Shown piece after piece: positions 1 to 64,000 of a DNA stretch of 64,000 bases (within the stretch, counting starts at the first letter, position 1; every line of letters begins with the position of its first letter). Location of the stretch: positions 1 through 64,000 of the forward strand of contig JAEUJM010000009.1 in NCBI GenBank assembly GCA_016794585.1, in the 5' to 3' direction. Under the pieces are notes generated by a model. It made no database searches and was not told where the DNA came from. It worked only from the letters and a program-made list of their open reading frames with translations. Source of the DNA: Acidimicrobiales bacterium (GTDB lineage Bacteria; Actinomycetota; Acidimicrobiia; Acidimicrobiales; DATDAH01). Both the position numbers and the translations under genes were made by a program.

Positions 1-69
1 GCCGTCCTCGCGGTTCTGGGCGACCCGGACGACCTCCTCGCGGAACTCCTTCGGATACGGCTTGGGCAT
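1..69 (-). CDS. IS3-family transposase OrfA, 5' end only
   Basis: The first 23 codons of a minus-strand gene that runs off the left edge read MPKPYPKEFREEVVRVAQ..., the typical N-terminus of the helix-turn-helix OrfA of IS3-family elements. This small protein normally binds the element ends and supplies the first part of the OrfAB transposase. A GGGAGAGG stretch sits about 9 bases upstream of the ATG at 69. The gene points away from the OrfB remnant at 142-555, so at least two different IS3 elements or fragments meet here. Whether the rest of the gene is intact cannot be seen. Confidence 0.7.
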   Translation of the reverse strand, partial: MPKPYPKEFREEVVRVAQNREDG

Positions 70-141
70 GGTGCACATCCTCTCCCGTGGCACCACTCAG
101 CACCACAGATCAGATGTCACCCCGCCGCGCGGCAGTCCCAG

Positions 142-555
142 TTACCGCTCGACGCGCTCGAGATGGCCCTGTGGACCCGAGCCCAGGCCGACCAGCTCGT
201 CGACGGGCTCGTTCACCACTCCGACGCCGGCAGCCAATACACCTCGATCCGCTACAGCGACCGCTTGGCTGACGCCGGCGCGGTCGCGTCGATCGGCACC
301 GTCGGCGACAGCTACGACAACGCGCTCGCCGAGACCACCATCGGCCTCTACAAGACCGAGTGCGTCCGCCACGAAGGCCCCTGGCAAGGCGCGGATGACC
401 TTGAGCTCGCCACCTTGAACTGGGTGTGGTGGTTTAACAACGTCCGCCTCCACGGCAGCCTCGGCTACGTCCCACCGGTCGAGTTCGAGAACGACTACTA
501 CCGTCAGATCAACACCCAGCAGCACCCGCTGTTGGGAGAACCCGCCCTCCACTGA
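142..555 (+). pseudogene. IS3-family OrfB transposase, C-terminal remnant
   Basis: This encodes only the C-terminal part of an integrase-core (rve, DDE) transposase. HHSDAGSQYTS carries the second catalytic aspartate, SYDNALAETTIGLYK carries the catalytic glutamate, and VWWFNNVRLHGSLGYVPP is the usual tail. The reading frame is open through to the left edge, but recognisable similarity begins near LPLDALEMALW at 142, so the helix-turn-helix and first catalytic aspartate are missing. The family is normally about 270-300 residues; about 137 remain. The stop codon at 553 lies in the element's terminal repeat. It is a dead remnant whose right end abuts and truncates the integrase gene. Confidence 0.8.
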
Positions 556-570
556 ACCCGGGGCGCTTCA
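553..570. repeat. IS3 terminal end forming the integrase stop codon
   Basis: The 18 bases 553-570 begin TGAACCC and end GCTTCA; read on the minus strand they begin TGAAGCGCCCCGGG, the usual look of an IS3-family terminal repeat. Their first three minus-strand bases (568-570) are the TGA that ends the integrase frame, and 553-555 are the OrfB stop. The matching left end and any target duplication are not visible. Confidence 0.65.
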
Positions 571-1614
571 GTGGGCGTGGCCGAGCCGCTCGGACACGAC
601 CTTCACCGGTACCCCTTCCTTGAGCAGCAGGCTCCCGTGGGTGTGGCGCAGATCGTGAAATCGCATGTGGGGAAGACCGGCGTTGCGGACGATCCGCCCG
701 AACGCCTGGTACACGGCGTGGGGATGGACCGGCTCGCCATCGCCGTCGGCGAACACCCACGGTTCCTCCGGCTCGATGCCGATCGCCGCGAACTCGGCCG
801 CCTGGAACGCGCGCCAACCGGCGAGGACGGCCAGCGTCGTGGCGTCGAGGTCGATGCTGCGGCGGGCGGTCTTGGTCTTGCCTCGGGTCTGGTGGAGTTC
901 GTAGCCGACGGCGATCAGTCCGCGGTTCAGCGCGATGCGCTTCTTCTTGAAGTCGATGTCGGGCCACTTGAGGCCGAGCACTTCGTTGCGGCGCATCCCG
1001 GTCATCGCGGTGAGCCAGTAGATGGGGAAGAACCGGTGTCCCGCCGCTGCTCGCATGAGCTGACGCAGCTGCTCTTCGGTCAACGACTTGCCCTCGATCC
1101 TCTGCAGGGACCGCTGCTTGGGGGCCCGCGCGACGAGCGCGACGTTGCGGGAGACCAGCCCCCGACGGCAGGCGTCGGTGAGGGCGCCGCGGATGATCAG
1201 GTGGATCTCGTACACGGTCTTCGGCGCGAGCCCCCGGCCCGCCTTCGGGTGGAGGAGCGCGTCGTAGAGCGATTCGATCTGCTGGTAGCGCAGCCTGCGG
1301 ATGCTGATCCGGCCCAGGACCGGAAGGATGTGCAGCTGGACGTTGCGTTCGTAGCCCCGGTAGGTGCTGGTGGCGAGGTGGAGCCTCTTGGCGGGCAGCC
1401 ACTGGCTGGTGAGGTAGGCGCCGAAGCTCAGCGATCGCACCGCGTCGGTGCGCTTGTTCTCCTCGGCCGCCAGCTTGGCGGCGAGACGTTCGGCTTCGGC
1501 CCGATCGGTGCCGGCCGGGTGCCACCGGCGGCGCTCCTTGCCGGTGATGGGGTCGCGGCCCTCGTAGATCACCGCGTAGAAGCGGCCACGCCGCTGTGCC
1601 ACGTATCCGTTCAT
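568..1614 (-). pseudogene. Tyrosine recombinase/phage-type integrase lacking catalytic tyrosine
   Basis: A site-specific recombinase of the tyrosine integrase family, which normally catalyses integration and excision of a mobile element. The N-terminal arm and SAM-like domain (about residues 1-165) precede the catalytic domain. Visible active-site residues are Arg208 in TGMRRNE, Lys247/249 in GKTKTAR, His320 and Arg323 in HDLRHT, and His346 in ERLGHA. The frame then stops two codons later, where an IS3 end begins, so the nucleophilic tyrosine expected about 9-10 residues further on is absent. AAGGAGGAA lies upstream of the ATG at 1614. It was probably the integrase of the island that follows and is now inactive. 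Only 348 residues remain, against roughly 370-390 usual for this type. Confidence 0.85.
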
Positions 1615-1765
1615 GATGTTCCTCCTTCAAGACGTGGATCCCGGTGGTCGGGACCCGGAGGAACAATCGGTAGAACGCCGCGTTGACGCACGATGGCAGC
1701 GTCTGAGGCAGCGCGGATCCGTGGAGCACAGCGGACTTGCTGCAAGCGAGTGACTCGGTGGAACG

Positions 1766-1897
1766 AATCGGGCGCTCATCGCCCTCAAGGCCGTCGCCAT
1801 CCCGCGGCGCTCGGCCAGCAACCACCCGCAGAAGGTCGGCTCGGACATCCGCGACCTCGTGCGCCTGGTCGAGGGCTGCGACTCAAAGAGCCGGTAA
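1766..1897 (+). pseudogene. Possible nucleotidyltransferase (AbiEii-like) C-terminal scrap
   Basis: In the 335 bases between the integrase and the multicopper oxidase, one frame reads ALIALKAVAIPRRSASNHP followed by QKVGSDIRDLVRLVEG and a stop. The lysine/aspartate-rich 'K(V)GSD..DLVRL' pattern resembles the C-terminal helix region of AbiEii-type nucleotidyltransferases, but no start codon or N-terminal domain precedes it. It is best read as a leftover of a toxin-type gene lost during rearrangement. The rest of this gap shows nothing I can identify. Confidence 0.3.
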
Positions 1898-1949
1898 TCC
1901 GGACTTTCGGCCCTAGTACCGCGGCCAATGGTCCGGGAAGCTGCTGCTC

Positions 1950-3077
1950 GTGGCTGACATCGATAGAGCAACGAACGCGGACGCCGACGACCCCAGGGAC
2001 CGGCCCGGAGTCGATCGACGGGTGTTCATCGGCATGGTCGCCGCCGGCGCCGGTGGTGCCGCGCTGGTGGGTGCGACCGCCGCTGCGGCGTGGCCCACGA
2101 GAGCGCCAGAGGAGCCATCGTCGGCCAGGACGGCGGCGACGTCGACCACGATGGTGATGGACAGTTCGGGGACGACGGGCATGGCGGGGTCCGGCATGTC
2201 CGACGCCGACATGAACGCATCGTCTGAAGCCAAGGTCGGCCAGTTCCTCGACAACGCCGCGTCGCCCATCACCGCGGGGCAGGGGGCGACCGACCTCGAA
2301 TGGCGGACCGTGAACGGCGTCCGCGTGTTCGAGCTCACCTGCGAGGAGATCGAATGGGAGGTCACTCCCGGTGAACGTATAGCGGCCATGGGGTACAACG
2401 GCATCGTCCCGGGTCCGACCCTGCGGGTCGTCGAAGGTGAGCCCGTGCGGGTCGTGGTCCGCAACGAGCTGACCCAGAGCACGTCGGTGCATTGGCACGG
2501 GCAGCGAGTGCCCAACGACCAGGACGGGGTTCCGTACGTGACCCAGCCACCGATCCTCCCCGGCGAGTCATACACCTACGAGTTCACGCCGGGACCGTTC
2601 GGCAGCCACATGTACCACTCCCACCACAACGCCACCGAGCAGGTGGGCAAGGGTTTGTTGGGCGCTCTGCTCGTCGAGCCAGCCGAGCGCGGCTCCGAGC
2701 CCGCGTATGACAAGGACGAGCTCTACATCCTCAACGACTCACTGGGTGGCTTCACGATCAACGGCAAGGGGTTCCCGGCGACGGCCCCCTACACGGCCGG
2801 GCTTGGCGACCGGATCCGGTTCCGCTTCATGAACGAGGGCCAGATGGTGCACCCCATCCACCTCCACGGCCTCACACTCGAGGTGTTCGCCCGAGATGGC
2901 TATCTGCTGCCGCAGCCGTTCCGTTGCGACACGATCACCGTGGCCCCCGGTGAGCGCTGGGACGCGATCGTCGTTGCTGACAGTCCTGGTGTCTGGGCCT
3001 TCCACTGCCACATCCTCAGCCACGCGGAGCGACCAGACGGCATGTTCGGCATGGTCACCGCCCTCATCGTCGAGTAG
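1950..3077 (+). CDS. Tat-exported multicopper oxidase (laccase/CueO-like)
   Basis: A 375-residue multicopper oxidase, expected to oxidise Cu(I) or phenolic/metal substrates outside the cytoplasmic membrane with reduction of oxygen. A twin-arginine type signal (RRVFIG at 23-28, then an alanine/glycine-rich stretch) precedes a methionine/serine/threonine-rich linker. All four copper-binding motifs are present: HWHG 181-184, HMYHSHH 220-226, HPIHLHG 301-307 and HCHILSHAE 352-360, giving type 1, 2 and 3 sites. It is shorter than three-domain laccases (about 500), so a two-domain or compact type is likely. The start is GTG at 1950, with GGGAAG 9-14 bases upstream. Its neighbour 8 bases downstream is a cupredoxin, and the wider setting is a metal-resistance island. 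Confidence 0.9.
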   Translation: MADIDRATNADADDPRDRPGVDRRVFIGMVAAGAGGAALVGATAAAAWPTRAPEEPSSARTAATSTTMVMDSSGTTGMAGSGMSDADMNASSEAKVGQFLDNAASPITAGQGATDLEWRTVNGVRVFELTCEEIEWEVTPGERIAAMGYNGIVPGPTLRVVEGEPVRVVVRNELTQSTSVHWHGQRVPNDQDGVPYVTQPPILPGESYTYEFTPGPFGSHMYHSHHNATEQVGKGLLGALLVEPAERGSEPAYDKDELYILNDSLGGFTINGKGFPATAPYTAGLGDRIRFRFMNEGQMVHPIHLHGLTLEVFARDGYLLPQPFRCDTITVAPGERWDAIVVADSPGVWAFHCHILSHAERPDGMFGMVTALIVE

Positions 3078-3085
3078 GAGCACCG

Positions 3086-3556
3086 ATGACAGCGATCCCC
3101 CCGGACCGACCGGAGCAGGCGGCGGTCACTCGTGGCCGACCCGGGCTCAACACCGAAACGCTCGCGTTGGCGGGGGTGTTCATCGCCGCCTTCGCCTTCC
3201 TGGCCGCGATCTTCGCCGTCGGCCTGGCGGCGCGAGCGGTCGAGGAGGTCGATCACGCCGGCGGCAACGGTGGGGCGGCGCCGGCTACCGGTGCCGAGGC
3301 CGTGCCCGTGTCGCTGGAGGAGTTCGCCATCACACCCGGCGAGGTCGATGTGCCGGCAGGGGCCGTGCTGAACATCAGCAACGAAGGCACGGTGGTCCAC
3401 AACCTCAGTGTCGATGGGATCGCATCGGAGATGGTGGACGGTGGGGCAACGACCGAGCTCGATCTGGGATCACTCGCTCCCGGGACCTACGCCATGAAGT
3501 GTGATGTCCCCGGTCATGCCGAGGCAGGGATGACCGGGACGCTCACGGTGAGCTGA
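3086..3556 (+). CDS. Membrane-anchored cupredoxin-domain protein
   Basis: A 156-residue protein with one N-terminal membrane segment (about 25-48, LALAGVFIAAFAFLAAIFAV) followed by a plastocyanin/azurin-like copper domain. Type 1 copper ligands are visible: His in VVHNLS, then Cys, His and Met in KCDVPGHAEAGM. It starts 8 bases after the multicopper oxidase stop, with TAGGAG as ribosome-binding site, so the two are almost certainly co-transcribed. By analogy with cupredoxin-oxidase pairs it could pass electrons to the oxidase or hold periplasm-side copper; that partnership is inferred from the gene pair only. Confidence 0.88.
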   Translation: MTAIPPDRPEQAAVTRGRPGLNTETLALAGVFIAAFAFLAAIFAVGLAARAVEEVDHAGGNGGAAPATGAEAVPVSLEEFAITPGEVDVPAGAVLNISNEGTVVHNLSVDGIASEMVDGGATTELDLGSLAPGTYAMKCDVPGHAEAGMTGTLTVS

Positions 3557-3694
3557 GGCGGGACGTTCTCATCGAGAATCGAAGCAGGCTCACAGCAGGC
3601 CGCCGTGCGGCAGCACGCGCCGGCGCGCTCTGACCCTGCGACGGTGGTCGCCCTGCGACACCCATCTCCGCAGGCGTCGATCTCCCGGTACTGG

Positions 3695-4351
3695 TCATGC
3701 TGTGTAGCGGCCGGGGTCGGACGCGAATGCTCCTGCGCACTCGAGTGAGCAGAACATGTGCTCGTGATCGTCGTGGCGAAGGCGGCCCGGCGCCGATCGG
3801 CGGTCGACGGCCATGTGGCAGACCGGATCGATGACCCGGTCCGGCACCGTGGGGCACGCCATGACCTCGTAGAGCGCCACCGGTTCTCGGACGTTGCGGA
3901 GCCGTTCGATCCCGAGCGGTCGGGTCTCGAACCCGGCAGTCGATGCAACTGCGGCGACTCCTTCGGTCGCCAACACCTGGTCACCAGCGGCGCGTGCCGC
4001 CACCCTCGCGGCGAGGTTCACCGCGCCGCCGAACCAGTCGCCGTCTCGTTCGAGCGCGGGGCCGGTGTGGAGTCCGGCGCGCAAGACCGGGAAGGCCGGC
4101 TCCTGGTCCAATGCGGAACAGATGGCGCCGACGGCTCTGACCGCGTCGACTGGATCTGTCGAGACGAGCATCACCGCATCACCGATGGACTTCACCAGCT
4201 GATCCGTCGAACCCAACGCTGCCTGGGTGACTTCCACCAGGCGATGTGCGAGCTCCACTGCCGCGAAATCGCCGTGCACCTCGGTCGCGAGGGTGAAGCC
4301 GGCGAGGTCGACGAACGCGAACGTCCGATGCTGTGACGGGGGAGTGGTCAT
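3695..4351 (-). CDS. Class III adenylate/guanylate cyclase fused to a YHS metal-binding domain
   Basis: A 218-residue cytoplasmic protein with two parts. Residues 8-165 are a class III nucleotide cyclase catalytic domain: metal aspartates Asp15 (FVDLAGFT) and Asp58 (KSIGDAVML), with Asn112 and Arg116 in GAVNLAARVAAR for transition-state binding, so it looks catalytically competent. Residues 172-218 form a YHS-type domain (DPVCHMAV, then FCSLECAGAF) with Cys178, Cys201 and Cys205 as likely metal ligands. YHS domains are common in heavy-metal ATPases and mercury/copper proteins. The ATG at 4351 overlaps the CPBP protease stop by four bases (ATGA). I infer a metal-sensing cyclase; the cyclic nucleotide made and the metal bound are unknown. 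Confidence 0.85.
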   Translation of the reverse strand: MTTPPSQHRTFAFVDLAGFTLATEVHGDFAAVELAHRLVEVTQAALGSTDQLVKSIGDAVMLVSTDPVDAVRAVGAICSALDQEPAFPVLRAGLHTGPALERDGDWFGGAVNLAARVAARAAGDQVLATEGVAAVASTAGFETRPLGIERLRNVREPVALYEVMACPTVPDRVIDPVCHMAVDRRSAPGRLRHDDHEHMFCSLECAGAFASDPGRYTA

Positions 4352-5079
4352 CGGACGAGCGCCGCCGTCGCGAGGAGGGACGCCACGGCGACGCCGTTGA
4401 ACCCGATGTGGGCCCAGATCGCAGGACCCAGTCGGCCCGTCCGCACGGTCAGGGTCGCGAACACGAGGCCGGCGGTTGCGAGGGCGGGGAACTGCGCGAA
4501 TTGGAGGTGGATGGCTCCGAAGAGCATGGAGGTGGTGGCGACGGCCCAGGCAGTCCCAAACCGCTTCTCAACGCTTCGAAGCAGCAGGCCGCGGAAGAAC
4601 AGCTCCTCGACGATCGGCGCTCCGATGACGACGATCGCAATGAGGAGCACGGTGCCGGCGGGGTCCGTCGCTCGATCGGTCAGCTCTCGAGCGGGAGCGG
4701 AGAGGTCCTGTTTGCCCGTGAGCCAGAAGATCGGGACGTAGAGGAGCGGGATGAGCGCGACCTGTGTTGCGACGCCGATGACCAGCCCGATCGGCACGTC
4801 GGTCCACCGCATGCGGAAGCCGAAGTCGGCCATCACACCGTTGCCTTTCGTGCGCGCCGCCCACAGTGGCGCGCCGAGGTACCCCAGCCACAGGGGTACC
4901 TGGAGGGCTGCAACGATGGTGAGGGGCAGGTCGTCGGTGTCGGTCGCGTCATAGCCCGTCGCAGCGAGGATGAGTCCTCCGCCGACGACCGCGCACACAT
5001 TGGCGAGCAACAGTCCGGCGGCCGCATCGCCCAACCCCCAACGAGGGGCACGGGCTTCACTTGGCGTTGAAGGCGGCAT
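4348..5079 (-). CDS. CPBP-family intramembrane metalloprotease
   Basis: A 243-residue polytopic membrane protein of the CPBP (CAAX protease and bacteriocin-processing, 'Abi') family. The family motifs are present: Glu158-Glu159 and Arg163 in VEELFFRG, His191 in FGAIHL, and His224/Asn228 in HIGFN; these coordinate the catalytic metal in homologues. About seven hydrophobic segments are visible. It lies 46 bases downstream of the VKOR-like gene and overlaps the cyclase-YHS gene, so it likely belongs to the same minus-strand operon. The substrate is unknown; processing of a membrane protein of this metal island is a guess. Confidence 0.85.
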   Translation of the reverse strand: MPPSTPSEARAPRWGLGDAAAGLLLANVCAVVGGGLILAATGYDATDTDDLPLTIVAALQVPLWLGYLGAPLWAARTKGNGVMADFGFRMRWTDVPIGLVIGVATQVALIPLLYVPIFWLTGKQDLSAPARELTDRATDPAGTVLLIAIVVIGAPIVEELFFRGLLLRSVEKRFGTAWAVATTSMLFGAIHLQFAQFPALATAGLVFATLTVRTGRLGPAIWAHIGFNGVAVASLLATAALVR

Positions 5080-5125
5080 CAGCGGCTGCGCTCCCGGAGG
5101 ATTGGGACGTGCGGTGGGGCGGCGA

Positions 5126-5737
5126 TCACAGCAGAGTCGACCAGTAGTTCCAGAACCGGCGGGCGATGAGTCCCGCGATCGCCAGGTACCAGATGGTGAG
5201 GATGACGCCGTGGTAGGTGGTCGCGAGTCGGACGATCGGGGTGAAGCGACTGCGCTCGAGCGCGGGTGAGCTCTGGGCGAGGTGCAGCGCCGTGTACAAG
5301 AACAGGGGAATGGTCACGACCCACACGACCATGCAGTAGGGGCAGAGTGCGCCGATGCGGTAGAGGCTCTGGAAGATCAGCCAGTGCACGAACACCAGGC
5401 CTGCGACGGTGCCGGTGAGAAGGCCTCGCCAGTACCAGCGCCGGAACGCCGCACCGGCCACCATCGCGACACCGGTCGTGACGACGACCGGGAAGGCCGC
5501 TACGCCGATGAGCGGGTTGGGGAACCCGAACGCCTCGGCCTGGCTGGTACGCATGATCGAGCCGCAGCTGAGGATCGGGTTGATGCTGCAGCTCGGCACG
5601 TAGGTCGGGTCTTCCAGCAGCGCGACCTTCTCGATCAGCAGCACCACCGCAGCGATCAGACCGATGGCGCCGCCGATCATGTACAGCCACGTCAGGCGCC
5701 GATCGGCGTCCTCGAGTTCAGCAGACGTCACGGTCAC
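5126..5737 (-). CDS. Vitamin K epoxide reductase (VKOR)-family protein
   Basis: A 203-residue integral membrane protein with VKOR features: the loop cysteine pair Cys50 and Cys58, and the active CPYC motif (Cys132, Cys135) at the end of a membrane helix. Bacterial VKORs reoxidise DsbA-like thiol oxidases and pass electrons to quinone. The DsbA-like gene lies only 6 bases upstream, which supports exactly this partnership. Five or so membrane segments are visible. It would drive disulfide formation outside the membrane, perhaps for cysteine-containing metal proteins exported from this island. Confidence 0.9.
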   Translation of the reverse strand: MTVTSAELEDADRRLTWLYMIGGAIGLIAAVVLLIEKVALLEDPTYVPSCSINPILSCGSIMRTSQAEAFGFPNPLIGVAAFPVVVTTGVAMVAGAAFRRWYWRGLLTGTVAGLVFVHWLIFQSLYRIGALCPYCMVVWVVTIPLFLYTALHLAQSSPALERSRFTPIVRLATTYHGVILTIWYLAIAGLIARRFWNYWSTLL

Positions 5738-5743
5738 GCAGAG

Positions 5744-6391
5744 TCACTGGGCCAACGCTTCGTCGATCTGAGCGGTGAGATCCTCGAAACTGGAGATCTC
5801 CATCTTCTCCCCGTTCAGGAAGAACGACGGCGTTCCCTCGACCCCGAGCGCCTGCCCGTCCGCCTGGTCCTGCTCGATCCTCTCGAGGATGGCGGGGTCG
5901 TCGTAGTCCGCAGCGAACTGGTCCATGTCCAGCCCGAGATCCTCGGCGTACTGGAAGAAGAGCTCCTGCTTGGATTCGGATTGTTCGCCCCAGTCCGCCT
6001 GGGTCTCGAAGAGCATGGAGTACATCTCGTCGAACTTGCCCTGTTCGGCGGCGGCCTCGGCGGCGCGGGCTGCGGCTTCGGAGTTGTTGTGCAACGGAAA
6101 ATTGCGCACGACGAAGGTGACCCGTCCGTCGTACGTCTCGCGGAGCGCTTCGATGGCCGGGTAGGCCGCGCCGCACGCCTCGCACTCGTAGTCGAGGAAC
6201 TCGACGAAGGTGACCTCGCCGTCCTCGGCGACCGACAACCTCTGGCTGTCCTCTCGTACGACCTGCGCCGCCGGTTCACCCGAGCCGCTCGCTGGCGCTG
6301 GGGTGCGGTCGCCGCTCGTGTTGGCCACGAACACGAGCACCAGTCCGGCGGCGAGGACGAGCCCCAGCGGGATCTTGACGTTCCGCGTCAT
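5744..6391 (-). CDS. DsbA-like membrane-anchored thiol:disulfide oxidoreductase
   Basis: A 215-residue protein with an N-terminal membrane anchor (about 7-24) and an extracellular thioredoxin fold of the DsbA type. The redox motif is Cys70-Glu-Ala-Cys73 in FLDYECEACG, and the cis-proline loop is GTPSFFLNG near the C-terminus. Its ATG at 6391 overlaps the P-type ATPase stop (ATGA), and the VKOR gene follows after 6 bases. DsbA/VKOR form the oxidative folding pair of actinobacteria; placing it in a heavy-metal operon suggests local use, or replacement of thiols damaged by metals (inference). Confidence 0.9.
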   Translation of the reverse strand: MTRNVKIPLGLVLAAGLVLVFVANTSGDRTPAPASGSGEPAAQVVREDSQRLSVAEDGEVTFVEFLDYECEACGAAYPAIEALRETYDGRVTFVVRNFPLHNNSEAAARAAEAAAEQGKFDEMYSMLFETQADWGEQSESKQELFFQYAEDLGLDMDQFAADYDDPAILERIEQDQADGQALGVEGTPSFFLNGEKMEISSFEDLTAQIDEALAQ

Positions 6392-8856
6392 GTGTCAGGC
6401 TCCTTGTCGGGGGATGGAACGGACGGCACTGCAGGTCGGTAGGCGAGCAGGCGGAGCGCGTTGGCGACCACCACGAGGGTGGAGCCCTCGTGGAACACCA
6501 CGGCCGGGCCGATGCCGACAAAGCCGATGAGCGTGGCGGGGATGAGGAACGTCACCATGCCGAGGCTGAGGAAGAGGTTCTGGCGGATGACGCCGCTCGC
6601 CTTGCGGCTGAGTCCGATCACGACCGGGAGCTTCGAGAGGTCATCGCCCATCAGGGCGATGTCGGCGGTCTCGAGAGCGACGTCTGACCCGGCGGCCCCC
6701 ATGGCGATGCCGACGGTGGCGTGGGCGAGCGCGGGCGCGTCGTTGACCCCGTCGCCGATCATCGCGACCTTGCCCTCTTCGTCGCGCAGCCGTTCGATGG
6801 CGGTGACCTTGTCCTCGGGCATGAGGTCGCCCCAGGCATCGGTCAGGCCGACGTCCCCAGCGATGGCATCGGCGACCTGCTGGCTGTCACCCGACAGCAT
6901 GATGGCTCGCCGGATGCCGACTGACTGCAGGGCGAGCACCGCCTGGCGGGCCCCGGGGCGCGGGGTGTCGCGGACGCCGAGGACCCCGAGGAATCGGTCG
7001 TCCTGCTTGACGATCATGATCGTGCGGCCGTTGGCGTTGAGCCAGCGCACCTCGTCTGCCACCGCTTGCGGGAGCCCGCCGTTCTCCTCGAACAGCGCGA
7101 CGTTGCCGATGAGGACCGATGTGGCGCCGACCGTCGCCCGCACCCCCCGGCCGGTGATGGCCGTGACCTGACTCGCCGTCAAGGACGACTCTCCTTCGAG
7201 TTCGGCGCCACCATCGCGGACGATGGCCGCCGCCAGTGGATGGTCGCTGCGCTCCTCGACGGCCACGGCCACCGCCAGCAGCTCGGCATGGTCGACGCCT
7301 TCGGCGGGCGCCACATCGGTCAGCTTCGGGCGTCCTTCGGTGAGGGTGCCGGTCTTGTCGAAGGCGATGGCGCGGAGCGTGCCCAGGTGCTCGAGCGGGC
7401 CACCACCTTTCACCAGCACCCCGAGCTGGCCGGCGCGGCCGACCGCCGCCAGCACGGCGCTGGGGGTTGCGATGGCCAGCGCGCAGGGGCTGGCCGCGAC
7501 GAGCACGGCCATCGCACGGTAGAACGACTCGGCGAGCGGCGATCCGAGCGCGGCGCCGATGATCAGCACCCCGACCACGAGGACGAGCACGGCGGGTACG
7601 AAGATGCGCTCGAACCGATCGGTGAACTGCTGTGTCGGCGACGCCTGGGTCTCGGCCTCCCGAACCATGGTGGCCAGCTTCGAGAGCGTCGAGTCCTTGG
7701 TGAGGCGCGTCACCTGGGCATCGAGTTGCCCGGCGCCGTTGATGGTGCCCGCGAACAGCCGTGACGACGCCGGAACGGCCTCGGGTGACGCCGCAGCCGT
7801 GGCCGGATCGCGGACGGGCACCTTGTCGACGGGGATGCTCTCGCCGGTGAGCGGTGCCTGGTTGACGCTGCTGGTGCCGGCGACGACGAACCCATCGGCG
7901 GGTATGCGTTCGTTGGGCTTGACGATCACGACATCGCCCAGGCTCAGTTGCTCGACGGGGATCTCGCGTTCGTCGGTCCCGGCCCGCACGGTGGCGGTCT
8001 TCGGGGCCAATTCGCCGAGCGCTTCGATGGCGCGACGCGCCCGGCCCATGGCGTAGCCCTCTAGGGCGTGGCCGAGGCTGAACAGCGCCAGCAGGAGCGC
8101 ACCCTCTTCCCACTTGCCGAGCGCAGCGGCGCCTGCGGCGGCGACCAGCATCAGAAAGTCGATCTCGAACCGGCGGTTGCGGACGCTCTCGAGGGCCTCA
8201 CGGGCCGTGAAGTAGCCACCGAATACACCGGCGGCGATGAACAACAGGGTCAGGGCCGTTTCGCTCAGGTCGGTGGCCAGCTCGAGCACGAAGCCCACCG
8301 TCCACAGTGCGGCCGAGGTGATGGCGAAGACCAGTTCGCTGCGCTCCCCGAACGGTCCGCCGTGGTCGTGCTGGCCCTTTGGATGGTCGTGGGCTTCGGG
8401 GTCTTCGCCGGGAGCCTGGACCTTGACGCCGCGCCTCTGCAACGCCTCGCGTAGCGCCCCGTCGTCGAGCCGCGTGCGGTCGAACTCGACCATCACGAGC
8501 CCTGGGGCGACGTCAGCCTCGATCACGCCCTCGATGCGGCCGAGCGCCTCCCTCACCGAGCGGGCCTTGCGGACGTGGCCGATGCCGGTGACGGGCCACA
8601 ACACGTGCCCGAACTGGTCGGTGATCGATGCACCGGCGCCCGTGGCCAACGAGCGGATCCGAGCCATGCTCGTGACCGCGGGGTCGTAGTGCAGACACAG
8701 CCGGGCGGGTGCCCCGTCGGCCGCCTCGATGACGTGCACCTGGTCCAGACCTGATGCGCCGGTGAGGGTACTCGTCAGCCGGTCGACGCACCGGTCCCGC
8801 CCGTCGAGGGCATCTGGCAGCAGCACCGGCAGGTCCAGCATCGCCTTCTCGCTCAT
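6388..8856 (-). CDS. Heavy-metal-translocating P1B-type ATPase
   Basis: An 822-residue metal-exporting ATPase. Two degenerate N-terminal ferredoxin-like segments (about 10-150) lack CXXC; a histidine-rich stretch (HDHPKGQHDH, 156-165) follows. The core shows TGES 337-340, the intramembrane SPC motif 456-458, the phosphorylation site DKTGT 500-504, the HP locus (SDHPLA), GDGVNDAP, and HEGST in the last helix pair. SPC with HEG(S/G)T is the pattern of Zn/Cd/Co-type rather than CPC copper pumps, so a divalent metal is favoured. The frame is open far upstream; I chose the ATG at 8856, preceded by AGGAG at 5-9 bases. It heads the DsbA-VKOR-CPBP-cyclase run. Confidence 0.92.
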   Translation of the reverse strand: MSEKAMLDLPVLLPDALDGRDRCVDRLTSTLTGASGLDQVHVIEAADGAPARLCLHYDPAVTSMARIRSLATGAGASITDQFGHVLWPVTGIGHVRKARSVREALGRIEGVIEADVAPGLVMVEFDRTRLDDGALREALQRRGVKVQAPGEDPEAHDHPKGQHDHGGPFGERSELVFAITSAALWTVGFVLELATDLSETALTLLFIAAGVFGGYFTAREALESVRNRRFEIDFLMLVAAAGAAALGKWEEGALLLALFSLGHALEGYAMGRARRAIEALGELAPKTATVRAGTDEREIPVEQLSLGDVVIVKPNERIPADGFVVAGTSSVNQAPLTGESIPVDKVPVRDPATAAASPEAVPASSRLFAGTINGAGQLDAQVTRLTKDSTLSKLATMVREAETQASPTQQFTDRFERIFVPAVLVLVVGVLIIGAALGSPLAESFYRAMAVLVAASPCALAIATPSAVLAAVGRAGQLGVLVKGGGPLEHLGTLRAIAFDKTGTLTEGRPKLTDVAPAEGVDHAELLAVAVAVEERSDHPLAAAIVRDGGAELEGESSLTASQVTAITGRGVRATVGATSVLIGNVALFEENGGLPQAVADEVRWLNANGRTIMIVKQDDRFLGVLGVRDTPRPGARQAVLALQSVGIRRAIMLSGDSQQVADAIAGDVGLTDAWGDLMPEDKVTAIERLRDEEGKVAMIGDGVNDAPALAHATVGIAMGAAGSDVALETADIALMGDDLSKLPVVIGLSRKASGVIRQNLFLSLGMVTFLIPATLIGFVGIGPAVVFHEGSTLVVVANALRLLAYRPAVPSVPSPDKEPDT

Positions 8857-8944
8857 CGTTGGTCTCCTGTCCGTTCGGATGAGTTCGCCGCTGCCGATGA
8901 CCAGCCCGAGACGCTCACCCCGACTGCTTCCATAGGACGGGCGA

Positions 8945-9106
8945 GTGAGTGGATTCCTGATGGCCCACCAGGGTGGTTGGGATGAGCTGATCGTGGTCGG
9001 TGTCCCGGTCCTGGCCTTCGGGGCGCGGCTGATGGTCGCGAACCGTCGCGCCGCGTCCCTCGAGGCCCGTCGTGCGGAAGAGGGCGGCGAGCCAGGCGAG
9101 CACTGA
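8945..9106 (+). CDS. Small single-span membrane protein
   Basis: A 53-residue protein in the gap between the two large minus-strand operons: MSGFLMAHQGGWDE followed by LIVVGVPVLAFGARLMVANRR and a charged tail. One membrane helix is clear. GTG at 8945 has AGGACGG just upstream; the in-frame ATG at 8960 is the alternative. Short proteins with an 'HQGGWDE' start and one helix sit next to copper genes in other actinobacteria as far as I recall, but no function is known. It is divergent from the P-type ATPase (88 bases shared upstream) and ends one base before the convergent lipoprotein gene. Confidence 0.6.
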   Translation: MSGFLMAHQGGWDELIVVGVPVLAFGARLMVANRRAASLEARRAEEGGEPGEH

Positions 9107-10099
9107 TCACGCCGTGACCTCGTCAACCGCGGCCTGCAGGTCGGCGTCGGTGGCGACGTTGTCCCAGCGCTCGATAACGGTGCCATCGGGCCCGATGAGG
9201 AACACCCACGGCTCGTGGATGTCGTTGCCTTCCTGGTTCGGGTAGATCCACTCTGCGGCACCGCGGTTGAGCACGTTGCGCTCGTAGTCGCGCCACACCT
9301 CGATGTGGATGAACGCCACGTCGTCGCCCGTCTCGGCGGCGAGCGTATCGACGCTGTCGGTGATGGGGCCGCAGAAACGACTCACACAGAACACCGGCGT
9401 CGACACCACCACGAGCGCCGGGCGGCCCGAAGCAATCGCCTGAGCCACGGTCTCGCTGTGCAGCTCGGGGTCGGGCACGGTCCCGTCGGGTTCAGCGCGC
9501 GAATCGATCGCCTTCACGGGCGCGTCGGGGTCACCGGGCAAGAGGTTCTCGGTTCGGGGCGCGGGATCGCCGACGTTGGGGATGTCGCTCTCGGCGGCGA
9601 CTTCGAAGTTCGCCGTCGCTGTGGCGTCGCCGCCGGGGAGGTCCGCGGTGACCTCGACTTCCCAGATGCCGGCGTCGGCGAACTCGACACCGTCGGCCCC
9701 GTAGACCCCAGCGCCGTCGGATGGCTCGCCGAGGCGCGGCCCCGGCGTCTGGAGATCGATGGCCTGACCGGGGATCGGGCGGAAGTCGGCCGTGAGGGCC
9801 GGGCCTTGCTCCGGGGTGTCGAGGGGCTCGTCGGACGTTCCGAGGTAGGAGAAGGCGAACTCGACGTCGCCGAAGGAGACCAGGTTGTTGTCGTTGTCGA
9901 GCAAGCCGACGATGATCCGCTGCGGCCGTTCGGTCGTGAGGTCGTAGCTGGCGACCTGGGCGACGAGCGAGGAGGTTCCGACGTCAGCGGCCTCGGCTTC
10001 CTCGACGGACTCGTCATTCCCCGAACCGCTCGAACAACCGGCCGCGATGATGGCCGCACACAGCAGGGTGCCCAGTCGGGCGCGGGTGTGGATGGTCAT
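9107..10099 (-). CDS. Lipoprotein with C-terminal thioredoxin-like (Sco-like) domain
   Basis: A 330-residue exported lipoprotein: signal peptide ending in the lipobox AAGC near residue 21, then an acidic linker. A beta-rich middle domain (about 45-190) is followed by a thioredoxin-fold domain with the cysteine pair in FCVSRFCGPITD. Such 'CxxxxCGP' domains resemble Sco/peroxiredoxin-like proteins used in copper delivery or thiol reduction outside the membrane. The ATG at 10099 overlaps the stop of the upstream membrane protein (ATGA), which fixes the start over the longer frame from 10123. It is the last gene of the CmtR-CopC run. Metal chaperone or thiol reductase is an inference. Confidence 0.82.
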   Translation of the reverse strand: MTIHTRARLGTLLCAAIIAAGCSSGSGNDESVEEAEAADVGTSSLVAQVASYDLTTERPQRIIVGLLDNDNNLVSFGDVEFAFSYLGTSDEPLDTPEQGPALTADFRPIPGQAIDLQTPGPRLGEPSDGAGVYGADGVEFADAGIWEVEVTADLPGGDATATANFEVAAESDIPNVGDPAPRTENLLPGDPDAPVKAIDSRAEPDGTVPDPELHSETVAQAIASGRPALVVVSTPVFCVSRFCGPITDSVDTLAAETGDDVAFIHIEVWRDYERNVLNRGAAEWIYPNQEGNDIHEPWVFLIGPDGTVIERWDNVATDADLQAAVDEVTA

Positions 10100-11598
10100 G
10101 GTTGGTCTGCTTCCTCGGCGCACGCCGATGGTGGGTTCTCGTCGGTGACGTCCAACGCTCGTCGCATGGTCGGCGCGAGTTGTGCGAGATCGGTCGCGAG
10201 TTGTGGTGATCGACCGCTGAGCGATGACTCGACCTTCTGTTTGGCTTCGAGCAGTTCAGCTGCCGCCGCGCGGTCCTGCTCGGCTGCGTCTGCGGCCAGC
10301 TGGTGGAGCGCGTCGTGCGCTTCGTCGGTGAAGATCCGGCGTGCGGCATCAGCGTTGCCCCCTCGTGCCTCACGCAGCGCGTCGCACACCGCGCCATGGG
10401 CCGCGGTTGTTGATTCTGTGCCGTTGTCATCACCCTGGTCGAAGGTGAGGACTGCAAGCCCGAACGCGGCGGCCGCGACCCAGCAAACCAGCAGGAGGAA
10501 GATCCTGCGGTGTCGCTTCACATCGCCGGTGAGGGCCCCGGTGAGGGCCGGGGCTCGGCGAACCGGGGGTCGGGATGGTCCCGGTGCGCGTCGCAGCTTC
10601 GGGAAGCGGATGGCTGTCAAGCCGAGGATCCCGACCGCGACGCCGAGTGAGGCGCTGACGGTCAGTCGGGCCACCGCCGGGGACAGTGCCGTCGGCAGCT
10701 GCGAGCGGCTCAGCCAGTCCAGGTTGGCAACACCGAAGAGCAGCCCGAAGCTGGTGGCACTTGCCGCTGAGAAGATCAGCGCCTCGCGTGGCGCCCGCCG
10801 CAGTTGCGTGACGGACACGATGGCGATGGCCGCCGTCGTCAAGGGTGCGCCGAGTCCGCCGAGCTTGGCCAACGTTGGCTCTGCTGTCTCCGCCCAGACA
10901 CCGATCGCATCCAGGCCCGCGCCGATGAGCAACACGACCATCCCCGCGGCTACCGCCCATCGCCAACGCTGGCTCAGCCCGGCGAGGGTGAACCCTGCGG
11001 CGAGGGCCACCCCCAGGAGGTAGTGGGGCCAAGGCGACGGTCCGGGCACCCAGAGGAGGTCACCCGACACCTCGACGGTCTCGTCGCCGACGTCGATGGG
11101 GACGACCCAGGTCGGGATGACGACGTGCTGCGACCCCGGATCGTTCACCACAGCAGGGGGATCGCCGCCCATCCAATGCGCCCGGTGATCGTGCCAACGC
11201 GCCACTTGTCCGGTGTCGATGCGCTGCCAGTCGGGCGGAGCGTCGGCATCGGCTTCCGGGGGGATGGCGGTGGATGCCTGTCGGGAACGGTTGAGGTAGG
11301 TGGCGGGCGAGCGGAGGTTCTCGAAGACACCGTCGTCGTTGATGCGAAGGAACGGTTCGTCCTCGTAGCCCCGGACAATGACCTCTTCGCCGGTGTGATT
11401 GGCGAGCTCGAGGCGGGCCCCGGCTTCGATCACGCGGATCTCGAGCCCGGCGACCTCAGGGCTCACCTCGAGGATGCGCGTGCGGTAGTTCGTGCCCCCT
11501 GGATCGTCGCCTCCCGGGCCGCCGTGGGCGGCGGCCGGCGAGGCAAGCCCGAGAAGGGCCGCCAAGACCGCTGCGACGCCGACGGTGAGGCGTCTCAC
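10096..11598 (-). CDS. Multi-span membrane protein of the copper operon, unknown function
   Basis: A 500-residue protein: signal peptide ending SPAAAHGG, an extracellular beta-rich domain of about 200 residues containing a histidine cluster (ARWHDHRAHWMG), and about six membrane helices (around 215-390). A C-terminal extracellular helical segment carries two cysteines. The GTG at 11598 overlaps the upstream stop (GTGA), which is preferred over the upstream open frame. The position between CopC-CopD and the thioredoxin-like lipoprotein, with coupled starts on both sides, makes a role in copper handling likely. The His cluster could bind metal. No family was recognised with confidence. Confidence 0.72.
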   Translation of the reverse strand: MRRLTVGVAAVLAALLGLASPAAAHGGPGGDDPGGTNYRTRILEVSPEVAGLEIRVIEAGARLELANHTGEEVIVRGYEDEPFLRINDDGVFENLRSPATYLNRSRQASTAIPPEADADAPPDWQRIDTGQVARWHDHRAHWMGGDPPAVVNDPGSQHVVIPTWVVPIDVGDETVEVSGDLLWVPGPSPWPHYLLGVALAAGFTLAGLSQRWRWAVAAGMVVLLIGAGLDAIGVWAETAEPTLAKLGGLGAPLTTAAIAIVSVTQLRRAPREALIFSAASATSFGLLFGVANLDWLSRSQLPTALSPAVARLTVSASLGVAVGILGLTAIRFPKLRRAPGPSRPPVRRAPALTGALTGDVKRHRRIFLLLVCWVAAAAFGLAVLTFDQGDDNGTESTTAAHGAVCDALREARGGNADAARRIFTDEAHDALHQLAADAAEQDRAAAAELLEAKQKVESSLSGRSPQLATDLAQLAPTMRRALDVTDENPPSACAEEADQP

Positions 11599-12206
11599 TC
11601 GTGTTGCTCCTTCGCTGGTCCCTGCCGCTGTGCGTCGGCGTCGCGCAACCCGCGCACGCGTCGAGCAACCAGGAACGCTGCGCTGGCGAGCACAAGGAGG
11701 ACGGTCACGAAGATGATGGTCCCGGCCTTCGTGCCATCGCCGCTGTCGGCTGCCGGTGCGATCGTCGCAGCCGGCGTCACCTCGGAGGTGGTCGACGGAG
11801 CCGCGGTCGACGTGGTGGGGGGTGGATCCATCTGCTGGGGGACCTCGAGGGTGGCTTCCGGGCTGACGGCGGTGAATCGGACAGTCCACCTGCCGGGGTC
11901 CGGGAACTCGACGGTTGCTGCGAAGCGGCCGTCGTCATCGACCGGTTCGAGGGCCACCGGTGTCTGCGTGGATCCGTCGTCGCCCACCGCAACCGCCGTC
12001 ATCGTCGTGTCCGCAGCAGCAGCGGGGTGGCCGTCGTTGTCCCAGATCAGCCGGACCACGTACCGGACGGAAGCATCGGAGGCTGGGTCGGCGGACTCGA
12101 CGGAAATCGTGCCGCCCCCTTCGTGCGCGGCGACGGACGAGACGGGCGCCAACAGCACAAACCCGATTGCGAGGACCACGAGGGTGGAACGCCGGCGATT
12201 GATCAT
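11595..12206 (-). CDS. Secreted, C-terminally anchored protein with immunoglobulin-like domain
   Basis: A 203-residue protein: signal peptide (1-26, ending VAAHEGG), a beta-sandwich-like domain to about residue 125 (pattern DGRFAATVEFPDPGRWTVRF), a threonine/serine/proline linker, one membrane helix (about 163-181), and a basic cytoplasmic tail. The fold hint and the phrase 'PDPGRWTVRF' resemble YtkA/FixH-like and CopC-associated domains. Starts and stops overlap by four bases on both sides with CopC-CopD and the large membrane protein. A histidine follows the predicted signal cleavage site, which in CopC proteins is a copper ligand; here this is only suggestive. Confidence 0.72.
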   Translation of the reverse strand: MINRRRSTLVVLAIGFVLLAPVSSVAAHEGGGTISVESADPASDASVRYVVRLIWDNDGHPAAAADTTMTAVAVGDDGSTQTPVALEPVDDDGRFAATVEFPDPGRWTVRFTAVSPEATLEVPQQMDPPPTTSTAAPSTTSEVTPAATIAPAADSGDGTKAGTIIFVTVLLVLASAAFLVARRVRGLRDADAQRQGPAKEQHE

Positions 12207-13822
12207 CGAATTGGTACCTCGACCGTGTAGGTGGACGTCTGACCTTCCTGGACCGCGGTGACCGTCAGGGTCCAGGTTCCCGGCGTGGTCAGTGATGCGC
12301 CGTAGCTCGAGAAGTGACTTGGGGTGATGGCCTCGATGTCGAGGCGTCTCGGATTGATCTGATCGGTGCCCGCTTTCATCTCGACCGCGTCAACGGGCAC
12401 GAGGCTCTGTCCCGCTTCGTCGAAGAAGTACAGGTGGATGTCGTTCTGGCCCACACGCGCGGGTGTCACGGTGATGTCCAGGCGTGTGGCGCCGCCGTCG
12501 GCTTGTGCGGAGGCCGCGAAGGGACGACTCACCGAATCGCGGCCGGGGGGTTGGTTCACCAGCGCAGCGGTGAACGCCAGCACGATGACGGCGAGGACGA
12601 CCTCGGCCTTGACGAAGCGAATCAGGATCTGGGATGACCGCTCGGTCCACGAGGACAACAGGGCGCGGTTGAGCGACCCGATGATGACGAGCGCCGCGAA
12701 GCCAACGAGCTTGACGATCAGCAGTTGCCCGTATCCCGTGTTGATCAGTGCGTCGAACGACCGCAGCTGCCAGAACGCAGATATCGAACCGCTGACGGCC
12801 ACCACGGCCACCGTCAAGACCGCCGTCTTCGAGAAGCGCCGCGCCACGGCGGCCTCGTCGTCCGCCGCTCTCAGCGAGCAGCCGAGGGCGAACAGGCCCC
12901 CGACCCACACACCGACCGCGACCAAGTGGATCAAGTCGGAACCGACGGCGACCCACCGCGGAGAGGTCGTCCAGGCGTGTCCTGACAACGGCCACGTGAC
13001 CATGGCACACACGACGAGGCCCCCGGCGACCCAGGGCCGCTTCGCCCACAGGGCACCGATCGCCGCTGCGCCTCCCGCGGCCGCCAGCAGCACAACCCGC
13101 GCCATGGTCAGACGACCGGACCGCGTCTCGCTGGCGATGTCGCGGATGATGGCGATCGAGTCGAGCAGGGACCGGCCTGCCACGTCAGCGGTCTGGGCGA
13201 CGAGCACCACCGCCGTAGCAACGGCCGCGGTACCTGCCCCGGCCATCACGATCAGCCGTAGACGGCGACGGACAGCGGTCTCACCGGGATTGGCGGACGC
13301 GAGCACCGCCGCGCCCAACGCCACCAGCGCACCGGCGTACGCAGCCCATCGGGCGAACCCGCCGACAACATCGGTGACCGTGTTCGCATCGTCGCTGATG
13401 TCGGCCCCGCCGGTCTCGGTGCCGACGTGGAACACGAAGGATCCCGAGAGGTTGTGGCTGTCCTCACTCAGGACACGCCACGACACCGTGTAGGTCCCCT
13501 GCGTCCCAGGATCGTCGATCGTCGCCAGGACGACGCGGCCGCCGTCACGCGTCTCGGCCAGGCCACGGTCCACCCGGTCACCCGACGGACCGAACACGCG
13601 GACCCCGCCGTCGACCACCTCCACGCCCTCGTCGAACTCGAGTCGGACCTCCACCGGGACGCGGTCGAGCAACTCGTCAGCCGAGGGATTGGTGGCGACG
13701 AGCGTCGCGTGCGCAGACACCGGGGCGGCCATCGGGCCGAGCAAGGCGACCAGCGCGGAAGCGCAGACGGACAACGCGAGGCAGACAACCCGCGCGAAGG
13801 CGGGCGCGCCGAGTTTGGACAC
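12203..13822 (-). CDS. CopC-CopD fusion copper resistance protein
   Basis: A 539-residue fusion. After a signal peptide, the mature protein would begin at His38 (SAHATLVATNPS), the N-terminal copper ligand of CopC; the CopC beta-barrel runs to about residue 135 and ends in LSGSFVFHVG. CopD follows with about eight membrane helices (150-420) and conserved histidines (DLIHLVAVGVWVGG), then a C-terminal extracellular beta domain. CopC/CopD bind copper outside the membrane and import or buffer it. GTG at 13822 with AGGAG upstream is preferred to the longer open frame, which lacks a signal peptide. It overlaps the next gene by ATGA. Confidence 0.9.
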   Translation of the reverse strand: MSKLGAPAFARVVCLALSVCASALVALLGPMAAPVSAHATLVATNPSADELLDRVPVEVRLEFDEGVEVVDGGVRVFGPSGDRVDRGLAETRDGGRVVLATIDDPGTQGTYTVSWRVLSEDSHNLSGSFVFHVGTETGGADISDDANTVTDVVGGFARWAAYAGALVALGAAVLASANPGETAVRRRLRLIVMAGAGTAAVATAVVLVAQTADVAGRSLLDSIAIIRDIASETRSGRLTMARVVLLAAAGGAAAIGALWAKRPWVAGGLVVCAMVTWPLSGHAWTTSPRWVAVGSDLIHLVAVGVWVGGLFALGCSLRAADDEAAVARRFSKTAVLTVAVVAVSGSISAFWQLRSFDALINTGYGQLLIVKLVGFAALVIIGSLNRALLSSWTERSSQILIRFVKAEVVLAVIVLAFTAALVNQPPGRDSVSRPFAASAQADGGATRLDITVTPARVGQNDIHLYFFDEAGQSLVPVDAVEMKAGTDQINPRRLDIEAITPSHFSSYGASLTTPGTWTLTVTAVQEGQTSTYTVEVPIR

Positions 13823-13868
13823 AGGTGCTCCTGTCGAACGAGGCCGCCGAAGCGGCGAAAGCGGCGGT

Positions 13869-14420
13869 TTAGGCCGCCAGCGGTGGGCCTCGTCTCGACA
13901 GGGACCAGACGGACACCTCGAAAGAACCGCGGGGAACGATGGAGCGGCCCCACCGCCGACGTGCGTGACCGCGCGGCAGCGCTGGCCGCGGTGCACGAAC
14001 GATCAAACCTACCCGGTGTGAAGCCCGCACGATGAGGACGATCAGCCAGGCCACGACGAGCTGCCCCGCGAGCCCACAGAGCACGGCGGGTTCGGCGAGA
14101 GTGGCCCAAGCCCCGATCCCCGCCGACGAGTGCTCGATCAGCTCAACCGAGAGGAACAGCGTGATCTGGGCGAGCGCGAGAAGGCTGAAGCGCACCGGTG
14201 GCAGCTCGTCCCGCAACCCACTGAGAAAGCCTCGTACGAGCACCGCCGCGGTGAGCGGGACGGCCACGAAGAGCAGATCTCCGACGTAGCCATGATGTGA
14301 GGAAGTGGCTGGCGACGCACCCAACGCGCCAGCCAACGCGTACCCCAGCACGTGACCTGCCGCCATCCCTCCCGGGATGAGCAGCAACGTCCACACGCGA
14401 GGCAGGCGCATCGACCTCAA
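13869..14420 (-). CDS. Hypothetical membrane protein of the copper operon
   Basis: A 183-residue protein with about four hydrophobic helices (roughly 10-28, 48-65, 76-92, 106-133) and a basic C-terminal tail. A histidine pair (SSHHGY) lies in the first loop. I do not recognise a family. Its ATG at 14420 overlaps the stop of the preceding frameshifted gene (ATGA), and CopC-CopD begins 46 bases after its stop, so it was built into this operon. The arginine-rich tail from about residue 135 is compositionally odd and may reflect a shifted or extended 3' end. Confidence 0.6.
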   Translation of the reverse strand: MRSMRLPRVWTLLLIPGGMAAGHVLGYALAGALGASPATSSHHGYVGDLLFVAVPLTAAVLVRGFLSGLRDELPPVRFSLLALAQITLFLSVELIEHSSAGIGAWATLAEPAVLCGLAGQLVVAWLIVLIVRASHRVGLIVRAPRPALPRGHARRRWGRSIVPRGSFEVSVWSLSRRGPPLAA

Positions 14421-14970
14421 CCTACTAGCACCTCAGGCCGCGCCGTCGGCGGTCGATGCACTGCGCTTGAGGAGGACGTGCAACGCCCAAACACGACCGC
14501 AGCCAGCAGAGTGGCGCCGACGACGGTCACCCATGTCGGGAGGTTTCGTTCCTGTGCGCGGCACGAGAACGCTGAGGACGTCCCGAGGGCGAGCGGTTGC
14601 GCCGACGAGATCGCCTCGGCAGCACCGATCGTCACCGGCACCACTAAGGACGCGGCGGGTCGGCGGCTTCCGCGACAGCCGTCCACGAGCCTGGTTCGGG
14701 GAGGTCGATGGTCGCCGAGCGCAGACCTTCATCCGAGTCGACCTCCATGGGCTGCACCGCACTTCCATCAGCTCCGAGGCCTGCGCAGTTACGGGAGCTG
14801 AGCCAGCATCGTGCTCGTCCGATGCGCCACGCACACCTGTACGAAGAGTTGCAGCTCACCGGGCGTGCTCGAATCCACCAGCTGAATGGCGCCAGAGCGC
14901 CATGGGCGCCGGCTCGCATCGGTGCCAGGACACCCACCAGCGACATGCCGCCAACGCTGATTACCAGCAT
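14417..14970 (-). pseudogene. Frameshifted secreted protein with C-terminal membrane anchor
   Basis: Parts of one gene are spread over three frames. From ATG 14970 there is a signal peptide ending RAGAHGALAPF; the next frame reads IQLVDSSTPGELQLFVQVC; the first frame resumes with VDSDEGLRSATIDLPEPGSW; a third frame gives VVPVTIG and a membrane helix (LPTWVTVVGATLLAAVVFG). That last frame ends with a TGA overlapping the next gene's ATG. This is the same plan as the gene at 11595-12206 (signal, histidine, beta domain, helix). At least two or three single-base changes are needed to restore it, so it is probably dead; clustered sequencing errors are possible. Confidence 0.6.
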
Positions 14971-15008
14971 CGCCCCCGCCGACCAGTGGCGGGAGCGCCC
15001 AAGCTCGC

Positions 15009-15635
15009 TCAGCAGCAGTCCTCCCCCTTCCAGGCCTCGCGCCCCTCCTTCACCGCTAGGCCCGCGATGACGAGCGCGGCGACAGGATCAGCCCACCACC
15101 ACCCCACCGTGGCGTTGAGCAGAAGTCCGATCAACAGGACAGCCGACAGGTACGTGCACAAGAAGGTCTCGGCGGCGTCGGCAACCAGTGTGCGCGACCC
15201 CAGCGCCGTGCCTGTGCGGCGCTTCATCACGGCCAGCGCGGGCATGACCACCAATGACACCGCGGCCAGAGCGATCCCTACCGTCGAGGTGGCGGCTTCA
15301 CCGGCACCGAGCAGGTCCAACACGGACTGCACGCCGACGTAGGCCGCGAGCAGGAAGAAGCTGACCGCGATGAGCCTTAGCGCCGACCTCTCTCTCCGCT
15401 CATCGACACCGTGGCGCTGCTCTGCCCGGAACTGCCAGACGATCACCGACGCGCTGCCGACCTCCACCGCAGAGTCGAGACCAAAGCCCACCAGGGCGAT
15501 CGAACCGGCCGCAGCACCCGCACCGACAGCGATCACGCACTCGACCACGTTCCACCCGATGGTGGCGTAGGCCAACCGAAGCCCTCGTCGACGAAGCGCT
15601 GCCTCACTGTCGGCGTGGGGTTCGGTCGCTGTCAT
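15009..15635 (-). CDS. Cation-efflux (CDF-like) transporter
   Basis: A 208-residue membrane protein with five or six helices, similar to the membrane domain of cation diffusion facilitators. GFGLDSAVEV corresponds to the metal-site helix (HxxxD-type, here with Asp retained), and a second site-like segment is TLVADAAETFLC. The cytoplasmic C-terminal domain of classical CDFs is absent; the protein ends in GEDCC, a possible thiol metal ligand. It follows CmtR and DUF3703 in the same direction, 18 bases after the latter, so cadmium, lead or zinc export under CmtR control is the natural reading. Confidence 0.82.
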   Translation of the reverse strand: MTATEPHADSEAALRRRGLRLAYATIGWNVVECVIAVGAGAAAGSIALVGFGLDSAVEVGSASVIVWQFRAEQRHGVDERRERSALRLIAVSFFLLAAYVGVQSVLDLLGAGEAATSTVGIALAAVSLVVMPALAVMKRRTGTALGSRTLVADAAETFLCTYLSAVLLIGLLLNATVGWWWADPVAALVIAGLAVKEGREAWKGEDCC

Positions 15636-15653
15636 GCGCAGAACTCGCTTTGC

Positions 15654-16019
15654 TCACCCACGCCGGTCAGCGTCATCAGCGTCGAGCAGGGCGGCGAGAT
15701 CTGACGGGACGGGCATGGCCCGGAAGGCCGAGACACGGGCCCGGCCCGTGTTGCCGACCGGGATGCGCCCCGCCAGTGAGCCCGGACCTGCGAGAACGGT
15801 GCGGTAGAGCTGGCCCGCGACCTCTCGAAGGTCCCGGGTGCGACACGCCAGCACGAGCATGGCCACATGGCACCGCACGTGGGGCCCAGCCCACGGCTGC
15901 GACAAGATGTGGGCCCGTTCGAGCGCGGCCCACGCGGCGTCGTTGTCCCAGGCGGCTCCCGCTGCTGCGATCTCGGAATCGAAGGCCGCACGAGCTGCCG
16001 TCGGCATCGTGGCCCTCAT
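15654..16019 (-). CDS. DUF3703 protein
   Basis: A 121-residue cytoplasmic protein matching DUF3703: AAWAALERAHILSQ, WAGPHVRCHVAML, and the closing VGNTGRARVSAFRAMPVPSDL are the family's hallmark. Homologues are found beside CmtR/ArsR regulators and cation transporters; the biochemical function is unknown. ATG at 16019 overlaps the CmtR stop by four bases, which is why the much longer upstream-open frame is rejected. Confidence 0.85.
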   Translation of the reverse strand: MRATMPTAARAAFDSEIAAAGAAWDNDAAWAALERAHILSQPWAGPHVRCHVAMLVLACRTRDLREVAGQLYRTVLAGPGSLAGRIPVGNTGRARVSAFRAMPVPSDLAALLDADDADRRG

Positions 16020-16363
16020 CGAGCGACGTCCTGTTGGCAATCGGGGTCGTCCACGAGCAACACGAGCCCGGCCAAGTCGGCGAGGGCGTGGGCCAGCCGG
16101 GGATCGGCGAGCTCGTACCGGACACGACGACCCTCCTGCGTCCCCACGACGAGCCCGCAACCCCGCAGGCAGCTCAGGTGATTTGAGACGTTGGCCTTGG
16201 TGAGGCCGAGCTCGGCCACCATCTCTGCCGGGTAATGGTGCCCATCCAGGATGGCGACGAGCAGTCGCCGACGGGTGTCGTCAGCCAGGGCACGCCCAAC
16301 TCTCGCCAGAGCATCCAGGTCGACAGAGACCGCAGGCACAGCGACAGATAGTACATCGTGCAC
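16016..16363 (-). CDS. cmtR: CmtR-like ArsR/SmtB-family metal sensor
   Basis: A 115-residue winged-helix repressor. The recognition region TKANVSNHLSCLRGCGLV is close to that of mycobacterial CmtR, the Cd(II)/Pb(II) sensor, and the three cysteine ligands are placed equivalently: Cys65, Cys69 (in the alpha4 helix) and Cys109 near the C-terminus. Without metal it should bind its own promoter; metal binding releases it. The GTG at 16363 lies inside a 7-bp-armed palindrome, suggesting a leaderless or nearly leaderless transcript and autoregulation. An internal GTG at 16342 is an alternative start. It heads the DUF3703-transporter-CopC run. Confidence 0.87.
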   Translation of the reverse strand: MHDVLSVAVPAVSVDLDALARVGRALADDTRRRLLVAILDGHHYPAEMVAELGLTKANVSNHLSCLRGCGLVVGTQEGRRVRYELADPRLAHALADLAGLVLLVDDPDCQQDVAR

Positions 16364-16370
16364 TGTACTA
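16349..16370. promoter_or_regulatory. Probable CmtR operator
   Basis: TAGTACA, 8 bases, TGTACTA: perfect 7-base inverted arms overlapping the cmtR GTG start. ArsR/SmtB repressors bind such AT-rich palindromes at their own promoters. Its position directly over the start codon favours autorepression. Confidence 0.7.
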
Positions 16371-16652
16371 GTTCAACACTCGGTGTCTTGCCGTGAGGAC
16401 CTGTCCAGGCAGCAGTGCGTGTCTTCTACGGTGACATAGATCGACTCCGCCGACCACGAGGCAAGCGCCCATGCGAGGGCGCCGGCCTTCGCGTCAGTCG
16501 AGCGCCCCGTGCTCAACATGATCCGCCTGGCTTGGGCGGTCGCTCAGAGGGTCGTCAGCGATCTCGTCTGCACGTCACTCGCCTGTAGGGAAGCTACCCA
16601 TGATCGCTTCGATACGGTCGAGGCTGCGGGGCAGTGACAAGGAGAAGGTGAG

Positions 16653-16712
16653 GTGTTCATGCTCGAAGCGTTGACGGACGAGGCTCGATCAACGGTGGTC
16701 GGCGCCCTGTAG
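16653..16712 (+). pseudogene. 5' scrap of a Clp N-domain-like gene cut by an IS end
   Basis: After a good ribosome-binding site (AAGGAGAAGGTGAG) a frame reads MLEALTDEARSTVVGAL (ATG 16659, GTG 16653 in frame) and then meets TAG within the 27-base element shared with 19578-19604. The phrase resembles the beginning of Clp N-terminal (R-domain) proteins, typically ML(E)xLTDxARxVVxxA. The rest of the gene is not seen. The remainder of the 589-base gap 16364-16952 holds no other gene that I can recognise. Confidence 0.35.
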
Positions 16713-16732
16713 GTGCCGAGAAGTCATCGGCG
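16706..16732. repeat. 27-bp repeat, left end of transposase-A unit 1
   Basis: An exact 27-base match to 19578-19604 (begins CCTGTAGGTGCCGAG). It lies 220 bases before the end of transposase A copy 1; the second copy lies 223 bases before copy 2. Left of it the two sites differ completely, so it behaves as an insertion-element end. Confidence 0.7.
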
Positions 16733-16952
16733 CTGCTGTGGGCGGTTCGCCCTGCTGCTTGACAGTGCCGCTCGCTGGCGCGGATGGCGGCTGGCCCGCC
16801 GGGTAGCACTCGTCTCGGCGTGTCACAGTTCCGTCGTCCGCAGGCGCGCCGAGCAGACCACTGCTTGGCTGCCGGCTCGGGGTCGAGCGGGTCTCGGGGC
16901 GCTTCGTTCAGCCTCAGGCAGCACCGCGAAGGCGTCCGCCCGCTGGCGTGGT

Positions 16953-18017
16953 TCAGGCGGCGGTGCGGTACTCGTTTATGAGCCCGGCGCAGGTGGTGCG
17001 CCGCTCGACGTTGCGCCCGAAGGGCGGCTCGATGACGGCGTCGACAGCGTCGTCTGGGGCGTGTTGGGCGAGGGATCCGTGAGGGCGGTGACCGTTGTAG
17101 TGGTCGATGTAGTCGGTGAGGAGCCGGCGGAGTTGGCGTTCGTTCCAGATGATCGTGCGGTCGAGGAGCTCGTGGCGGAGCGTGCGGACCCAGCGTTCGG
17201 CGTAGGCGTTGGCCATGGGGGCGCGGGGTGGGGTGGTGATCGGTTCGACCCTCGCGGCCTCGAACACGGCGTCGAAGGCGGGGGAGTACTGGCCGGCGCC
17301 GTCGTGGATTACGAACCGGAACCCGTCGGGGAGCTCGTAGAGGAGGTTGCGGGCGGCTTGGGTGGTTTAGGCCCCGGTGGGGTTGGTGGTGATCCCGGCC
17401 AGGTGCACCCGGCGGGTGCCGATCTCGATGAAGAACAGGACGTGGAGCCGTTGGAGGGTGGCGGTGTCGACGCAGCAGAAGTGGGTGGCGATCACCGCTC
17501 GGGCATGGGTGCGGATGAACTGCGCCCAGCTGGGCCCGGTCCGGTTGGGGGTGGGGTCGATGCCGGCGTCGCGGAGGATCTTCCACACGCTCGAGGCGGC
17601 CACCTTGTGGCCGAGACGGTGGAGTTCGCCGTGGATGCGCCGGTAGCCCCAGGTCGGGTTCTCACCGGCCATTCGGATGGCGAGCCGCCGGATCTCGGCG
17701 TGCACGGGCGGCCGCCCACGTGTCGGGGTGGGGGGCTGGGTCCAGCGGCGGGCGACGAGGCGGCGGTGCCACCCGATCACGGTGGCCGGTTGCACGATCA
17801 ACAAGACCTCCTGCAGGCGCGTCCGGTCGATGGCGGTGGACAACACGGCGAGGATGGTGCGGTCGGTCTCGGTGAACCTCGGTCGGTCGACCTGGCGTTG
17901 CAGCACGAGGACCTGGTGGCGCAGGGCGAGGATCTCGGCGTCACGCTCATCGCCGGTAGCGAACAGCCAACCAAGGCGGGACACGACCAGCCTGGTCAGC
18001 GCAGGCACGAGGCACAT
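16953..18017 (-). pseudogene. Integrase-core transposase A, copy 1 (nonsense codon, catalytic Asp lost)
   Basis: A 354-codon DDE transposase of the IS3/IS481-like integrase-core superfamily. The N-terminal helix-turn-helix part (ALRHQVLVLQRQV, NPTWGYRRIHGEL) is followed by the catalytic core with IHDGAGQYSP (second Asp) and NAYAERWVRT (Glu). Two lesions are visible: a TAA at 17367-17369 where copy 2 has TGG, and a His in place of the first catalytic Asp (ATHFCC versus ATDFCC in copy 2). The frame is otherwise intact from ATG 18017 to the stop at 16953. It is inactive by itself but could be mobilised in trans. Confidence 0.8.
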
Positions 18018-18082
18018 GGCCGGCGACGGTACCTCTGAGTTGTCGTCGTGGGAGGGGCCTCCTCGACGGGCTGTTCTCGCTC

Positions 18083-18514
18083 TCAGGTGGCCACGCGGAA
18101 GGTGATCCCGAGATCTTGGGAGCATTGCCGAAGCAGGGGCGCATCGACGGTCACGACGATCGAGCTGTCGGTGACCACGGCGAGGGCGAGCGCCTCGGCG
18201 GTGAGCACGTTTGGTCGTCGGCGGGTGTCGAGGGCGGCCATCACCGGGATCAGTAGTCGAGGCCCGATGAGGCCGATCCAGTCTGGGAGCTGATCGATGC
18301 GGGCCAACGTGGCCTGCTCTTGTTCGGGATCGAGTCGACCGAGACGTCCGGAGAGCGAACCGGTGCCCGATCCATGATGCGCAGCGCTGGCGACCCGGTA
18401 GTACCAGGCGCCGGTCGTGTACACGGCGGAGTGCTGCATCTCACGTCGGAGCCAGTCGTCGTGGTTGTCGGCCAGGACGTCGATGAGGAGACGGTCGTCG
18501 ATGACGAGCGCCAT
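18083..18514 (-). CDS. PIN-like toxin candidate (cargo 1)
   Basis: A 143-residue protein starting MALVIDDRLLIDVL and ending with TAEALALAVVTDSSIVVTVD, the spacing of acidic residues seen in PIN-fold ribonucleases (N-terminal Asp, central Glu, C-terminal Asp). Similarity is weak, so PIN-like is a fold-level call. It starts 9 bases after the stop of a small partner gene, the usual antitoxin-toxin arrangement. It ends 65 bases from the transposase-A start codon. If real, it would cleave RNA and be neutralised by the upstream gene product. Confidence 0.6.
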   Translation of the reverse strand: MALVIDDRLLIDVLADNHDDWLRREMQHSAVYTTGAWYYRVASAAHHGSGTGSLSGRLGRLDPEQEQATLARIDQLPDWIGLIGPRLLIPVMAALDTRRRPNVLTAEALALAVVTDSSIVVTVDAPLLRQCSQDLGITFRVAT

Positions 18515-18523
18515 GGGCAGGCG

Positions 18524-18748
18524 CTACTGGGTAGCGAGATCGGGGTCGTGCGCGACGATCTCGGCGACGGCCCGGTCGTAGTCACCGCTCGTGCGCCACT
18601 CCGCGAGCGCCGCGCGGGCTTCAGGTGAAAGCGGCGAGCTCGGAGGGGCGGCGGGACTCGACCGCAACTCGCCGGCGTCCCCAGCGGCCCGCCTGGCGCG
18701 CGCGACCACTGCCGCCAGCTCTGCGCTGATCGTGAGACGGTTCGCCAT
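18524..18748 (-). CDS. Small antitoxin candidate (cargo 1)
   Basis: A 74-residue protein: a hydrophobic N-terminal segment MANRLTISAELAAVVARARR, a proline/serine hinge, and an acidic C-terminus with EWRTSGDYDRAVAEIVAHDPDL. The size, the acidic tail that could wrap a toxin, and the position 9 bases upstream of a PIN-like gene suggest an antitoxin; the DNA-binding fold is not clear. ATG at 18748 is chosen because the longer frame (from 18796) enters the intergenic region before the repeat. Confidence 0.55.
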   Translation of the reverse strand: MANRLTISAELAAVVARARRAAGDAGELRSSPAAPPSSPLSPEARAALAEWRTSGDYDRAVAEIVAHDPDLATQ

Positions 18749-18807
18749 CGCCCACAGGCTACCCGTGTGGCGCAACCGACCGAGCAGGGCAGTCACCCGA
18801 ATCGCCC

Positions 18808-18936
18808 CGTTCCCGATTACGCCGAATCCGTTCCCACCCCACCTGCGGTCCCTTGCCCCGTGGGATTTCTACCGGCCCCACGCGGGCGCGGGCGGGGGTT
18901 GTGGAAAAGGTGGCAGAAAAGGTGGTGCGGCGGCGA
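18808..18936. repeat. Dispersed boundary repeat, copy A
   Basis: 129 bases matching 21677-21799: a head CGTTCCCGA..CGCCGAATCCGTTCCC and a tail with GAAAAGGTGGCAGAAAAGG and GTGGTGCGGCGGCGA. The head is shared by copies at 23733 and 25259. It lies 59 bases upstream of the cargo-1 antitoxin start. The remaining bases of the gap 18749-19065 show no gene. Confidence 0.7.
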
Positions 18937-19065
18937 CCTCGGGCGCCGGCGGGGGCCCGGAGGACGTGGATCCGGGCTGTTGGCCAGCCTAGGAGGCGTC
19001 TCGCGGTCCGTTCGCCGGGTTCGGGGCGCGCTCGAGCCCTGGACCTGTGTCCGGGGTTGGTGGGC

Positions 19066-19599
19066 CTAGGCGGCGTGTTCGAGTGGGGGACCGGCTCGTC
19101 GGTGTTCGGCGAGGGTCAGTGAGTTCGTCATGAGGGCGAACCCGAGGAGGTTGAGTCATTGGCGGCGGTGGCCGACCGAGTGGGCTCGACGGAGGTGCAA
19201 CGTGTCGTCGAGGGCCCGGTTAATGGACTCGGCGTCGTTGCGCTGATGGAACAGCGTCTCGAAGTCGGGGTCGGTGGGTGGGATGGGCCGGACGTTCTCG
19301 GCCCGGTTCAACCGCCGTGCCTTGTCTTCGTCGGTGCCGTGGAGGCGGACGGTGACCTGGCCGCCATCGGGGAGCCGGTAGTCGTTGTACCAGCGGTACA
19401 GGCCGCTCTTGCCGGCAGTCCGATGGGTCCTGATCCGAGCGAGGGGGGTGAACTGCAGCTCACCCTGGTCGTCAAGCTGGCCCACGCCCAGGGTGCCGCC
19501 TCGGGCATACAGGTTGACGGTCCGGCCGCCGACGGTCTTGGTTTCGACGAGCGTGGTCTTCTCCCGGCGCTGCTCGGCCTGTAGGTGCCGAGAAGTCAT
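19066..19599 (-). pseudogene. Transposase B, C-terminal fragment with nonsense codon
   Basis: A 177-codon minus-strand frame interrupted by TGA at 19156-19158, where the related copy at 21929-22075 has TGG. Recognisable features are FHQRNDAESINRALDDT, LHLRRAHSVGHRRQ and, after the stop, LNLLGFALMTNSLTLAEH: the C-terminal end of a DDE-type transposase or transposase-like protein of a family I cannot name. Its apparent ATG lies inside the 27-bp element, so the true 5' part was removed when transposase-A unit 2 landed there. Confidence 0.6.
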
Positions 19600-19604
19600 C
19601 GGCG
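19578..19604. repeat. 27-bp repeat, left end of transposase-A unit 2
   Basis: Identical to 16706-16732 over 27 bases. It interrupts transposase B and lies 223 bases before the end of transposase A copy 2. The following bases 19605-19827 contain no gene. Confidence 0.7.
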
Positions 19605-19827
19605 TGACGGGTGGGGTCTTTCGGCCTGACCCCGGGAGCGCGCTCGCCGTATCCGACTGTCCCGCTGACCTGCGGAGTGCGGGGGTCTGTGCGCGCGGGT
19701 GGATCTACGTCTCTGGAGGCCTGCTGAGGATTCCTACTTGCTCGGCGCCGACACGGGGCTCGAGCTGGTCCGAGCGTTGCACCTGGTCCTTGGCCTCGCC
19801 GAGGGTGGGTCTTGCTGATGTCGTGGT

Positions 19828-20899
19828 TCAGGCGGCGACGCGGTACTCGTTGATGAGCCCGGCGCAGGTGCTGCGCCGCTCGACGTCGCGCCCGAAGGGC
19901 GCCGCGGTGACAACCTCGCCGGCGGCGTCGTGAGGAGCACGCTGATCGAGGGCGCGGTGGGGGCGGTGGCAGTTGTAGTGGTCGAGGTAGTCGGTGAGGA
20001 GCCGGCGGAGTTGTCGTTCGTTCCAGATGATGGTGCGGTCGAGGAGCTCGTGGCGGAGGGTGCGGACCCAGCGTTCGGCGTAGGCGTTGGCCATGGGGGC
20101 TCGGGGTGGGGTGGTGATGGGTTCGATCCCGGCGGCGTTGAACACGGCGTCGAAGGCGGGGGAGTACTGGCCGGCGCCGTCGTGGATCACGAACCGGTAC
20201 GGCCGGTCGGTGCTCATCAGGAAGTTCCGGGCGGCTTGGGTGGGTCCACGCGCCGGTGGGGTTGGTGGTGATCCCTCCGAGGTGCACTCGGCGGGCGCCG
20301 ATCTCGATGAAGAACAGGACGTGGAGGCGCCGGAGGGTGGCGGTGTCGACGCAGCAGCAGAAGTCGGTGGCGATCACCGCCCGCGCCTGGGATCGGATGA
20401 ACTGCGCCCACGTCGGGCCGGTCCGGTTCGGGGTGGGGTTGAGGCCGGCGCCGCGGAGGACCTTCCACACGCTCGAGGGAGCGATCTTGTGGCCGAGGCG
20501 GGTCAGTTCGCCGTGGATGCGCCGGTAGCCCCAGGTCGGGTTCTCGCCGGCCAGGCGGATGGCGAGGCGGCGGATCTGGGCGTGCACAGGCGGCCGCCCT
20601 CTCCTCGGGCTCGGCGGTTGGGTCCAGCGGCGGGTGACGAGGCGGCGGTGCCAGCCGATGACGGTGGCCGGTTGCACGATCAGGAACACCTCGCGGAGCC
20701 GGGCCCGGTCGAACGCGGTGGACAACACGGCGAGGATGGTGCGGTCGGTCTCGGTGAAGGCCGGTCGGGCGACTTGGCGTTGCAGGACGAGGACCTGGTG
20801 GCGCAGGGCGAGGATCTCGGCGTCGCGATCGTCGCCGGCGGCGAACAGCCAACCGAGGCGGCACAGCACCAGACGGGTGATCGACGGGACGAGGTTCAT
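19828..20899 (-). pseudogene. Integrase-core transposase A, copy 2 (single-base frameshift)
   Basis: A close relative of copy 1 with the full DDE set: Asp in ATDFCC, Asp in VIHDGAGQYSP, Glu in NAYAERWVRT. The total length is 357 codons plus one base. An extra C after GAWT (near 20245-20250; ACCCACCC here versus ACCACCC in copy 1) throws the frame within three codons of the nonsense site in copy 1. The start is ATG 20899. It could be restored by a one-base slip, so weak activity cannot be excluded. Confidence 0.8.
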
Positions 20900-20982
20900 G
20901 GCGGCAGCGACGGTAGTCACGCCCCACCCGTAGGGCCCCCAGTGCCAGTCCGGTGTCGGGGCGCTGGTCGGGAGCCCCGATG

Positions 20983-21414
20983 TCAGGTCGGCTTCGTCTC
21001 CAAGACGAGTCCCGGTGTGTCCTTGAAGACACCGTCGTTCGACACGAGTGGGATGCCGAGCCGGATGGCGGTGGCGGCGATCCATCGGTCGGCGTCGTGG
21101 TCACGCTGGCTGAGCGCGTGGCCGGCGCGCTGACAAGCGACGCGGAGCTCGGCGTAGGTTCGGATGAGATCGGGGCCCGCGTACACGATCTCGATGCGAC
21201 TGAGCGCGGCCTCCATCCGTCGTAGGCGAGCAGAACCCCACCCTCGGAGGAGAGCGCCGTAGCGGACTTCGCCCACGGTCTGGAAACACACGAACTCGAC
21301 CCACCCGACCAGGAGCGGCTCGTACCGGCGGGCAAGCGCCGAGTCAGGGATCAGCCGGGCGCTGTAGACGTCCGTGTCTACGACGACTGGACCCCGTTGA
21401 TGCTCGGTGGCCAC
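20983..21414 (-). CDS. VapC-like PIN-domain toxin (cargo 2)
   Basis: A 143-residue PIN-domain ribonuclease. The acidic residues are Asp in VVVDTDVYSARL, Glu in TVGEVRYGALL, Asp in HDADRWIAATA and Asp in LVSNDGVF, all in the expected order. VapC toxins cleave tRNA or rRNA and are held inactive by the partner antitoxin. GTG at 21414 is 2 bases after the antitoxin stop codon; the longer frame reads antisense-like arginine-rich sequence and is rejected. It ends 83 bases from the transposase-A copy 2 start. Confidence 0.85.
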   Translation of the reverse strand: MATEHQRGPVVVDTDVYSARLIPDSALARRYEPLLVGWVEFVCFQTVGEVRYGALLRGWGSARLRRMEAALSRIEIVYAGPDLIRTYAELRVACQRAGHALSQRDHDADRWIAATAIRLGIPLVSNDGVFKDTPGLVLETKPT

Positions 21415-21416
21415 CG

Positions 21417-21578
21417 TCAGTTCAACACGGCGGCGAGGAAGGCGTCGGCCTCCTCGGCGGTGAGGTCGTCGATGACCTGCGTGCCGTACGGCGGATGCGG
21501 CTTGGCGCGCCGGAGCAGCTCCTCGACGGGAAGCTCGAGGCACTCGTCCTGCTCTCGTGCGCGGTCCGGAGTCGACAT
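21417..21578 (-). CDS. Short acidic antitoxin (cargo 2)
   Basis: A 53-residue protein: MSTPDRAREQDECLELPVEE, a short basic segment, then DDLTAEEADAFLAAVLN. It is too small for a DNA-binding domain of usual size but fits the toxin-blocking tail of VapB-type antitoxins, and its stop lies 2 bases before the VapC-like GTG. Start ATG 21578; only a weak GAG-type ribosome-binding site precedes it. It may be a shortened antitoxin. Confidence 0.62.
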   Translation of the reverse strand: MSTPDRAREQDECLELPVEELLRRAKPHPPYGTQVIDDLTAEEADAFLAAVLN

Positions 21579-21676
21579 CTCGCTCGCCAGTGTAGGGGCG
21601 AGGTCCGTGTCGTGCCCGAGGGTCAGGTGCTCATCTCACCGGCGACCCGGATGCCTCCACGCCGAGCTCGCGGACA

Positions 21677-21799
21677 CGTTCCCGAATTCGCCGAATCCGT
21701 TCCCGACCCGCCTGCGATCCCAACGCCCAAACGATTTCTACCGTCCCCACGCGGGCGGGGGTTGTCGAAAAGGTGGCAGAAAAGGTGGTGCGGCGGCGA
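21677..21799. repeat. Dispersed boundary repeat, copy B
   Basis: 123 bases, homologous over its whole length to 18808-18936, differing mainly by a 6-base tandem GGGCGC in copy A. It begins 98 bases upstream of the cargo-2 antitoxin start. Bases 21800-21928 are homologous to 18937-19065 in places but hold no gene. Confidence 0.72.
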
Positions 21800-21928
21800 T
21801 TCCTGGGCTTGTCGGTACTGGAAGTCGGCCCATTGTCGCCGCTGTCACTCGAGAACGAGGATCTGTTCCCCGCCGACCTGACTCGGGGCGCGCACGAGCC
21901 CCGATCCAAGGTTGTTCGGATCGGGATA

Positions 21929-22111
21929 CTACGCGGCGAGCAGCTGGGGCTTTCGGTGCTCCATCAGCGCGAGGGAGTTGACCATGAGGGCGAAGCCGAG
22001 CAGGTTGATCCATTGGCGGCGGTGGCCGACGGAGTGGGCCCGTCGTAGAAGGAGGGTGTCGTCGAGGCCGCGGTTGAGCACCAGGCGCGCGATCGACGGG
22101 ATGAGGTTCAT
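21929..22111 (-). pseudogene. Deletion chimera: start of transposase A joined to tail of transposase B
   Basis: The frame begins MNLIPSIARLVL, the first 12 residues of transposase A (copy 2: MNLVPSITRLVL). It continues NRGLDDTLLLRRAHSVGH and INLLGFALMVNSLALMEH, the tail of transposase B. The order on the map (B tail left, A start right) is the one seen at 19066-20899, so a single deletion of roughly 1.6 kb inside such a stretch would produce it. Confidence 0.7.
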
Positions 22112-22162
22112 GGCGGCGGCGACGGTATCGGTCTCCGCGACCGGTTCGTCCAGCGGTGTTCG

Positions 22163-22954
22163 TCAGTCAGGTGGGCCGACGACTTCGGCGAGGAGCGCTC
22201 GGATCCTGGTCCGTCGTCGTGCGGCGGCGTCTGGTTGAAGGTCGCGGGTCAGCGCGGGGAGCGCGGTTCCGCCCGGTCCGAGCTGTCGCCACAGGAGCGC
22301 CCGGAGTCGATTGAGTGCCGGGTCGGTGTCGAAGGCGTCCGGGGTGGCGTCATCGGCCGCCGCGATCTCGAGGCACCGCCAGAGATCGTCGGCGTCGCGG
22401 CTCTCGTCCCGAACGGTGCGGGCGTGCGCTTTCAACCCGAGGATGCTCGCAGCGTCCGGGAGGACCACGGTCGTGGTGAGTGCGGGGCCGTCGGTGAGAC
22501 GGAGCTCCGCGGTGATGGCCACACCAGCACGGCGAAGGGCGGTGGCGAGACCGGGGACCTCGGTGGTGGTCACGTCGCCGACCTTGACGGTTCGGCGGGC
22601 GTGGGAGGTGTAGGCCGGCACGAGGAGGTCGACTGCGGCGACGCGCCGGTCATCGAGGGCCCGTTCCCAGCGGTTGCCGAAGGTCTTGGTGTACCCGAGG
22701 GCTTCGATCGCTTCGGCCAGTTCGGGTCGCGCTAGCACGTGTGGGGCCATCCCGAAGTCGGCGTCGCCGGTCGCGCGCAACGGGAGGTCGAGACCGAGCC
22801 GCTGCACGTGGAGCAGGACCGCGGTTCCCCCGATCAGGCGGTGCTCGTGTGCGGCACCAACGGCCCTCATTGCGCTGCTGACGTCGGCGATGGCGGTGAA
22901 CCCGCCGTCCATCGCCGCGGACAGGCTGGCCAGCACGACCCGCCCGGTCGTCAC
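22163..22954 (-). CDS. AbiEii-like nucleotidyltransferase toxin candidate (cargo 3)
   Basis: A 263-residue protein with a minimal nucleotidyltransferase signature: HRLIGGTAVLLHVQ (G-[GS] helix) followed by ATGDADFGM, the metal-binding Asp-x-Asp, and a third Asp in VAAVDLLVPA. The C-terminal half is alpha-helical with KAHARTVRDESRDADDLW, as in AbiEii-type toxins that modify tRNA acceptor ends. GTG at 22954 overlaps the partner stop (GTGA). With the upstream helix-turn-helix gene it forms a type IV-like toxin-antitoxin or phage-defence pair. Confidence 0.78.
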   Translation of the reverse strand: MTTGRVVLASLSAAMDGGFTAIADVSSAMRAVGAAHEHRLIGGTAVLLHVQRLGLDLPLRATGDADFGMAPHVLARPELAEAIEALGYTKTFGNRWERALDDRRVAAVDLLVPAYTSHARRTVKVGDVTTTEVPGLATALRRAGVAITAELRLTDGPALTTTVVLPDAASILGLKAHARTVRDESRDADDLWRCLEIAAADDATPDAFDTDPALNRLRALLWRQLGPGGTALPALTRDLQPDAAARRRTRIRALLAEVVGPPD

Positions 22955-23634
22955 GGGGTCGCGCCGAGGGTGCGGTCGATGATCGCCTGGCGTAGGCGAT
23001 CGGCGGCCTCTGCCCGGTCTTCCCCGCCGAGGTCGAGGAGGTCCCACCATTGCTGGACCGGATCGGTGATCGGGATGCCCTCGACGAGGCGCGGTCCCGG
23101 CGGCCCGGACAACAAGGTTTCATCGTGGGTCCAGCGGACGATCATCGACGCGTCGGCACGGCCCTCGGCGGGCACGAGGCCGACGTTGTCCAAGGGCAGC
23201 GACTCGCTGGCATAGACCACGGTGAGCGTCGGATGACGCCATGGGACGAGGAGGTCAGGGGCGAGATCGGCGGAGAACGCGATCGCCACGTGGCCGTCGC
23301 CGGCGAGCTCGATCGCCTGGTTGGCCTGTTCGATGATCGGGTGGATGCCGTACCAGTAGGACTCGGGCTCCACGAGCGAAGGGCGGGACCGATCGCGGTA
23401 GAGGTCCAACAGCTTCGCTCGGTGCCCCCGGTAGCCGCCATCGACGGCCTCCACGGCGTCGCTCAGGGCGAACCCCCGGAGAACTTGAGAGACACGAGGC
23501 TGGGTGACACCGACCGCGCGAGCGATCGAGACGCCGGTGAGTGGAACGTCCGCTGCGATCAGCAGTCGTGCGATGGCGGCCGTGCCCCCACCCCACTTGC
23601 GAGCCGCCGCCCCCGGCGTGACGACACCTGCCAT
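22951..23634 (-). CDS. AbiEi-like winged-helix antitoxin/regulator (cargo 3)
   Basis: A 227-residue protein with an N-terminal winged helix (about 18-75; GVTQPRVSQVLRGF is the recognition helix) and a larger C-terminal domain ending in the QQWWDLLDLGGEDR region. This two-part plan matches AbiEi-type antitoxins, which repress their own operon and counter the nucleotidyltransferase. A perfect 13-base inverted repeat lies 9-49 bases upstream of the ATG at 23634. The two genes overlap by four bases. Confidence 0.72.
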   Translation of the reverse strand: MAGVVTPGAAARKWGGGTAAIARLLIAADVPLTGVSIARAVGVTQPRVSQVLRGFALSDAVEAVDGGYRGHRAKLLDLYRDRSRPSLVEPESYWYGIHPIIEQANQAIELAGDGHVAIAFSADLAPDLLVPWRHPTLTVVYASESLPLDNVGLVPAEGRADASMIVRWTHDETLLSGPPGPRLVEGIPITDPVQQWWDLLDLGGEDRAEAADRLRQAIIDRTLGATP

Positions 23635-23642
23635 GTCGCCAG

Positions 23643-23683
23643 CCTATAAGTGTTCTCGGCCAAGACCAAGGAACACTTATAGG
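23643..23683. promoter_or_regulatory. Perfect 13-bp inverted repeat, likely AbiEi-type operator
   Basis: CCTATAAGTGTTC (23643-23655), 15 bases, GAACACTTATAGG (23671-23683). AT-rich in a GC-rich region and directly upstream of the AbiEi-like gene, it is a strong candidate for autoregulatory binding. Confidence 0.75.
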
Positions 23684-23732
23684 TGCGACTGACCGACCAG
23701 CGGTCGGTCTCGGCCCAGCGCGTTGGGCGACG

Positions 23733-23779
23733 CGTTCCCGAATCCGCCGAATCCATTCCCGACCGCCCTGCGATCCCCA
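23733..23779. repeat. Dispersed boundary repeat, copy C (head only)
   Basis: CGTTCCCGAATCCGCCGAAT followed by CCATTCCCGACC and CTGCGATCCC: the head of the repeat found in full at 18808 and 21677. The purine-rich tail is missing. It separates two divergent AbiE-like pairs. Confidence 0.65.
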
Positions 23780-23822
23780 ACCTACCAACCGGTTGCTGGA
23801 ACGAGCCCGCCGGATCAGATAG

Positions 23823-23850
23823 TATTTACAGATCATGCGACGAGTAAATA
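23823..23850. promoter_or_regulatory. Inverted repeat upstream of second AbiE-like pair
   Basis: TATTTAC (23823-23829), 14 bases, GTAAATA (23844-23850), ending 7 bases before the ATG at 23858. It is a probable operator for autoregulation; its sequence differs from the operator at 23643, as expected for an unrelated regulator. Confidence 0.6.
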
Positions 23851-23857
23851 GTTGACC

Positions 23858-24481
23858 ATGGGTGCCGATTCAGTCGCCGTGCCGAGGCTTTCGACGGCCC
23901 AGGGCCGAAACCCGTTCGCCGGCAAGGGTCTGGCCGTCACGGTGGCGCTGCTCCTGCACGGTGGGCGCCCGCAGTCGGTAGCCGACCTGGCGGAGCGGGC
24001 GGAGGCGAGTCGTCCGCTGGCGAGTCAGGTCGTGCGGCGCTTGCGCCAGCTCGGGCTCGTCGTCGGGGAGGTGAGTCAGGGTCGCGAGGGTCGACTACGA
24101 CCGACCCTCGATCTCTTGCTCGAAGGTGGCCGCCACTGGCCGGCTCCCGCCGCCAGCGTGATCGGGGGACGGCCGCCGATCGATGCTTTGCCGGTGGGCG
24201 GGGGCCCGGCCCTTCGGCTCTGGACCGACACGGCGTGGGAAGCGCCGCCCCGGCTGTATGTTCGCCGCCTCGATGACGCCCCGGGCCTGCTTGCGGACGC
24301 GGGCGGGTTCCTGGTGAGTGGCGGTGAGTCGGACTGGGAAATCGCCGTGGTCGACTTTCCGTTCACCGCCGGTCCCGTTCCTGCTCTGGTCAGCGCACTC
24401 GAACTCGCGGCGACGCCACGAGGCCGTGAGGTGCTGGCACCCCACCTGACGGATCTGACAAGCGGCTGGGAAGCTGAATGA
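23858..24481 (+). CDS. AbiEi-like helix-turn-helix regulator/antitoxin, second pair
   Basis: A 207-residue protein with a winged-helix segment at about 27-70 (VADLAERAEASRPLASQVVRR then LRQLGLV) and a C-terminal domain with alternating beta/alpha pattern ending near LAPHLTDLTSGWE. It has the same overall plan as the gene at 22951-23634 but no obvious residue-level match by eye. ATG 23858 is used; a TTG at 23852 is in frame. Its stop overlaps the nucleotidyltransferase start (ATGA). It is likely autoregulated through the dyad immediately upstream. Confidence 0.65.
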   Translation: MGADSVAVPRLSTAQGRNPFAGKGLAVTVALLLHGGRPQSVADLAERAEASRPLASQVVRRLRQLGLVVGEVSQGREGRLRPTLDLLLEGGRHWPAPAASVIGGRPPIDALPVGGGPALRLWTDTAWEAPPRLYVRRLDDAPGLLADAGGFLVSGGESDWEIAVVDFPFTAGPVPALVSALELAATPRGREVLAPHLTDLTSGWEAE

Positions 24482-25260
24482 GCGAACAGACGCCCGCGAC
24501 GCACATCTCGATCGCTGCGCCTGATGCGGTCGTGGCAAGTCTTCGGATCGTCGTGGACGCCTTACCCGGGGGAGTCGTGCTCGTCGGAGGTTGGGCGGTC
24601 CGGTGTCGGCTGCGCATGGCCCGAGCGGCGGTTCGGCCCACCGGGGACCTCGACCTTCTCCTCCGTGGCGATGCTCGGCCCGCTCGGGATGCGCTCGCCG
24701 CCGTGGACGCAATCCAGGCGGATCCGGAGCATCCCTGTCGCCTCGAGGGGCTCCCACTGCTCGTGGACCTTCTCCCCGACGGGGTCGACGTCGCCCGACC
24801 CGGCCGAGTGGATGAGCGCATCGAAGATCCTGACGGACTCGTGCTGCTCGTCCCACCGTTCGGCCTGCTGCTGGCACGAAGTGCGGAGTGGGTGCGGTTG
24901 GTCTCGGAGGCGGATGCCGACGGTTGCATGGTCCGGCTGCCGTCGGCAGGCGCGCTCTTCGCCGGGAAGGTGGCGAACGTCGCCCTGGACTTCCGCACAC
25001 CGGAGAAGAGAGCCAGCGACGGCGAGGATGTCGTTCGGCTCATCGAGGCCTTCGGTGCGCTCGCGCTCCTCGCCGATCTGGAGGAAGCGAACTCCGAAGA
25101 ACGGGCCGACCTGCATGACCACCTGGTCCGACTGGGTGCCGGCGGACTCGCCGGGCAGGCTCGTGCCGCCCGACTCGACCACGATCCCGATCGCCTACGA
25201 ATGGCGATCTCGCGCGCATGGTGGACGGACTGGCCTCCTAGCTCGCCGATCGTCGAGACG
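24478..25260 (+). pseudogene. Nucleotidyltransferase of second AbiE-like pair, 3' end replaced
   Basis: The domain covers about 255 codons: VVLVGGWAVRCRLR (nucleotide-binding turn), TGDLDLLLRGDARPARD (Asp-x-Asp metal site), LLVDLLPDGVDVA (third Asp), then a helical C-terminal part with AGKVANVALDFRTPEKRASD. After ISRAWWTDWP the frame enters repeat copy D (25259) and stays open without a stop to 26703, running out of frame through the next gene. The natural C-terminus and stop have therefore been lost by recombination at the repeat, or lie at a point I cannot place. The product may be non-functional. Confidence 0.6.
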
Positions 25261-25290
25261 TTCCGAACTCGGCGCAATCCGTTCCCGGGG
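25259..25290. repeat. Dispersed boundary repeat, copy D (short head)
   Basis: CGTTCCGAACTCGGCG then CAATCCGTTCCCGG: a degenerate copy of the repeat head. It is the last copy, at the junction between the toxin-antitoxin region and ordinary chromosome. Confidence 0.5.
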
Positions 25291-25351
25291 TGGCCCATTC
25301 TCGCCGGTGTGGCTCGTCAACGAGGGCGTGTTCCCTGCCGACAGACGGAGC

Positions 25352-26497
25352 ATGGTTCGTCGTCGCGCCCGAGCGATCGTGGCAGTGCTCGTCGCCGTCG
25401 GCTCGCTGGTCGCCCTGGAGGGCCGCGGCACGCCGCCGGCCGAGGCGGCGTGCACGGCGAGGAACCTCTCGGCGACGAAGCTGAACGAGATCTTCACCCG
25501 GCCCGGCGTCGGTCGCACCGCGACGGCACGCGGCTTCGGCGGGGGCGACTACCAGCGGGTGTATGCGTTGCCGGGCGGCCGGAACCTGTGGCTGTTCCAG
25601 GACATGTTCTTCAGCAACGACAACGACCTGCGCAACAGCTTGGAGGAAGCGGCCCACAACGCCGGCCTCGTGCAGACCGGCAACTGCTGGTCGCTCGTCG
25701 GTGGGCCGCGGATGCGCAACTTCATCGGGTCGTCCCTGACCACCCCGCTGCGCCGCTGGTTCTGGCCGATGGACGGCGAGATCGGCGCCGACGGGGCGCT
25801 GTGGATCTTCGTGGCCGAGATGAGCAACCCCAACGGCACCGGGGCCACGTGGGGCGCCCGACCGGTGGGGACGTGGGTGGCGCGGGTGCAGCCGTCCACG
25901 ATGCGGGTCCTGTCGTTCGAGCCGGCCAGGAACGCGGGCACCCGGCTGTACGGCTGGTCGGTGGTGAGCGACGCCAACTACTCGTACCTCTACGGCCACT
26001 GCTACCGGCAGTTCGTCAACCAGGTGGACGGCCCCGGTCAGTTCGACGCCGGCTGCATGCCGTTGTCGTACCTCGGCCGCGTGCCGAGGGGTCGCTTCGA
26101 CGTCGCGCCGACGTACTGGAACGGCACCAGGTGGACCACGAACCGGCACGGGGCGGCGCCCGTGATGACCCGCGGCCACGCCAACCCGATGGACGTCCAG
26201 CGCTTCGGCGACGTGTACGTGAACGTCACGAAGATCGACGACTGGTGGGGCTTCGCGATCCACGTCGACCGGGCGAGCCGGCCGCAGGGGCCCTGGACGG
26301 AGGTGCAGGCGATCGACGTGTTCGGCCTGCGGCGCTGCGCCGGCGAATGCGGCAACTACCACGCGAACCTGCTTCCGTACCTCGCCGGGAACGGGAGGAT
26401 GGTCGTGTCCCTCTCGAACGGCGGCCGGTTCGACCTCTGGCAGCGAAACGCGTACCTGTACCGGCCCGGCTTCCTCTCGGTGCCGGTGCCGGACTGA
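25352..26497 (+). CDS. Secreted hypothetical protein, possible beta-propeller
   Basis: A 381-residue protein with a signal peptide (basic MVRRRAR, hydrophobic core, cleavage near AEAACTA) and a large extracellular domain rich in aromatic residues. Repeating motifs such as LWLFQDMFFSND, GALWIFVAEMSN and WWGFAIHVDRAS alternate strand-like segments, as in DUF4185/glycoside-hydrolase-like five-bladed propellers. Cysteine pairs (GHCYRQF, GCMPLS, RRCAGECGNYH) suggest disulfides. I do not recognise a specific enzyme. GGAG stands one base before the ATG, unusually close, so the true start may be slightly downstream. It is the first gene right of the toxin-antitoxin region. Confidence 0.7.
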   Translation: MVRRRARAIVAVLVAVGSLVALEGRGTPPAEAACTARNLSATKLNEIFTRPGVGRTATARGFGGGDYQRVYALPGGRNLWLFQDMFFSNDNDLRNSLEEAAHNAGLVQTGNCWSLVGGPRMRNFIGSSLTTPLRRWFWPMDGEIGADGALWIFVAEMSNPNGTGATWGARPVGTWVARVQPSTMRVLSFEPARNAGTRLYGWSVVSDANYSYLYGHCYRQFVNQVDGPGQFDAGCMPLSYLGRVPRGRFDVAPTYWNGTRWTTNRHGAAPVMTRGHANPMDVQRFGDVYVNVTKIDDWWGFAIHVDRASRPQGPWTEVQAIDVFGLRRCAGECGNYHANLLPYLAGNGRMVVSLSNGGRFDLWQRNAYLYRPGFLSVPVPD

Positions 26498-26555
26498 CCT
26501 TCCCGCCGGCACGCGTGGCCGCTCGCCTCTCCATGGTGGTCGTTACGGTGGCCCC

Positions 26556-27527
26556 ATGGCTGCCAAGGCGCCGGCGGTGGAGGTCGAGGTGGGGGAGCGC
26601 ACGGTGCGCGTCTCGAATCCCGACCGGATCTACTTCCCCGACACCGGGACCACGAAGCTGGATCTTGTCGAGTACTACCTCGCGGTCGGGCCGGGCATCG
26701 TGAACGCCCTGCGGGAGCGCCCGTGCATGCTGCACCGCTTTCCCTCGGGCCTCGCCGGCGACAAGGTGCACCAGAAGCGGGTGCCCGCCGGCGCCCCGCC
26801 GTGGCTCGAGACCGTGGAGGTGTTCTTCCCCCGCTACAAGCGGACCGCCGACGAGCTGTGCGTGACCGAGCTGGCGCACGTGATCTGGGCGGTGCAGATG
26901 TCGACCGTCGAGTTCCACCCCTGGAACTCCCGGCGGGCCGACGTCGAGCAGCCCGACGAGTGGCGCATCGACCTCGATCCGATGCCCGACTGCCCGCCCG
27001 ACCGCACCCGCAGGGTGGCGGGGGTGGTCCACGAGGTGCTCGACGAGCTCGGCGCGGTGGGCTGGCCGAAGACCTCGGGCGGCAACGGGCTGCACATTTA
27101 CGTCCGCATCCCGCCCGAGCACGGCTTCGCCGACGTCCGGCGTGCCGCGCTGGCCTTCGCCCGAGAGGTCGAGCGCCGGGCGCCCGACGACGTCACCACC
27201 ACGTGGTGGCGCAAGGACCGGGACCCGGCCGCGCTGTTCGTCGACTACAACCAGAACGCCCGGGATCACACGATGGCGGCGGCGTACTCGGTGCGGGGGC
27301 TGCCGGCGGCGACGGTGTCGACGCCGATCACCTGGGACGAGGTCGACGACGTGGAGGCGGAGGACTTCACCGTGGCGACCGTGCCGGCCCGCTTCGCCGA
27401 GGTCGGCGACCTCCACGCCGGCATCGACGACGCCATCTTCGCGATCGACCCGCTGTTGGACTGGGCCGAGCGGGACGAGGCCGCAGGTGAGCCCACGGCG
27501 GGGCCGGAACCGGAACCCGGAGCCTGA
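26556..27527 (+). CDS. LigD-type polymerase/primase domain protein (stand-alone)
   Basis: A 323-residue protein of the LigD polymerase-domain (archaeo-eukaryotic primase) family used in bacterial non-homologous end joining. Motif I is IDLDPMP with the two metal aspartates, motif II is TSGGNGLHIYV, and motif III is in FVDYNQNARD. The N-terminal segment SNPDRIYFPDTG..K matches the family's usual 'K(V)lyP..g.TK' start. There is no ligase or phosphoesterase domain attached and no ku gene nearby, so it is one of the separate polymerase-domain proteins common in actinobacteria. It adds ribo- or deoxynucleotides at breaks or primes repair. Confidence 0.9.
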   Translation: MAAKAPAVEVEVGERTVRVSNPDRIYFPDTGTTKLDLVEYYLAVGPGIVNALRERPCMLHRFPSGLAGDKVHQKRVPAGAPPWLETVEVFFPRYKRTADELCVTELAHVIWAVQMSTVEFHPWNSRRADVEQPDEWRIDLDPMPDCPPDRTRRVAGVVHEVLDELGAVGWPKTSGGNGLHIYVRIPPEHGFADVRRAALAFAREVERRAPDDVTTTWWRKDRDPAALFVDYNQNARDHTMAAAYSVRGLPAATVSTPITWDEVDDVEAEDFTVATVPARFAEVGDLHAGIDDAIFAIDPLLDWAERDEAAGEPTAGPEPEPGA

Positions 27528-27531
27528 GGAC

Positions 27532-28569
27532 GTGCGCGCCGTCGTCATCGACGCGGCCCGGGCCCGCCCAGAGGTGCGCACGGTCGCAGAGCCGGCGACG
27601 CCCGAGGAGGGCGTGGTGGTGCAGGTCCTGGCGACCGGGCTGTGCCGCAGCGACTGGCACGGCTGGGCCGGCCACGACGACGACGTCACCTTCCCCCACG
27701 TTCCGGGCCACGAGCTGGCCGGCGTGGTCGTGGACGCCGGCCCCGAGGTCCGGAACTGGAAGGCCGGGGACCGGGTGACCGTCCCGTTCGTGTGCGGGTG
27801 CGGCCGGTGCGAGTACTGCCGAGCCGGCGACGCCCAGGTGTGCCCGCACCAGACGCAACCCGGCTTCACCCATTGGGGCTCGTTCGCGGAGTACGTGGCC
27901 CTCCACGCCGCCGACGTGAACCTGGTGGGGGTCCCCGACGACGTCGAGTTCGCCACCGCGGCCAGCCTCGGCTGCCGGTTCGCCACTGCCTACCGTGCGC
28001 TCGCCCACCGGGCCCGCGTCCGGGAAGGCGAGTGGATCACCGTCGTGGGCGCCGGCGGGGTCGGGCTCAGTGCGGTCATGATCGGCCATGCGCTCGGTGC
28101 CCGCGTGGTCGCCGTCGACCGGAATCCGGCCGCCCTCGCGCTGGCACAGGAGCTCGGCGCCGAGCAGGTGGTCCTCGCGGACGGCGCCGATGTCCCCGCC
28201 GCCCTCGCCGACCTGACCGGCGGCGGCAGCCACGTAGCGGTCGACGCGGTCGGCAGCGAGGCGACCTGCGCCGACGCGATCCTCTCGCTGCGACGGCGGG
28301 GCCGGCACGTGCAGGTCGGCCTGCTCCCGCCGGTCGAAGGACGTCATCCCCGGGTGCCGATGGCCCGGGTGATCGGATGGGAGCTCGACCTCCTCGGCAG
28401 CCACGGGATGGCGGCGGGCGACTACCCCGAGCTGCTGGCGCTGGTCGAAGAGGGCGTCCTGCAACCGCAGCGCCTGATCGAGCGCACCATCGACCTCGTC
28501 GAGGCGGCGGCGCTCCTGCCCCGCTTCGACCAGGCCCCCGTCGCCGGGATCACCGTCATCACCCCGTAG
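27532..28569 (+). CDS. Zinc-dependent alcohol dehydrogenase (MDR superfamily)
   Basis: A 345-residue medium-chain dehydrogenase. Catalytic zinc ligands lie in GLCRSDWHGW and GHELAG; the structural zinc loop has four cysteines in CGCGRCEYCRAGDAQVC; the NAD(P)-binding turn is VVGAGGVGLSAV, followed by Asp in VAVDRNP, suggesting NAD preference. GTG at 27532, preceded by TGAGGA, is chosen over a long upstream-open frame that shadows the LigD gene. It starts 4 bases after the LigD-like stop, so the two may be co-transcribed though functionally unrelated. The substrate is not predictable. Confidence 0.9.
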   Translation: MRAVVIDAARARPEVRTVAEPATPEEGVVVQVLATGLCRSDWHGWAGHDDDVTFPHVPGHELAGVVVDAGPEVRNWKAGDRVTVPFVCGCGRCEYCRAGDAQVCPHQTQPGFTHWGSFAEYVALHAADVNLVGVPDDVEFATAASLGCRFATAYRALAHRARVREGEWITVVGAGGVGLSAVMIGHALGARVVAVDRNPAALALAQELGAEQVVLADGADVPAALADLTGGGSHVAVDAVGSEATCADAILSLRRRGRHVQVGLLPPVEGRHPRVPMARVIGWELDLLGSHGMAAGDYPELLALVEEGVLQPQRLIERTIDLVEAAALLPRFDQAPVAGITVITP

Positions 28570-28683
28570 GACGCGCGCGGTGAGGCTCGCCGACGAGATC
28601 GGGTGCTTCGTCGCTCAGCGGGGGGAGGCCCCGGCTCTGGCGCCACCCGGTGATGGCGATCGTCGCTTCCTCGCACGGACGGC

Positions 28684-28712
28684 TTGGAGAAGAATTGACG
28701 GCGCCGTAAACT
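28684..28712 (+). promoter_or_regulatory. Promoter with palindromic operator for RHH/nucleotidyltransferase pair
   Basis: TTGGAG (28684-28689), 17 bases, TAAACT (28707-28712) are plausible -35 and -10 boxes. They would place transcription start at about 28719-28720, the ATG itself, so leaderless translation is likely. The spacer contains the perfect palindrome ACGGCGCCGT (28698-28707), a suitable ribbon-helix-helix site. Confidence 0.5.
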
Positions 28713-28719
28713 TGGCGCC

Positions 28720-29040
28720 ATGGGATCATCGACCGTCGCAATGACGGAGCGGCGACCTCCGGGTCGTCCCGCCGTTGGTGATCGCGTGGCCGTCCGCCTG
28801 ACGCCGGAGCTCCTGGCGGAGGTGGACCGTCGCGCTCGCGTACTCGGGCGATCCCGTGCCTCGGTGATCCGCTCGCTGCTCGGCGAGGCACTCGGGACGT
28901 CATCGCCGCCCGACGACGGCGTGGACCGCGCCCAGATCCGCCGGGCGCTCGCGCGGTCACCCGACGCACGGATCCGCCACATGAACGGGGTCGCCGACCA
29001 GCAGCGGCGACTTCGGGCCCGAGGTGGCGACGCCCGATGA
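28720..29040 (+). CDS. Ribbon-helix-helix (CopG-like) antitoxin
   Basis: A 106-residue protein whose central part DRVAVRLTPELLAEVDRRAR then LGRSRASVIRSLL is a ribbon-helix-helix DNA-binding unit (beta strand VAVRL, helix, GRSRASVIR turn and helix). A basic arm comes before it and a flexible basic tail after it, which could cover the toxin. ATG 28720 fits the leaderless promoter; ATG 28741 is an alternative. The stop overlaps the next start by four bases (ATGA). Confidence 0.75.
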   Translation: MGSSTVAMTERRPPGRPAVGDRVAVRLTPELLAEVDRRARVLGRSRASVIRSLLGEALGTSSPPDDGVDRAQIRRALARSPDARIRHMNGVADQQRRLRARGGDAR

Positions 29041-29540
29041 ACTTCGACTTCGATCGCATCGTCCGCACGCTGGCCGATCACGACGTCGACTACGTCCTCG
29101 TCGGCGGCATGGCCGCCGTCGCCCACGGGTCGACGCTGCCCACCGAAGACGTCGACATCACGCCGTCGCGGGCGCCGGACAACCTCGACCGCCTGGCCGC
29201 AGCGCTCGACGAGTTGGGGGCACGGATCCGTACGGCGGGCGAACCGGGCGGCGTGGACTTCCCCTGCACCGGTGCCTTCCTCGCAGCCATGCCGATGATG
29301 CTGAACCTGACCACAGAAGCCGGCGATGTGGACCTCACCATCCGCCCGTCAGGATTCGACGAGGGGTTCGACGACTTGTCCCCGAGGGCGTCGGCGATCG
29401 ATGTCGGTGGAGGCGTCGTCGTGCGGGTCGCGGCGCTCGACGACGTGATCGCCTCGAAGCGTGCGGCGGGACGGACGAAGGACCAGGCCGCCCTGCCCTA
29501 CCTCGAGGCGCTCGCAGACGAGATCGCTCGCGGCCACTGA
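29037..29540 (+). CDS. Nucleotidyltransferase-fold toxin candidate
   Basis: A 167-residue minimal nucleotidyltransferase: YVLVGGMAAVAHGS is the nucleotide-binding helix, TEDVDITPSR holds the Asp-x-Asp metal site, and GDVDLTIRP the third acidic strand; the tail ends KRAAGRTKDQAALPYLEAL, typical of this small family (DUF6036-like). Coupled translation with an RHH regulator points to a toxin-antitoxin pair. It is smaller than, and distinct from, the AbiEii-like proteins at 22163 and 24478, so the window holds three different nucleotidyltransferase toxins. Confidence 0.78.
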   Translation: MNFDFDRIVRTLADHDVDYVLVGGMAAVAHGSTLPTEDVDITPSRAPDNLDRLAAALDELGARIRTAGEPGGVDFPCTGAFLAAMPMMLNLTTEAGDVDLTIRPSGFDEGFDDLSPRASAIDVGGGVVVRVAALDDVIASKRAAGRTKDQAALPYLEALADEIARGH

Positions 29541-29653
29541 CGGAGCCCGACCCCTCGTACGGCCCGTAGCCGATGGGAGCGGCCGTCGGGCAGCGCGTTC
29601 ATCGAGGCGTGGATCTCCTCCTCGACGACCGAGCCCGCGGGCCGCCCCGGGCC

Positions 29654-31348
29654 TCAATCCCGGGAGAACTCGCGGAGGACGGTGCCGGGGCGGGCGCCGG
29701 TGTTGGCGCCCTCTTCGGTGACGACGACGCCGTTGACGAGGGTGGCGGCGTAGCCCGACGAGCCGACGCTGAAGCGGCCGGAGCCGCCCGGGATGTCGTT
29801 CGAGTACTGCGGGTAGCCGTAGGAGAGGCGCTCGGGGTCGAAGACGTTCACGTCGGCGTAGGCGCCGGCGCGGAGTGTCCCCCGGTCGACGAGGCCGAGC
29901 ACCCTCGCCGGCTTGGCGGTGAGACGGTGGACGGCGTCCGGGAGGGGAGCGGCGCCCTGCTCGCGGCTCCAGTAGGTGAGGTAGTGGGTCGGCGCGTCGG
30001 CGTCGCAGATCTGGCCGGCGTGGGCACCGGCGTCGCCGAGGCCCGGCAGGACGCCGTCGAGGGCGAGGAACTCCCCGAGGTGCTCGTGGGCGTCGTTGAA
30101 GAAGGCCACGCAGAAAAGCGCCCGGCCCTCGGTCTCGAGCAGCTGGTCGAGCACGATCTCGACGGGGTGGACGCCGGCCCGCTCGGCCAGCTCGGCCAAG
30201 GTGGGGCCGACGTAGTCGGGCTGCGGGGCGGTGCCGAGGGGGCGCACCCGCTCGGCGCCGAAACTGATGCCGTTGGCCTCGCCGTCGGCCACCAGCGCCC
30301 GGCGGGTGGCGGGCTCGCGGAGGGCCGCCACCCGGTCGGCGAGGGTGGGCAGGGCCATCAGCTCCTTCCACGCCGGCCCCCACGCCGGGGTCAGCTGGTG
30401 CAGGCCCAGCAGCAGCCCACTCGGGCGGGTCATGCCCAACGCGGTGATGCGGCCGGCGTCGGCGCGCACGCCGCCGAGGAAGTCGTCGTAGCGCTCGAGG
30501 ATGCGGGGCACCCGCTCGGGGTTGTTGCCGAGGGCGCCGGAGAAGAGGACGTCGCCGGCGCGCCCGGCCATCTCCCAGAGCAGGTCGAACTCCTCCCGGG
30601 TCCGAGTCTCGTTGAGCACGGCCTGGAAGATCCCACCGCCGGCCCGGTTCATGGCCGACGCGACGGCGAAGAGCTCCTCGTCGGGGGCGAACGTCCCCGG
30701 GACGCAGCGGCCGTCGGGCACCCGGTGACCGGTCAGGCGGGAGGTGGAGAAGCCCGCCGCCCCGCCGGCCACCGACTCCTCGACGATGGCGCCGATCCGG
30801 TCGAGCTCGGCCGGCGTGGGCGGCTCGTCGCCGAGCGAGCGCTCGCCCATGACGTGGTGGCGGACCGCGCAGTGGCCGACCAGGCCCACGACGTTCAGCG
30901 CCGGCCGCATCCGCTGCACCGAGTCGAGGTACTCCGGATACGTGGTCCAGTCCCACGGCAGCGAGTCGAGGATCGCCTCGTGGGGGATGTCCTCCACGCT
31001 CTCCATCATCTCGGCCAGGTAGCGACGTTCGCCGGGAGCGGCCGGAGCGAAGGCCACGCCGCAGTTGCCGATGAGCGCCGTGGTCACGCCGTGCCACGAC
31101 GACGACGTCATGCAAGGGTCCCACGCGATCTGGGCGTCGAGGTGGGTGTGGAGGTCGACGAAGCCCGGGGTGACGACGAGGCCGGCGGCGTCGATGGTCG
31201 ACCGCCCGGTTGCGCCGGCCAGGTCGCCGATCGCGGTGATGCGGTCGCCGTCGATGGCCACGTCGGCCCGCACGCCCTCGGCGCCGGTGCCGTCGAGCAC
31301 GGTGCCGCCCGTGATGACGACGTCGTGGATGGTGGTCGCGTCGGACAC
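29654..31348 (-). CDS. Amidohydrolase of the N-acyl-D-amino-acid deacylase type
   Basis: A 564-residue member of the amidohydrolase superfamily. The N-terminal metal motif is VDLHTHLDAQ, and LVGHCAVRHHVMG and the GDAGAHAGQICDA segment supply later metal-ligand histidine and aspartate. The C-terminal TLRAGAYADVNVFDPERL is the characteristic end of D-aminoacylase/dihydropyrimidinase relatives. It would hydrolyse an N-acyl or cyclic amide in the cytoplasm. GTG at 31348 follows GGGGGAGGG at about 6 bases. It is divergent from the DUF1214 gene, with 100 bases between. Confidence 0.85.
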   Translation of the reverse strand: MSDATTIHDVVITGGTVLDGTGAEGVRADVAIDGDRITAIGDLAGATGRSTIDAAGLVVTPGFVDLHTHLDAQIAWDPCMTSSSWHGVTTALIGNCGVAFAPAAPGERRYLAEMMESVEDIPHEAILDSLPWDWTTYPEYLDSVQRMRPALNVVGLVGHCAVRHHVMGERSLGDEPPTPAELDRIGAIVEESVAGGAAGFSTSRLTGHRVPDGRCVPGTFAPDEELFAVASAMNRAGGGIFQAVLNETRTREEFDLLWEMAGRAGDVLFSGALGNNPERVPRILERYDDFLGGVRADAGRITALGMTRPSGLLLGLHQLTPAWGPAWKELMALPTLADRVAALREPATRRALVADGEANGISFGAERVRPLGTAPQPDYVGPTLAELAERAGVHPVEIVLDQLLETEGRALFCVAFFNDAHEHLGEFLALDGVLPGLGDAGAHAGQICDADAPTHYLTYWSREQGAAPLPDAVHRLTAKPARVLGLVDRGTLRAGAYADVNVFDPERLSYGYPQYSNDIPGGSGRFSVGSSGYAATLVNGVVVTEEGANTGARPGTVLREFSRD

Positions 31349-31448
31349 AGGCCCTCCCCCGGGTTCGCGGCTCGGTCGATGCCGCGGCTGCGAGGACCAT
31401 CATCGCCCACCGGCCCCACGCTCGCCGCGGCCGGGCCAAGATGGGGCC

Positions 31449-32567
31449 ATGACATCGACTGCGGGGGCGGCGTACCGGGCGATGCTCGACGAGCTGATCG
31501 GGCTCGGCGAGTGGCTCGACGCCCAGGACCTCAACGACCAGGACCGGGCCGAGGGGTTCCGTCACCTCGGGCACCTCCTGGCGGTCGGCCTCGACCACCA
31601 CCTCGAGAGCGACCCCGAGCGGCCGCTGTTCACCCGCATCGTCTCGCCCTTCCGCAAGATGCAGGGCGACAACCCCGACGCCGTCTACTTCTGGACCAAG
31701 ATCCGGGGCGACCGCGAGTACCGGGTCACCGGGCGCAACACCGGCGAGGGCTACCTCTCCTTCACGGTCCACGGGGGCGACCCCAACGACGCCAACGCCG
31801 AGCGGGTGATCGCCGACGTGAACGAGACCACCCTCGTCCACGGGGCGGACGGCGAGAGCTACGAGATCACGGTCAGCCCCGAGCCGAGGCCCGACGGCTT
31901 CGCCGGCAATTGGCTGCAGACGGCGCCCGACGCCCATTCCGTCGTCACCCGCCACTACTTCGAGCGGCCCACCCCGGCGGCGTCCGACCCCGACGTCCAC
32001 GTCGTCTTGCGCATCGAGCCCGTCGAGGACCCGGGACCGGCACCCACGTGGACGCAGGACGCGATCGCCGAGCGCTTGGCCGGGGTGGCCACCTTCGTCG
32101 CCTCCAAGACCTCGGGCATGACGCCGCCGACCGAGATGCCGGACATCCCCTTCGTGTCCCGGACGCCCAACGAGCTGCCGCAGCCCTTCAGCTTCCGCGA
32201 CGCCGGCATCGACGTGCTGGGCGCGGTCGACGCCCACTACTCGATGGGGCCCTACGAGCTCGGCGACGACGAGGCGTTGGTGCTCGAGGGGACAATCCCG
32301 CCGGCGGCATTCGTGAACGTGATGCTCTGGAACAAGCACATGCAGACCTACGAGTACCGCTCGCACCAGACCTCGCTGAACCGCACGCAGCTCGAGCTGG
32401 AGCCCGACGGCAGCTACCGCATCGTCATCGCCAACCGCGACCCCGGCGTCCCCAACTGGCTCGACACCGAGGGCCACACCAGCGGCTCGATCTTCTGGCG
32501 GTTCTTCCTCGCCGAGGAGCGCCCCAGCCCCATCACCTGCTCCGTGGTGCCCATCAGCGATCTCTGA
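31449..32567 (+). CDS. DUF1214 domain protein
   Basis: A 372-residue cytoplasmic protein with a C-terminal DUF1214 domain: FVNVMLWNKHMQTYEYRSH and SYRIVIANRDPGVPNWLDT with GSIFWRFF are its hallmark. DUF1214 proteins are often found with lipid, steroid or xenobiotic catabolism genes in actinobacteria; the activity is unknown. The N-terminal half contains a conserved DNPDAVYFWTKIRGDREY segment, the usual companion in the two-part family. ATG at 31449 is chosen over upstream in-frame sequence that overlaps the divergent gene's promoter. Confidence 0.85.
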   Translation: MTSTAGAAYRAMLDELIGLGEWLDAQDLNDQDRAEGFRHLGHLLAVGLDHHLESDPERPLFTRIVSPFRKMQGDNPDAVYFWTKIRGDREYRVTGRNTGEGYLSFTVHGGDPNDANAERVIADVNETTLVHGADGESYEITVSPEPRPDGFAGNWLQTAPDAHSVVTRHYFERPTPAASDPDVHVVLRIEPVEDPGPAPTWTQDAIAERLAGVATFVASKTSGMTPPTEMPDIPFVSRTPNELPQPFSFRDAGIDVLGAVDAHYSMGPYELGDDEALVLEGTIPPAAFVNVMLWNKHMQTYEYRSHQTSLNRTQLELEPDGSYRIVIANRDPGVPNWLDTEGHTSGSIFWRFFLAEERPSPITCSVVPISDL

Positions 32568-32888
32568 TCTGAGCCGCCCCGGCCAGGGCCGCTCTCTGCG
32601 GGCGGTATGGGGTCGGCCAGTCGAGGTGACGCCGGTGGCCATCGGCGGCACGTCGCGCCGCCCGCGAGGGCGGGCCGCCCGCTAGGGTCTGCGCTTCCTC
32701 GTCCCGCGGGCGGGGGTCGACTGTGGCGGAAGCACCGGTGGGACCCCGACTCGAGGACGTATCGGGCCAGCGTCACACCTCTGTAACAGGGCGCAGGTAA
32801 CTCCAGAGGTGGAGCGCCTGTCTGTTGTGACTGACAAGGCAGTCGGAGTTCTCCGGCGGCCATCGCGGGCGGTACCAAGAGAGAGCGG
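32568..32888. other. 321-base intergenic leader with strong dyads
   Basis: No gene is seen. Notable are a perfect inverted repeat CACCTCTG (32776-32783) / CAGAGGTG (32804-32811), the direct repeat GTAAC-N9-GTAAC inside its loop, and GACTG-N6-CAGTC around 32829-32845. These could form a structured 5' leader or protein-binding sites for the downstream vWF-D gene. I could not match a known riboswitch class. Confidence 0.4.
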
Positions 32889-34679
32889 GTGACCATGGAA
32901 CGGAACCGATGGCGCAGGGCTGCCGTGGCGGGGATGCTGGTGGGGGCCGTCGGCCTCGCCTCGCTCGTCACGACGACGATGAGCTCGGCGCAGACCGTGA
33001 CGATCGACCGATCGCCGTGGCGGATGTTCATCCCGCCGACGCCGAACGGTGCGCCGTCGAACGGGCAGACCGACATCAACGACGCGGAGCCGTGGTTCGT
33101 CGACGCCTCGATTCCCGACGCCGCCGACCCCGGCTGGCAGTCGGCCCCCGATCCCGATGTGATCGGGTTCGACGGGCAGACCGACCCCAACTTCGGTGGC
33201 GGCCAGGCCTCGCGGCTCACGGGCTGTGGCACGGGCGTCGATTACACCTACTTCGAGACCACCATCACCGTGCCGCCCGGCGTGACGCCGAGCACGTTCA
33301 CGGTCGACTTCGTCAACATCGACGACGCCGCCCAGATCTCGATCTTCAACAGCGCCAACCAGGCCGGTACCCCGGGTTCGGACGCCACCGTGCTGGCCGA
33401 CAGCGGCGGCACCCAGACCGGCAACCTCGCCGACAAGTTGGTCGAAGGCGAGAACCGGGTCGTGATCGTCCAGATGGACAACTGCAACCCCGGTAACACC
33501 TTGCAGAGCGCCACGATCACGTTGGACGGCACCGAGGTGCCGGTCGAGGAAGACGCCCCTCCCACGACGATCGTCGAGGACACGACCACGACCACTGAGG
33601 TGCCGCCGGAGCCGATTCCCCCGGGCAGCTTCGGTGACGTGCACTTCCGGACGCCGGACGCCCTGGTGTTCGACATCCAGGATGTGGGCGACTTCGTCCT
33701 CCTGCAGTCCACCGACGGCAGCGTGGTCATCCAGTCCCGCCAGGAGGCGCTCGACATCCGTCCCGGCGTGTCGATCAACACCGCCACGGTGATGAACGTC
33801 GCCGGTGACTCACTCGAGTTCTACTTGAACCCGGAACCCACCTTGCTCGTCAACGGCGTCGACACCCCGCTCCCCGACGGTCCCCTCGACCTGCCGCAGG
33901 GTGGCCTCGTCTCCGGCTCGATCACCCAGAGCACGATCGGACCGGAGGAGACCGAGCCCAACGACTTCCAGATTGACTGGCCGGACGGCAACACCGCGGC
34001 CCGGGTCCTGTTCAAGCGGGACTCGCACCTCGACATCGGCGTCGTCCGGTTGGGCGGCGATCTGACCTTCGAGGGCGTGCTCGGGAACCTCGACGGCGAC
34101 CCCGACAACGACATGACCCTCCGCGACGGCACGGTCATCGAGCAGCCGGCGAACGAGAACAAGGTGCGTCGGTTCGCCGACAGCTGGCGGGTCCCCGAGC
34201 CGGAGTCGCTGGTCAGCGTCGGCGAGGCGCCCGTACCGGCACCCGGCGCCGCCGAGGACCTCGTCACTCCGGACGACCTCGACCCCGCCGCGGTCGAGGA
34301 GGCGACGCAGGCCTGCCAGGACGCCGGAGTCGACGACCCGCTGGCCGTCGAGACCTGCGTCTACGACGTGGCCGCCACCGGCAACGAGGACTTCGTCGAC
34401 AGCTCGGCGACCCTCCAGGAGGCCGTCGAGGAGCTGCCGGAGTCGACGCCCGAGCCGGTCTTCGCGACCGAGGAGCCCGACCTCGTGCCGGACGAGTCCA
34501 GCTCGAGCTTCCCCTGGATCCTGATCGCAGCCATCGCCGTCGTGCTCATCGTCCTCATCGTCGTGCTGGTCGCCCGGGCGAACAGCAAGAAGAAGACCCA
34601 GGGTGGCCCCCCGGCCAACCCGCCGGTCGCGCAGGGCGCGGGTCCCCCCGCGGGCGGCGCGCCGGGCAGCGGCGTCTGA
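32889..34679 (+). CDS. Surface protein with von Willebrand factor type D-like domain
   Basis: A 596-residue exported membrane protein. A signal peptide (about 1-33, ending SSAQT) is followed by a beta-sandwich region with one cysteine pair, and a threonine-rich linker (TTTTTEVPPEPIPP, about 235-250). Next is a vWF-D-like domain (GDVHFRTPDALVFDIQDVG...GNLDGDPDNDMTLRDG, about 250-440) and an acidic region; one membrane helix (about 540-560) and a basic, then glycine/proline-rich cytoplasmic tail close it. Such proteins are often adhesive or scaffold-like. GTG 32889 and ATG 32895 are both possible starts, with GAGAGCGGG upstream. It is convergent with the enoyl-CoA hydratase gene across a strong hairpin. 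Confidence 0.82.
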   Translation: MTMERNRWRRAAVAGMLVGAVGLASLVTTTMSSAQTVTIDRSPWRMFIPPTPNGAPSNGQTDINDAEPWFVDASIPDAADPGWQSAPDPDVIGFDGQTDPNFGGGQASRLTGCGTGVDYTYFETTITVPPGVTPSTFTVDFVNIDDAAQISIFNSANQAGTPGSDATVLADSGGTQTGNLADKLVEGENRVVIVQMDNCNPGNTLQSATITLDGTEVPVEEDAPPTTIVEDTTTTTEVPPEPIPPGSFGDVHFRTPDALVFDIQDVGDFVLLQSTDGSVVIQSRQEALDIRPGVSINTATVMNVAGDSLEFYLNPEPTLLVNGVDTPLPDGPLDLPQGGLVSGSITQSTIGPEETEPNDFQIDWPDGNTAARVLFKRDSHLDIGVVRLGGDLTFEGVLGNLDGDPDNDMTLRDGTVIEQPANENKVRRFADSWRVPEPESLVSVGEAPVPAPGAAEDLVTPDDLDPAAVEEATQACQDAGVDDPLAVETCVYDVAATGNEDFVDSSATLQEAVEELPESTPEPVFATEEPDLVPDESSSSFPWILIAAIAVVLIVLIVVLVARANSKKKTQGGPPANPPVAQGAGPPAGGAPGSGV

Positions 34680-34696
34680 AGGAACGGGTACGCACC

Positions 34697-34733
34697 GGCC
34701 CCGAGGTCACCTCTCCGAGGTGGCCTCGGGGCC
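34697..34733. terminator. Bidirectional hairpin between convergent genes
   Basis: GGCCCCGAGG (34697-34706) pairs with CCTCGGGGCC (34724-34733), and inside it CACCTC (34708-34713) pairs with GAGGTG (34717-34722). It forms a nearly continuous 17-base-pair stem just after the vWF-D stop, overlapping the last codons of the enoyl-CoA hydratase. No T-run, as usual in high-GC actinobacteria. Confidence 0.75.
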
Positions 34734-35540
34734 GCCGGCCTGCTGGCGGCCGCGCTCCACGACGGCCTGGCGACGGGCCTCGACCTCGCCGGGTCGCGTC
34801 GCCAGCTCGGCGAACCACGCGTCCGACACGGCGGTCTCGTTGCGCCACGCGTCGGCGCCGGCGAGCAGCTCGTTCTCGGCGTAGGTGCGCAGGATGCGGC
34901 GCACGCCGGCTTGGTCGTTGGAGACGATGTCGGCGGCCAGCGCCCGGCAACGGGGGAGCAGCTCGTCGTGGGGCACCACCTCGTTGACCAGGCCCCAGGC
35001 CAGCGCCGTCGACGCGTCGAGGAAGTTGCCGGTGATCGACAGCTGACGGGCCCGGCGCGCGCCGACGGCCTCGGCCAGCAGGACGGTCAGCCCCCACCCG
35101 GGCTGCACGCCGATGCGGCAGTGGGTGTCGGCGAAGCGGGCCCGGTCCGAGGCGATGAGCAGGTCGCAGTTGAGGGCCAGCTCGAAGCCGCCGGTGACGG
35201 CCACGCCGTTCACGGCGCCGATCATCGGCTTGGCGATCGCAGGGAACGGGCCGGGCCGGGTGTCGAGGGTGCCGGCGTCACGGGACAGCGCCTTCGCGTC
35301 GGCGCCGAGGCCGGGGATGGCGTTGGTGGCGCCGAGCTCCTTCAGGTCCACGCCGGCGCAGAAGGCCGGATCGGTGCCCGTGAGGATCACGACGTCGACG
35401 TCCGGGTCACCGTCGGCACGCAGCACCAGCTCGGGCAGGAGCCGGATGACCTCTCGGGACAGCGCGTTGCGCGCCTCGGGCCGGTCGAGGGTGATGGTGG
35501 CGACCCGGTCGGCCACCTCGTAGCGCACGACGTCGGACAT
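34707..35540 (-). CDS. Enoyl-CoA hydratase/isomerase-family protein
   Basis: A 277-residue crotonase-fold protein: NRPEARN-type start (DRPEARNALSRE), oxyanion-hole residues in AFCAGVDLKELG and GVAVTGGFELALNCD. The first catalytic glutamate (FELA) is present, but the position of the second is His in FADTHCRIGVQPGWG, as in a well-populated actinobacterial subgroup whose reaction is uncertain. Hydration of enoyl-CoA is therefore not assured. It is divergent from the second crotonase gene (35695) with 154 bases between. Confidence 0.87.
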   Translation of the reverse strand: MSDVVRYEVADRVATITLDRPEARNALSREVIRLLPELVLRADGDPDVDVVILTGTDPAFCAGVDLKELGATNAIPGLGADAKALSRDAGTLDTRPGPFPAIAKPMIGAVNGVAVTGGFELALNCDLLIASDRARFADTHCRIGVQPGWGLTVLLAEAVGARRARQLSITGNFLDASTALAWGLVNEVVPHDELLPRCRALAADIVSNDQAGVRRILRTYAENELLAGADAWRNETAVSDAWFAELATRPGEVEARRQAVVERGRQQAGGPEATSER

Positions 35541-35694
35541 AGCGGCGGTCTACCACGACGCCGGCACCGGCGCGGTGGTGGGCGCCGGATCGACAAGGGG
35601 GGTCCGGAGCCGAGAAGATCGGGCGCCGCGATGGGTGCCCTACCGGCCCCGTCGCTTGCTGCCGCATCACCGTCGCTTCGTCCCAGGAGGGTCC

Positions 35695-36498
35695 ATGTCC
35701 GAACCGCTCGTGTTGGTGGAGCCCGAGGGCCCCGTGCTGGTCGTCACCATCAACCGTCCCGAGAAGAAGAACGCCGCCAACGCCGAGGTGCTCTGCCGGA
35801 TGTACGACGCGTGGGTGCGTCTCGACACCGACGACGACCTGCGGGTGGCGATCCTGACCGGCAAGGGCGACACCTTCTGCGCCGGCATGGACCTGGGCGA
35901 GATCGGGCGGCTCCAGGCCGGCGTGGTCGACAACGAGTGGCTCCAGCGCTTCCAGGACGAGCCCGACGTGATCCTCGGGGGCTGGCTGAAGACCTATCGC
36001 CCCACGAAACCCGTGATCCTCGCCGCTGAGGGCTACGCCCGGGCCGGCGGCACCGAGATCCTCCAGGGCACCGACATCCGGGTGGCGGGGGAGAGTGCCG
36101 TCTTCGGGGTCACCGAGGTGCAGCGGGGCCTGTTCCCGATGGCGGGCTCGGCGGTGCGCCTCCGCCGTCAGGTTTCGTACGCGGTGGCGGCCGAGATGCT
36201 GCTGACCGGCGAGGACATCACCGCCCAGCGGGCGTTCGAGCTCGGCCTCGTCAACCACGTGGTCCCCGACGGCACCGCTCTCGACAAGGCCCGTGAGATC
36301 GCCGCCCGCATCGCCCGCAACGGGCCCCTCGCGGTGAAGGCCATCCTGGCCACGCTGCGCGAGACCGAGGCCATGACCGAGGCGGAGGCGTTCGACATCG
36401 AGATGGGCCACGGCATGACGGTGATGGGCTCCGAGGACGCCCGCGAGGGCCCGCGGGCCTTCCTCGAGAAGCGCGATCCCGAGTTCCACGGCCGCTGA
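35695..36498 (+). CDS. Enoyl-CoA hydratase/isomerase-family protein
   Basis: A 267-residue crotonase: NRPEKKNAANAEV, oxyanion loop TFCAGMDLGEIG, GGTEILQGTDIRVA with the first glutamate, and VFGVTEVQRGLFPMAGS with the second glutamate, so both acid/base residues are retained. A C-terminal helix (REGPRAFLEKRDPEFHGR) is the usual end 'F.EKR.P.F.gR'. AGGAGG lies five bases before the ATG at 35695, which decides the start against a longer open frame from 35575. It acts in fatty-acid or sterol side-chain beta-oxidation type chemistry; the substrate is unknown. Confidence 0.9.
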   Translation: MSEPLVLVEPEGPVLVVTINRPEKKNAANAEVLCRMYDAWVRLDTDDDLRVAILTGKGDTFCAGMDLGEIGRLQAGVVDNEWLQRFQDEPDVILGGWLKTYRPTKPVILAAEGYARAGGTEILQGTDIRVAGESAVFGVTEVQRGLFPMAGSAVRLRRQVSYAVAAEMLLTGEDITAQRAFELGLVNHVVPDGTALDKAREIAARIARNGPLAVKAILATLRETEAMTEAEAFDIEMGHGMTVMGSEDAREGPRAFLEKRDPEFHGR

Positions 36499-36516
36499 GC
36501 CGCGGTCACACCCGGA

Positions 36517-37311
36517 TCACGGATCAGGCGTCGGCGGGGTGGGCCGCCGCCGCGAGCGGGTGGTGAGGTCGTCGATGAGGGAGAGAGCCTGGTCGAGACT
36601 CTCCGGGAGGCCTTCGATCCACAGTTGGGTGCGCACAGGAGATGCCTCGTCGCATACGAGGTCTGGCTCGACCCGTTCGGTGAGACTGGCGAGCGCCGCC
36701 CCGACGGCGGGGGTGTCGGCAACGAGGACGATGAAGGTGCCCGGGCCGACGCTGGCGATGGTCTCGCCCCCGTCGAACACCACCCGGAGCCGTTCGGCGA
36801 CCCGCACGGCCAGAAGGGACCGGTGGGGTTCGCGGAGGCTCTCGAGCGGGAGCCGCACGACGACGAGGCTGTGGACGTCAGCGGCACCGAGACCGATCGA
36901 GTCGCAGTGTTGATAGGTCTGGGTCAGGCGCGCCCGAAGGAATGCCTCCGTGGCGCACCCGGTGAGCGGCTCGACGCAGCCCATGTCCCGAGTGGCCTCG
37001 GCGAAGCCGTGGACCCACCCGCGGGCGACCTCGAGGGTGTCGAGGCGGTCGAGGCGGACACGTCGGGCCGGATCGACGACGTCGTAGAGGCAGTGGAGGT
37101 CCTCGATCACCTCGTCGAGGGTGAACCCGTTGCTGGCTCGGATCGCACCCAGTCGAGCCAGGGCGGGCCCCGGCTCGGTGAACCCGCCGTCGAGGGCTTC
37201 CGCCAGCGCCTCGACGGCGGGGTGGAGCCAGTCGTCACGCGAGACACCGACACGGCGGCGTGCTTCGCCCAACCACGCCTCCACGATGCTCAACGTCCGG
37301 ATCCGGCTCAC
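36517..37311 (-). CDS. Degenerate GGDEF-like regulatory protein
   Basis: A 264-residue cytoplasmic protein. The C-terminal part has the strand/helix pattern of a diguanylate cyclase domain (HSLVVVRLPLESL, LLAVRVAERLRVVFDGGE, IASVGPGTFIVLVADTP), but no GGDEF or equivalent active-site loop is present where expected. It is thus at most a non-catalytic binding or interaction domain. The N-terminal half is helical. It is divergent from the sigma-factor fusion gene, with 96 bases between. The role is unknown. Confidence 0.55.
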   Translation of the reverse strand: MSRIRTLSIVEAWLGEARRRVGVSRDDWLHPAVEALAEALDGGFTEPGPALARLGAIRASNGFTLDEVIEDLHCLYDVVDPARRVRLDRLDTLEVARGWVHGFAEATRDMGCVEPLTGCATEAFLRARLTQTYQHCDSIGLGAADVHSLVVVRLPLESLREPHRSLLAVRVAERLRVVFDGGETIASVGPGTFIVLVADTPAVGAALASLTERVEPDLVCDEASPVRTQLWIEGLPESLDQALSLIDDLTTRSRRRPTPPTPDP

Positions 37312-37407
37312 ATCGGGCTGAGACAGCGGGGGCCCGTCGTCATGACGCCGCGTGTGATCTGTCTGGTACTCCGTGAGACGTGAACGCCTGTCGTCGTCGG
37401 GGCGGAG

Positions 37408-39929
37408 GTGACCGAGGTCGCGTCAGGGGACGCCGAGCTGTTGGCCCGCGTACGGGCCGGGGATCACGCTGCGTTCGGGCTCCTGTACGAGCGCCACCGC
37501 GCCGCGGCGAGGAGCGTCGCCCGCGGCCTGACCCGGGGGGCCGGCGACGCCGAGGACCTGGTGAGCGAGTCGTTCACGAGGGTGTTGTGCGTCATCGAGC
37601 GGGGCAAGGGCCCAGCGGTCGCCTTCCGCCCCTACCTCCTGACGGCGATGCGGCGGATCCACTGGGAGCGCACGAGAGTCGCCGAGCGAGAGCGCCCGAC
37701 CGATCTGACGGCGGACGTGCACCTCGGAGACCTCTTCATCGATCCTGCGCTCGACGGTCTCGAAGGCACCCTGGCCGTCGAGGCCTTCAAGCGGTTGCCC
37801 GAACGCTGGCGCATGGTGCTGTGGCACACCCAGGTCGAGCAGCTCGAGCCCGCAGAAGTCGCACCGCTGCTCGGCATCAGCCCCAACGCGGTCGCCGCAC
37901 TCGCCTACCGGGCGCGCGAAGCGCTGCGCCGCGCGTATCTCGAGGCGCACGTCGGGCGTGGCACCCACGACGAGGTCTGTCACCACGTGTGCCAGCTGTT
38001 GCCTGCCAAGGTGCGTGGCGGTCTGTCCGCCACCGGAATCGCGACCGTCGACCGCCATCTGAGCATCTGTGACGATTGCCGTGCCTTCCACGCCGAGCTC
38101 TCCGCCGTCAATGCGGGCATGCGCTCGTTCGTGGGACCTGCGGTGCTCGGCCTCGCTGCGGCCGACTACCTCCGTGCGCCGGCTCTGGAGGCCACCTCCC
38201 CCGCCACGACACCGTCCGCCCGCAAGGTGAGGAGGCGCCCACCGCGTCGACTCGCGCTTGCCGCTGGTACCACGGTCGCCGTCTTGGTGGTCGCCGCGCT
38301 CGCCCGTGCCCAGGTGGTCGATCGTGGCGAGGAGCCCCGCGCCGCGACCACGGGAGCGACCGCCACCCCGGTGGTCCCGGTCGACCCGAGGGCGAGTGGA
38401 TCCGACCATGGCGCCGCAGGGGACTCGTCGAGCACCACCAGCGGCCCAGCAGCGGTGGTGTCTGCGCACACGGTCACCCGTCTGCCGCCGGGAGCACCCG
38501 GTTCGACATCGCCGGCCGAACCCGCGCTGGTACCGGTGCCGGTCACGCCCGGCGACCCCGGGGTGCCCACGACCTCCACGCTGCCGACGACGACGACGGT
38601 GCCCTTCGTGGCCCGCGCCGACCTGGCCGTGGAGGCCGAGCCGGTGGGCGTGCTCGTGGCCGGACGCGACGGCATGATCGCGGTCACGGTCGCCAACCGC
38701 GGACCGGATGCAGCCGCTTCGCTCCACCTGGCCGTCGAGCTTCCCGCCCAGCTCACCTTCGTCTCCGCGTCCGGCGCGTCGTGGCGCTGCGGCCCGGACG
38801 CAGAGGGGGCGACCTGCGAGCGCGATCGGCTGGTCGCGGGCGCCGACCAGGTCCTCTACCTGCGACTCCACGCGGCATCCCCGGCAACCGACGAGATTGT
38901 CGCGGCCGTCACCCTCAGCTCCGCGGGCCCGCACCGTGCCCAGGGGTCGACACGCGCCACGTTGCCGGTGCCGATCGCCGAGCACGGGATGTCCGCGGTG
39001 TACGCAGACGAGCGTGTCGGTGACATCGCCGTGATCGGCAACAACCTGTCGAGTTGTCCCGACGCCGCAGGCGCTGCGTGCCTCGGCGCCCGTGATCGCG
39101 TCGGAGCCGACCTCGACAACAACGACTGGGCGGTGGCTCCCGTCGACGCCGACGCCGACACCACGACCTCGTCCTCCAGCGCGGCGACGCTCGCCCGGCC
39201 GGCGGGGGCGGAGGTGGCCTGGGCCAGGCTCTACTGGGGTGGGGACACGGCGGCCGGCGTCGGCGGTGCCGCCGCCGACGTCCCGTCCTCGCGGGCACGA
39301 TCCGCTTCGCGACGCCGTCCGGTGGCGACTACCACGTCGTGACCGCGGACCACGTCGAGGACCGGGGCAGCCGCTACCAGAGCGCGGCCGACGTCACCGC
39401 CCTCGTGGCCGCGGCGGGTGACGGGCGCTACTGGGTCGCGGGCATCCAGGCCGGCACGGGTCGAGACCGTTATGCCGGTTGGAGCCTGGTGGTGGTCTTC
39501 GACGCCCCCACCGGCCCCGTGCGGCGGCTCGTGGTCTTCGACGGTCTCGCGGTGGTCGATCCCGCGCATCCGGCGCGTTTCGAGGTCGGGGGCTTCCGCG
39601 CCCCGACGGCCGGGCCGTCGGACGCCACCTTGAGCATTCTCGCCTATGAGGGTGACCCCACCCTCATAGGGGACAACGTCAGCGTCGATGGCCAGCGACT
39701 GACCGATTCCCGCAATCCCGACGACAACCTCCTCAACAGCACCCTGTCGCACCTGGGGGCCTCGCCCGCCGGCCGCTTGCCAGACCACTCGAACACGTTC
39801 GGTGTCGACATCGACGCCTTCGGTATCGGATCTCTGCTCACCCCTGGGGCCCGCACGGCGACCCTGGACCTCGCCTCCGCCGGCGACACCTACCTCCCCG
39901 GAGTCCTCGCCGTCTCCGTCGCTCGCTAG
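37408..39929 (+). pseudogene. ECF-like sigma factor fused to zinc-finger anti-sigma, membrane helix and DUF11-type ectodomain; one frameshift
   Basis: The first frame (37408-39342) encodes sigma region 2 (about 10-62) and region 4 (about 126-178, ISPNAVAALAYRAREALRR). A zinc-binding anti-sigma motif follows (His217, Cys221, Cys224 in DRHLSICDDC), then a membrane helix (281-300), a Pro/Thr-rich linker with TTSTLPTTTTVPF, and a DUF11-like domain (about 415-525). After about 39285 the frame shifts: adding one base (CCCG-TCC) continues as LAGTIRFATPSGGDYHVV into 39339-39929. Restored length is about 840 residues. One lost base in otherwise well-kept sequence means a recent mutation or an assembly error. 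The design suggests a sigma factor permanently tethered to its own sensor. Confidence 0.75.
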
Positions 39930-40185
39930 GCGTTCGCGCCGCTGGTGCGAATCGATCGCACGTCGGGGAGGCGGGACGCCTCGGGGACGCAGCGCCTGGA
40001 CGGCCTCGTCTCCTCGGGACTTGTCACACGGGATTCGATCAGACCCGTCGCTGCCGGGTCGCGTCCGGCATGCCACGCTGGTCGCCGACACCGACCGACG
40101 TGCCGGTCGGTGTGAGTCAACCACGTCCTCCCGCCCCCGGCCGTTCGCCATCGCCTCCGGCCGGTCCGGGAGCCAGACCAAAGGC

Positions 40186-41622
40186 ATGCGCATGCTCTAC
40201 ATCGATGGGGAATGGCGGCCGGCGGCGTCGGGACGGACCTTCGAGTCGTTCGACCCGGCCACCGGCGCGATGCTCGACCGGGTGGCCGATGGCGGGATCG
40301 ACGACGTGCGCGCCGCCATCGACGCCGCCGCGGCGGCCTTCAGCGGCTGGTCGGGGCGCACCGCCTACGAGCGGGCGGCCTTCCTGACCGCCGCCCACCA
40401 GCTGATGGTCGAGCGCAAGGAGTCGCTGGCGCAGCTCATGACCGCCGAGCAGGGCAAGCCCATCCGCATGGCCCGCAACGAGGTGGGTTACGCGGCCGAC
40501 TTCCTGCTCTGGTTCGCCGAGGAGGCGAAACGCAACTACGGCGAGACCATTCCGTCGGCGCGCGCCGACCAGCGCTTCCTCGTGCTGCACCAGCCCATCG
40601 GCGTCGTCGGGGCCATCACCCCGTGGAACTACCCGATCTCGATGCTGACCAGGAAGATCGCCCCAGCGCTGGCGGCGGGGTGCACCGTGGTGTTGAAGCC
40701 CGCCGAGCAGACGCCGCTGTGTGCGGTCGACACGTTCAAGGTCTTCGCCGACGTCGACCTCCCCGCCGGCGTGGTCAACCTCGTCACCACGTCGGACCCT
40801 GAGACCGTCGGCGGTGAGCTCATCGAGCACCGCTCGGTGCGCAAGGTGGCGTTCACAGGCTCGACCGAGGTGGGCAAGCTCATCGCGGCCAAGGCGGCGC
40901 AGACCGTCAAGCGGGTGAGCCTCGAGCTCGGCGGGCATGCGCCCTTCATCGTCCTCGAGGACGCCGATCCCGTCCGCGCCGCCAAGGGCGCGGCGGCGGT
41001 GAAGTTCCTCAACACCGGCCAGGCGTGCATCTGCCCGAACCGGCTCTTCGTCCACCGAAGCCTGGCGGATGCCTTCGTGGCCACCCTCCAGCAGCGCTTC
41101 GAGTCGCTCGTGGCCGGCGCCGGCGCGACCGACGGCGTCACCGTCGGCCCACTGATCGACGGCGACGCCCTCGACAAGATGGAGCGCCAGGTCGCCGACG
41201 CCGTCGAGCGAGGAGCCCGCGTCCTCACCGGCGGCGAGCGGCTCGTCGACGGAGGGCTCGACCGCGGCTGCTTCTTCGCCCCGACGTTGCTGGCCGACGT
41301 CACCCCGGACATGGCGATCTACCGCGAGGAGACGTTCGGTCCCATCGCCCCGGTGATCGTGTTCGACACCGACGACGAGGTGATCGAGATGGCCAACGAC
41401 ACCGCGTACGGACTGGCCAGCTACATCTACACGAACGACCTGTCGCGGGCGTTCCGGGTGTTCGAGCGCCTCGACTTCGGCATGGTCGGCGTCAACGACA
41501 TCAACCCGACCTCCGCGGCGGCGCCGTTCGGCGGCATCAAGGAGAGCGGGATCGGCGTCGAGGGTGCCCGCCAGGGCCTCGCTGAGTACCTCGACACCAA
41601 GCTGGTCGGCATCGCGCTCTGA
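40186..41622 (+). CDS. NAD(P)-dependent aldehyde dehydrogenase (succinate-semialdehyde type)
   Basis: A 478-residue aldehyde dehydrogenase. The cofactor region is TPWNYPISM and KPAEQTPLC, the glycine motif FTGSTEVGK, the catalytic glutamate in LELGGHAP, and the nucleophilic cysteine in NTGQACICPNR; NP[T]SAAAPFGGIKESGIG near the end is typical of the GabD/succinate-semialdehyde subgroup. ATG 40186 has AAAGG 1-5 bases upstream and gives the standard N-terminus; a longer open frame from 39802 shadows the previous gene. The 256 bases before it hold nothing recognisable. Confidence 0.9.
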   Translation: MRMLYIDGEWRPAASGRTFESFDPATGAMLDRVADGGIDDVRAAIDAAAAAFSGWSGRTAYERAAFLTAAHQLMVERKESLAQLMTAEQGKPIRMARNEVGYAADFLLWFAEEAKRNYGETIPSARADQRFLVLHQPIGVVGAITPWNYPISMLTRKIAPALAAGCTVVLKPAEQTPLCAVDTFKVFADVDLPAGVVNLVTTSDPETVGGELIEHRSVRKVAFTGSTEVGKLIAAKAAQTVKRVSLELGGHAPFIVLEDADPVRAAKGAAAVKFLNTGQACICPNRLFVHRSLADAFVATLQQRFESLVAGAGATDGVTVGPLIDGDALDKMERQVADAVERGARVLTGGERLVDGGLDRGCFFAPTLLADVTPDMAIYREETFGPIAPVIVFDTDDEVIEMANDTAYGLASYIYTNDLSRAFRVFERLDFGMVGVNDINPTSAAAPFGGIKESGIGVEGARQGLAEYLDTKLVGIAL

Positions 41623-41680
41623 CGCGGCCCCACGGGGCGCACCCGGGGCCCTCGGAACCGGCACACGTAAGGTTCCGCAC

Positions 41681-43174
41681 ATGGCGCGCGAGGTGGTGAC
41701 CGGGTACTGCTGGCCGCAGTCGGTGGCGGCGGGGGAGCCGGTGGGGCTGCACCTCTCGTCGTCGGGCGGAAGGCCGGTGCGGGTGGAGGTGGCCCGGGTC
41801 GGTGCGGAGCGCGAGGTCGTCTTCCGCGACGACGCCGTCGCCGCCGAGGAGCACGAGACACCGGCGGACGCGTCCTCGCAGGGGTGCGGTTGGCCGGTGG
41901 CGCGCACCCTCGACACCGGGACGTCGTGGCGGTCGGGCTACTACGAGGTGGTCCTCGAGATCGACGTCGGCGAGAAGGTGCGTCGGGAGCACGCGTTCTT
42001 CGTGGTGCGCCCCACCTCGGGCGAGCGCATCGTCCTCGCGCTCGCCACCAACACCTGGCACGCGTACAACGACTTCGGCGGGCCCAACCTCTACACGGGC
42101 GGCACCCAGGTGGCCATGCAGCGACCGATGGCGCGCGGTTATCTGCACAAGCCGCCGGGCAAGGGCCGCCGGGTGACGGGCACGGGTGCGCCCGACCCGC
42201 AGAACGCCGCCCACGTCGGCTACCTCACCCTCAACCACCTCTCCGGCTACGCCGGGTCCGCAGGGTGGCCCGATTGGGAGCAGCCCTTCCTCGCGTGGGC
42301 CGAGCGGGAGGGCTTCACCGTCGGGGTGTGCACCAACGCCGACCTCGAGGAGCACCCCGAGGTGCTCGACGGCGCTGCGCTCTACCTCTCGGTCGGCCAC
42401 GACGAGTACTGGTCGGCGGGCATGCGCGACACCGTCGAGGACTTCATCGCCCGAGGGGGCAACGCGGCGTTCTTCTCGGGCAACACCTCGCTGTGGCAGG
42501 TGCGCATCGAGGGCGACGACCACGACGTGATGGTCGGCTACAAGGGCTTCTACAAGCGCGATCCCCTCTACGACACCGACCGTCGGGCCGAGGTCACGAC
42601 GCTCTGGTCCGACGTGTTGCTGGAGCGCCCCGAGAACCACATGACGGGGGTGTCGTTCACCCGGGGCGGCTACCACCGCATCGGTCGCAACGTCACCTCG
42701 GGCCTCGGCGGCTACACCGTGCACCGGGCCGGCCACTGGCTCTTCGATGGCACGGGCCTCGGCTACGGCGACGTGCTCGGCGCCGGCGCCACGGTCGTGG
42801 GCTACGAGTGCGACGGCTGCACGTTCACCTACCGGGACGGACTGCCGTTCCCGACCGGTGAGGACGGGACGCCCGCCACCTTCGAGATCCTGGGGACCTG
42901 CCCGACCCGGCACTTCACCCGGGAGACCGCCCCCCGCCCGCCGGCGCCCGGCGAGCCGAGCGAGCTCGAGTACCTGGCGTCACGGGTGTTCGGGACCCGC
43001 GACCCCGAGGCCATGGAGCGCATCCGCCACGGCCACGCCGTGCTGGGCGCCTACACGAACGCCGCCGGCGCCACGGTGGTCACGTCGGGCTCCACCGACT
43101 GGGCCCACGGTCTCGCCGAGCGAGACCCGCAGATCGAGCAGATCACCCGCAACGTCCTCACCCGCCTCGGGTAG
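41681..43174 (+). CDS. N,N-dimethylformamidase large-subunit-like protein
   Basis: A 497-residue protein similar to the C-terminal part of the N,N-dimethylformamidase beta subunit: ALATNTWHAYNDFGGPNLY, LSVGHDEYWSAGMRD and FFSGNTSLWQVRIE are the family's recognisable stretches, with an N-terminal beta domain (about 1-115). DMFase hydrolyses dimethylformamide with an iron centre; most homologues have untested amide substrates. There is no small-subunit gene next to it. It follows the aldehyde dehydrogenase by 58 bases in the same direction. Confidence 0.85.
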   Translation: MAREVVTGYCWPQSVAAGEPVGLHLSSSGGRPVRVEVARVGAEREVVFRDDAVAAEEHETPADASSQGCGWPVARTLDTGTSWRSGYYEVVLEIDVGEKVRREHAFFVVRPTSGERIVLALATNTWHAYNDFGGPNLYTGGTQVAMQRPMARGYLHKPPGKGRRVTGTGAPDPQNAAHVGYLTLNHLSGYAGSAGWPDWEQPFLAWAEREGFTVGVCTNADLEEHPEVLDGAALYLSVGHDEYWSAGMRDTVEDFIARGGNAAFFSGNTSLWQVRIEGDDHDVMVGYKGFYKRDPLYDTDRRAEVTTLWSDVLLERPENHMTGVSFTRGGYHRIGRNVTSGLGGYTVHRAGHWLFDGTGLGYGDVLGAGATVVGYECDGCTFTYRDGLPFPTGEDGTPATFEILGTCPTRHFTRETAPRPPAPGEPSELEYLASRVFGTRDPEAMERIRHGHAVLGAYTNAAGATVVTSGSTDWAHGLAERDPQIEQITRNVLTRLG

Positions 43175-43214
43175 GCCGGGGCCTCGACCGCGGCCGCCGT
43201 GGGAGGATCAGTCC

Positions 43215-43658
43215 GTGCTGGAGCTCTCCGACGTGCTCGCCCGTGAGGCCATCCGTGACCTGGTCGCCCGCTACAACGCCTACGGCGACGGTGGCCTGAT
43301 CGACCGGATGGTCGAGCTCTTCGCCGAGGACGCCACGCTCGAGGTCGGCGCCGACGTGCACCAGGGACGGGAGGCGATCCGCAGCCTCTTCTCCGGGACG
43401 GTCGACCGAAGCGCCGGCGCCGTCGGCGGCCCCACCTACGTCCGTCACGGCACGACGACCCACCAGATCGACCTCGTCGACGGCACCCACGCGACGGGTC
43501 GCTGCTACTTCACCGTGCTCACCCGCATCGGCCTCGACCACTGGGGGCGCTACCTGGACGACTATCGGGTGGTCGATGGCGAATGGCGCTTCGCCCGTCG
43601 CCGGGTCCTCACCGACGACTTCGCCCCGGGTTCGCTGTTCGCTCCTGCGGGCCCCTGA
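43215..43658 (+). CDS. SnoaL/NTF2-like protein
   Basis: A 147-residue protein of the SnoaL-like (NTF2 fold) group: REAIRDLVARYNAYGDGG, VELFAEDATLEVG, GREAIRSLFSG, then THQIDLVDGTHATGRCYF and DDYRVVDGEWRFARRRV. These proteins are small ligand-binding isomerases, dehydratases or non-catalytic partners, often in steroid or aromatic catabolism. GTG 43215 has GGGAGGA seven bases upstream. It follows the DMFase-like gene by 40 bases, so probably shares its transcript. Confidence 0.87.
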   Translation: MLELSDVLAREAIRDLVARYNAYGDGGLIDRMVELFAEDATLEVGADVHQGREAIRSLFSGTVDRSAGAVGGPTYVRHGTTTHQIDLVDGTHATGRCYFTVLTRIGLDHWGRYLDDYRVVDGEWRFARRRVLTDDFAPGSLFAPAGP

Positions 43659-43689
43659 GGTTCCCGAGGCTCGGTCCGGCGGCGTCGGT

Positions 43690-44427
43690 TCAGCGTCGGA
43701 TGCCGGTGAAGCCACCGTCGATGAGCTGGTTGCTGCCGGTGATGAACGACGCCTCGTCGCTGCACAGGTAGAGGGCCATGGCCGCGATCTCCGCGGGCCG
43801 GGCCATGCGGCCGACGGGCTGGGTGGCGGCGAGGGTGGCCAGCATCTCGTCCTCCCGTCCGGGATAGTGCTCTGCGAGGAAGCGGTCCACGAAGGGGGTG
43901 TGCACTCGGGCGGGCGAGATGGCGTTGCACCGGATGCCGGCGTCGAGGCAGTCGGTGGCGACCGAATAGGTCATGGCCAGCACGGCACCCTTGCTCATGC
44001 TGTAGGCGAGGCGGTCCGGGATGCCCACCACCGAGGCGATGGAGGCCAGGGTGACGATGGCGCTTCCCGGCTGCATCCGGGCGACCGCGGCCTGGAGGCA
44101 GTGGAACGTGCCCTTCACGTTCACGGCGTAGACGCGGTCGAGGTCGTCGCCGGTGGTGGTGGCCACGGTGCCGACGTGGGGGATCCCGGCGCTCGCGACC
44201 AACAGGTCGAGCCGGCCGTGGGCGTCGACGACAGCGTCGAACGCGGTCACCACGGCGCGCTCGTCGGTGACGTCGCAGACGTGGTCGGCCGTATCGGCCA
44301 GATCGAGCACGGCGACGGCGGCGCCTTCGCGACGGAAGCGCTCGACCACGGCGGCGCCGATGCCGGACGCGCCGCCGGTGACGATGGCCACTTTGCCGTC
44401 GAGTCGGCCCGGTCCCGACGCGCTCAC
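43690..44427 (-). CDS. Short-chain dehydrogenase, probable 2-keto-3-deoxy-L-fuconate dehydrogenase
   Basis: A 245-residue classical SDR: TGGASGIG cofactor motif, Asp in VLDLAD favouring NAD, NAG-type VASAG, catalytic Ser in ASIAS, Tyr/Lys in YSMSKG, and the NAISPARVHTP loop. GTG 44427 overlaps the stop of the solute-binding-like gene (GTGA). As the third gene of an operon headed by an L-fuconate-type dehydratase, it fits the next oxidation step of non-phosphorylating L-fucose breakdown; the substrate is inferred from context only. Confidence 0.85.
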   Translation of the reverse strand: MSASGPGRLDGKVAIVTGGASGIGAAVVERFRREGAAVAVLDLADTADHVCDVTDERAVVTAFDAVVDAHGRLDLLVASAGIPHVGTVATTTGDDLDRVYAVNVKGTFHCLQAAVARMQPGSAIVTLASIASVVGIPDRLAYSMSKGAVLAMTYSVATDCLDAGIRCNAISPARVHTPFVDRFLAEHYPGREDEMLATLAATQPVGRMARPAEIAAMALYLCSDEASFITGSNQLIDGGFTGIRR

Positions 44428-45494
44428 GCCAGCGCCTCCTCGGCCGCGGACTGCATGGCGGACACGGCGTCGTCGGCGGTGCGGGCACCCCGGAGGGCGT
44501 CGTGGATGGCGGCCCAGCCGGCGTCCTCCACCTCGGGGAAGCGGGCGAGCGGGGGGTAGGTGAGCATGCCGTCCTCGATGGTCTCGGTGGTGATGGCGAG
44601 GCGGGCCGCGTCGACGGCGTCGGCCGGGGCCACCTCGGCGAGCGCCGCGGTGTTGGCGGGGATGGTGCCGGAAGCGGCATCGGCCGCACCGGCCTCGGGG
44701 TCGGCCAGGCGCTCGAGCACTGCCACCGCCGCCGGCACGTCGCCGCAGGTCCGGGGGATGGCCCAGCCGTGGCAGCCGGCGTAGGACCACCCGCCGGGGT
44801 ACCGGGCCGGCGCGAGGCGGGAGGCCAGATCGCTGCGCCTGATGCGGCCGGTGCCGCCCGGCCAGGCGGCGGCCATCGCCACCCGGCCGTCGAGTAGCGC
44901 ATCGTCGACCTGGTCGTAGTGCCAGTCCGGGAGGTCGGCAGGGCCCTTCGCGGCCAGCCGCTGGAGGCGGGCCACCGCGGCCACGGACTCGGGCGTCCGG
45001 AGGGTGGGTTGCAGCGAGTCGTCGAAGAGGGCGCCGCCGGCGCCGGCGACGAGCTCGAAGAACAGGCCGAAGAGGCCGGACTCCCGTCCGGTGAACCCGA
45101 AGGCGTCCGGTGCCCCTTCGACCTCGTCCCACGTCGTGGGCGGGGCGTCGAGCAGGTCGGTCCGCCACCACAGGACGCGTACGTCGATGCAGCGCGGGGC
45201 GCAGAGCAAGGCGCCCTCGAATCGGCAGAGGTCGAGCGCCCGGGGGGCCAGGCCGGCCAGCGCACCGGGGTCGACGAGGTCGTCGAGGGGCAGGAGCCAG
45301 CCCGCCTGCGACGGCGCGTACTTTCCGTGGGTGCTGAGCAGGTCGATGCGCTCGCCGGCGGCGAGCATCGCCGCCGCCTCTCGGTTGAGGGTGGGGTGGT
45401 CGGCGTGCACCACGACCTCGACGTCGTCGGGGAGCAGGTCGTACAGCCGGTCGTACATCGGCCCGCCCACCAGGGCGACGCGCAGCCCGCTCAT
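44424..45494 (-). CDS. Family 1 solute-binding-like protein without signal peptide
   Basis: A 356-residue protein with the two-lobed fold of sugar-binding ABC components: VVHADHPTLNREAAAMLAAG, LLSTHGKYAPSQAGWLLPLD, LWWRTDLLDAPPTTWDEV, and GWSYAGCHGWAIPRT. It begins MSGLRVALVGGPMYDRL with no signal peptide or lipobox, and no permease or ATPase genes lie nearby. ATG 45494 overlaps the dehydratase stop, leaving no room for an upstream signal. A cytosolic sugar or sugar-acid binding role (sensor or carrier) in the operon is inferred. Confidence 0.8.
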   Translation of the reverse strand: MSGLRVALVGGPMYDRLYDLLPDDVEVVVHADHPTLNREAAAMLAAGERIDLLSTHGKYAPSQAGWLLPLDDLVDPGALAGLAPRALDLCRFEGALLCAPRCIDVRVLWWRTDLLDAPPTTWDEVEGAPDAFGFTGRESGLFGLFFELVAGAGGALFDDSLQPTLRTPESVAAVARLQRLAAKGPADLPDWHYDQVDDALLDGRVAMAAAWPGGTGRIRRSDLASRLAPARYPGGWSYAGCHGWAIPRTCGDVPAAVAVLERLADPEAGAADAASGTIPANTAALAEVAPADAVDAARLAITTETIEDGMLTYPPLARFPEVEDAGWAAIHDALRGARTADDAVSAMQSAAEEALA

Positions 45495-46789
45495 CCCGCC
45501 GCCCAGTGGTCGCCGTCGGGGAACCGGTACCGGGCCATCGACGCCGGCTCGAGTTCGACGCCCAGGCCGGGACCGAGGGGCGCCCGGTAGCGGCCGTCGC
45601 GGACCTCGAGGCGCTGGACCATGTGCTCGTGGAGGTGATCGGCGTACTCGGTCATCCGGCCGTCGAGGGACCCGCTCACCGACAGGTAGTCGAACATCGA
45701 GAAGTGCTGCACGTGCTCGCACAGCCCGATGCCCCCGGCGTGGGGGCAGACGGGGACGCCGAACCGGGCGGCGAGGAGGAGCACGGCGATGACCTCGTTG
45801 ACCCCGCCGAGGCGGCACCCGTCGAGCTGCACGACGTCGAGCGCCTCGGCCTGGAGGAACTGCTTGAACATCACCCGGTTGTGGCAGTGCTCGCCGGTGG
45901 CCACTCGGACGGGGCCGACGCCGGCGCGGATGCGGGCGTGGCCCAGCACGTCGTCGGGGCTGGTGGGCTCCTCGATCCAGTAGAGGTCGGCGGCGGCCAG
46001 CGAGTTGGTCCACTCGATGGCCTCGTGGACGTCCCACACCTGGTTGGCGTCGACCATGAGGAGGCGGTCAGGGCCGATCTGCTCGCGCACGAGCAGGGCG
46101 CGGCGCAGGTCGTCGGCCCGGTCCCGGCCGACCTTCATCTTGAGCGCCGTCCACCCGTCGGCCAGCGCCGCCGTGCAGCCCGCCCTGATCCGGTCGTCGT
46201 CGTAGCCGAGCCAGCCCGCGGAGGTGATGTACGCCGGGTAGCCCTCGGTCAGCAGGTGTGCCTCGCGCTCGGCCTTGCCGGGCGCGGCTGCTCGCAGCAG
46301 CGCCAGCGCTTCGGACGGCGAGAGCGCGTCGGTGAGGTGGCGGAAGTCCACGGCGTCGACGATCTGCTCGGGGTCGAGATCGGCGAGGTACTTCCAGAGC
46401 GGCACGTCGGCCCGCCGGGCGAGCAGGTCCCACTGCGCGTTGACCACCGCGGCGGTGGCCAGGTGCACGACCCCCTTCTCGGGCCCGAGCCAGCGCAGGT
46501 GGCTGTCACCGGTGAGCATGGTGGCGATCGAACCGAGGTCGCTCTCGAGGTCGTCGAGACGGCGGCCGACGACGTGCGGGCGGAGCGCCTCGATCGCGGC
46601 ACAGCAGATCTCGTTGCCCCGACCGATGGTGAAGGTCATGCCGAAGCCGCGCAGGCCCGGATCGTCGGTGCGCAGCTCGACGTAGGCGGCGGAGTAGTCC
46701 GGGTCGGGGTTCATCGCGTCCGACCCGTCGAGCAGCTCCGATGTGGGAAAGCGCACGTCGGACACCATGAGGTCGGTGATGCGGGCCAC
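45491..46789 (-). CDS. L-fuconate dehydratase-like enolase-superfamily enzyme
   Basis: A 432-residue member of the mandelate racemase group of the enolase superfamily, close to L-fuconate dehydratase in length and motifs: catalytic KxK in TALKMKVGRD, metal Asp in MVDANQVWDV, metal Glu in YWIEEPTSPDD and ATGEHCHNRVMF, and the His region CPHAGGIGLCEHVQHFSMFDY. It removes water from an acid sugar to give a 2-keto-3-deoxy acid. GTG 46789 gives the standard N-terminus; no strong ribosome-binding site is seen. It heads the three-gene operon. Confidence 0.88.
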   Translation of the reverse strand: MARITDLMVSDVRFPTSELLDGSDAMNPDPDYSAAYVELRTDDPGLRGFGMTFTIGRGNEICCAAIEALRPHVVGRRLDDLESDLGSIATMLTGDSHLRWLGPEKGVVHLATAAVVNAQWDLLARRADVPLWKYLADLDPEQIVDAVDFRHLTDALSPSEALALLRAAAPGKAEREAHLLTEGYPAYITSAGWLGYDDDRIRAGCTAALADGWTALKMKVGRDRADDLRRALLVREQIGPDRLLMVDANQVWDVHEAIEWTNSLAAADLYWIEEPTSPDDVLGHARIRAGVGPVRVATGEHCHNRVMFKQFLQAEALDVVQLDGCRLGGVNEVIAVLLLAARFGVPVCPHAGGIGLCEHVQHFSMFDYLSVSGSLDGRMTEYADHLHEHMVQRLEVRDGRYRAPLGPGLGVELEPASMARYRFPDGDHWAAG

Positions 46790-46874
46790 GGCGGAAGATC
46801 CTGTCACCCGCGGTGCGCCGACGCCGCCGCGGACTCGTCCGGCAACGGGCACGGTGTGTCTTGAAACGACGGTG

Positions 46875-46896
46875 CCCCTCCCCGAGCGGGGAGGGG
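46875..46896. terminator. GC-rich hairpin after delta-60 repeat gene
   Basis: CCCCTCCCC (46875-46883), GAGC loop, GGGGAGGGG (46888-46896): a perfect nine-base-pair stem 46-67 bases downstream of the delta-60 gene stop (minus strand), before the dehydratase start. It is a likely terminator separating the two transcripts. Confidence 0.7.
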
Positions 46897-46941
46897 CTCC
46901 GTCCCGCAGCGCCCGCGGGCGCCACGCACCAGGGGCCTGTC

Positions 46942-48243
46942 TCAGCCGGCGACGCGGATGAGGCCGAGCTTCGCGCCGTTGTCGGCGTCGCCCACCCCGA
47001 CGATGGCGCCGTCGGGTTGGATGGCGAGGTCCCACGCCACGTCGAAGTTCGGGCTGAGGTTGACCGGCGCGAAGCCGTCACCCGAGAACGTGGGGTCGGG
47101 CGTCCCGTCGGTGAGGTAGCGGCCGAGCAGCATCCGGTTGCCCTGGCCGCCCTGGGTGCCGCTGAACACGATCTTGCCGTCCTCTTGGAGGCGGATGTCC
47201 GAGAGCCACTCGGGCCCGTTCGGTCGGTCGTCGATGCGCATCCCGTCGCCGTCGAAGGTGGTGTCCGGTGCGCCCGTCGCGGTGAAGCGGAAGATGCCCA
47301 GGCGTTGGCCGGCGGCCTCGCCGGCCAACACGATCGAGCCGTCGCCCTGGACCGCCACGGCGGCACCGTCCTCGTAGCCCGGTCCCGTGTTGCGGGTGAG
47401 CTTGCCGTCACCGCTGAAGGTCGGGTCGAGGGCGCCGTCCTCGGTGTAGCGGGCGAGGGCCATGCGCTCCCCGCCGCCACCGCCGGCGCGGCCGCCCACG
47501 ACGAGCTTGCCGTCGGGCTGCTGGACGAGGGCCATCGCCGAGTCGGGGCCCGGTCCGAAGTCGGTGTCGGTGCGACCGTCGCCGCCGCCGAAGGTCGGGT
47601 CCACCGCGCCGCTGGGGGTGAAGCGCACCAATGCGAAGCGGCTGGCGCCGCCGATCGCGGCCCCGCCGGCCAGCACGATGCGCCCGTCGCCATCGACGAT
47701 CACGTCGTCGGCCCCCTCTTCGCCCGGCGACATGTTGAAGGTCCGGCGCCCGTCACCGCTGAAGGTGACGTCGGGTGCGCCGGTCGGGGTGAACCGCGCG
47801 ACGGCCATGCGGGTGTAGTCGCGTGCGGCACCGGCCACGACGATCGTGCCGTCGGCGCCGAGTCCGATGTCGGTGGCCCAGTCGTCGCCCGGCCCGAAGT
47901 CGGCGACGGCTCGGCCGTCGCCGCTGAAGGTCGTGTCGGGGCTGCCGTCGGCGTTGAAGCGCGCCACGTACATGCGCCCGCCCGAGCCGCCGGTGCGGCC
48001 GGCCGCCAGGATCTTGCCGTCCGGTTGGACCGCGGCGGCGTATCCGCCCTCGTAGCCGTCGCTGGTCAGGTCCACGGTGAGCCGGCCGTCGCCGCTGAAG
48101 GTGGGGTCGGGCTCGCCGGCCGCGCCGGCGGGGGCCGCCAGGCCGAGGACGAGCGCCCCGACCGCGGCGCCGGCGATGGCCAGGCGCCCCCGGTGGCGGC
48201 CCGCACGGTGGCCTCGGTGTCGAGGGAGAGACGTTGCGCTCAT
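46942..48243 (-). CDS. Secreted delta-60 repeat (beta-propeller) protein
   Basis: A 433-residue exported protein: signal peptide ending APAGAAG, then seven copies of the 'D(P/T)TFSGDGR...VARFxxDG' delta-60 repeat, each about 54-58 residues (starts DPTFSGDGRL, DTTFSGDGRA, DVTFSGDGRR, DPTFGGGDGR, DPTFSGDGKL, DTTFDGDGMR, DPTFSGDGFA). Seven repeats suggest a closed seven-bladed propeller. ATG 48243 with AAGGAG ten bases upstream is chosen. It is divergent from the giant BTAD/WD40 gene, which may share its regulatory region. The ligand is unknown. Confidence 0.85.
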   Translation of the reverse strand: MSATSLPRHRGHRAGRHRGRLAIAGAAVGALVLGLAAPAGAAGEPDPTFSGDGRLTVDLTSDGYEGGYAAAVQPDGKILAAGRTGGSGGRMYVARFNADGSPDTTFSGDGRAVADFGPGDDWATDIGLGADGTIVVAGAARDYTRMAVARFTPTGAPDVTFSGDGRRTFNMSPGEEGADDVIVDGDGRIVLAGGAAIGGASRFALVRFTPSGAVDPTFGGGDGRTDTDFGPGPDSAMALVQQPDGKLVVGGRAGGGGGERMALARYTEDGALDPTFSGDGKLTRNTGPGYEDGAAVAVQGDGSIVLAGEAAGQRLGIFRFTATGAPDTTFDGDGMRIDDRPNGPEWLSDIRLQEDGKIVFSGTQGGQGNRMLLGRYLTDGTPDPTFSGDGFAPVNLSPNFDVAWDLAIQPDGAIVGVGDADNGAKLGLIRVAG

Positions 48244-48330
48244 GGTGGTGCTCCTTGGTCCGGCCGGCCCCCACCGGGGCCGCCCTCCGGCCGGCGGTGT
48301 CGCCGGATGCCACGACGTTCGGGGGCCGGC

Positions 48331-48375
48331 GTGGCAGTTCCGTGGCAGCCCGCGGAGCGCACGGAGCACTGCCAC
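48331..48375. promoter_or_regulatory. Candidate SARP-type operator repeats
   Basis: GTGGCAG occurs at 48331 and 48342, exactly 11 bases apart on the same face of the helix, and ACTGCCAC at 48368-48375 is the inverse of GTGGCAGT at 48331-48338; a fourth GTGGCA lies at 48401. Direct repeats spaced one helical turn are the known binding pattern of SARP/BTAD regulators. The site lies between the delta-60 and BTAD genes. Confidence 0.5.
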
Positions 48376-48437
48376 AGGACTGCAACACGCCCGCGTCACC
48401 GTGGCACCGGCGGGTAGCGTCCTCGCCGGAGGGCGGG

Positions 48438-51400
48438 ATGATCCAGTTCCAGGTGCTCGGACCCCTGAAGGCCACCGCCGCAGGGCGTGAGCTCGCCCTC
48501 GGCGGACCTCGTCAGCGCCGGCTGCTGGCCCTGTTCCTCCTGCACCGCAACGAAGTGGTGTCGGTCGACCGGCTGCTCGACGTCGTGTTCGAGGGGCAGC
48601 CGACGCCGGGAGCCGCCACGACGCTGCGCAGCTACGTGGCCCGGTTGCGAAAGGTCGTCGCCGACGTCGAGGGCGCGCCCACCTTCGTCACCCGGGCGCC
48701 CGGCTATGTGATGACGCTCGCCGACGACGCGCTCGACGCGGCCCGGTTCGAGCGGGCGGTGGCGGAGGCCGACGCGCGGGCCGCCCGTGGCGATGTCGCC
48801 GGCGGCGCCGTGGTGCTGCGGCCGGCGCTGGCACTGTGGCAGGGCGACGCCTACGCCGAGTTCGCGGACGAGGACTGGGCCCGGCCCGAGGCGCAGCGCC
48901 TCGGCGAGCGTCGTCTCGTCGCGCATCAGCGACTGATCGAGGCCGAGTTGGCCAGCGGCCGCGCCGCCGAGCTCATCCCCGAGATCGAGGCGCTCATCGA
49001 CGCGCACCCCACCCGTGAGGGCCTGCGCGCGCAGCTGATGCTCGCCTTGTACCGGGCCGGGCGCCAGGCCGACGCCCTCGCCGCCTACCAGGACCTGCGC
49101 GTCGTGCTCCGCGAGGAGCTGGGCCTCGACCCGACCCCGGAGCTGGTCGACCTCGAAGCCAGGATCCTCGCCCACGACCCCACCCTCCGGCTGGCGGCGC
49201 CCGCGGGCCGAGCGGTGCGGGGGTACGTGCTCGGCGACCGCCTGGGAACGGGTCGGGATGGCACCGTCTACGGGGCGCGACTCCAGGGGGTCGACCGCGA
49301 GCTCGCGGTGCGTGTCGTCGAGGCGGACGTCGCGGACCGCCCCGAGTTCGTCCGTGATTTCGAGGCCAACGCCCGGCGCCTCGCCGCGGTCGACCATCCC
49401 GCGATCGTGGCCCTCCAGGACTACTGGCGCGAGCCCGGTGCCGCCTACGTCGTGATGCGCCGGCTCCACGGCGGCACGCTCGAGGACCACCTCCGGGCGG
49501 GCCCGCTGCACGACGCCCTGGTGCAGGAGTTGGCGGACCGGATCGGCGGTGCCCTCGTGGCGGCCGCCGCGGTGGGGTCGGCCCACGGGCGGGTCCGTGC
49601 CGGCAATGTGCTGTTCGACGAGCACGGGGCGCCGTGCCTCACCGACTTCTGGCTCGGGGGTGGCCCGGCGCCGGACCCGAGCGCCGACGGCCGGGACTTC
49701 GCCGCCCTCGTGCAGCGGTGCGTCCCGCCCTCCAGCGCGGCGGCAGCTGCTCTGGCCCCGCTCGTGACGGCCACGGAGACCGTTCCCCTCGTGCTGCTCG
49801 TCGACCGGGTCCGCCAGATCGTGACCGGGGCCGAGCCGACGGAGGGGCGCCACCCGAACCCGTACAAGGGCCTGCGGCCGTTCGACGAGGTCGACGCCGC
49901 GGACTTCTTCGGGCGGGACGGCCTGGTCGAGGAGATCCTCGACCGGCTCCGTGGCGAGGGTCCGAGCGGCCGGCTCGTCCTCGTCGTCGGGGGCTCGGGC
50001 ACCGGCAAGTCGAGCGTGGTGCGCGCCGGCGTCCTGCCCGCGCTGCGGGAGGGTGCCGTGCGCGGATCCTCGACCTGGCTGGTCGCGACGATGCTCCCCG
50101 GTGGCAATCCCACCGCAACCCTTGCCGAGTGCCTCCGCCGGGTCGCCGTCGCCGAGCCCGACGGGTGGGCCGATGACCTGACCGGCGACGTCGAGGCGGT
50201 CGACCGTGCCATCCGCCGGGTGGTTCCCGCCGGCGCCGAGATGCTCCTCGTCGTCGACCAGATGGAGGAGCTGTTCACGTCGTCCGACGAGCGGTCGCAG
50301 CGGGCCTTCCTCGCTGGTCTCCTGCATGCCACCTCGCGGCCCGACGCCCGTCTGCGGGTGGTGGCCACGCTGCGAGCGGACTTCTACGACCGGCCGCTCG
50401 CCGTGCCCGGGTTCGGCGCCGTCGTGCACGCGGCCACCGTGGCCGTGCCCGCCATGGCGGCCGCCGACCTCGAGGCCGCGGTGGTCCGGCCTGCCGAGCG
50501 CGTCGGGCGCCAGGTCGAGCCCGCCCTGGTCGCCGAGCTGGTCCGGGCCGTCGCGGACGAGCCAGGGGCGCTGCCGGCCCTTCAGTTCACCCTCTACGAG
50601 CTCGGCGAGCGTTGCGACGAGGTGCTGACCCTCGCCACCTACCGCGAGCTCGGCGAGCTGGACGGCGCCATCGCACTGCGCGCCGAGGAGCTGTACCGCT
50701 CGCTCGAACCCGACCAGCAGCAGGCGGTGCAGCGCCTCTTCGAGCAGCTCGTCGCGGTGACGCCGGACGAGCCGCCGACCCGTCGGCCCGCGGCCCGGGG
50801 CGAGCTCGTCGCCGTGGGTGACGTCGGTCGTGCGCTCGACGACGTGATCGACCGCTGGACCGCCGCCCGCCTGCTGTCGGTCGACCGCCACCCCCGGTCC
50901 CGGGTCCCGACGGTCGAGCTCGCCCACGAGGCGCTGCTGCGTGAATGGCCGCGGCTGCACGGGTGGATCGAGGCGAGCCGCGAGGACCTGGCGGTGCTCG
51001 GGCACCTGCGTGACGCGGCGACCGGGTGGGACCAGCTCGGACGCGACCCCGGAGCGCTCTACCGGGGTGCCCGCCTCGACCTCGCCCTCGACCTCGTGGA
51101 AGCCGGTGGCCGCGAGCTACCCGCGACCGAGCAGGCGTTCTTGTCCGCCAGCCGTGACCAGCGGGTCCACGAGCAGGCGGAGGCCACCGCGGCCGCCACC
51201 CGTCAGGCCCGGGCCAACCGGCGGCTGCGCATCCAGGTCGTAGCCATCGCCGTGGCCCTGGTCGCCGCCCTGGCGGTCGGGGCCGTGGCCGTCGACCAGC
51301 GGGGGCAGGCTCGCGCCGAACGACGGGTGGCCACAGCGCGTGAGCTGGCGGCCGCGTCGGCGGCCAGCGTCGTCGACGACCCCGAGCGCGCCGTCCTGCT

Positions 51401-53450
51401 CGCGCGGGAGGCCGTCGCCGCGACGGGACCCGAGGAGGAGGATGTCCTGCCCGAAGCCGTGAGCGCGCTGCATCGGGGCGTGGCGGCCTCTCGGATCGAG
51501 CTGAGCGTCGAGGGCATCGGTGGTTCGACGGACCTCAGTCCCGATGGCCGGCTCTTCGCCACGGAGGGCCCGGAGGAGTCGGGCCTCATCGACCTGCGTG
51601 ACGCCGCCACCGGCGAGCCGGTGCGCTCCTTCCCGGGGCACGACGTCGACGTGAACGAGGTGGCCTTCAACCCCGACGGCACGGTGCTGGCCACGACCGG
51701 AGACGACGGGGCCCTGCGCCTCTGGGACCCGGCCACCGGTCGGCGGCTGCACGAGTTCGGGTCGGAGCACGACGCCGAGGTGTGGGGCCCCACGTTCAGC
51801 GGGGACGGCCGACGCGTGGCTGCGTGCTTCGGGCAGGGGTCGGTGCGGGTCTTCGAGGTCGGCCGCGGCGTCGAGGTCGCCGACCTCCCCACGGGGGCCT
51901 GCTTCCACCAGAGCCTCGACCGCGACGGGGGCCGCATCGCCATCGCCGATGGGTCCGCTCCCTCGGCCATCGTCGTCGACGTCGACTCCGCAGCAACCCT
52001 CTTCGCGGTGGGCGAGCCGGGCTACGTGCGAGACGTGGCCTTCAGCCCGGACGGTCGCTGGATCGCGACCACGAACGGCAATGATGCGGTGCACGTGTCG
52101 GTGGCGGGGACGGGCGAGACCCGCTTCACCGTCAACGCCCACACCAGCTGGGTGAACGCGCTCGCCTGGAGCCCCACCGGTGATCGCCTCGCCACGGTGA
52201 GCGAGGACGGCACCGCGGCCATCTCGGCGGTCGACGGGAGCGGGGTCGACACCTACCTGTCGTTGTCGGGCGAGGCGACCGGCAACGGGCTCTACAGCAT
52301 CTCGTTCTCGCCGGAAGGCGACCGGGTCCTCACCGGCGACAGCGGGCTCGAGTCGGTGAAGGTCTGGGACGTCAGCGACGCCGGTGGCGCCGAGTGGGCG
52401 AACTACGGCGACGTGTGGCCCTTCCTCCCGCCGATCTTCCTGCCGGACGGGCGACGCCTCGCGGCAGTCACCGGCGATCGCCAGGGGGTGGTGATCCACG
52501 ACGTCGACGATCCCGACGGCGAACGACGGATCGGTCGCCCGCCCGCACCGGGCTCGCAGATCTCCGGCTACTCGGTGTCGGGCGACGGTGCGCTCGTTGC
52601 CATCGCATGGGACGAGTCACGGGTCCAGATCTGGGATCTCGACACCGGAACACTCCGCACCACGGTGGCGTCCGAAGTCGTCGGTCCCTTCGTGGGCGCG
52701 CTCGCCTGGACGAGCGACGGCCGCCACCTCGCGGTCGCCGGGGGAGACGACGAGGAGGTCTGGGTCTCGGTGGTCGACCGGGCCGGGGCCGAGGTGGCCC
52801 GCCTCCAGGAGGGCCTGGGCGACGCCGTGGAGGGGATCGCCACCCTGTCGTTCGGCGCCGAGGACCGTCTGCTGAGCCAGACCGTCTACGCCGAGCGGGA
52901 CCTGGCCACGGTGATGGGAGTGAGGGTGTGGGACTGGGAGCGGGGCGAGCTGGTCCAGACGGTGCGGACCCCGTCGGTGGTCGCCCGGTTCGACCCCACC
53001 AGCAACCGGGTGGTGGCGCTGCGCATGCTCGAGGGCGACGCCGAGGTGTGGGACTCCCAGACGGGTGAGCGGCTGGCCGCGCTTCCCGCCGCGGCCAAGT
53101 TCACGGAAGCGTCGTTCAGCCCTGACGGCCGTCAGTTGGCGACCGCGGGCGCCGACGGGGTGGTGCGGCTCTGGGACGCGGCCACCGGCGAGCCGGGGGT
53201 GGTGCTCGACGGCCACGACGCGGCCGTGGAGTCCGCTTCGTTCAGCCCCGATGGCCGCCGGCTCGCCTCGGTCGACGACTCCGGCCTGCTGCGCGTCTGG
53301 GCGCTCGACCTCGACGATCTCCTCGAACTCGCCGCCGCCGGCCTCACCCGGGGCCTCCGGGACCACGAGTGCCGGGAGCACCTCCACCTCGAGGCCTGTG
53401 CCGAGACCTCGGCAGTCCGCCCGCCCGCGGAGGAGCCGCCCACTCCCTGA
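48438..53450 (+). CDS. BTAD/pseudokinase/NTPase/WD40 multidomain regulator
   Basis: A 1670-residue protein with, in order: OmpR-like winged helix (1-95) and BTAD helical domain (96-245), as in SARP activators; a kinase-like domain (about 265-460) with glycine loop LGTGRDGTVYGA. In the kinase, the VAIK lysine is replaced (LAVRVVE), the catalytic loop is AHGRVRAGNVLF without HRD, and LTDFWLG stands at DFG, so it is a pseudokinase. Next are an nSTAND-type NTPase (PYKGLRPF at 475; Walker A GGSGTGKSS near 517; VVDQMEELF), a membrane helix (about 931-953) and WD40-type repeats (about 1030-1640). ATG 48438 follows GGAGGGCGGG. It probably couples surface sensing by the propeller to transcription control; the membrane topology places the propeller outside (inference). 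Confidence 0.85.
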   Translation: MIQFQVLGPLKATAAGRELALGGPRQRRLLALFLLHRNEVVSVDRLLDVVFEGQPTPGAATTLRSYVARLRKVVADVEGAPTFVTRAPGYVMTLADDALDAARFERAVAEADARAARGDVAGGAVVLRPALALWQGDAYAEFADEDWARPEAQRLGERRLVAHQRLIEAELASGRAAELIPEIEALIDAHPTREGLRAQLMLALYRAGRQADALAAYQDLRVVLREELGLDPTPELVDLEARILAHDPTLRLAAPAGRAVRGYVLGDRLGTGRDGTVYGARLQGVDRELAVRVVEADVADRPEFVRDFEANARRLAAVDHPAIVALQDYWREPGAAYVVMRRLHGGTLEDHLRAGPLHDALVQELADRIGGALVAAAAVGSAHGRVRAGNVLFDEHGAPCLTDFWLGGGPAPDPSADGRDFAALVQRCVPPSSAAAAALAPLVTATETVPLVLLVDRVRQIVTGAEPTEGRHPNPYKGLRPFDEVDAADFFGRDGLVEEILDRLRGEGPSGRLVLVVGGSGTGKSSVVRAGVLPALREGAVRGSSTWLVATMLPGGNPTATLAECLRRVAVAEPDGWADDLTGDVEAVDRAIRRVVPAGAEMLLVVDQMEELFTSSDERSQRAFLAGLLHATSRPDARLRVVATLRADFYDRPLAVPGFGAVVHAATVAVPAMAAADLEAAVVRPAERVGRQVEPALVAELVRAVADEPGALPALQFTLYELGERCDEVLTLATYRELGELDGAIALRAEELYRSLEPDQQQAVQRLFEQLVAVTPDEPPTRRPAARGELVAVGDVGRALDDVIDRWTAARLLSVDRHPRSRVPTVELAHEALLREWPRLHGWIEASREDLAVLGHLRDAATGWDQLGRDPGALYRGARLDLALDLVEAGGRELPATEQAFLSASRDQRVHEQAEATAAATRQARANRRLRIQVVAIAVALVAALAVGAVAVDQRGQARAERRVATARELAAASAASVVDDPERAVLLAREAVAATGPEEEDVLPEAVSALHRGVAASRIELSVEGIGGSTDLSPDGRLFATEGPEESGLIDLRDAATGEPVRSFPGHDVDVNEVAFNPDGTVLATTGDDGALRLWDPATGRRLHEFGSEHDAEVWGPTFSGDGRRVAACFGQGSVRVFEVGRGVEVADLPTGACFHQSLDRDGGRIAIADGSAPSAIVVDVDSAATLFAVGEPGYVRDVAFSPDGRWIATTNGNDAVHVSVAGTGETRFTVNAHTSWVNALAWSPTGDRLATVSEDGTAAISAVDGSGVDTYLSLSGEATGNGLYSISFSPEGDRVLTGDSGLESVKVWDVSDAGGAEWANYGDVWPFLPPIFLPDGRRLAAVTGDRQGVVIHDVDDPDGERRIGRPPAPGSQISGYSVSGDGALVAIAWDESRVQIWDLDTGTLRTTVASEVVGPFVGALAWTSDGRHLAVAGGDDEEVWVSVVDRAGAEVARLQEGLGDAVEGIATLSFGAEDRLLSQTVYAERDLATVMGVRVWDWERGELVQTVRTPSVVARFDPTSNRVVALRMLEGDAEVWDSQTGERLAALPAAAKFTEASFSPDGRQLATAGADGVVRLWDAATGEPGVVLDGHDAAVESASFSPDGRRLASVDDSGLLRVWALDLDDLLELAAAGLTRGLRDHECREHLHLEACAETSAVRPPAEEPPTP

Positions 53451-53453
53451 CGA

Positions 53454-53921
53454 TCAGTCGTCGGCGCGGACCGTGCGCTCGAGGATGCCGAGGGTGGCCT
53501 TGAGGGCGGACTCGGGGATGATCGGCCAGGCGCCGGTGGCCCGCCAGTCGTCCCCGATGTTGGACCAGTCGTAGATCGAGGTCACGAGGGTGCCGCCGTC
53601 GGCGGGCTCGAGGCGGTAGCCGTAGTAGTGGCCGATGCTCGGGAACCCGGCACCGGACACCTCCCACGAGATGTACTCGTCCTGCTCGTAGCCGGTGATG
53701 GTGACGGTGACGTCGTACTTGCCCATGGGGAAGTCGCCGAGGGCCTCGCGGTCCATGTGGATCACGAAGGTGTCGCCCACCGCCTTCGCGGGCTCGCCCG
53801 TGAAGCTCTGCAACATCCCGGACGCGTCGATGGCGACGTGGCCCTTCGGGTCGCTCACCACCGCGAAGATCGTCGACGGGTCGGCGGGGATGAGGCGTTG
53901 CACCTCGAAGCGTTCGTCCAT
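53454..53921 (-). CDS. SRPBCC-fold (polyketide cyclase-like) protein
   Basis: A 155-residue START/SRPBCC-like protein: [20 protein letters not shown] at the start, [18 protein letters not shown] in the middle, LVTSIYDWS towards the end, and a C-terminal helix. These bind hydrophobic small molecules in a deep cavity. ATG 53921 is chosen over the longer open frame, which covers the SelO promoter. It is convergent with the WD40 gene, only 3 bases apart, and divergent from selO. Confidence 0.85.
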
Positions 53922-53995
53922 CCGCCGAGTCTGACAGGGCCGGCCCGCCCGTAGGCTCGAAACCCGACCAGGGGCGCCAGGCGAGAGGGTTGCGC

Positions 53996-55489
53996 GTGAC
54001 CGTGACGACGCTGTTCGAGTTCGACAACAGCTATCGGCGAGACCTGGCCGAGCTGGGCATCGAGTGGAAGGCGGCACCGGCTCCGGAGCCCCGGCTGGTG
54101 GTGCTGAACGACGCACTGGCGGTAGAGCTCGGCGTCGACCCGGCCCTCCTGCGGTCGGACGAGGGCGTGGCCGTGCTGGCCGGCAACGCCGAAGCGGCGG
54201 GGTCCGAGCCCATCGCCATGGCGTACGCCGGCCACCAGTTCGGCGGCTACTCGCCCCGGCTCGGCGACGGTCGGGCGCTCCTGCTGGGTGAGGTCGTCGA
54301 CGCCTCCGGCCAGCGGCGCGACGTGCACCTCAAGGGGTCAGGGCGCACCCCGTTCGCCCGGGGCGGCGACGGCAAGGCCGTGCTGGGGCCGATGCTGCGG
54401 GAGTACCTCTTCGCCGAGGCCATGCACGCCCTCGGCGTGCCGACCACACGGGCCCTCGCCGTGGTCACCACGGGCGAGCAGGTGTTCCGTGACGGCGCCG
54501 AGCCCGGCGCGGTGCTCACCCGGGTGGCGTCCAGCCACCTGCGGGTGGGCACCTTCGAGTACGCGGCCCGCCTCGACGATTCTTCCCTCGTGCGCCGCCT
54601 GGCCGACCACGCCATCGCCCGCCACCACCCCGAGGCCGCGGGCGCCGAGCGGCCCTACCTGGCGTTCTTCGAGGCGGTCCTCGAGGCGCAAGCCGCGCTG
54701 GTGGCGCGATGGATGCTCGTGGGCTTCATCCACGGGGTGATGAACACGGACAACACCACCATCTCGGGCGAGACCATCGACTACGGGCCCTGCGCGTTCA
54801 TGGACCGGTTCGACCCGGCCACGGTGTTCAGCTCGATCGATCACGGCGGTCGCTACGCCTACGCCAACCAGCCGCCCGTGGTGCAGTGGAACCTGGCCCG
54901 TCTGGCCGAGACCCTGCTGCCGCTCATCGACGAGGACCTCCAGGTGGCGTCCGACCTCGCCATGGAGGTGCTCATCTCCTTCCCGGATCGGTACGAGCGG
55001 CACTGGGCGGCGGGCATGGCAGCGAAGCTCGGCCTCGCCGGTCTCGATCCCGACCCGTCGGATGCGGAGCTCTTCGCCGACCTCCTCGCCCTCCTCCACG
55101 AGGGCCGCGTCGACCACACCTCGGCGTTCCGCGCCCTCGCCGACGAGCGGCGCGGCGACGAGGCGCCCGTGCGCCGACTCCTCGCCGAGGCTCCCGCCGG
55201 CGCTGCCCTCGACGCCTGGCTGAGCCGCTGGCGGAGCCGGGTCGCCACCGGTGGCCGGGACCTCCACGCCGTGGCCGACGCCATGGACGCCGTCAACCCC
55301 TGCTACATCCCCCGCAACCACCTCGTGGACCAGGCGCTGGCGGCGGCCACCGCCGGCGACCTTGCGCCCTTCGAGGCCCTGCTGGCCCGGGTCACCGACC
55401 CCTTCGTCGAGCACCCGGGCGCCGAGGCCTACGCCCAGCCCGCCCCCGACGGGTTCACCGAGGGCTTCCAGACCTTCTGCGGAACCTGA
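53996..55489 (+). CDS. selO: Protein adenylyltransferase SelO
   Basis: A 497-residue protein of the SelO (YdiU/UPF0061) pseudokinase family, which transfers AMP to Ser/Thr/Tyr residues of proteins, linked to redox stress. Hallmarks: [54 protein letters not shown], and the active site [16 protein letters not shown] with [11 protein letters not shown]. The C-terminus ends FQTFCGT, keeping one cysteine of the CxxC/CxxU motif. GTG 53996 has GAGAGGG seven bases upstream; TTG 53990 is possible but too near it. Confidence 0.93.
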
Positions 55490-55560
55490 GCCGGCGGCGA
55501 CGCCGTGCGACCGTAGGCTCGTTCCCCGGACCGCGAGGCAAGAGGGGGTGAGGCGAAGCC

Positions 55561-56148
55561 GTGGACGTCGGGACCGCCATCGCCAGCGCGTTCTCCGCCG
55601 GCATCTCGATGTACGGCGTGCTGGCGCTGCTGGGCATCGCCGGCCGCTTCGACTGGATCGACGGCCCCGCCGTCCTGGAGCGTCCTGCGGTCATCGCCGT
55701 GCTGCTCGTCCTCTTCGTGGTCGAACTGGTCGTCGACAAGGTCGCCTTCCTCGACTCGGCGTGGGATGCGGTGCACACGGTCCTGCGCCCCGCGGCGGGT
55801 GCCGCGATCATGGCCATCGCCCCCGACCAGACGCTGCCCGTCCCGGTGGCGCTGGCCATCGGCGCCGGGCTCGCCCTGACCAGCCACGGGGCCAAGGCCA
55901 CCACCCGCGCGCTGGTCAACACCTCGCCCGAGCCGGTCTCGAACGTCGTGGTGAGCACCGCGGAGGACGGACTGGTCGCGGTGCTGATGGCCCTGGCCAT
56001 CGCCAACCCCGAGGTCGCCGCCGTCCTCACGCTGCTGCTCGTCCTCGGCGCCGTGGGCCTGATGCTGACGGCGCGTCACGTGTTCCGTCGGCTCAAGCGC
56101 CGCTGGCGGGCACGGAAGGCGCCTCCCGAGCCTCCGCCCCGCCGCTGA
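55561..56148 (+). CDS. DUF4126 membrane protein
   Basis: A 195-residue membrane protein: SAFSAGISMYGVLALLGIA, VVELVVDKVAFLDSAWDAVH, AIGAGLALTSHGAKATTRALVN, and SVAEDG-like VVSTAEDGLVAVLMAL match DUF4126. Five or six hydrophobic segments and a basic C-terminal tail are seen. The function is unknown. GTG 55561 follows a GGGGTGAGG stretch. It stands alone between selO and hrpB, all three in the same direction. Confidence 0.82.
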   Translation: MDVGTAIASAFSAGISMYGVLALLGIAGRFDWIDGPAVLERPAVIAVLLVLFVVELVVDKVAFLDSAWDAVHTVLRPAAGAAIMAIAPDQTLPVPVALAIGAGLALTSHGAKATTRALVNTSPEPVSNVVVSTAEDGLVAVLMALAIANPEVAAVLTLLLVLGAVGLMLTARHVFRRLKRRWRARKAPPEPPPRR

Positions 56149-56206
56149 GCGCTCGGTTGCGGGAGTTGCCGCCGACCCTCCCGACCCGGCGGGGGAGACT
56201 GGCGCG

Positions 56207-58699
56207 GTGACCACCCGCGTGCCGCCGACCGGCCTCCCGGTCGAGGGGGTCGTCGATGCGGTTCGTCACGCCCTGGCCGGCCCGGGAGTGGCCGTGCTCC
56301 AGGCCGAGCCCGGCGCCGGCAAGACCACGGTCGTCCCCCTGCGCCTGCTCGACGAGCCCTGGCTCGACGGCGGGCGCATCGTCGTGCTGGAGCCTCGCCG
56401 GCTGGCGGCGCGGGCGGCCGCCCGGCGGATGGCGGACCTGCTGCGCGAGCCGGTGGGGGAGACGGTCGGGTACCGCACACGCGACGAGCGACGGATCGGG
56501 CCCGCGACGCGCATCGAGGTGGTCACCGAGGGCATCCTCACCCGCCGCCTCCAGACCGACCCCTCTCTTCCCGGCACCGCCCTGGTGGTCTTCGACGAGG
56601 TCCACGAGCGCCACCTCCAGACCGACCTCGCGCTCGCCTTCGCCCTCGACGTGCGTGCGGGCCTGCGTCCCGACCTGCGCCTCCTGGCCATGTCCGCCAC
56701 CCTCGAGGCCGGGCGCCTGGCCCGCCTCCTCGGTGGTGAAGACGGGCCCGCGCCGGTGGTCTCCAGTGCGGGCCGGACCTTCCCCGTGGAGGTGCGGTGG
56801 CGTCCCCCCGGGCCGCGGGACCGTCCTCTCGATGCGCTCGCCGCCGTGGTCCGGGAGGCGGTGCGGGACGAGACCGGGGACGTGCTGGTGTTCCTGCCGG
56901 GCGCCGCCGCCATCCGCCAGGTGGCCGGTCGTCTCGGCGATCTGCCCGCCGGGGTCGACGTGCGCCCCCTGCACGGCAGCCTGCCCGTCGACGAGCAGGA
57001 CCGGGCCCTGGCGCCCTCGCCGCCGGGGCGGCGCCGCGTCGTGCTCTCCACCGATATCGCCGAGTCCAGCCTCACCGTCGACGGGGTGCGGGTGGTGGTG
57101 GACGGCGGCCAGGTGCGCCGGCCGCGTTACGACGGGCGCGCCGGGATGAGCCGACTCCACACGGCGGCGTCCTCGCGGGCGTCGGCCGACCAGCGCGCCG
57201 GGCGGGCGGGCCGGCTCGGGCCCGGGGTGGCCTACCGGGTCTGGTCGGAAGGCGAGCACGCCGGGCGCCGGGCTTTCACCCCGCCCGAGATCGCCGGCGC
57301 CGACCTCACCGACCTCGCCCTCGAGCTGGCCATCTGGGGAGCCGGCACCCACCTCGCCTTCCTCGACCCGCCCCCACCCACCGGCCTGACGCAGGCCCGC
57401 TCGCTGCTCACCCGCCTCGACGCCCTCGACCTTGCGGGGCGGCCCACTCCCACCGGCCGGCGCATGGTCGAGCTGCCGCTGCATCCCCGTCTCGCCCACC
57501 TCGTGGTGACCGACCGGACCCGGCTGGCCTGCGTGCTGGCCGCCCTCGTCGAGGAGCGGGACGTCCTGCGCGGCCGCCCCGGCGAGGTCGAGGTCGGCAT
57601 CGACGAGCGCGTGCGCCTGGTCACCGAAGCCGCCCGCACCCACCCCCGGCTCGACGGGGATGCCCGTCGAACGGTCCGGCGGCGGGCCGACGAGTTGGCC
57701 CGGCGGGTCGGCGACGTGGACGACGCCGCGGACCTCGACCTGATCGGGCCGACGCTCTCCCTGGCCTTCCCCGATCGGGTCGCCCAGCGTCGGGGCCCGG
57801 GACGCTTCGTGCTGCGCACCGGCCGGGCGGTGGCCGTCGCTTCCCATGATCCGCTGTCCGACGAGCCCTACCTCGTGGTGGCCGACCTCTCGCCGCCGGG
57901 ACCCGACGGGCCCGACGATCGCATCCGCTTGGCGGCGCGGCTCGACGCGGACGATCTCCGCGAGATGTTCGCCGGGGACATCAGCGACGAGGTGCTCCTG
58001 GCCTGGACCGGGTCCGGCCGCCTCGAGCAGCGGGCCGAGCAGCGCCTGGGCGCGCTGATCCTGGCGTCGAGCGTCGGACGGCCAGACCCGGGCCCCGCGA
58101 CCGTCGCGGCGCTCGTGACCCGGGTCCGCGAGCGGGGCCTCGACCTGCTGGGTTGGAGCCCAGCGGCTCGGCGTCTCCGGGCGCGGTCCGGCTTCGCCCA
58201 CCGCTTCCTCGGCCCGTCCTGGCCGGCGGTGGACGACGAAGCGCTGCTCGACACGCTCGACGAGTGGCTGGCGCCCCTGCTGGGTCGGGCCACCGGGTCG
58301 GAGGACCTGGGGAAGATCGACGTGCTCTCGGTTCTGCGGGGCCGGCTGGGACACCGCCTCCACGAGCTCGACCAGGTGGTGCCGCCGACGGTGACCGTGG
58401 CCAGCGGTCGGTCCGTCGCCGTGGACTACGACACCGACCCGCCGTCGATCGCGGTCCGGGCCCAGGAGCTCTACGGGACCACCGTGCACCCGAGCGTGGC
58501 CGGAGGGCGCGTGCCGCTCACAATCGAGGTGCTCTCGCCGGCCGGTCGGCCGATCCAGGTGACCGCCGACCTCCCCGGCTTCTGGCGGGGCTCGTGGGCG
58601 TCGGTGCGCCGGGACATGATCAGCGCCTACCCGAAGCACGACTGGCCCGCGGACCCCGCCACGGCTGAGGCCACGACGAGGGCCCGGCGGGGGCGCTGA
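56207..58699 (+). CDS. hrpB: ATP-dependent helicase HrpB
   Basis: An 830-residue DEAH-box helicase of the HrpB type. Walker A AEPGAGKTTVVPL (about 33-45), motif Ia EPRRLAARAAARRMA, DEVHERH, SAT in LAMSATLEAGRL, and motif VI DQRAGRAGRLGPG are intact; the C-terminal HrpB-specific domain includes YPKHDWPADPATA near the end. The length equals the family's usual 800-850. The role in bacteria is unclear (RNA helicase). GTG 56207 follows GGGGGAGA by about 10 bases. Confidence 0.92.
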   Translation: MTTRVPPTGLPVEGVVDAVRHALAGPGVAVLQAEPGAGKTTVVPLRLLDEPWLDGGRIVVLEPRRLAARAAARRMADLLREPVGETVGYRTRDERRIGPATRIEVVTEGILTRRLQTDPSLPGTALVVFDEVHERHLQTDLALAFALDVRAGLRPDLRLLAMSATLEAGRLARLLGGEDGPAPVVSSAGRTFPVEVRWRPPGPRDRPLDALAAVVREAVRDETGDVLVFLPGAAAIRQVAGRLGDLPAGVDVRPLHGSLPVDEQDRALAPSPPGRRRVVLSTDIAESSLTVDGVRVVVDGGQVRRPRYDGRAGMSRLHTAASSRASADQRAGRAGRLGPGVAYRVWSEGEHAGRRAFTPPEIAGADLTDLALELAIWGAGTHLAFLDPPPPTGLTQARSLLTRLDALDLAGRPTPTGRRMVELPLHPRLAHLVVTDRTRLACVLAALVEERDVLRGRPGEVEVGIDERVRLVTEAARTHPRLDGDARRTVRRRADELARRVGDVDDAADLDLIGPTLSLAFPDRVAQRRGPGRFVLRTGRAVAVASHDPLSDEPYLVVADLSPPGPDGPDDRIRLAARLDADDLREMFAGDISDEVLLAWTGSGRLEQRAEQRLGALILASSVGRPDPGPATVAALVTRVRERGLDLLGWSPAARRLRARSGFAHRFLGPSWPAVDDEALLDTLDEWLAPLLGRATGSEDLGKIDVLSVLRGRLGHRLHELDQVVPPTVTVASGRSVAVDYDTDPPSIAVRAQELYGTTVHPSVAGGRVPLTIEVLSPAGRPIQVTADLPGFWRGSWASVRRDMISAYPKHDWPADPATAEATTRARRGR

Positions 58700-58797
58700 C
58701 CTGGCGGCGCGCTGATCCGCCGGCGGCGTCACAACCTGACGTGTGTGTTAGCTACTGTGGGCGCGCCGGGGTGGGACGAGTCGAGCGCGAGGCCACG

Positions 58798-60621
58798 ATG
58801 CACCCAGAGGACGGGACCACGGAGTACGACCCCGAGGCGGTGCGGGCGAAGTACCTCGCCGAGCGCGACCGCCGTCTCGTCCCGGGCCGGGCCGACATCC
58901 GCGACCTGCGCCAGGACGACCGCTTCGCCCGGTACCGCGAGGACCCCTTCACCCCCCACGCGGACCGCGATCCCGTGTCCGAGGAGCTCGATGTCGTCAT
59001 CGTCGGGGGCGGCATCGCCGGGATCCTCGCCGCGGTCGAGCTGCGCAAGGTCGGGGTCGAGCACGTGCGCATCGTCGACCAGGCCGGCGGCATCGGCGGC
59101 ACCTGGTACTGGAACCGCTACCCGGGGGTGATGTGCGACATCGAGTCGTACATCTACCTGCCCATGCTCGAGGAGATGGGCTACGTCCCGAAGGACCGCT
59201 ACGCCTCGGGCGAGGAGATCCGCCTCCACCTCCAGTCCATCGCCGATCGCTACGACCTGTGCGCCGACGCCCTCTTCCACACCGGGGTCACCGACGCGGT
59301 ATGGGACGAGGCCGCCGGGCGGTGGAGGGTGCATACGGACCGCGGCGACGAGCTCCGTCCGCGGTACTACGTGCTCGCGGTCGGCATCTTGAACCTGCTG
59401 AAGCTGCCCGCGATCCCCGGGATGGAGGACTTCGCCGGCCACTCCTTCCACTCCGCCCGCTGGGACTACGCCTACACCGGCGGCGGGCCGGGCGAGCCCC
59501 TCACCGAGCTGGGCGACAAGACCGTCGCGCTGATCGGCACCGGGGCCACGGGCATCCAGGTGCTGCCCCCGTTGGCCGCGGCCGCCGAGCAGGTCTATCT
59601 GTTCCAGCGCACACCATCGGCCATCGGCGAGCGGGGCAACCGGCCGACGCCGGCCGAGTTCGCCGACGGGCTGGCCCCCGGCTGGCAACAGGACCGCATG
59701 GACAACTTCCAGACGGTGATGCTGGGCAAGCCCGTCGACGAGGACCTCACCGACGATGGCTGGACCCGGCACTACGCCGCCGTCCAGCACCCGCCCCGCC
59801 GCAAGGACATGACCCTCGAGGAGTACCTCCGCGGCGGCGAGGAGATCGACTTCGCGGTCATGGAGGAGCACCGGAGTCGGGTCGAGGAGCTGGTCGAGGA
59901 TCCCGCTGCGGCTGACGTGCTCAAGCCCTGGTACCGCTACCTGTGCAAGCGGCCCTGCTTCCACGACGAGTACCTGCTCGCCTTCAACGAGCCAAACGTC
60001 ACCCTGGTCGACTGCCCCGGGGGCATCGAGCGCGTCACCGCGAAGGGCCTGGTGGTCGACGGGCACGAGTACGAGGTGGACTGCATCGTCTACAGCACGG
60101 GCTTCGAGGCCGAGCTCACCCCGCTGTACCGCCGGGCGGGCCACGAGATCATCGGGCGCCACGGGGTGCGCCTCGCCGACAAGTGGGCGCCCGGGGCCGC
60201 CAGCCTCTTCGGGATGATGAGCCACGGGTTCCCGAATCTGTTCGTAATGCCGGCGCCGGGCCAGCAGGCGGTGGTCACCGTCAACTACACGCAGCTGGCG
60301 GTGCTCGGGGCGCAGTTCGTCGGGCGCACCATCGGCCACCTGGAGTCCGAGGGCGTGACGGTGTTCGACGTCTCGACCGAGGCCGAGGAGGAGTGGACGG
60401 AGAAGATCGTCGCCTCGTTCGTCGACGCGAGCAGCGTCATGGCCGCCTGCACGCCCTCGCGCATCAACCTGGAGGGGCACCCCGAGAACATGAACCCGCG
60501 CAACGGAAACTACGGGCGGGGCCTGGGCGACTACTTCGGCTACCGCCGCCTGCTCGAGGAGTGGCTCGACGCGGGGGACTGCGCCGGCCTCGAGCTGGAG
60601 CGGCGCGACGACGCCGGCTGA
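58798..60621 (+). CDS. Flavin-containing Baeyer-Villiger-type monooxygenase
   Basis: A 607-residue flavoprotein. FAD motif VVIVGGGIAGILAAVELRKVG, NADPH motif VALIGTGATGIQVLPPLA, and the Baeyer-Villiger fingerprint FxGxxxHxxxW in FAGHSFHSARWD are all present; GGTWYWNRYPGVMCDIES is the usual substrate-side loop. Such enzymes insert oxygen into ketones, including cyclic ketones and steroids. The upstream frame is open to 58741, but ATG 58798 with a GAGG site gives the family's expected start. No regulator gene is adjacent; the next two genes (SDR, lactonase-type hydrolase) could process its ester or lactone product. Confidence 0.9.
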   Translation: MHPEDGTTEYDPEAVRAKYLAERDRRLVPGRADIRDLRQDDRFARYREDPFTPHADRDPVSEELDVVIVGGGIAGILAAVELRKVGVEHVRIVDQAGGIGGTWYWNRYPGVMCDIESYIYLPMLEEMGYVPKDRYASGEEIRLHLQSIADRYDLCADALFHTGVTDAVWDEAAGRWRVHTDRGDELRPRYYVLAVGILNLLKLPAIPGMEDFAGHSFHSARWDYAYTGGGPGEPLTELGDKTVALIGTGATGIQVLPPLAAAAEQVYLFQRTPSAIGERGNRPTPAEFADGLAPGWQQDRMDNFQTVMLGKPVDEDLTDDGWTRHYAAVQHPPRRKDMTLEEYLRGGEEIDFAVMEEHRSRVEELVEDPAAADVLKPWYRYLCKRPCFHDEYLLAFNEPNVTLVDCPGGIERVTAKGLVVDGHEYEVDCIVYSTGFEAELTPLYRRAGHEIIGRHGVRLADKWAPGAASLFGMMSHGFPNLFVMPAPGQQAVVTVNYTQLAVLGAQFVGRTIGHLESEGVTVFDVSTEAEEEWTEKIVASFVDASSVMAACTPSRINLEGHPENMNPRNGNYGRGLGDYFGYRRLLEEWLDAGDCAGLELERRDDAG

Positions 60622-60747
60622 CGTGTCGGACGGCCGGCCGGGGGGTGCCGCGGGTGCACTGATGGCGGCGGCGCCCCAGCGCGGCGAGGATGGGCGCGGA
60701 CGAGCGCGCCCGGTTCCGTGGTGGCGCCCGTCATCGGAGGGGGAGTG

Positions 60748-62454
60748 GTGAGCACAGCGTCGGAGGATCGTCAGCGCGTCGCCGTGGTGACCGGCGGGGG
60801 GAACGGCATCGGCGCGGCCATCGCCACCGAGCTGGGCCGGGCCGGCGTGTTCGTGGTCACCGTCGACCCCCTCGTCTCCGTCGACGGGGTCGAGCAGCTC
60901 CCGGATCCCGAGGACACCAGCACTCGAGACACCACGGCCGGCCGCATCGTCGCGGCTGGTGGCTCGGCCCGTTCGTCGTCGCTGTCGGTCACCGACCGGG
61001 AAGGCGTCGTGCGCCTGTTCGCCGACCTGGCCGACGAGCTCGGTGGGGTCGACGCGGTGGTCAACGTGGCCGGCATCACCCGCCAAATGAGCTACACGGA
61101 GGGCACCGAGGACGACTGGCGCAGCGTGCTCGCGGTCCACCTCGACGGCTGGCTGAACGTGTTGGAGGCGGCGCTGCCGGTCATGGCCGCCCAGGGCCAC
61201 GGCCACGTCCTCGGGGTCACCTCCGGCTCGGGGTGGCGACCTGCGGACACCGGTGCCTACGGCTGCGCGAAGCGCGCGGTGGCGTCGCTGGTGTGGCAGC
61301 TCGGCGGGCTCGTCCCGTCGGGCGTCGTGGTCAACGCGGTCTCGCCCATCGCGGTGACCCGGATGGTCCTCGCCGCCATGGAGCGCCAGCGGGCGGCCAC
61401 GCCCCAACAGGCCCAGGCCAAGACCAGCGGCCTCGCCCTCGGCGCCCGCATGCCCACGCCCGAGCAGCTCGGCCCGGTCGGGGCGCACCTCGTGGGGCCC
61501 GACTTCGCGGCCTGCCGAGGCCAGGTGATCTTCGTGGCCGGCGCCGAGCTGGCGCTCGTCGAGCGGCCCCGTCTGCTCGAGGTCGTGGGCACCACGGGCG
61601 TGGCGTCGCTGGCCCACGCACTGGAGTCGATCACCGCCACCGCGCTCGCTCCCGCCGAGGCCGGGCAGGCCAGCACGGGCGGCGGCAACCCCCGCCTGGC
61701 TGCCGCCCTCGGCAGCGTGCTCGAGGACGGTGCCGAGCTGCCGGCGCCGGTCGGGGGGTCCTGCCTCGTCGTGTCGGACCGTCCCGACGTCACCTCGGTG
61801 TTGACGGCCGCCCTCGGCGCCCGTGGCCTCTCGCCCCGCAGCGTCGACGCCGGCACCCTCGACCACTCCTTCGCCGGGACTGCCGCCGCCCTGGCCGAGG
61901 CATCAGAGGCCGGTCCGGTCGATGCCGTCGTCGTCGCCCTGGCGGGCACGGCGGTGGCAGCTGACCTGGGCCCGGGGTGGGAGCGCACCCTGGCCGAGCA
62001 CACCGGCATCGCCGAGCAGATCTACGCCGACGCCGCCTGGTCCCGCGCCGTGGCCGACCAGGCCAACGCCTCGGGTCGCCCGGTGCGCCTGGTCACCCTC
62101 ACCGACGCCGCCGGCGCGGGCGGTCGCAGCCGCGCCCAGGCGGTCGCCCAGCACGCCCGGTCGGCGAAGGGCGCCACCGACGGCCGCCTCGCCGCGTTCG
62201 CGGTGGCGGTCGAGACGGCGGACCCCGGCGACCTGCCGGCGGTGGGCGAGCTGGCCGCTCACCTGGTGGGCAGCCCGGAGGCGCCGGCGCTCTCGGGGGC
62301 AGAGCTCGTGGTGGGCCCGGGCTGGCTCGGGTTGCGCAGCCACCCTCGGGTGGGCGCCAGCCTGAGCTTCCACGACCACACCGTGGCCCCGTGGCTCGAC
62401 GACGTCCTCGCCGACCTCGCCGGCGACTCCCGACCCGGAGGTGCCCCGGCGTGA
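60748..62454 (+). CDS. Tandem SDR protein (active N-terminal, degenerate C-terminal half)
   Basis: A 568-residue protein. Residues 1-260 are a classical SDR: TGGGNGIGAAIA, Asp in VTVDPL, NVAGITRQ, catalytic Ser in VTSGSG and Tyr/Lys in YGCAKRAV. From about 315 a second Rossmann-like segment (GGSCLVVSDRPDVTSVLTAAL..., PVDAVVVALAG, RLVTLTDAAG) lacks the glycine motif and Tyr-x3-Lys, so it is probably structural. Classical SDRs have about 250 residues. GTG 60748, behind GGAGGGGGA, is preferred over GTG 60718. The stop overlaps the next start (GTGA). Confidence 0.82.
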   Translation: MSTASEDRQRVAVVTGGGNGIGAAIATELGRAGVFVVTVDPLVSVDGVEQLPDPEDTSTRDTTAGRIVAAGGSARSSSLSVTDREGVVRLFADLADELGGVDAVVNVAGITRQMSYTEGTEDDWRSVLAVHLDGWLNVLEAALPVMAAQGHGHVLGVTSGSGWRPADTGAYGCAKRAVASLVWQLGGLVPSGVVVNAVSPIAVTRMVLAAMERQRAATPQQAQAKTSGLALGARMPTPEQLGPVGAHLVGPDFAACRGQVIFVAGAELALVERPRLLEVVGTTGVASLAHALESITATALAPAEAGQASTGGGNPRLAAALGSVLEDGAELPAPVGGSCLVVSDRPDVTSVLTAALGARGLSPRSVDAGTLDHSFAGTAAALAEASEAGPVDAVVVALAGTAVAADLGPGWERTLAEHTGIAEQIYADAAWSRAVADQANASGRPVRLVTLTDAAGAGGRSRAQAVAQHARSAKGATDGRLAAFAVAVETADPGDLPAVGELAAHLVGSPEAPALSGAELVVGPGWLGLRSHPRVGASLSFHDHTVAPWLDDVLADLAGDSRPGGAPA

Positions 62455-63326
62455 CCGATCACCCGGACCGTCCCGCCCGCATCGTCGACGCCCACGTGCA
62501 CTTCTGGGACCCGGCCCGCACCGACTGGTACCCCTACCTGGGCGGGCAACAGGACGTGGGCCTTGGTGACGTCACGGGCATGGCCCGGCGGTTCGACCTC
62601 GCCGCCTACCGGTCCGAGTCGCCGGGGTGGAACGTCGAGGCGTGGGTCCACGTGGCCGCCGCCACCGGGACCCACTCGATCGACGAGACGCTCGAGGTGG
62701 ACGTCCGGGCCCAGGTGGACGGGCACCCCGACGCGCTGATCGGGGGCGTCACCCCGACCGACACCGTCGCCGAGGCCGTCGAGCAGCTCGACCGCCAGCT
62801 GCGGGCCGGGCGCTTCCGGGGGATTCGCCCGATGGGCCGGTTCTCGGGCCCGCTCCCGCATCTCGACGTCCTCCGGGCGTTGGCCGATCGCGAGCTGCTC
62901 TTCGAGCTGATGGCCCACCCGGACCAGCTGGCCGAGGCCGCCGAAGGTCTGGCCCAGGTGGACGGCCTCGAGGTCGTCGTCGAGCACGCCGGCTGGCCCC
63001 GCTCGGCCGACGCCGAGGAGCACGCCCTCTGGGCCGAGGGCATGCGGGCCATGGCCGACCTCGGTGACCGGGTGGCCTGCAAGATCTCGGGGCTGGCCAT
63101 GCCGCTCGGGTCCATGGCGCCCGACGTGCTCCGCCCATGGGTCGAGGAGGCGCTCGCCCTGTTCGGCGCCGACCGCTGCTTCTTCGCCAGCAACTTCCCC
63201 GTCGACGGCCTCCACGGCACCCTCGACGAGCTGTGGACGTCCTACGCGGCCCTCACCGCCGGGTTCGACGCCACGACCCGCGACGCCCTCTTCGCCGGCA
63301 ACGCCGAGCGCATCTACCGCCTCTGA
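62451..63326 (+). CDS. Amidohydrolase-2 family (fuconolactonase-like) hydrolase
   Basis: A 291-residue TIM-barrel hydrolase: the metal motif VDAHVHFWDP..DWYPYLGG, IRPMGRFSG, VVEHAGWPRS, CKISGLAMPLG and FFASNFPVDGLHG are the pattern of COG3618 lactonases/L-fuconolactonase and 2-pyrone-4,6-dicarboxylate hydrolase relatives. GTG 62451 overlaps the SDR stop by four bases. With the monooxygenase and SDR upstream it could open a lactone made by that pathway; alternatively it serves the fuconate operon 16 kb away. Both are inferences. Confidence 0.87.
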   Translation: MTDHPDRPARIVDAHVHFWDPARTDWYPYLGGQQDVGLGDVTGMARRFDLAAYRSESPGWNVEAWVHVAAATGTHSIDETLEVDVRAQVDGHPDALIGGVTPTDTVAEAVEQLDRQLRAGRFRGIRPMGRFSGPLPHLDVLRALADRELLFELMAHPDQLAEAAEGLAQVDGLEVVVEHAGWPRSADAEEHALWAEGMRAMADLGDRVACKISGLAMPLGSMAPDVLRPWVEEALALFGADRCFFASNFPVDGLHGTLDELWTSYAALTAGFDATTRDALFAGNAERIYRL

Positions 63327-63336
63327 GGGCCACAAC

Positions 63337-63350
63337 TGAAACGTGTTCTC
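63337..63350. promoter_or_regulatory. KstR-like operator candidate
   Basis: TGAAACGTGTTCTC matches seven of the eight fixed positions of the KstR consensus TnnAACnnGTTnnA (the last A is C). It lies 22 bases upstream of the SDR start, in the 45-base gap after the hydrolase. Confidence 0.45.
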
Positions 63351-63371
63351 GTTTGTCGCTACGGTGAGCGC

Positions 63372-64000
63372 ATGATGCTCGAGGGCAAGACCGTGTTGGT
63401 GACCGGGGTGGGGACAGGGCTGGGGCGCGAATGCGTCGCCGCGGCCCTGCGCGAGGGGGCGAACGTCGTCATGGCGGCCCGCACGGCGGAGACGCTGGAG
63501 GCCACCGCCGCCGAGCTCGACCCGACGGGCGAGCGGGTCCTGCCCGTGCCCTCCGACATCACCGACCCCGCGGCGTGCGACGCGCTCGTGGCCCAGGCGC
63601 TCGCGCGCTTCGGCTCGGTCGATGCCCTCGTGAACGTCGCCGCGTTCGAATACGTGTTCGGCGGCCTGCACGAGACCAAGGACGACGACTGGCGCAAGGC
63701 CTTCGAGACCAACGTGATCGGCGCTCTGACGCTGCTGCGCCCGGTGACCAAGGCGATGGAAGCCGGCGACGGCGGCGCGGTCGTCCTCGTGGGGTCGCAG
63801 TCGATGTTCAAGCCGTCTCTGCCCCAGGCGGGCTACGCCGCCTCGAAGGGTGCTCTGTTGAGCACGATGTACTACCTGGCCGACGAGCTCGGGGCGCACA
63901 ACATCCGCTGCAACATGGTCGTCCCCTCGTGGATGTGGGGCCCGCCGGTGCAGATGTTCGTCGAGGGCACGGCCAAGCAGAAGGGCATCACGGTGGACGA
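63372..64000 (+). CDS. Short-chain dehydrogenase/reductase, 3' end beyond window
   Basis: The first 209 codons of a classical SDR: TGVGTGLGREC cofactor motif, Arg in MAARTAE suggesting NADP, NVAAFEYVFGG, catalytic Ser in VGSQSM and Tyr/Lys in YAASKGAL, then NMVVPSWMWGPP. ATG 63372 and ATG 63375 are adjacent possible starts. A KstR-like box lies just upstream, hinting at steroid or cholesterol-type regulation, in keeping with the Baeyer-Villiger enzyme nearby. The gene is open to the window edge, about 40-60 residues short of the usual length. Confidence 0.88.
   Translation, partial: MMLEGKTVLVTGVGTGLGRECVAAALREGANVVMAARTAETLEATAAELDPTGERVLPVPSDITDPAACDALVAQALARFGSVDALVNVAAFEYVFGGLHETKDDDWRKAFETNVIGALTLLRPVTKAMEAGDGGAVVLVGSQSMFKPSLPQAGYAASKGALLSTMYYLADELGAHNIRCNMVVPSWMWGPPVQMFVEGTAKQKGITVD

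Follow-up and report, generated by a model that had tools for sequence, protein, structure and literature searches.

Adenylyl cyclases that end in a YHS domain have a described representative in the AC-YHS protein of Mycobacterium phlei (EID14989.1), which has been purified and assayed and for which a role as a copper sensor was proposed (Linder 2015, PMC4626032). The protein is assigned to class IIIc, with a dimerisation arm of 7 residues and a linker of 8-11 residues; its catalytic domain alone requires Mn2+, and the full-length enzyme with Mg2+ is inactive until 1-10 uM Cu2+ is present, the activation acting through the YHS domain (PMC4626032). Zn, Fe2+, Fe3+, Cr, Co, and Ni did not substitute for Cu2+, Cd not being among the ions named there, and EDTA after pre-incubation abolished the activation by Cu2+ (PMC4626032). 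Residues D178, C181, C204, and C208 were put forward as candidate ligands, a rearrangement of the dimer on metal binding was suggested by Linder, and the physiological role was left open (PMC4626032). Twenty-six putative AC-YHS proteins were counted in 2015, including one of Candidatus Microthrix parvicella, and the article gives no gene neighborhoods (PMC4626032). Within the open-licence PMC literature, no work on YHS cyclases was found beyond the 2015 paper, nor any paper carrying its article number or combining adenylate cyclase, P-type ATPase, YHS, and operon; the 12 listed of 81 cyclase/cAMP papers contain no mention of YHS.

Two other kinds of described protein resemble one half of this architecture. 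The mycobacterial adenylyl cyclase Rv1264 is pH-sensing and, unlike AC-YHS, has an N-terminal regulatory domain and no YHS domain. The TRASH/YHS domains of ribosomal L24e, ZMYM5, monooxygenases, and copper ATPases have both the ligand pattern and the fold in common with AC-YHS but, unlike it, are not fused to a cyclase.

The window, by which we mean the whole 64,000-nucleotide stretch of Acidimicrobiales DNA analyzed here, encodes a further AC-YHS protein, whose gene comes last in a copper/heavy-metal operon. The features of this region are as follows, L111 being the second copy of the block in the same genome.

1950..3077, + strand: multicopper oxidase, convergent with the operon
3086..3556, + strand: cupredoxin, convergent with the operon
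3695..4351, - strand: AC-YHS, with a class III adenylyl cyclase domain spanning about residues 1-165 and a YHS domain at the C-terminus (about 173-216), from ORF, Pfam, alignment, and AlphaFold2
3698..3847, - strand: YHS segment used alone, with candidate ligands D175, C178, C201, and C205
4348..5079, - strand: CPBP/Rce1-like intramembrane protease (PF02517, 79.6 bits against a cut-off of 22.4)
5126..5737, - strand: VKOR-family thiol oxidase (150.6 bits)
5744..6391, - strand: DsbA-like thioredoxin-fold protein
6388..8856, - strand: heavy-metal P1B-type ATPase, assigned to P1B-4 by its SPC and HEGST motifs
9107..10123, - strand: secreted protein without a Pfam or NCBIfam family match; 78% identical copy in L111
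10096..11670, - strand: secreted or membrane protein without a Pfam or NCBIfam family match, start uncertain; 75% identical copy in L111
11595..12206, - strand: YtkA-like protein (24.2 bits against a cut-off of 25.9)
12203..13996, - strand: CopC-CopD fusion, copper homeostasis (CopC 72.5 and CopD 63.8 bits, both above cut-off)
15009..15635, - strand: cation efflux (CDF) protein
16016..16363, - strand: ArsR-family regulator

The AC-YHS frame (3695-4351, 218 aa) and the CPBP frame (4348-5079, 243 aa) overlap, as the sequence-only reading of this DNA had claimed, by the 4 bp ATGA, and the second protein contains EELFFR and FGAIH, which we take to be the CPBP motifs. That reading had also named Asp15, Asp58, Asn112, and Arg116 as catalytic residues and three cysteines in the YHS domain; all are present, and they are joined by K54 and D105, which complete the six catalytic positions, and by D175 beside C178, C201, and C205. 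In class III cyclases the positions of D15 and D58 bind the metal, those of K54 and D105 recognize the base, and those of N112 and R116 serve catalysis. The cyclase domain matches Guanylate_cyc at 30.4 bits against a cut-off of 21.9. The YHS match in the window protein (23.8 bits, E 4.4e-5) lies under the curated PF04945 cut-off of 30.3, and the assignment rests instead on the ligand set, the alignment, and the fold; across the aligned sequences, PF04945 matches at E <= 0.01 in 29 of 33, and the four ligands are invariant in all 33 rows. With the cyclase match ending at about residue 165 and the YHS domain starting at 173, the linker comprises some 7-8 residues, near the lower limit of the 8-11 given for AC-YHS, these boundaries being approximate, and the region before it shows no insertion or deletion in the alignment with four AC-YHS rows from mycobacterial plasmids (L129, L131, L136, and L137).

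AlphaFold2 modelled the whole protein with a mean pLDDT of 95.9 and a pTM of 0.90, and the YHS segment alone was predicted with values of 94.3 and 0.75. The closest solved catalytic domain is that of Rv1264 (1y10/1y11; Z 23.7, rmsd 1.8 over 164 residues, 37% identity), and the best 50 matches listed by Foldseek for the full model are cyclases only. For the YHS segment alone Foldseek returned no match at E <= 0.001; short structural matches, some of high probability, were to monooxygenase YHS domains, the TRASH domain of ZMYM5, and L24e, and phenol hydroxylase (E 6e-7) and ribosomal protein L24e (E 5e-4) are among the proteins that the YHS profile picks up. A chance match to YHS without cysteine conservation is ruled out by the ligands invariant in 33 of 33 rows, the alignment, the confident model of the segment, and these fold matches.

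The window protein has in common with the M. phlei enzyme a single class III domain, the six canonical residues, a short linker, and a C-terminal YHS domain; it is the shorter of the two (218 against 233 aa), and the ligand spacing D-x2-C-x22-C-x3-C (+3, +23, +4) is identical, D175/C178/C201/C205 here corresponding to D178/C181/C204/C208 there. The cyclase-YHS fusion is thus a known architecture, and the earlier supposition that no such fusion had been characterized was mistaken, since the same architecture and ligand spacing were described in 2015 in a purified, Cu2+-activated protein (PMC4626032). Unlike the M. phlei protein, the window copy belongs to an Acidimicrobiia-type genome, in which it lies in a CopCD/P1B-4/DsbA/VKOR/CPBP operon and is duplicated.

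Relatives were gathered by a genome scan, which yielded 60 loci. The search at the level of the order gave any cyclase match in 155 of 198 genomes, that of the phylum gave a match at E <= 1e-22 in 29 of 396 genomes, and tblastn of 50,697 phage records gave no match. In the plasmid collection 55 records matched, 40 of these over 80% or more of the query; 13 of the 55, picked for variety and not at random, were examined. The residue alignment held 53 rows. With two non-YHS cyclases beside L011 removed, and the two frameshifted pieces of L018 taken as one gene, there are 50 AC-YHS genes, that of the window among them; three plasmid loci examined separately stand outside this count. All ten key residues are retained in 42 of the 50, which rules out a decayed cyclase and answers the concern, raised with the original claim, that homologues might have lost cyclase residues. 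In the exceptions the N-terminal part is displaced or the frame broken (L017 and L125), the gene is frameshifted (L018) or cut by a contig end (L124), the last cysteine is displaced (L122), or the sequence is incomplete with one Cys replaced by Ser (L172). The remaining two are from Bacteroidota; in L019 the base-recognition Lys is replaced by Glu and D105 by Ala, and in L020 the Lys is replaced by Gln, so the substrate of these two proteins may differ.

The operon runs in the order CopC-CopD, YtkA-like, two family-less proteins, P1B ATPase, DsbA-like, VKOR, CPBP, and AC-YHS, which bears out the heavy-metal operon described in the sequence-only reading and extends it as far as CopC-CopD. A gap of about 250 bp ahead of the ATPase gene may hold a further promoter, and the block is flanked by the ArsR regulator, the CDF exporter, and integrase/transposase genes. 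The metal block occurs twice in the same genome, at 3702-15089 of the window and in L111 on contig 42, the two sharing four DNA blocks that are 74.6-83.9% identical and proteins that are 57.5-87.9% identical. In L111 the cyclase and CPBP genes are swapped, the cyclase gene following VKOR and preceding CPBP, or the reverse, and sharing an ATGA overlap with each. The genome encodes eight proteins with a cNMP-binding domain; 15 class III cyclase matches were also seen in it. The two family-less proteins (9107-10123 and 10096-11670) occur near AC-YHS in L120 and L128 as well as in L111.

Neighboring genes were counted in stop-to-stop frames by phmmer with the window proteins, using the 33 AC-YHS rows whose flanks exceed 3 kb on either side, and 20 non-YHS cyclase loci of the same order were fetched as controls, 18 of them scorable. 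A P1B ATPase lies within 4 kb in 15 of the 33 against none of the 18 (Fisher, all rows, p = 0.00036), the ten plasmid loci in the count having been chosen by hand and H1 after its ATPase was already apparent. Within the order alone the figures are 6/11 against 0/18 (p = 0.001) and, without the genome of the window, 4/9 against 0/18 (p = 0.007), both from counts by hand; because the rows are related, all of these p values serve as a guide only. DsbA-like genes (7/33) and CPBP genes (3/33) were counted within 5 kb of AC-YHS, and none of the three gene types was found near the 18 scored controls. A second control is less clean: of 36 rows of mycobacterial and other non-YHS cyclases from the genome scan, 14 have a P-type ATPase within 4 kb, so AC-YHS is not alone in its proximity to such an ATPase.

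The association of AC-YHS with metal genes is real beyond the window. On an Iamia plasmid the ATPase gene overlaps AC-YHS by 4 bp, and the same overlap is found on an M. rufum plasmid, followed by genes for an L,D-transpeptidase, CcdA, and cytochrome oxidase assembly. R. johnstonii pRL11 carries cueR, a P-type ATPase, and AC-YHS in succession, and R. johnstonii TP60 carries cueR, a broken ATPase, AC-YHS, an HMA protein, and a Crp/Fnr protein with a cNMP-binding domain. The ATPases beside the relatives are of several types. No metal gene was seen at the Ensifer plasmid AC-YHS locus or among the Pfam-annotated flanking genes of L009, L011, L013, and L015 (Thermoleophilia) and L019 and L020 (Bacteroidota).

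The window gene, for which domains, residues, conservation, operon, and context have been obtained, probably codes for a soluble AC-YHS-type adenylyl cyclase that is activated by metal, most likely copper, and whose cAMP reports metal load to tune the copper/heavy-metal operon. Cyclase activity, the identity of the metal, and a cAMP receptor in this organism are what we infer by analogy, the steps resting on residue identity with the M. phlei protein. A transition-metal ion, most likely copper, would bind D175, C178, C201, and C205; the metal-bound YHS domain would shift the cyclase homodimer to an active state using Mg-ATP; and the resulting cAMP would be the signal of metal load, with a Crp-type regulator as its probable receiver. 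As the last gene of the operon, AC-YHS would in this way tune the response carried by CopCD, the P1B ATPase, DsbA/VKOR, and CPBP. The metal-to-second-messenger sensor proposed earlier thus stands as the best reading, its presentation as undescribed being superseded by the M. phlei work (PMC4626032). Against a metal link weigh the 18 of 33 relatives without a P1B ATPase within 4 kb.

Copper is favored because of the nearby CopCD, multicopper oxidase, and cupredoxin genes and because of the M. phlei enzyme, but it cannot be taken as certain from context, the operon ATPase not being of the copper type. P1B-4 ATPases are defined by SPC and HEGxT motifs (PMC8880997), and the operon ATPase, with SPC and HEGST, passes the NCBIfam Cd-family model (479.9 against a cut-off of 313.5) and misses the Cu model (372.7 against 397), so the metal may be other than copper. 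That the same sensor is tuned to the cargo of this ATPase (Co, Zn, Cd, or Fe) is a rather unlikely alternative, favored also by the ArsR and CDF genes upstream and by mycobacterial plasmid relatives that adjoin ArsR genes and SPC-type ATPases; it has to contend with the copper genes of the same block and with an M. phlei enzyme that, with Mg2+, answered Cu2+ only, among named ions that do not include Cd (PMC4626032).

It is improbable that the YHS domain serves a structural or redox (disulfide) purpose instead of sensing metal. The best structural matches are indeed YHS folds of multicomponent monooxygenases, that of toluene-4-hydroxylase binding no metal according to the text of the 2015 article (PMC4626032), and DsbA and VKOR genes adjoin in the window; yet four candidate ligands are invariant, L24e, a metal-binding TRASH domain, is within reach of the YHS profile, and oxidation is argued against because EDTA abolished the activation of the M. 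phlei enzyme (PMC4626032). Equally improbable is a single working module of cyclase and CPBP protease, which the 4-bp overlap in the window and the overlaps on both sides of the cyclase in L111 would suit, since the gene order differs between those copies, other relatives have signal peptidase II or methyltransferases instead, and just 3 of 33 loci have CPBP within 5 kb, two of these being the copies in this genome; the link to an intramembrane protease claimed earlier holds for both copies here and loosely for L120, and a family-wide partnership is ruled out.

If the metal-activated cyclase is the correct reading, the presence of AC-YHS in metal-resistance operons and plasmids offers a testable answer to the physiological role left open by Linder, namely that cAMP would inform the efflux machinery of the metal load; apart from that question the window protein is an ordinary AC-YHS. 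More tentatively, AC-YHS could be a portable regulator of mobile metal-resistance islands in Actinomycetota and Rhizobiaceae, in which a P1B exporter and AC-YHS, sometimes with a cNMP receptor or a SAM methyltransferase, would form a local metal-to-cAMP circuit beside ArsR/CueR repressors, with the metal varying by island. That AC-YHS recurs in metal islands extends the 2015 description modestly, and no account of it was found in the open-licence PMC literature.

Several further arrangements were observed. A CPC/MxxSS copper-type ATPase lies within about 0.3 kb of a non-YHS cyclase, on the opposite strand, in 11 of 43 non-YHS cyclase loci scored in stop-to-stop frames, the 11 being from Mycolicibacterium/Mycobacterium genomes (L021-L026, L028, L029, L033, L044, and L048), the L021 cyclase having an N-terminal Ad_Cy_reg domain; these are possibly copper-linked cyclases without YHS. 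A CPC-type P-type ATPase that itself ends in a YHS domain (L018:831-3647) adjoins the frameshifted AC-YHS of that locus. The AC-YHS of L116 shows a weak N-terminal Ad_Cy_reg match, giving a three-domain form, and is convergent with a small cNMP-binding protein (L116:5361-5786 and L116:5839-7284). In 13 of 33 loci AC-YHS has, at most 2.5 kb away and on its own strand, a SAM methyltransferase gene without a specific family match (L011, L013, L018, L112, L116, L117, L129, L131, L132, L136, L166, L167, and L168, the window gene having none beside it), against 0/18 and 0/36 controls; the seeds were taken from AC-YHS loci, and without the four counted seed loci the figure is 9/29. Signal peptidase II genes are near AC-YHS in three of the 33 (L112:9072-9551, L119:8400-8870, and L018), and an isoprenylcysteine-methyltransferase-like gene lies on the same strand in six (L115, L129, L136, L137, L167, and L168), each with an ArsR gene.

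Follow-up and report, generated by a model that had tools for sequence, protein, structure and literature searches.

Domain organization of the fusion protein

The window analyzed here is a stretch of 64,000 nucleotides from an Acidimicrobiales bacterium whose genome assembly comprises 5.49 Mb in 51 contigs. An open reading frame on its forward strand (37408–39342) encodes, as read, 644 residues that join a sigma factor, a zinc anti-sigma domain, a membrane helix, and an ectodomain before the frame is cut by a frameshift. By Pfam, sigma-70 region 2 was assigned to residues 26–83 (37483–37656, +; PF04542 Sigma70_r2, E = 4.7e-8), region 4 to residues 125–173 (37780–37926, +; PF08281 Sigma70_r4_2, E = 5e-8), a zf-HC2 zinc anti-sigma domain to residues 191–225 (37978–38082, +; PF13490, E = 2e-5), and a DUF11 domain to residues 419–505 (38662–38922, +; PF01345, E = 2.2e-6), with all four matches above the curated Pfam cut-offs. 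Regions 2 and 4 are the only sigma-70 regions (Pfam, with TIGR02937 above its cut-off), which makes the protein an extracytoplasmic function (ECF) sigma factor. The Hx3Cx2C motif that a preliminary description had read from the letters is HLSICDDC, comprising H217, C221, and C224; together with an upstream zinc ligand, C191, these residues are invariant in an alignment of 64 sequences. The sigma/anti-sigma part was modeled by AlphaFold2 with a pTM of 0.41, so that any docking of the two in cis is putative.

A single membrane helix is predicted at about residues 281–303 (38245–38313, +) from the hydropathy maximum, with the N-terminus predicted to lie inside; the basic stretch RKVRRRPPRR precedes it. 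An extracellular linker rich in proline, threonine, and alanine follows (38314–38622, +), which includes the TTTTVPF sequence (38587–38607) and is the segment least conserved relative to a paralogue in the same genome (51% identity). Beyond the DUF11 domain lies a C-terminal ectodomain, the first half of which is in frame (38965–39291, +) as judged by alignment to the paralogue and other homologues. Its resemblance is to DUF3344 (PF11824), for which a scan of the paralogue gave 22.5 bits against a cut-off of 27.2, so that the domain is similar to this family and by that rule not a member of it.

A frameshift confined to the window copy

The paralogue, L002, is encoded on another contig as 852 residues in one uninterrupted frame and is 66% identical to the window protein over 626 residues. 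When L002 was aligned to the window by tblastn, it matched in two pieces: one in frame +3 with 64% identity up to ARLYW, and one in frame +2 running from GTIRFATP to the stop codon at 39927–39929 with 69% identity over 212 residues. Because the two pieces lie one frame apart, the window copy has lost one base, as had been proposed; the proposed position of 39285 gives way to one about 8 bases downstream, since the codons CGC GGC ACC of the paralogue correspond to CGGGCACG in the window, which places the loss at 39291–39295 (+). The shift splits the conserved C-terminal domain midway. Its second half and stop codon (39294–39929, +) are out of frame with the start, so that the protein as read lacks its last 211 residues, in keeping with the earlier view that the late frameshift would truncate the sensing part. 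In all, the chain from sigma regions through TTTTVPF linker and DUF11 unit to a further C-terminal domain was located as described, with the second half of the last domain one frame away, and L002 reads through the whole arrangement in one frame.

The same C-terminal domain extends to the stop codon in about 30 homologues, and an end equivalent to 39342 was found in none; the uninterrupted versions that were sought in the family therefore include the paralogue and these homologues, and the base loss belongs to this copy only, possibly as a sequencing error. Measured against the paralogue, dN and dS were 0.204 and 0.652 after the shift and 0.230 and 0.643 just before it. The resulting dN/dS of about 0.31 after and 0.36 before indicates about equal constraint on both sides, and thus that selection acts on the segment after the shift or did so until very recently, which leaves a sequencing error or a very recent mutation.

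We give about an even chance to a mere error of sequencing or assembly, with the gene intact like its paralogue: besides the near-equal dN/dS and the homologues that carry the domain intact, no stop interrupts the second frame before its natural end at 39926, and the lost base sits in a G+C-rich run, although copies do decay in this genome, as exemplified by a small remnant beside a transposase gene (C24:15642). Only a little short of even, in our estimate, is the chance of a real and recent frameshift that breaks the outer domain; the protein would then be degraded, always off, or always on. The assembled frame does stop at 39342, within the conserved domain, and two related intact copies remain, so that a loss would be tolerable, but relaxed selection is not seen in the downstream codons. 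Programmed frameshifting that joins the two frames would account for the conservation in both, but the site has no slippery heptamer and the relatives have a single frame; we rejected it as highly improbable.

Homologous fusions in Actinobacteria

Relatives of the fusion are present in 18 other genomes of the same order and are encoded in at least 519 stretches of named genomes, the best 80 of which provided the homologue statistics given here. These 80 come from Nocardiopsis, Streptosporangiales, Demequina, Cellulomonas, Nocardioides, Actinomadura, Acidimicrobiales, and others. The Hx3CxxC motif occurs at the same place in all 80, and nearly all those with a complete open reading frame have a hydropathy maximum near the same place as the membrane helix. 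Fusion is thus the rule; the shortest complete frame encodes 429 residues, so no bare sigma factor is among them, and the combination of a bare sigma factor and a separate anti-sigma gene was found in none of the 80. Other homologues carry Ig-like, cadherin-like, or CARDB modules as ectodomains. No carbohydrate-binding domain was detected by Pfam in the 20 homologues scanned, and the window protein and its paralogue have DUF11 and the weak DUF3344 match.

Two further loci in the source genome were noted. A more distant ECF sigma factor (L004, G000:C12:706) has a long C-terminal extension and a hydrophobic helix, but zf-HC2 gave no match to it. The remnant mentioned above (L242, G000:C24:12000-20000, at about 3643–3801) comprises 53 residues that are 91% identical to the C-terminus of the paralogue, directly adjoins the transposase gene (L242 2266–3555), and is probably what an insertion has left of another sigma-fusion copy.

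A divergent pseudo-GGDEF partner

Directly upstream of the fusion and divergent from it is a gene of 264 codons (36517–37311, −) whose product falls below detection for any Pfam domain. Its AlphaFold2 model (pLDDT 92) was searched with Foldseek, which returned 47 matches with E ≤ 1e-3 to GGDEF domains or GGDEF-bearing proteins, while the GG(D/E)EF motif was found at the equivalent position in none of 60 members of the family. On the basis of the model, we describe the protein as a pseudo-GGDEF protein, with the predicted GGDEF fold and without the active-site motif.

The partner is a conserved companion of the sigma fusions. With a profile built from six members, it was found to adjoin 64 of the 80 homologous fusions, nearly always divergently and directly upstream; in the remaining 16, no recognizable partner lies within the stretch examined. 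The source genome has four close copies of it, all beside its three sigma fusions, including the third paralogue (L003), where the partner is co-oriented and lacks the promoter described below. In the reverse direction, we inspected partner matches with E < 1e-10 from searches of the class and the phylum: the best matches elsewhere in the class (G221, G147, G110, and G264) adjoin a sigma fusion, as does the best one in the phylum (G665), and the next weaker match (G253, E = 3e-10) does not. The phylum-wide search found the partner in only three genomes, probably an undercount, with six candidates scored per genome. Other arrangements were noted: beside one fusion are two in tandem, each with a promoter (L041, 8592 and 10864), and upstream of the fusions in L172, L174, and L175 are partner frames of 476–609 residues in which at least two partner-like stretches were matched.

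A conserved promoter and a small candidate regulon

Between the two genes lies an exact match to an ECF-type promoter facing the partner, GCGTCAT-N16-TGTCTCA (37319–37348, −), with the GTG start codon of the partner about 6–7 nt behind it. This element is conserved across loci in the form GCGTCAT-N16-(N)GTCTCA: of 70 regions upstream of partner genes, 39 have it with two mismatches or fewer, compared with 0.15 in shuffles, and the start codon stands 5–7 nt behind it in 29 of the 39, as in leaderless transcripts. Pattern searches of the source genome with the core GCGTCAT-N16-TGTC gave four occurrences, all in sigma-fusion modules; three of them precede partner genes, and the fourth precedes an RCC1-repeat gene adjoining the paralogue. 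In 19 other genomes, the pattern GCGTCATN{16,18}TCTCA gave 42 matches, between 1 and 4 in each genome, versus a single match for a reversed-pattern control; the spacing is the same in 40 of the 42.

Genes other than the partner also lie behind such promoters. Among them are those for an RsbW-like ATPase and for LRV-repeat proteins in Demequina; some of the other matches will be due to chance. In three relatives (L206, L224, and L233), EAL-domain proteins begin 6 nt behind the promoter, hinting at a link to cyclic-di-GMP signaling. The RCC1-repeat gene (L041, 7104–8294, −), which lies between the paralogue and its partner and has its own GCGTCAT-N16-TGTCTCA promoter, is a candidate member of the regulon.

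A similar element with three mismatches, TCGTCAT-N16-TGTCTGG (37337–37366, +), faces the sigma gene and shares the GTCATGAC center with the partner promoter, and TCGTCAG-N16-TGTCTCG precedes the sigma gene of the paralogue. Judging from these sequences, autoregulation is possible. Both close paralogues have the element, which occurs in 7 of 101 regions examined against 0.4 expected and is therefore not general in the family.

Proposed model of a tethered sigma factor with a narrow regulon

These observations are consistent with a model, which we consider likely as a whole, of a tethered sigma factor inhibited in cis, released by proteolysis, and serving a small regulon, chiefly the partner promoter. 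The zinc anti-sigma domain in the same chain would keep the ECF sigma factor inactive, the one predicted helix would anchor it in the membrane, and the adhesin-like ectodomain (DUF11 and the DUF3344-like module) would serve as the sensor. On a signal there, the protein would be cleaved, probably first by a site-1 and afterwards by a site-2 protease, and the freed sigma piece would recognize GCGTCAT-N16-(N)GTCTC promoters. Its chief target would be the divergent pseudo-GGDEF partner, which the window sigma factor probably controls, with at most a few other genes, such as those for EAL-domain proteins in some relatives and the RCC1-repeat gene beside the paralogue. The partner itself may act as a feedback regulator or as an effector.

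A site-2 protease family member is present in the source genome; as such proteases occurred in all 14 control genomes, its presence says little. Release by proteolysis is expected for fused membrane ECF sigma factors and has been demonstrated for the fused sigma factor IutY, yet ECF41 sigma factors with fused domains are driven by conformational change (PMC8999054). We regard it as quite unlikely that the window protein is a membrane-bound switch that works through a change of shape in its anti-sigma domain without cleavage. The partner promoter could also be used by another sigma factor, with the partner acting on the fused sigma factor, as its sensor or regulator, in place of being its target. 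The operon-like co-orientation of partner and sigma genes in L003 and in L172, L174, and L175 favors such an arrangement, but the −10 element of the promoter is of the ECF type (GTC) and each genome has only a few occurrences of the promoter, at sigma-fusion modules; we therefore rate it a minority reading, and retain proteolytic release of a sigma factor that acts on its neighbor.

Taken more broadly, the data tentatively suggest a widespread actinobacterial module in which a tethered ECF–anti-sigma fusion has a dedicated partner, a catalytically dead GGDEF-fold protein transcribed from the sigma factor's own leaderless promoter, with the partner feeding back on the sigma factor or linking it to cyclic-di-GMP signaling; the latter link is included because the promoter also precedes EAL genes in several relatives. 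The fusion architecture and the idea of proteolytic release are already known. What is new here is the conserved divergent partner and its conserved promoter, the more novel part of the locus, which the preliminary description overlooked, as it did the fact that the architecture is of a known kind and that the frameshift is peculiar to this copy and may be a sequencing error. Our literature search found no paper on a GGDEF partner of ECF sigma factors, with an earlier mention in the main ECF classification being possible. To our knowledge, sigma factors that carry a membrane anti-sigma domain in the same chain are known but have hardly been studied: few targets and no ligand are on record, and the promoter motifs conflict. 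The family now gains a candidate promoter exact enough for a single reporter test, together with a regulon predicted to be very small and a conserved partner whose GGDEF fold is dead. Should the partner act on the sigma factor, a degenerate nucleotide-signaling domain would have a new route to the control of transcription.

Comparison with known systems

The ECF48, ECF52, and ECF53 groups of Actinobacteria share the fused layout and are expected to be released by proteolysis (PMC8999054), which had previously been proposed for ECF52 sigma factors in a study of SCO4117 from Streptomyces coelicolor, the first characterized ECF52 member (PMC5826349). Like SCO4117, the window protein is actinobacterial and combines an ECF sigma factor, zf-HC2, a membrane helix, a proline-rich extension, and an ectodomain in one chain (PMC5826349). 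Its ectodomain consists of DUF11 and a DUF3344-like module, whereas that of ECF52 is a carbohydrate-binding module, and we therefore do not place it in ECF52. SCO4117 adjoins atrA and the window fusion adjoins the pseudo-GGDEF gene; moreover, the motif suggested for SCO4117, CSGY-N17-SRHA, is unlike GCGTCAT-N16-(N)GTCTCA. ECF48 and ECF53 are similar by description: in these actinobacterial groups, a zinc finger and one or two membrane helices are fused to the ECF sigma factor (PMC8999054). In Pseudomonas putida, IutY (ECF243) likewise combines a sigma factor with a membrane anti-sigma part in one chain and is released by Prc and RseP (PMC8999054), but it belongs to proteobacterial iron-starvation cell-surface signaling with aerobactin as the signal.

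The C-terminal half of the partner shares the predicted fold of GGDEF domains (diguanylate cyclases), including that of FimX (Foldseek TM-score of 0.68 by target length), and differs from them in lacking the motif at the equivalent position in all 60 members and in falling below Pfam detection. For the module as a whole, the ECF41 sigma factors differ in having a soluble, SnoaL-like extension and enzymes as neighbors in place of a GGDEF-fold protein. They nevertheless resemble the window sigma factor in their fused regulatory extension and in a narrow regulon, mainly the neighbor gene, controlled from a promoter of similar layout, TGTCACA-N16-CGTC, with a −35 element of TGTCACA, a 16-bp spacer, and a −10 element of CGTC (PMC3426412).
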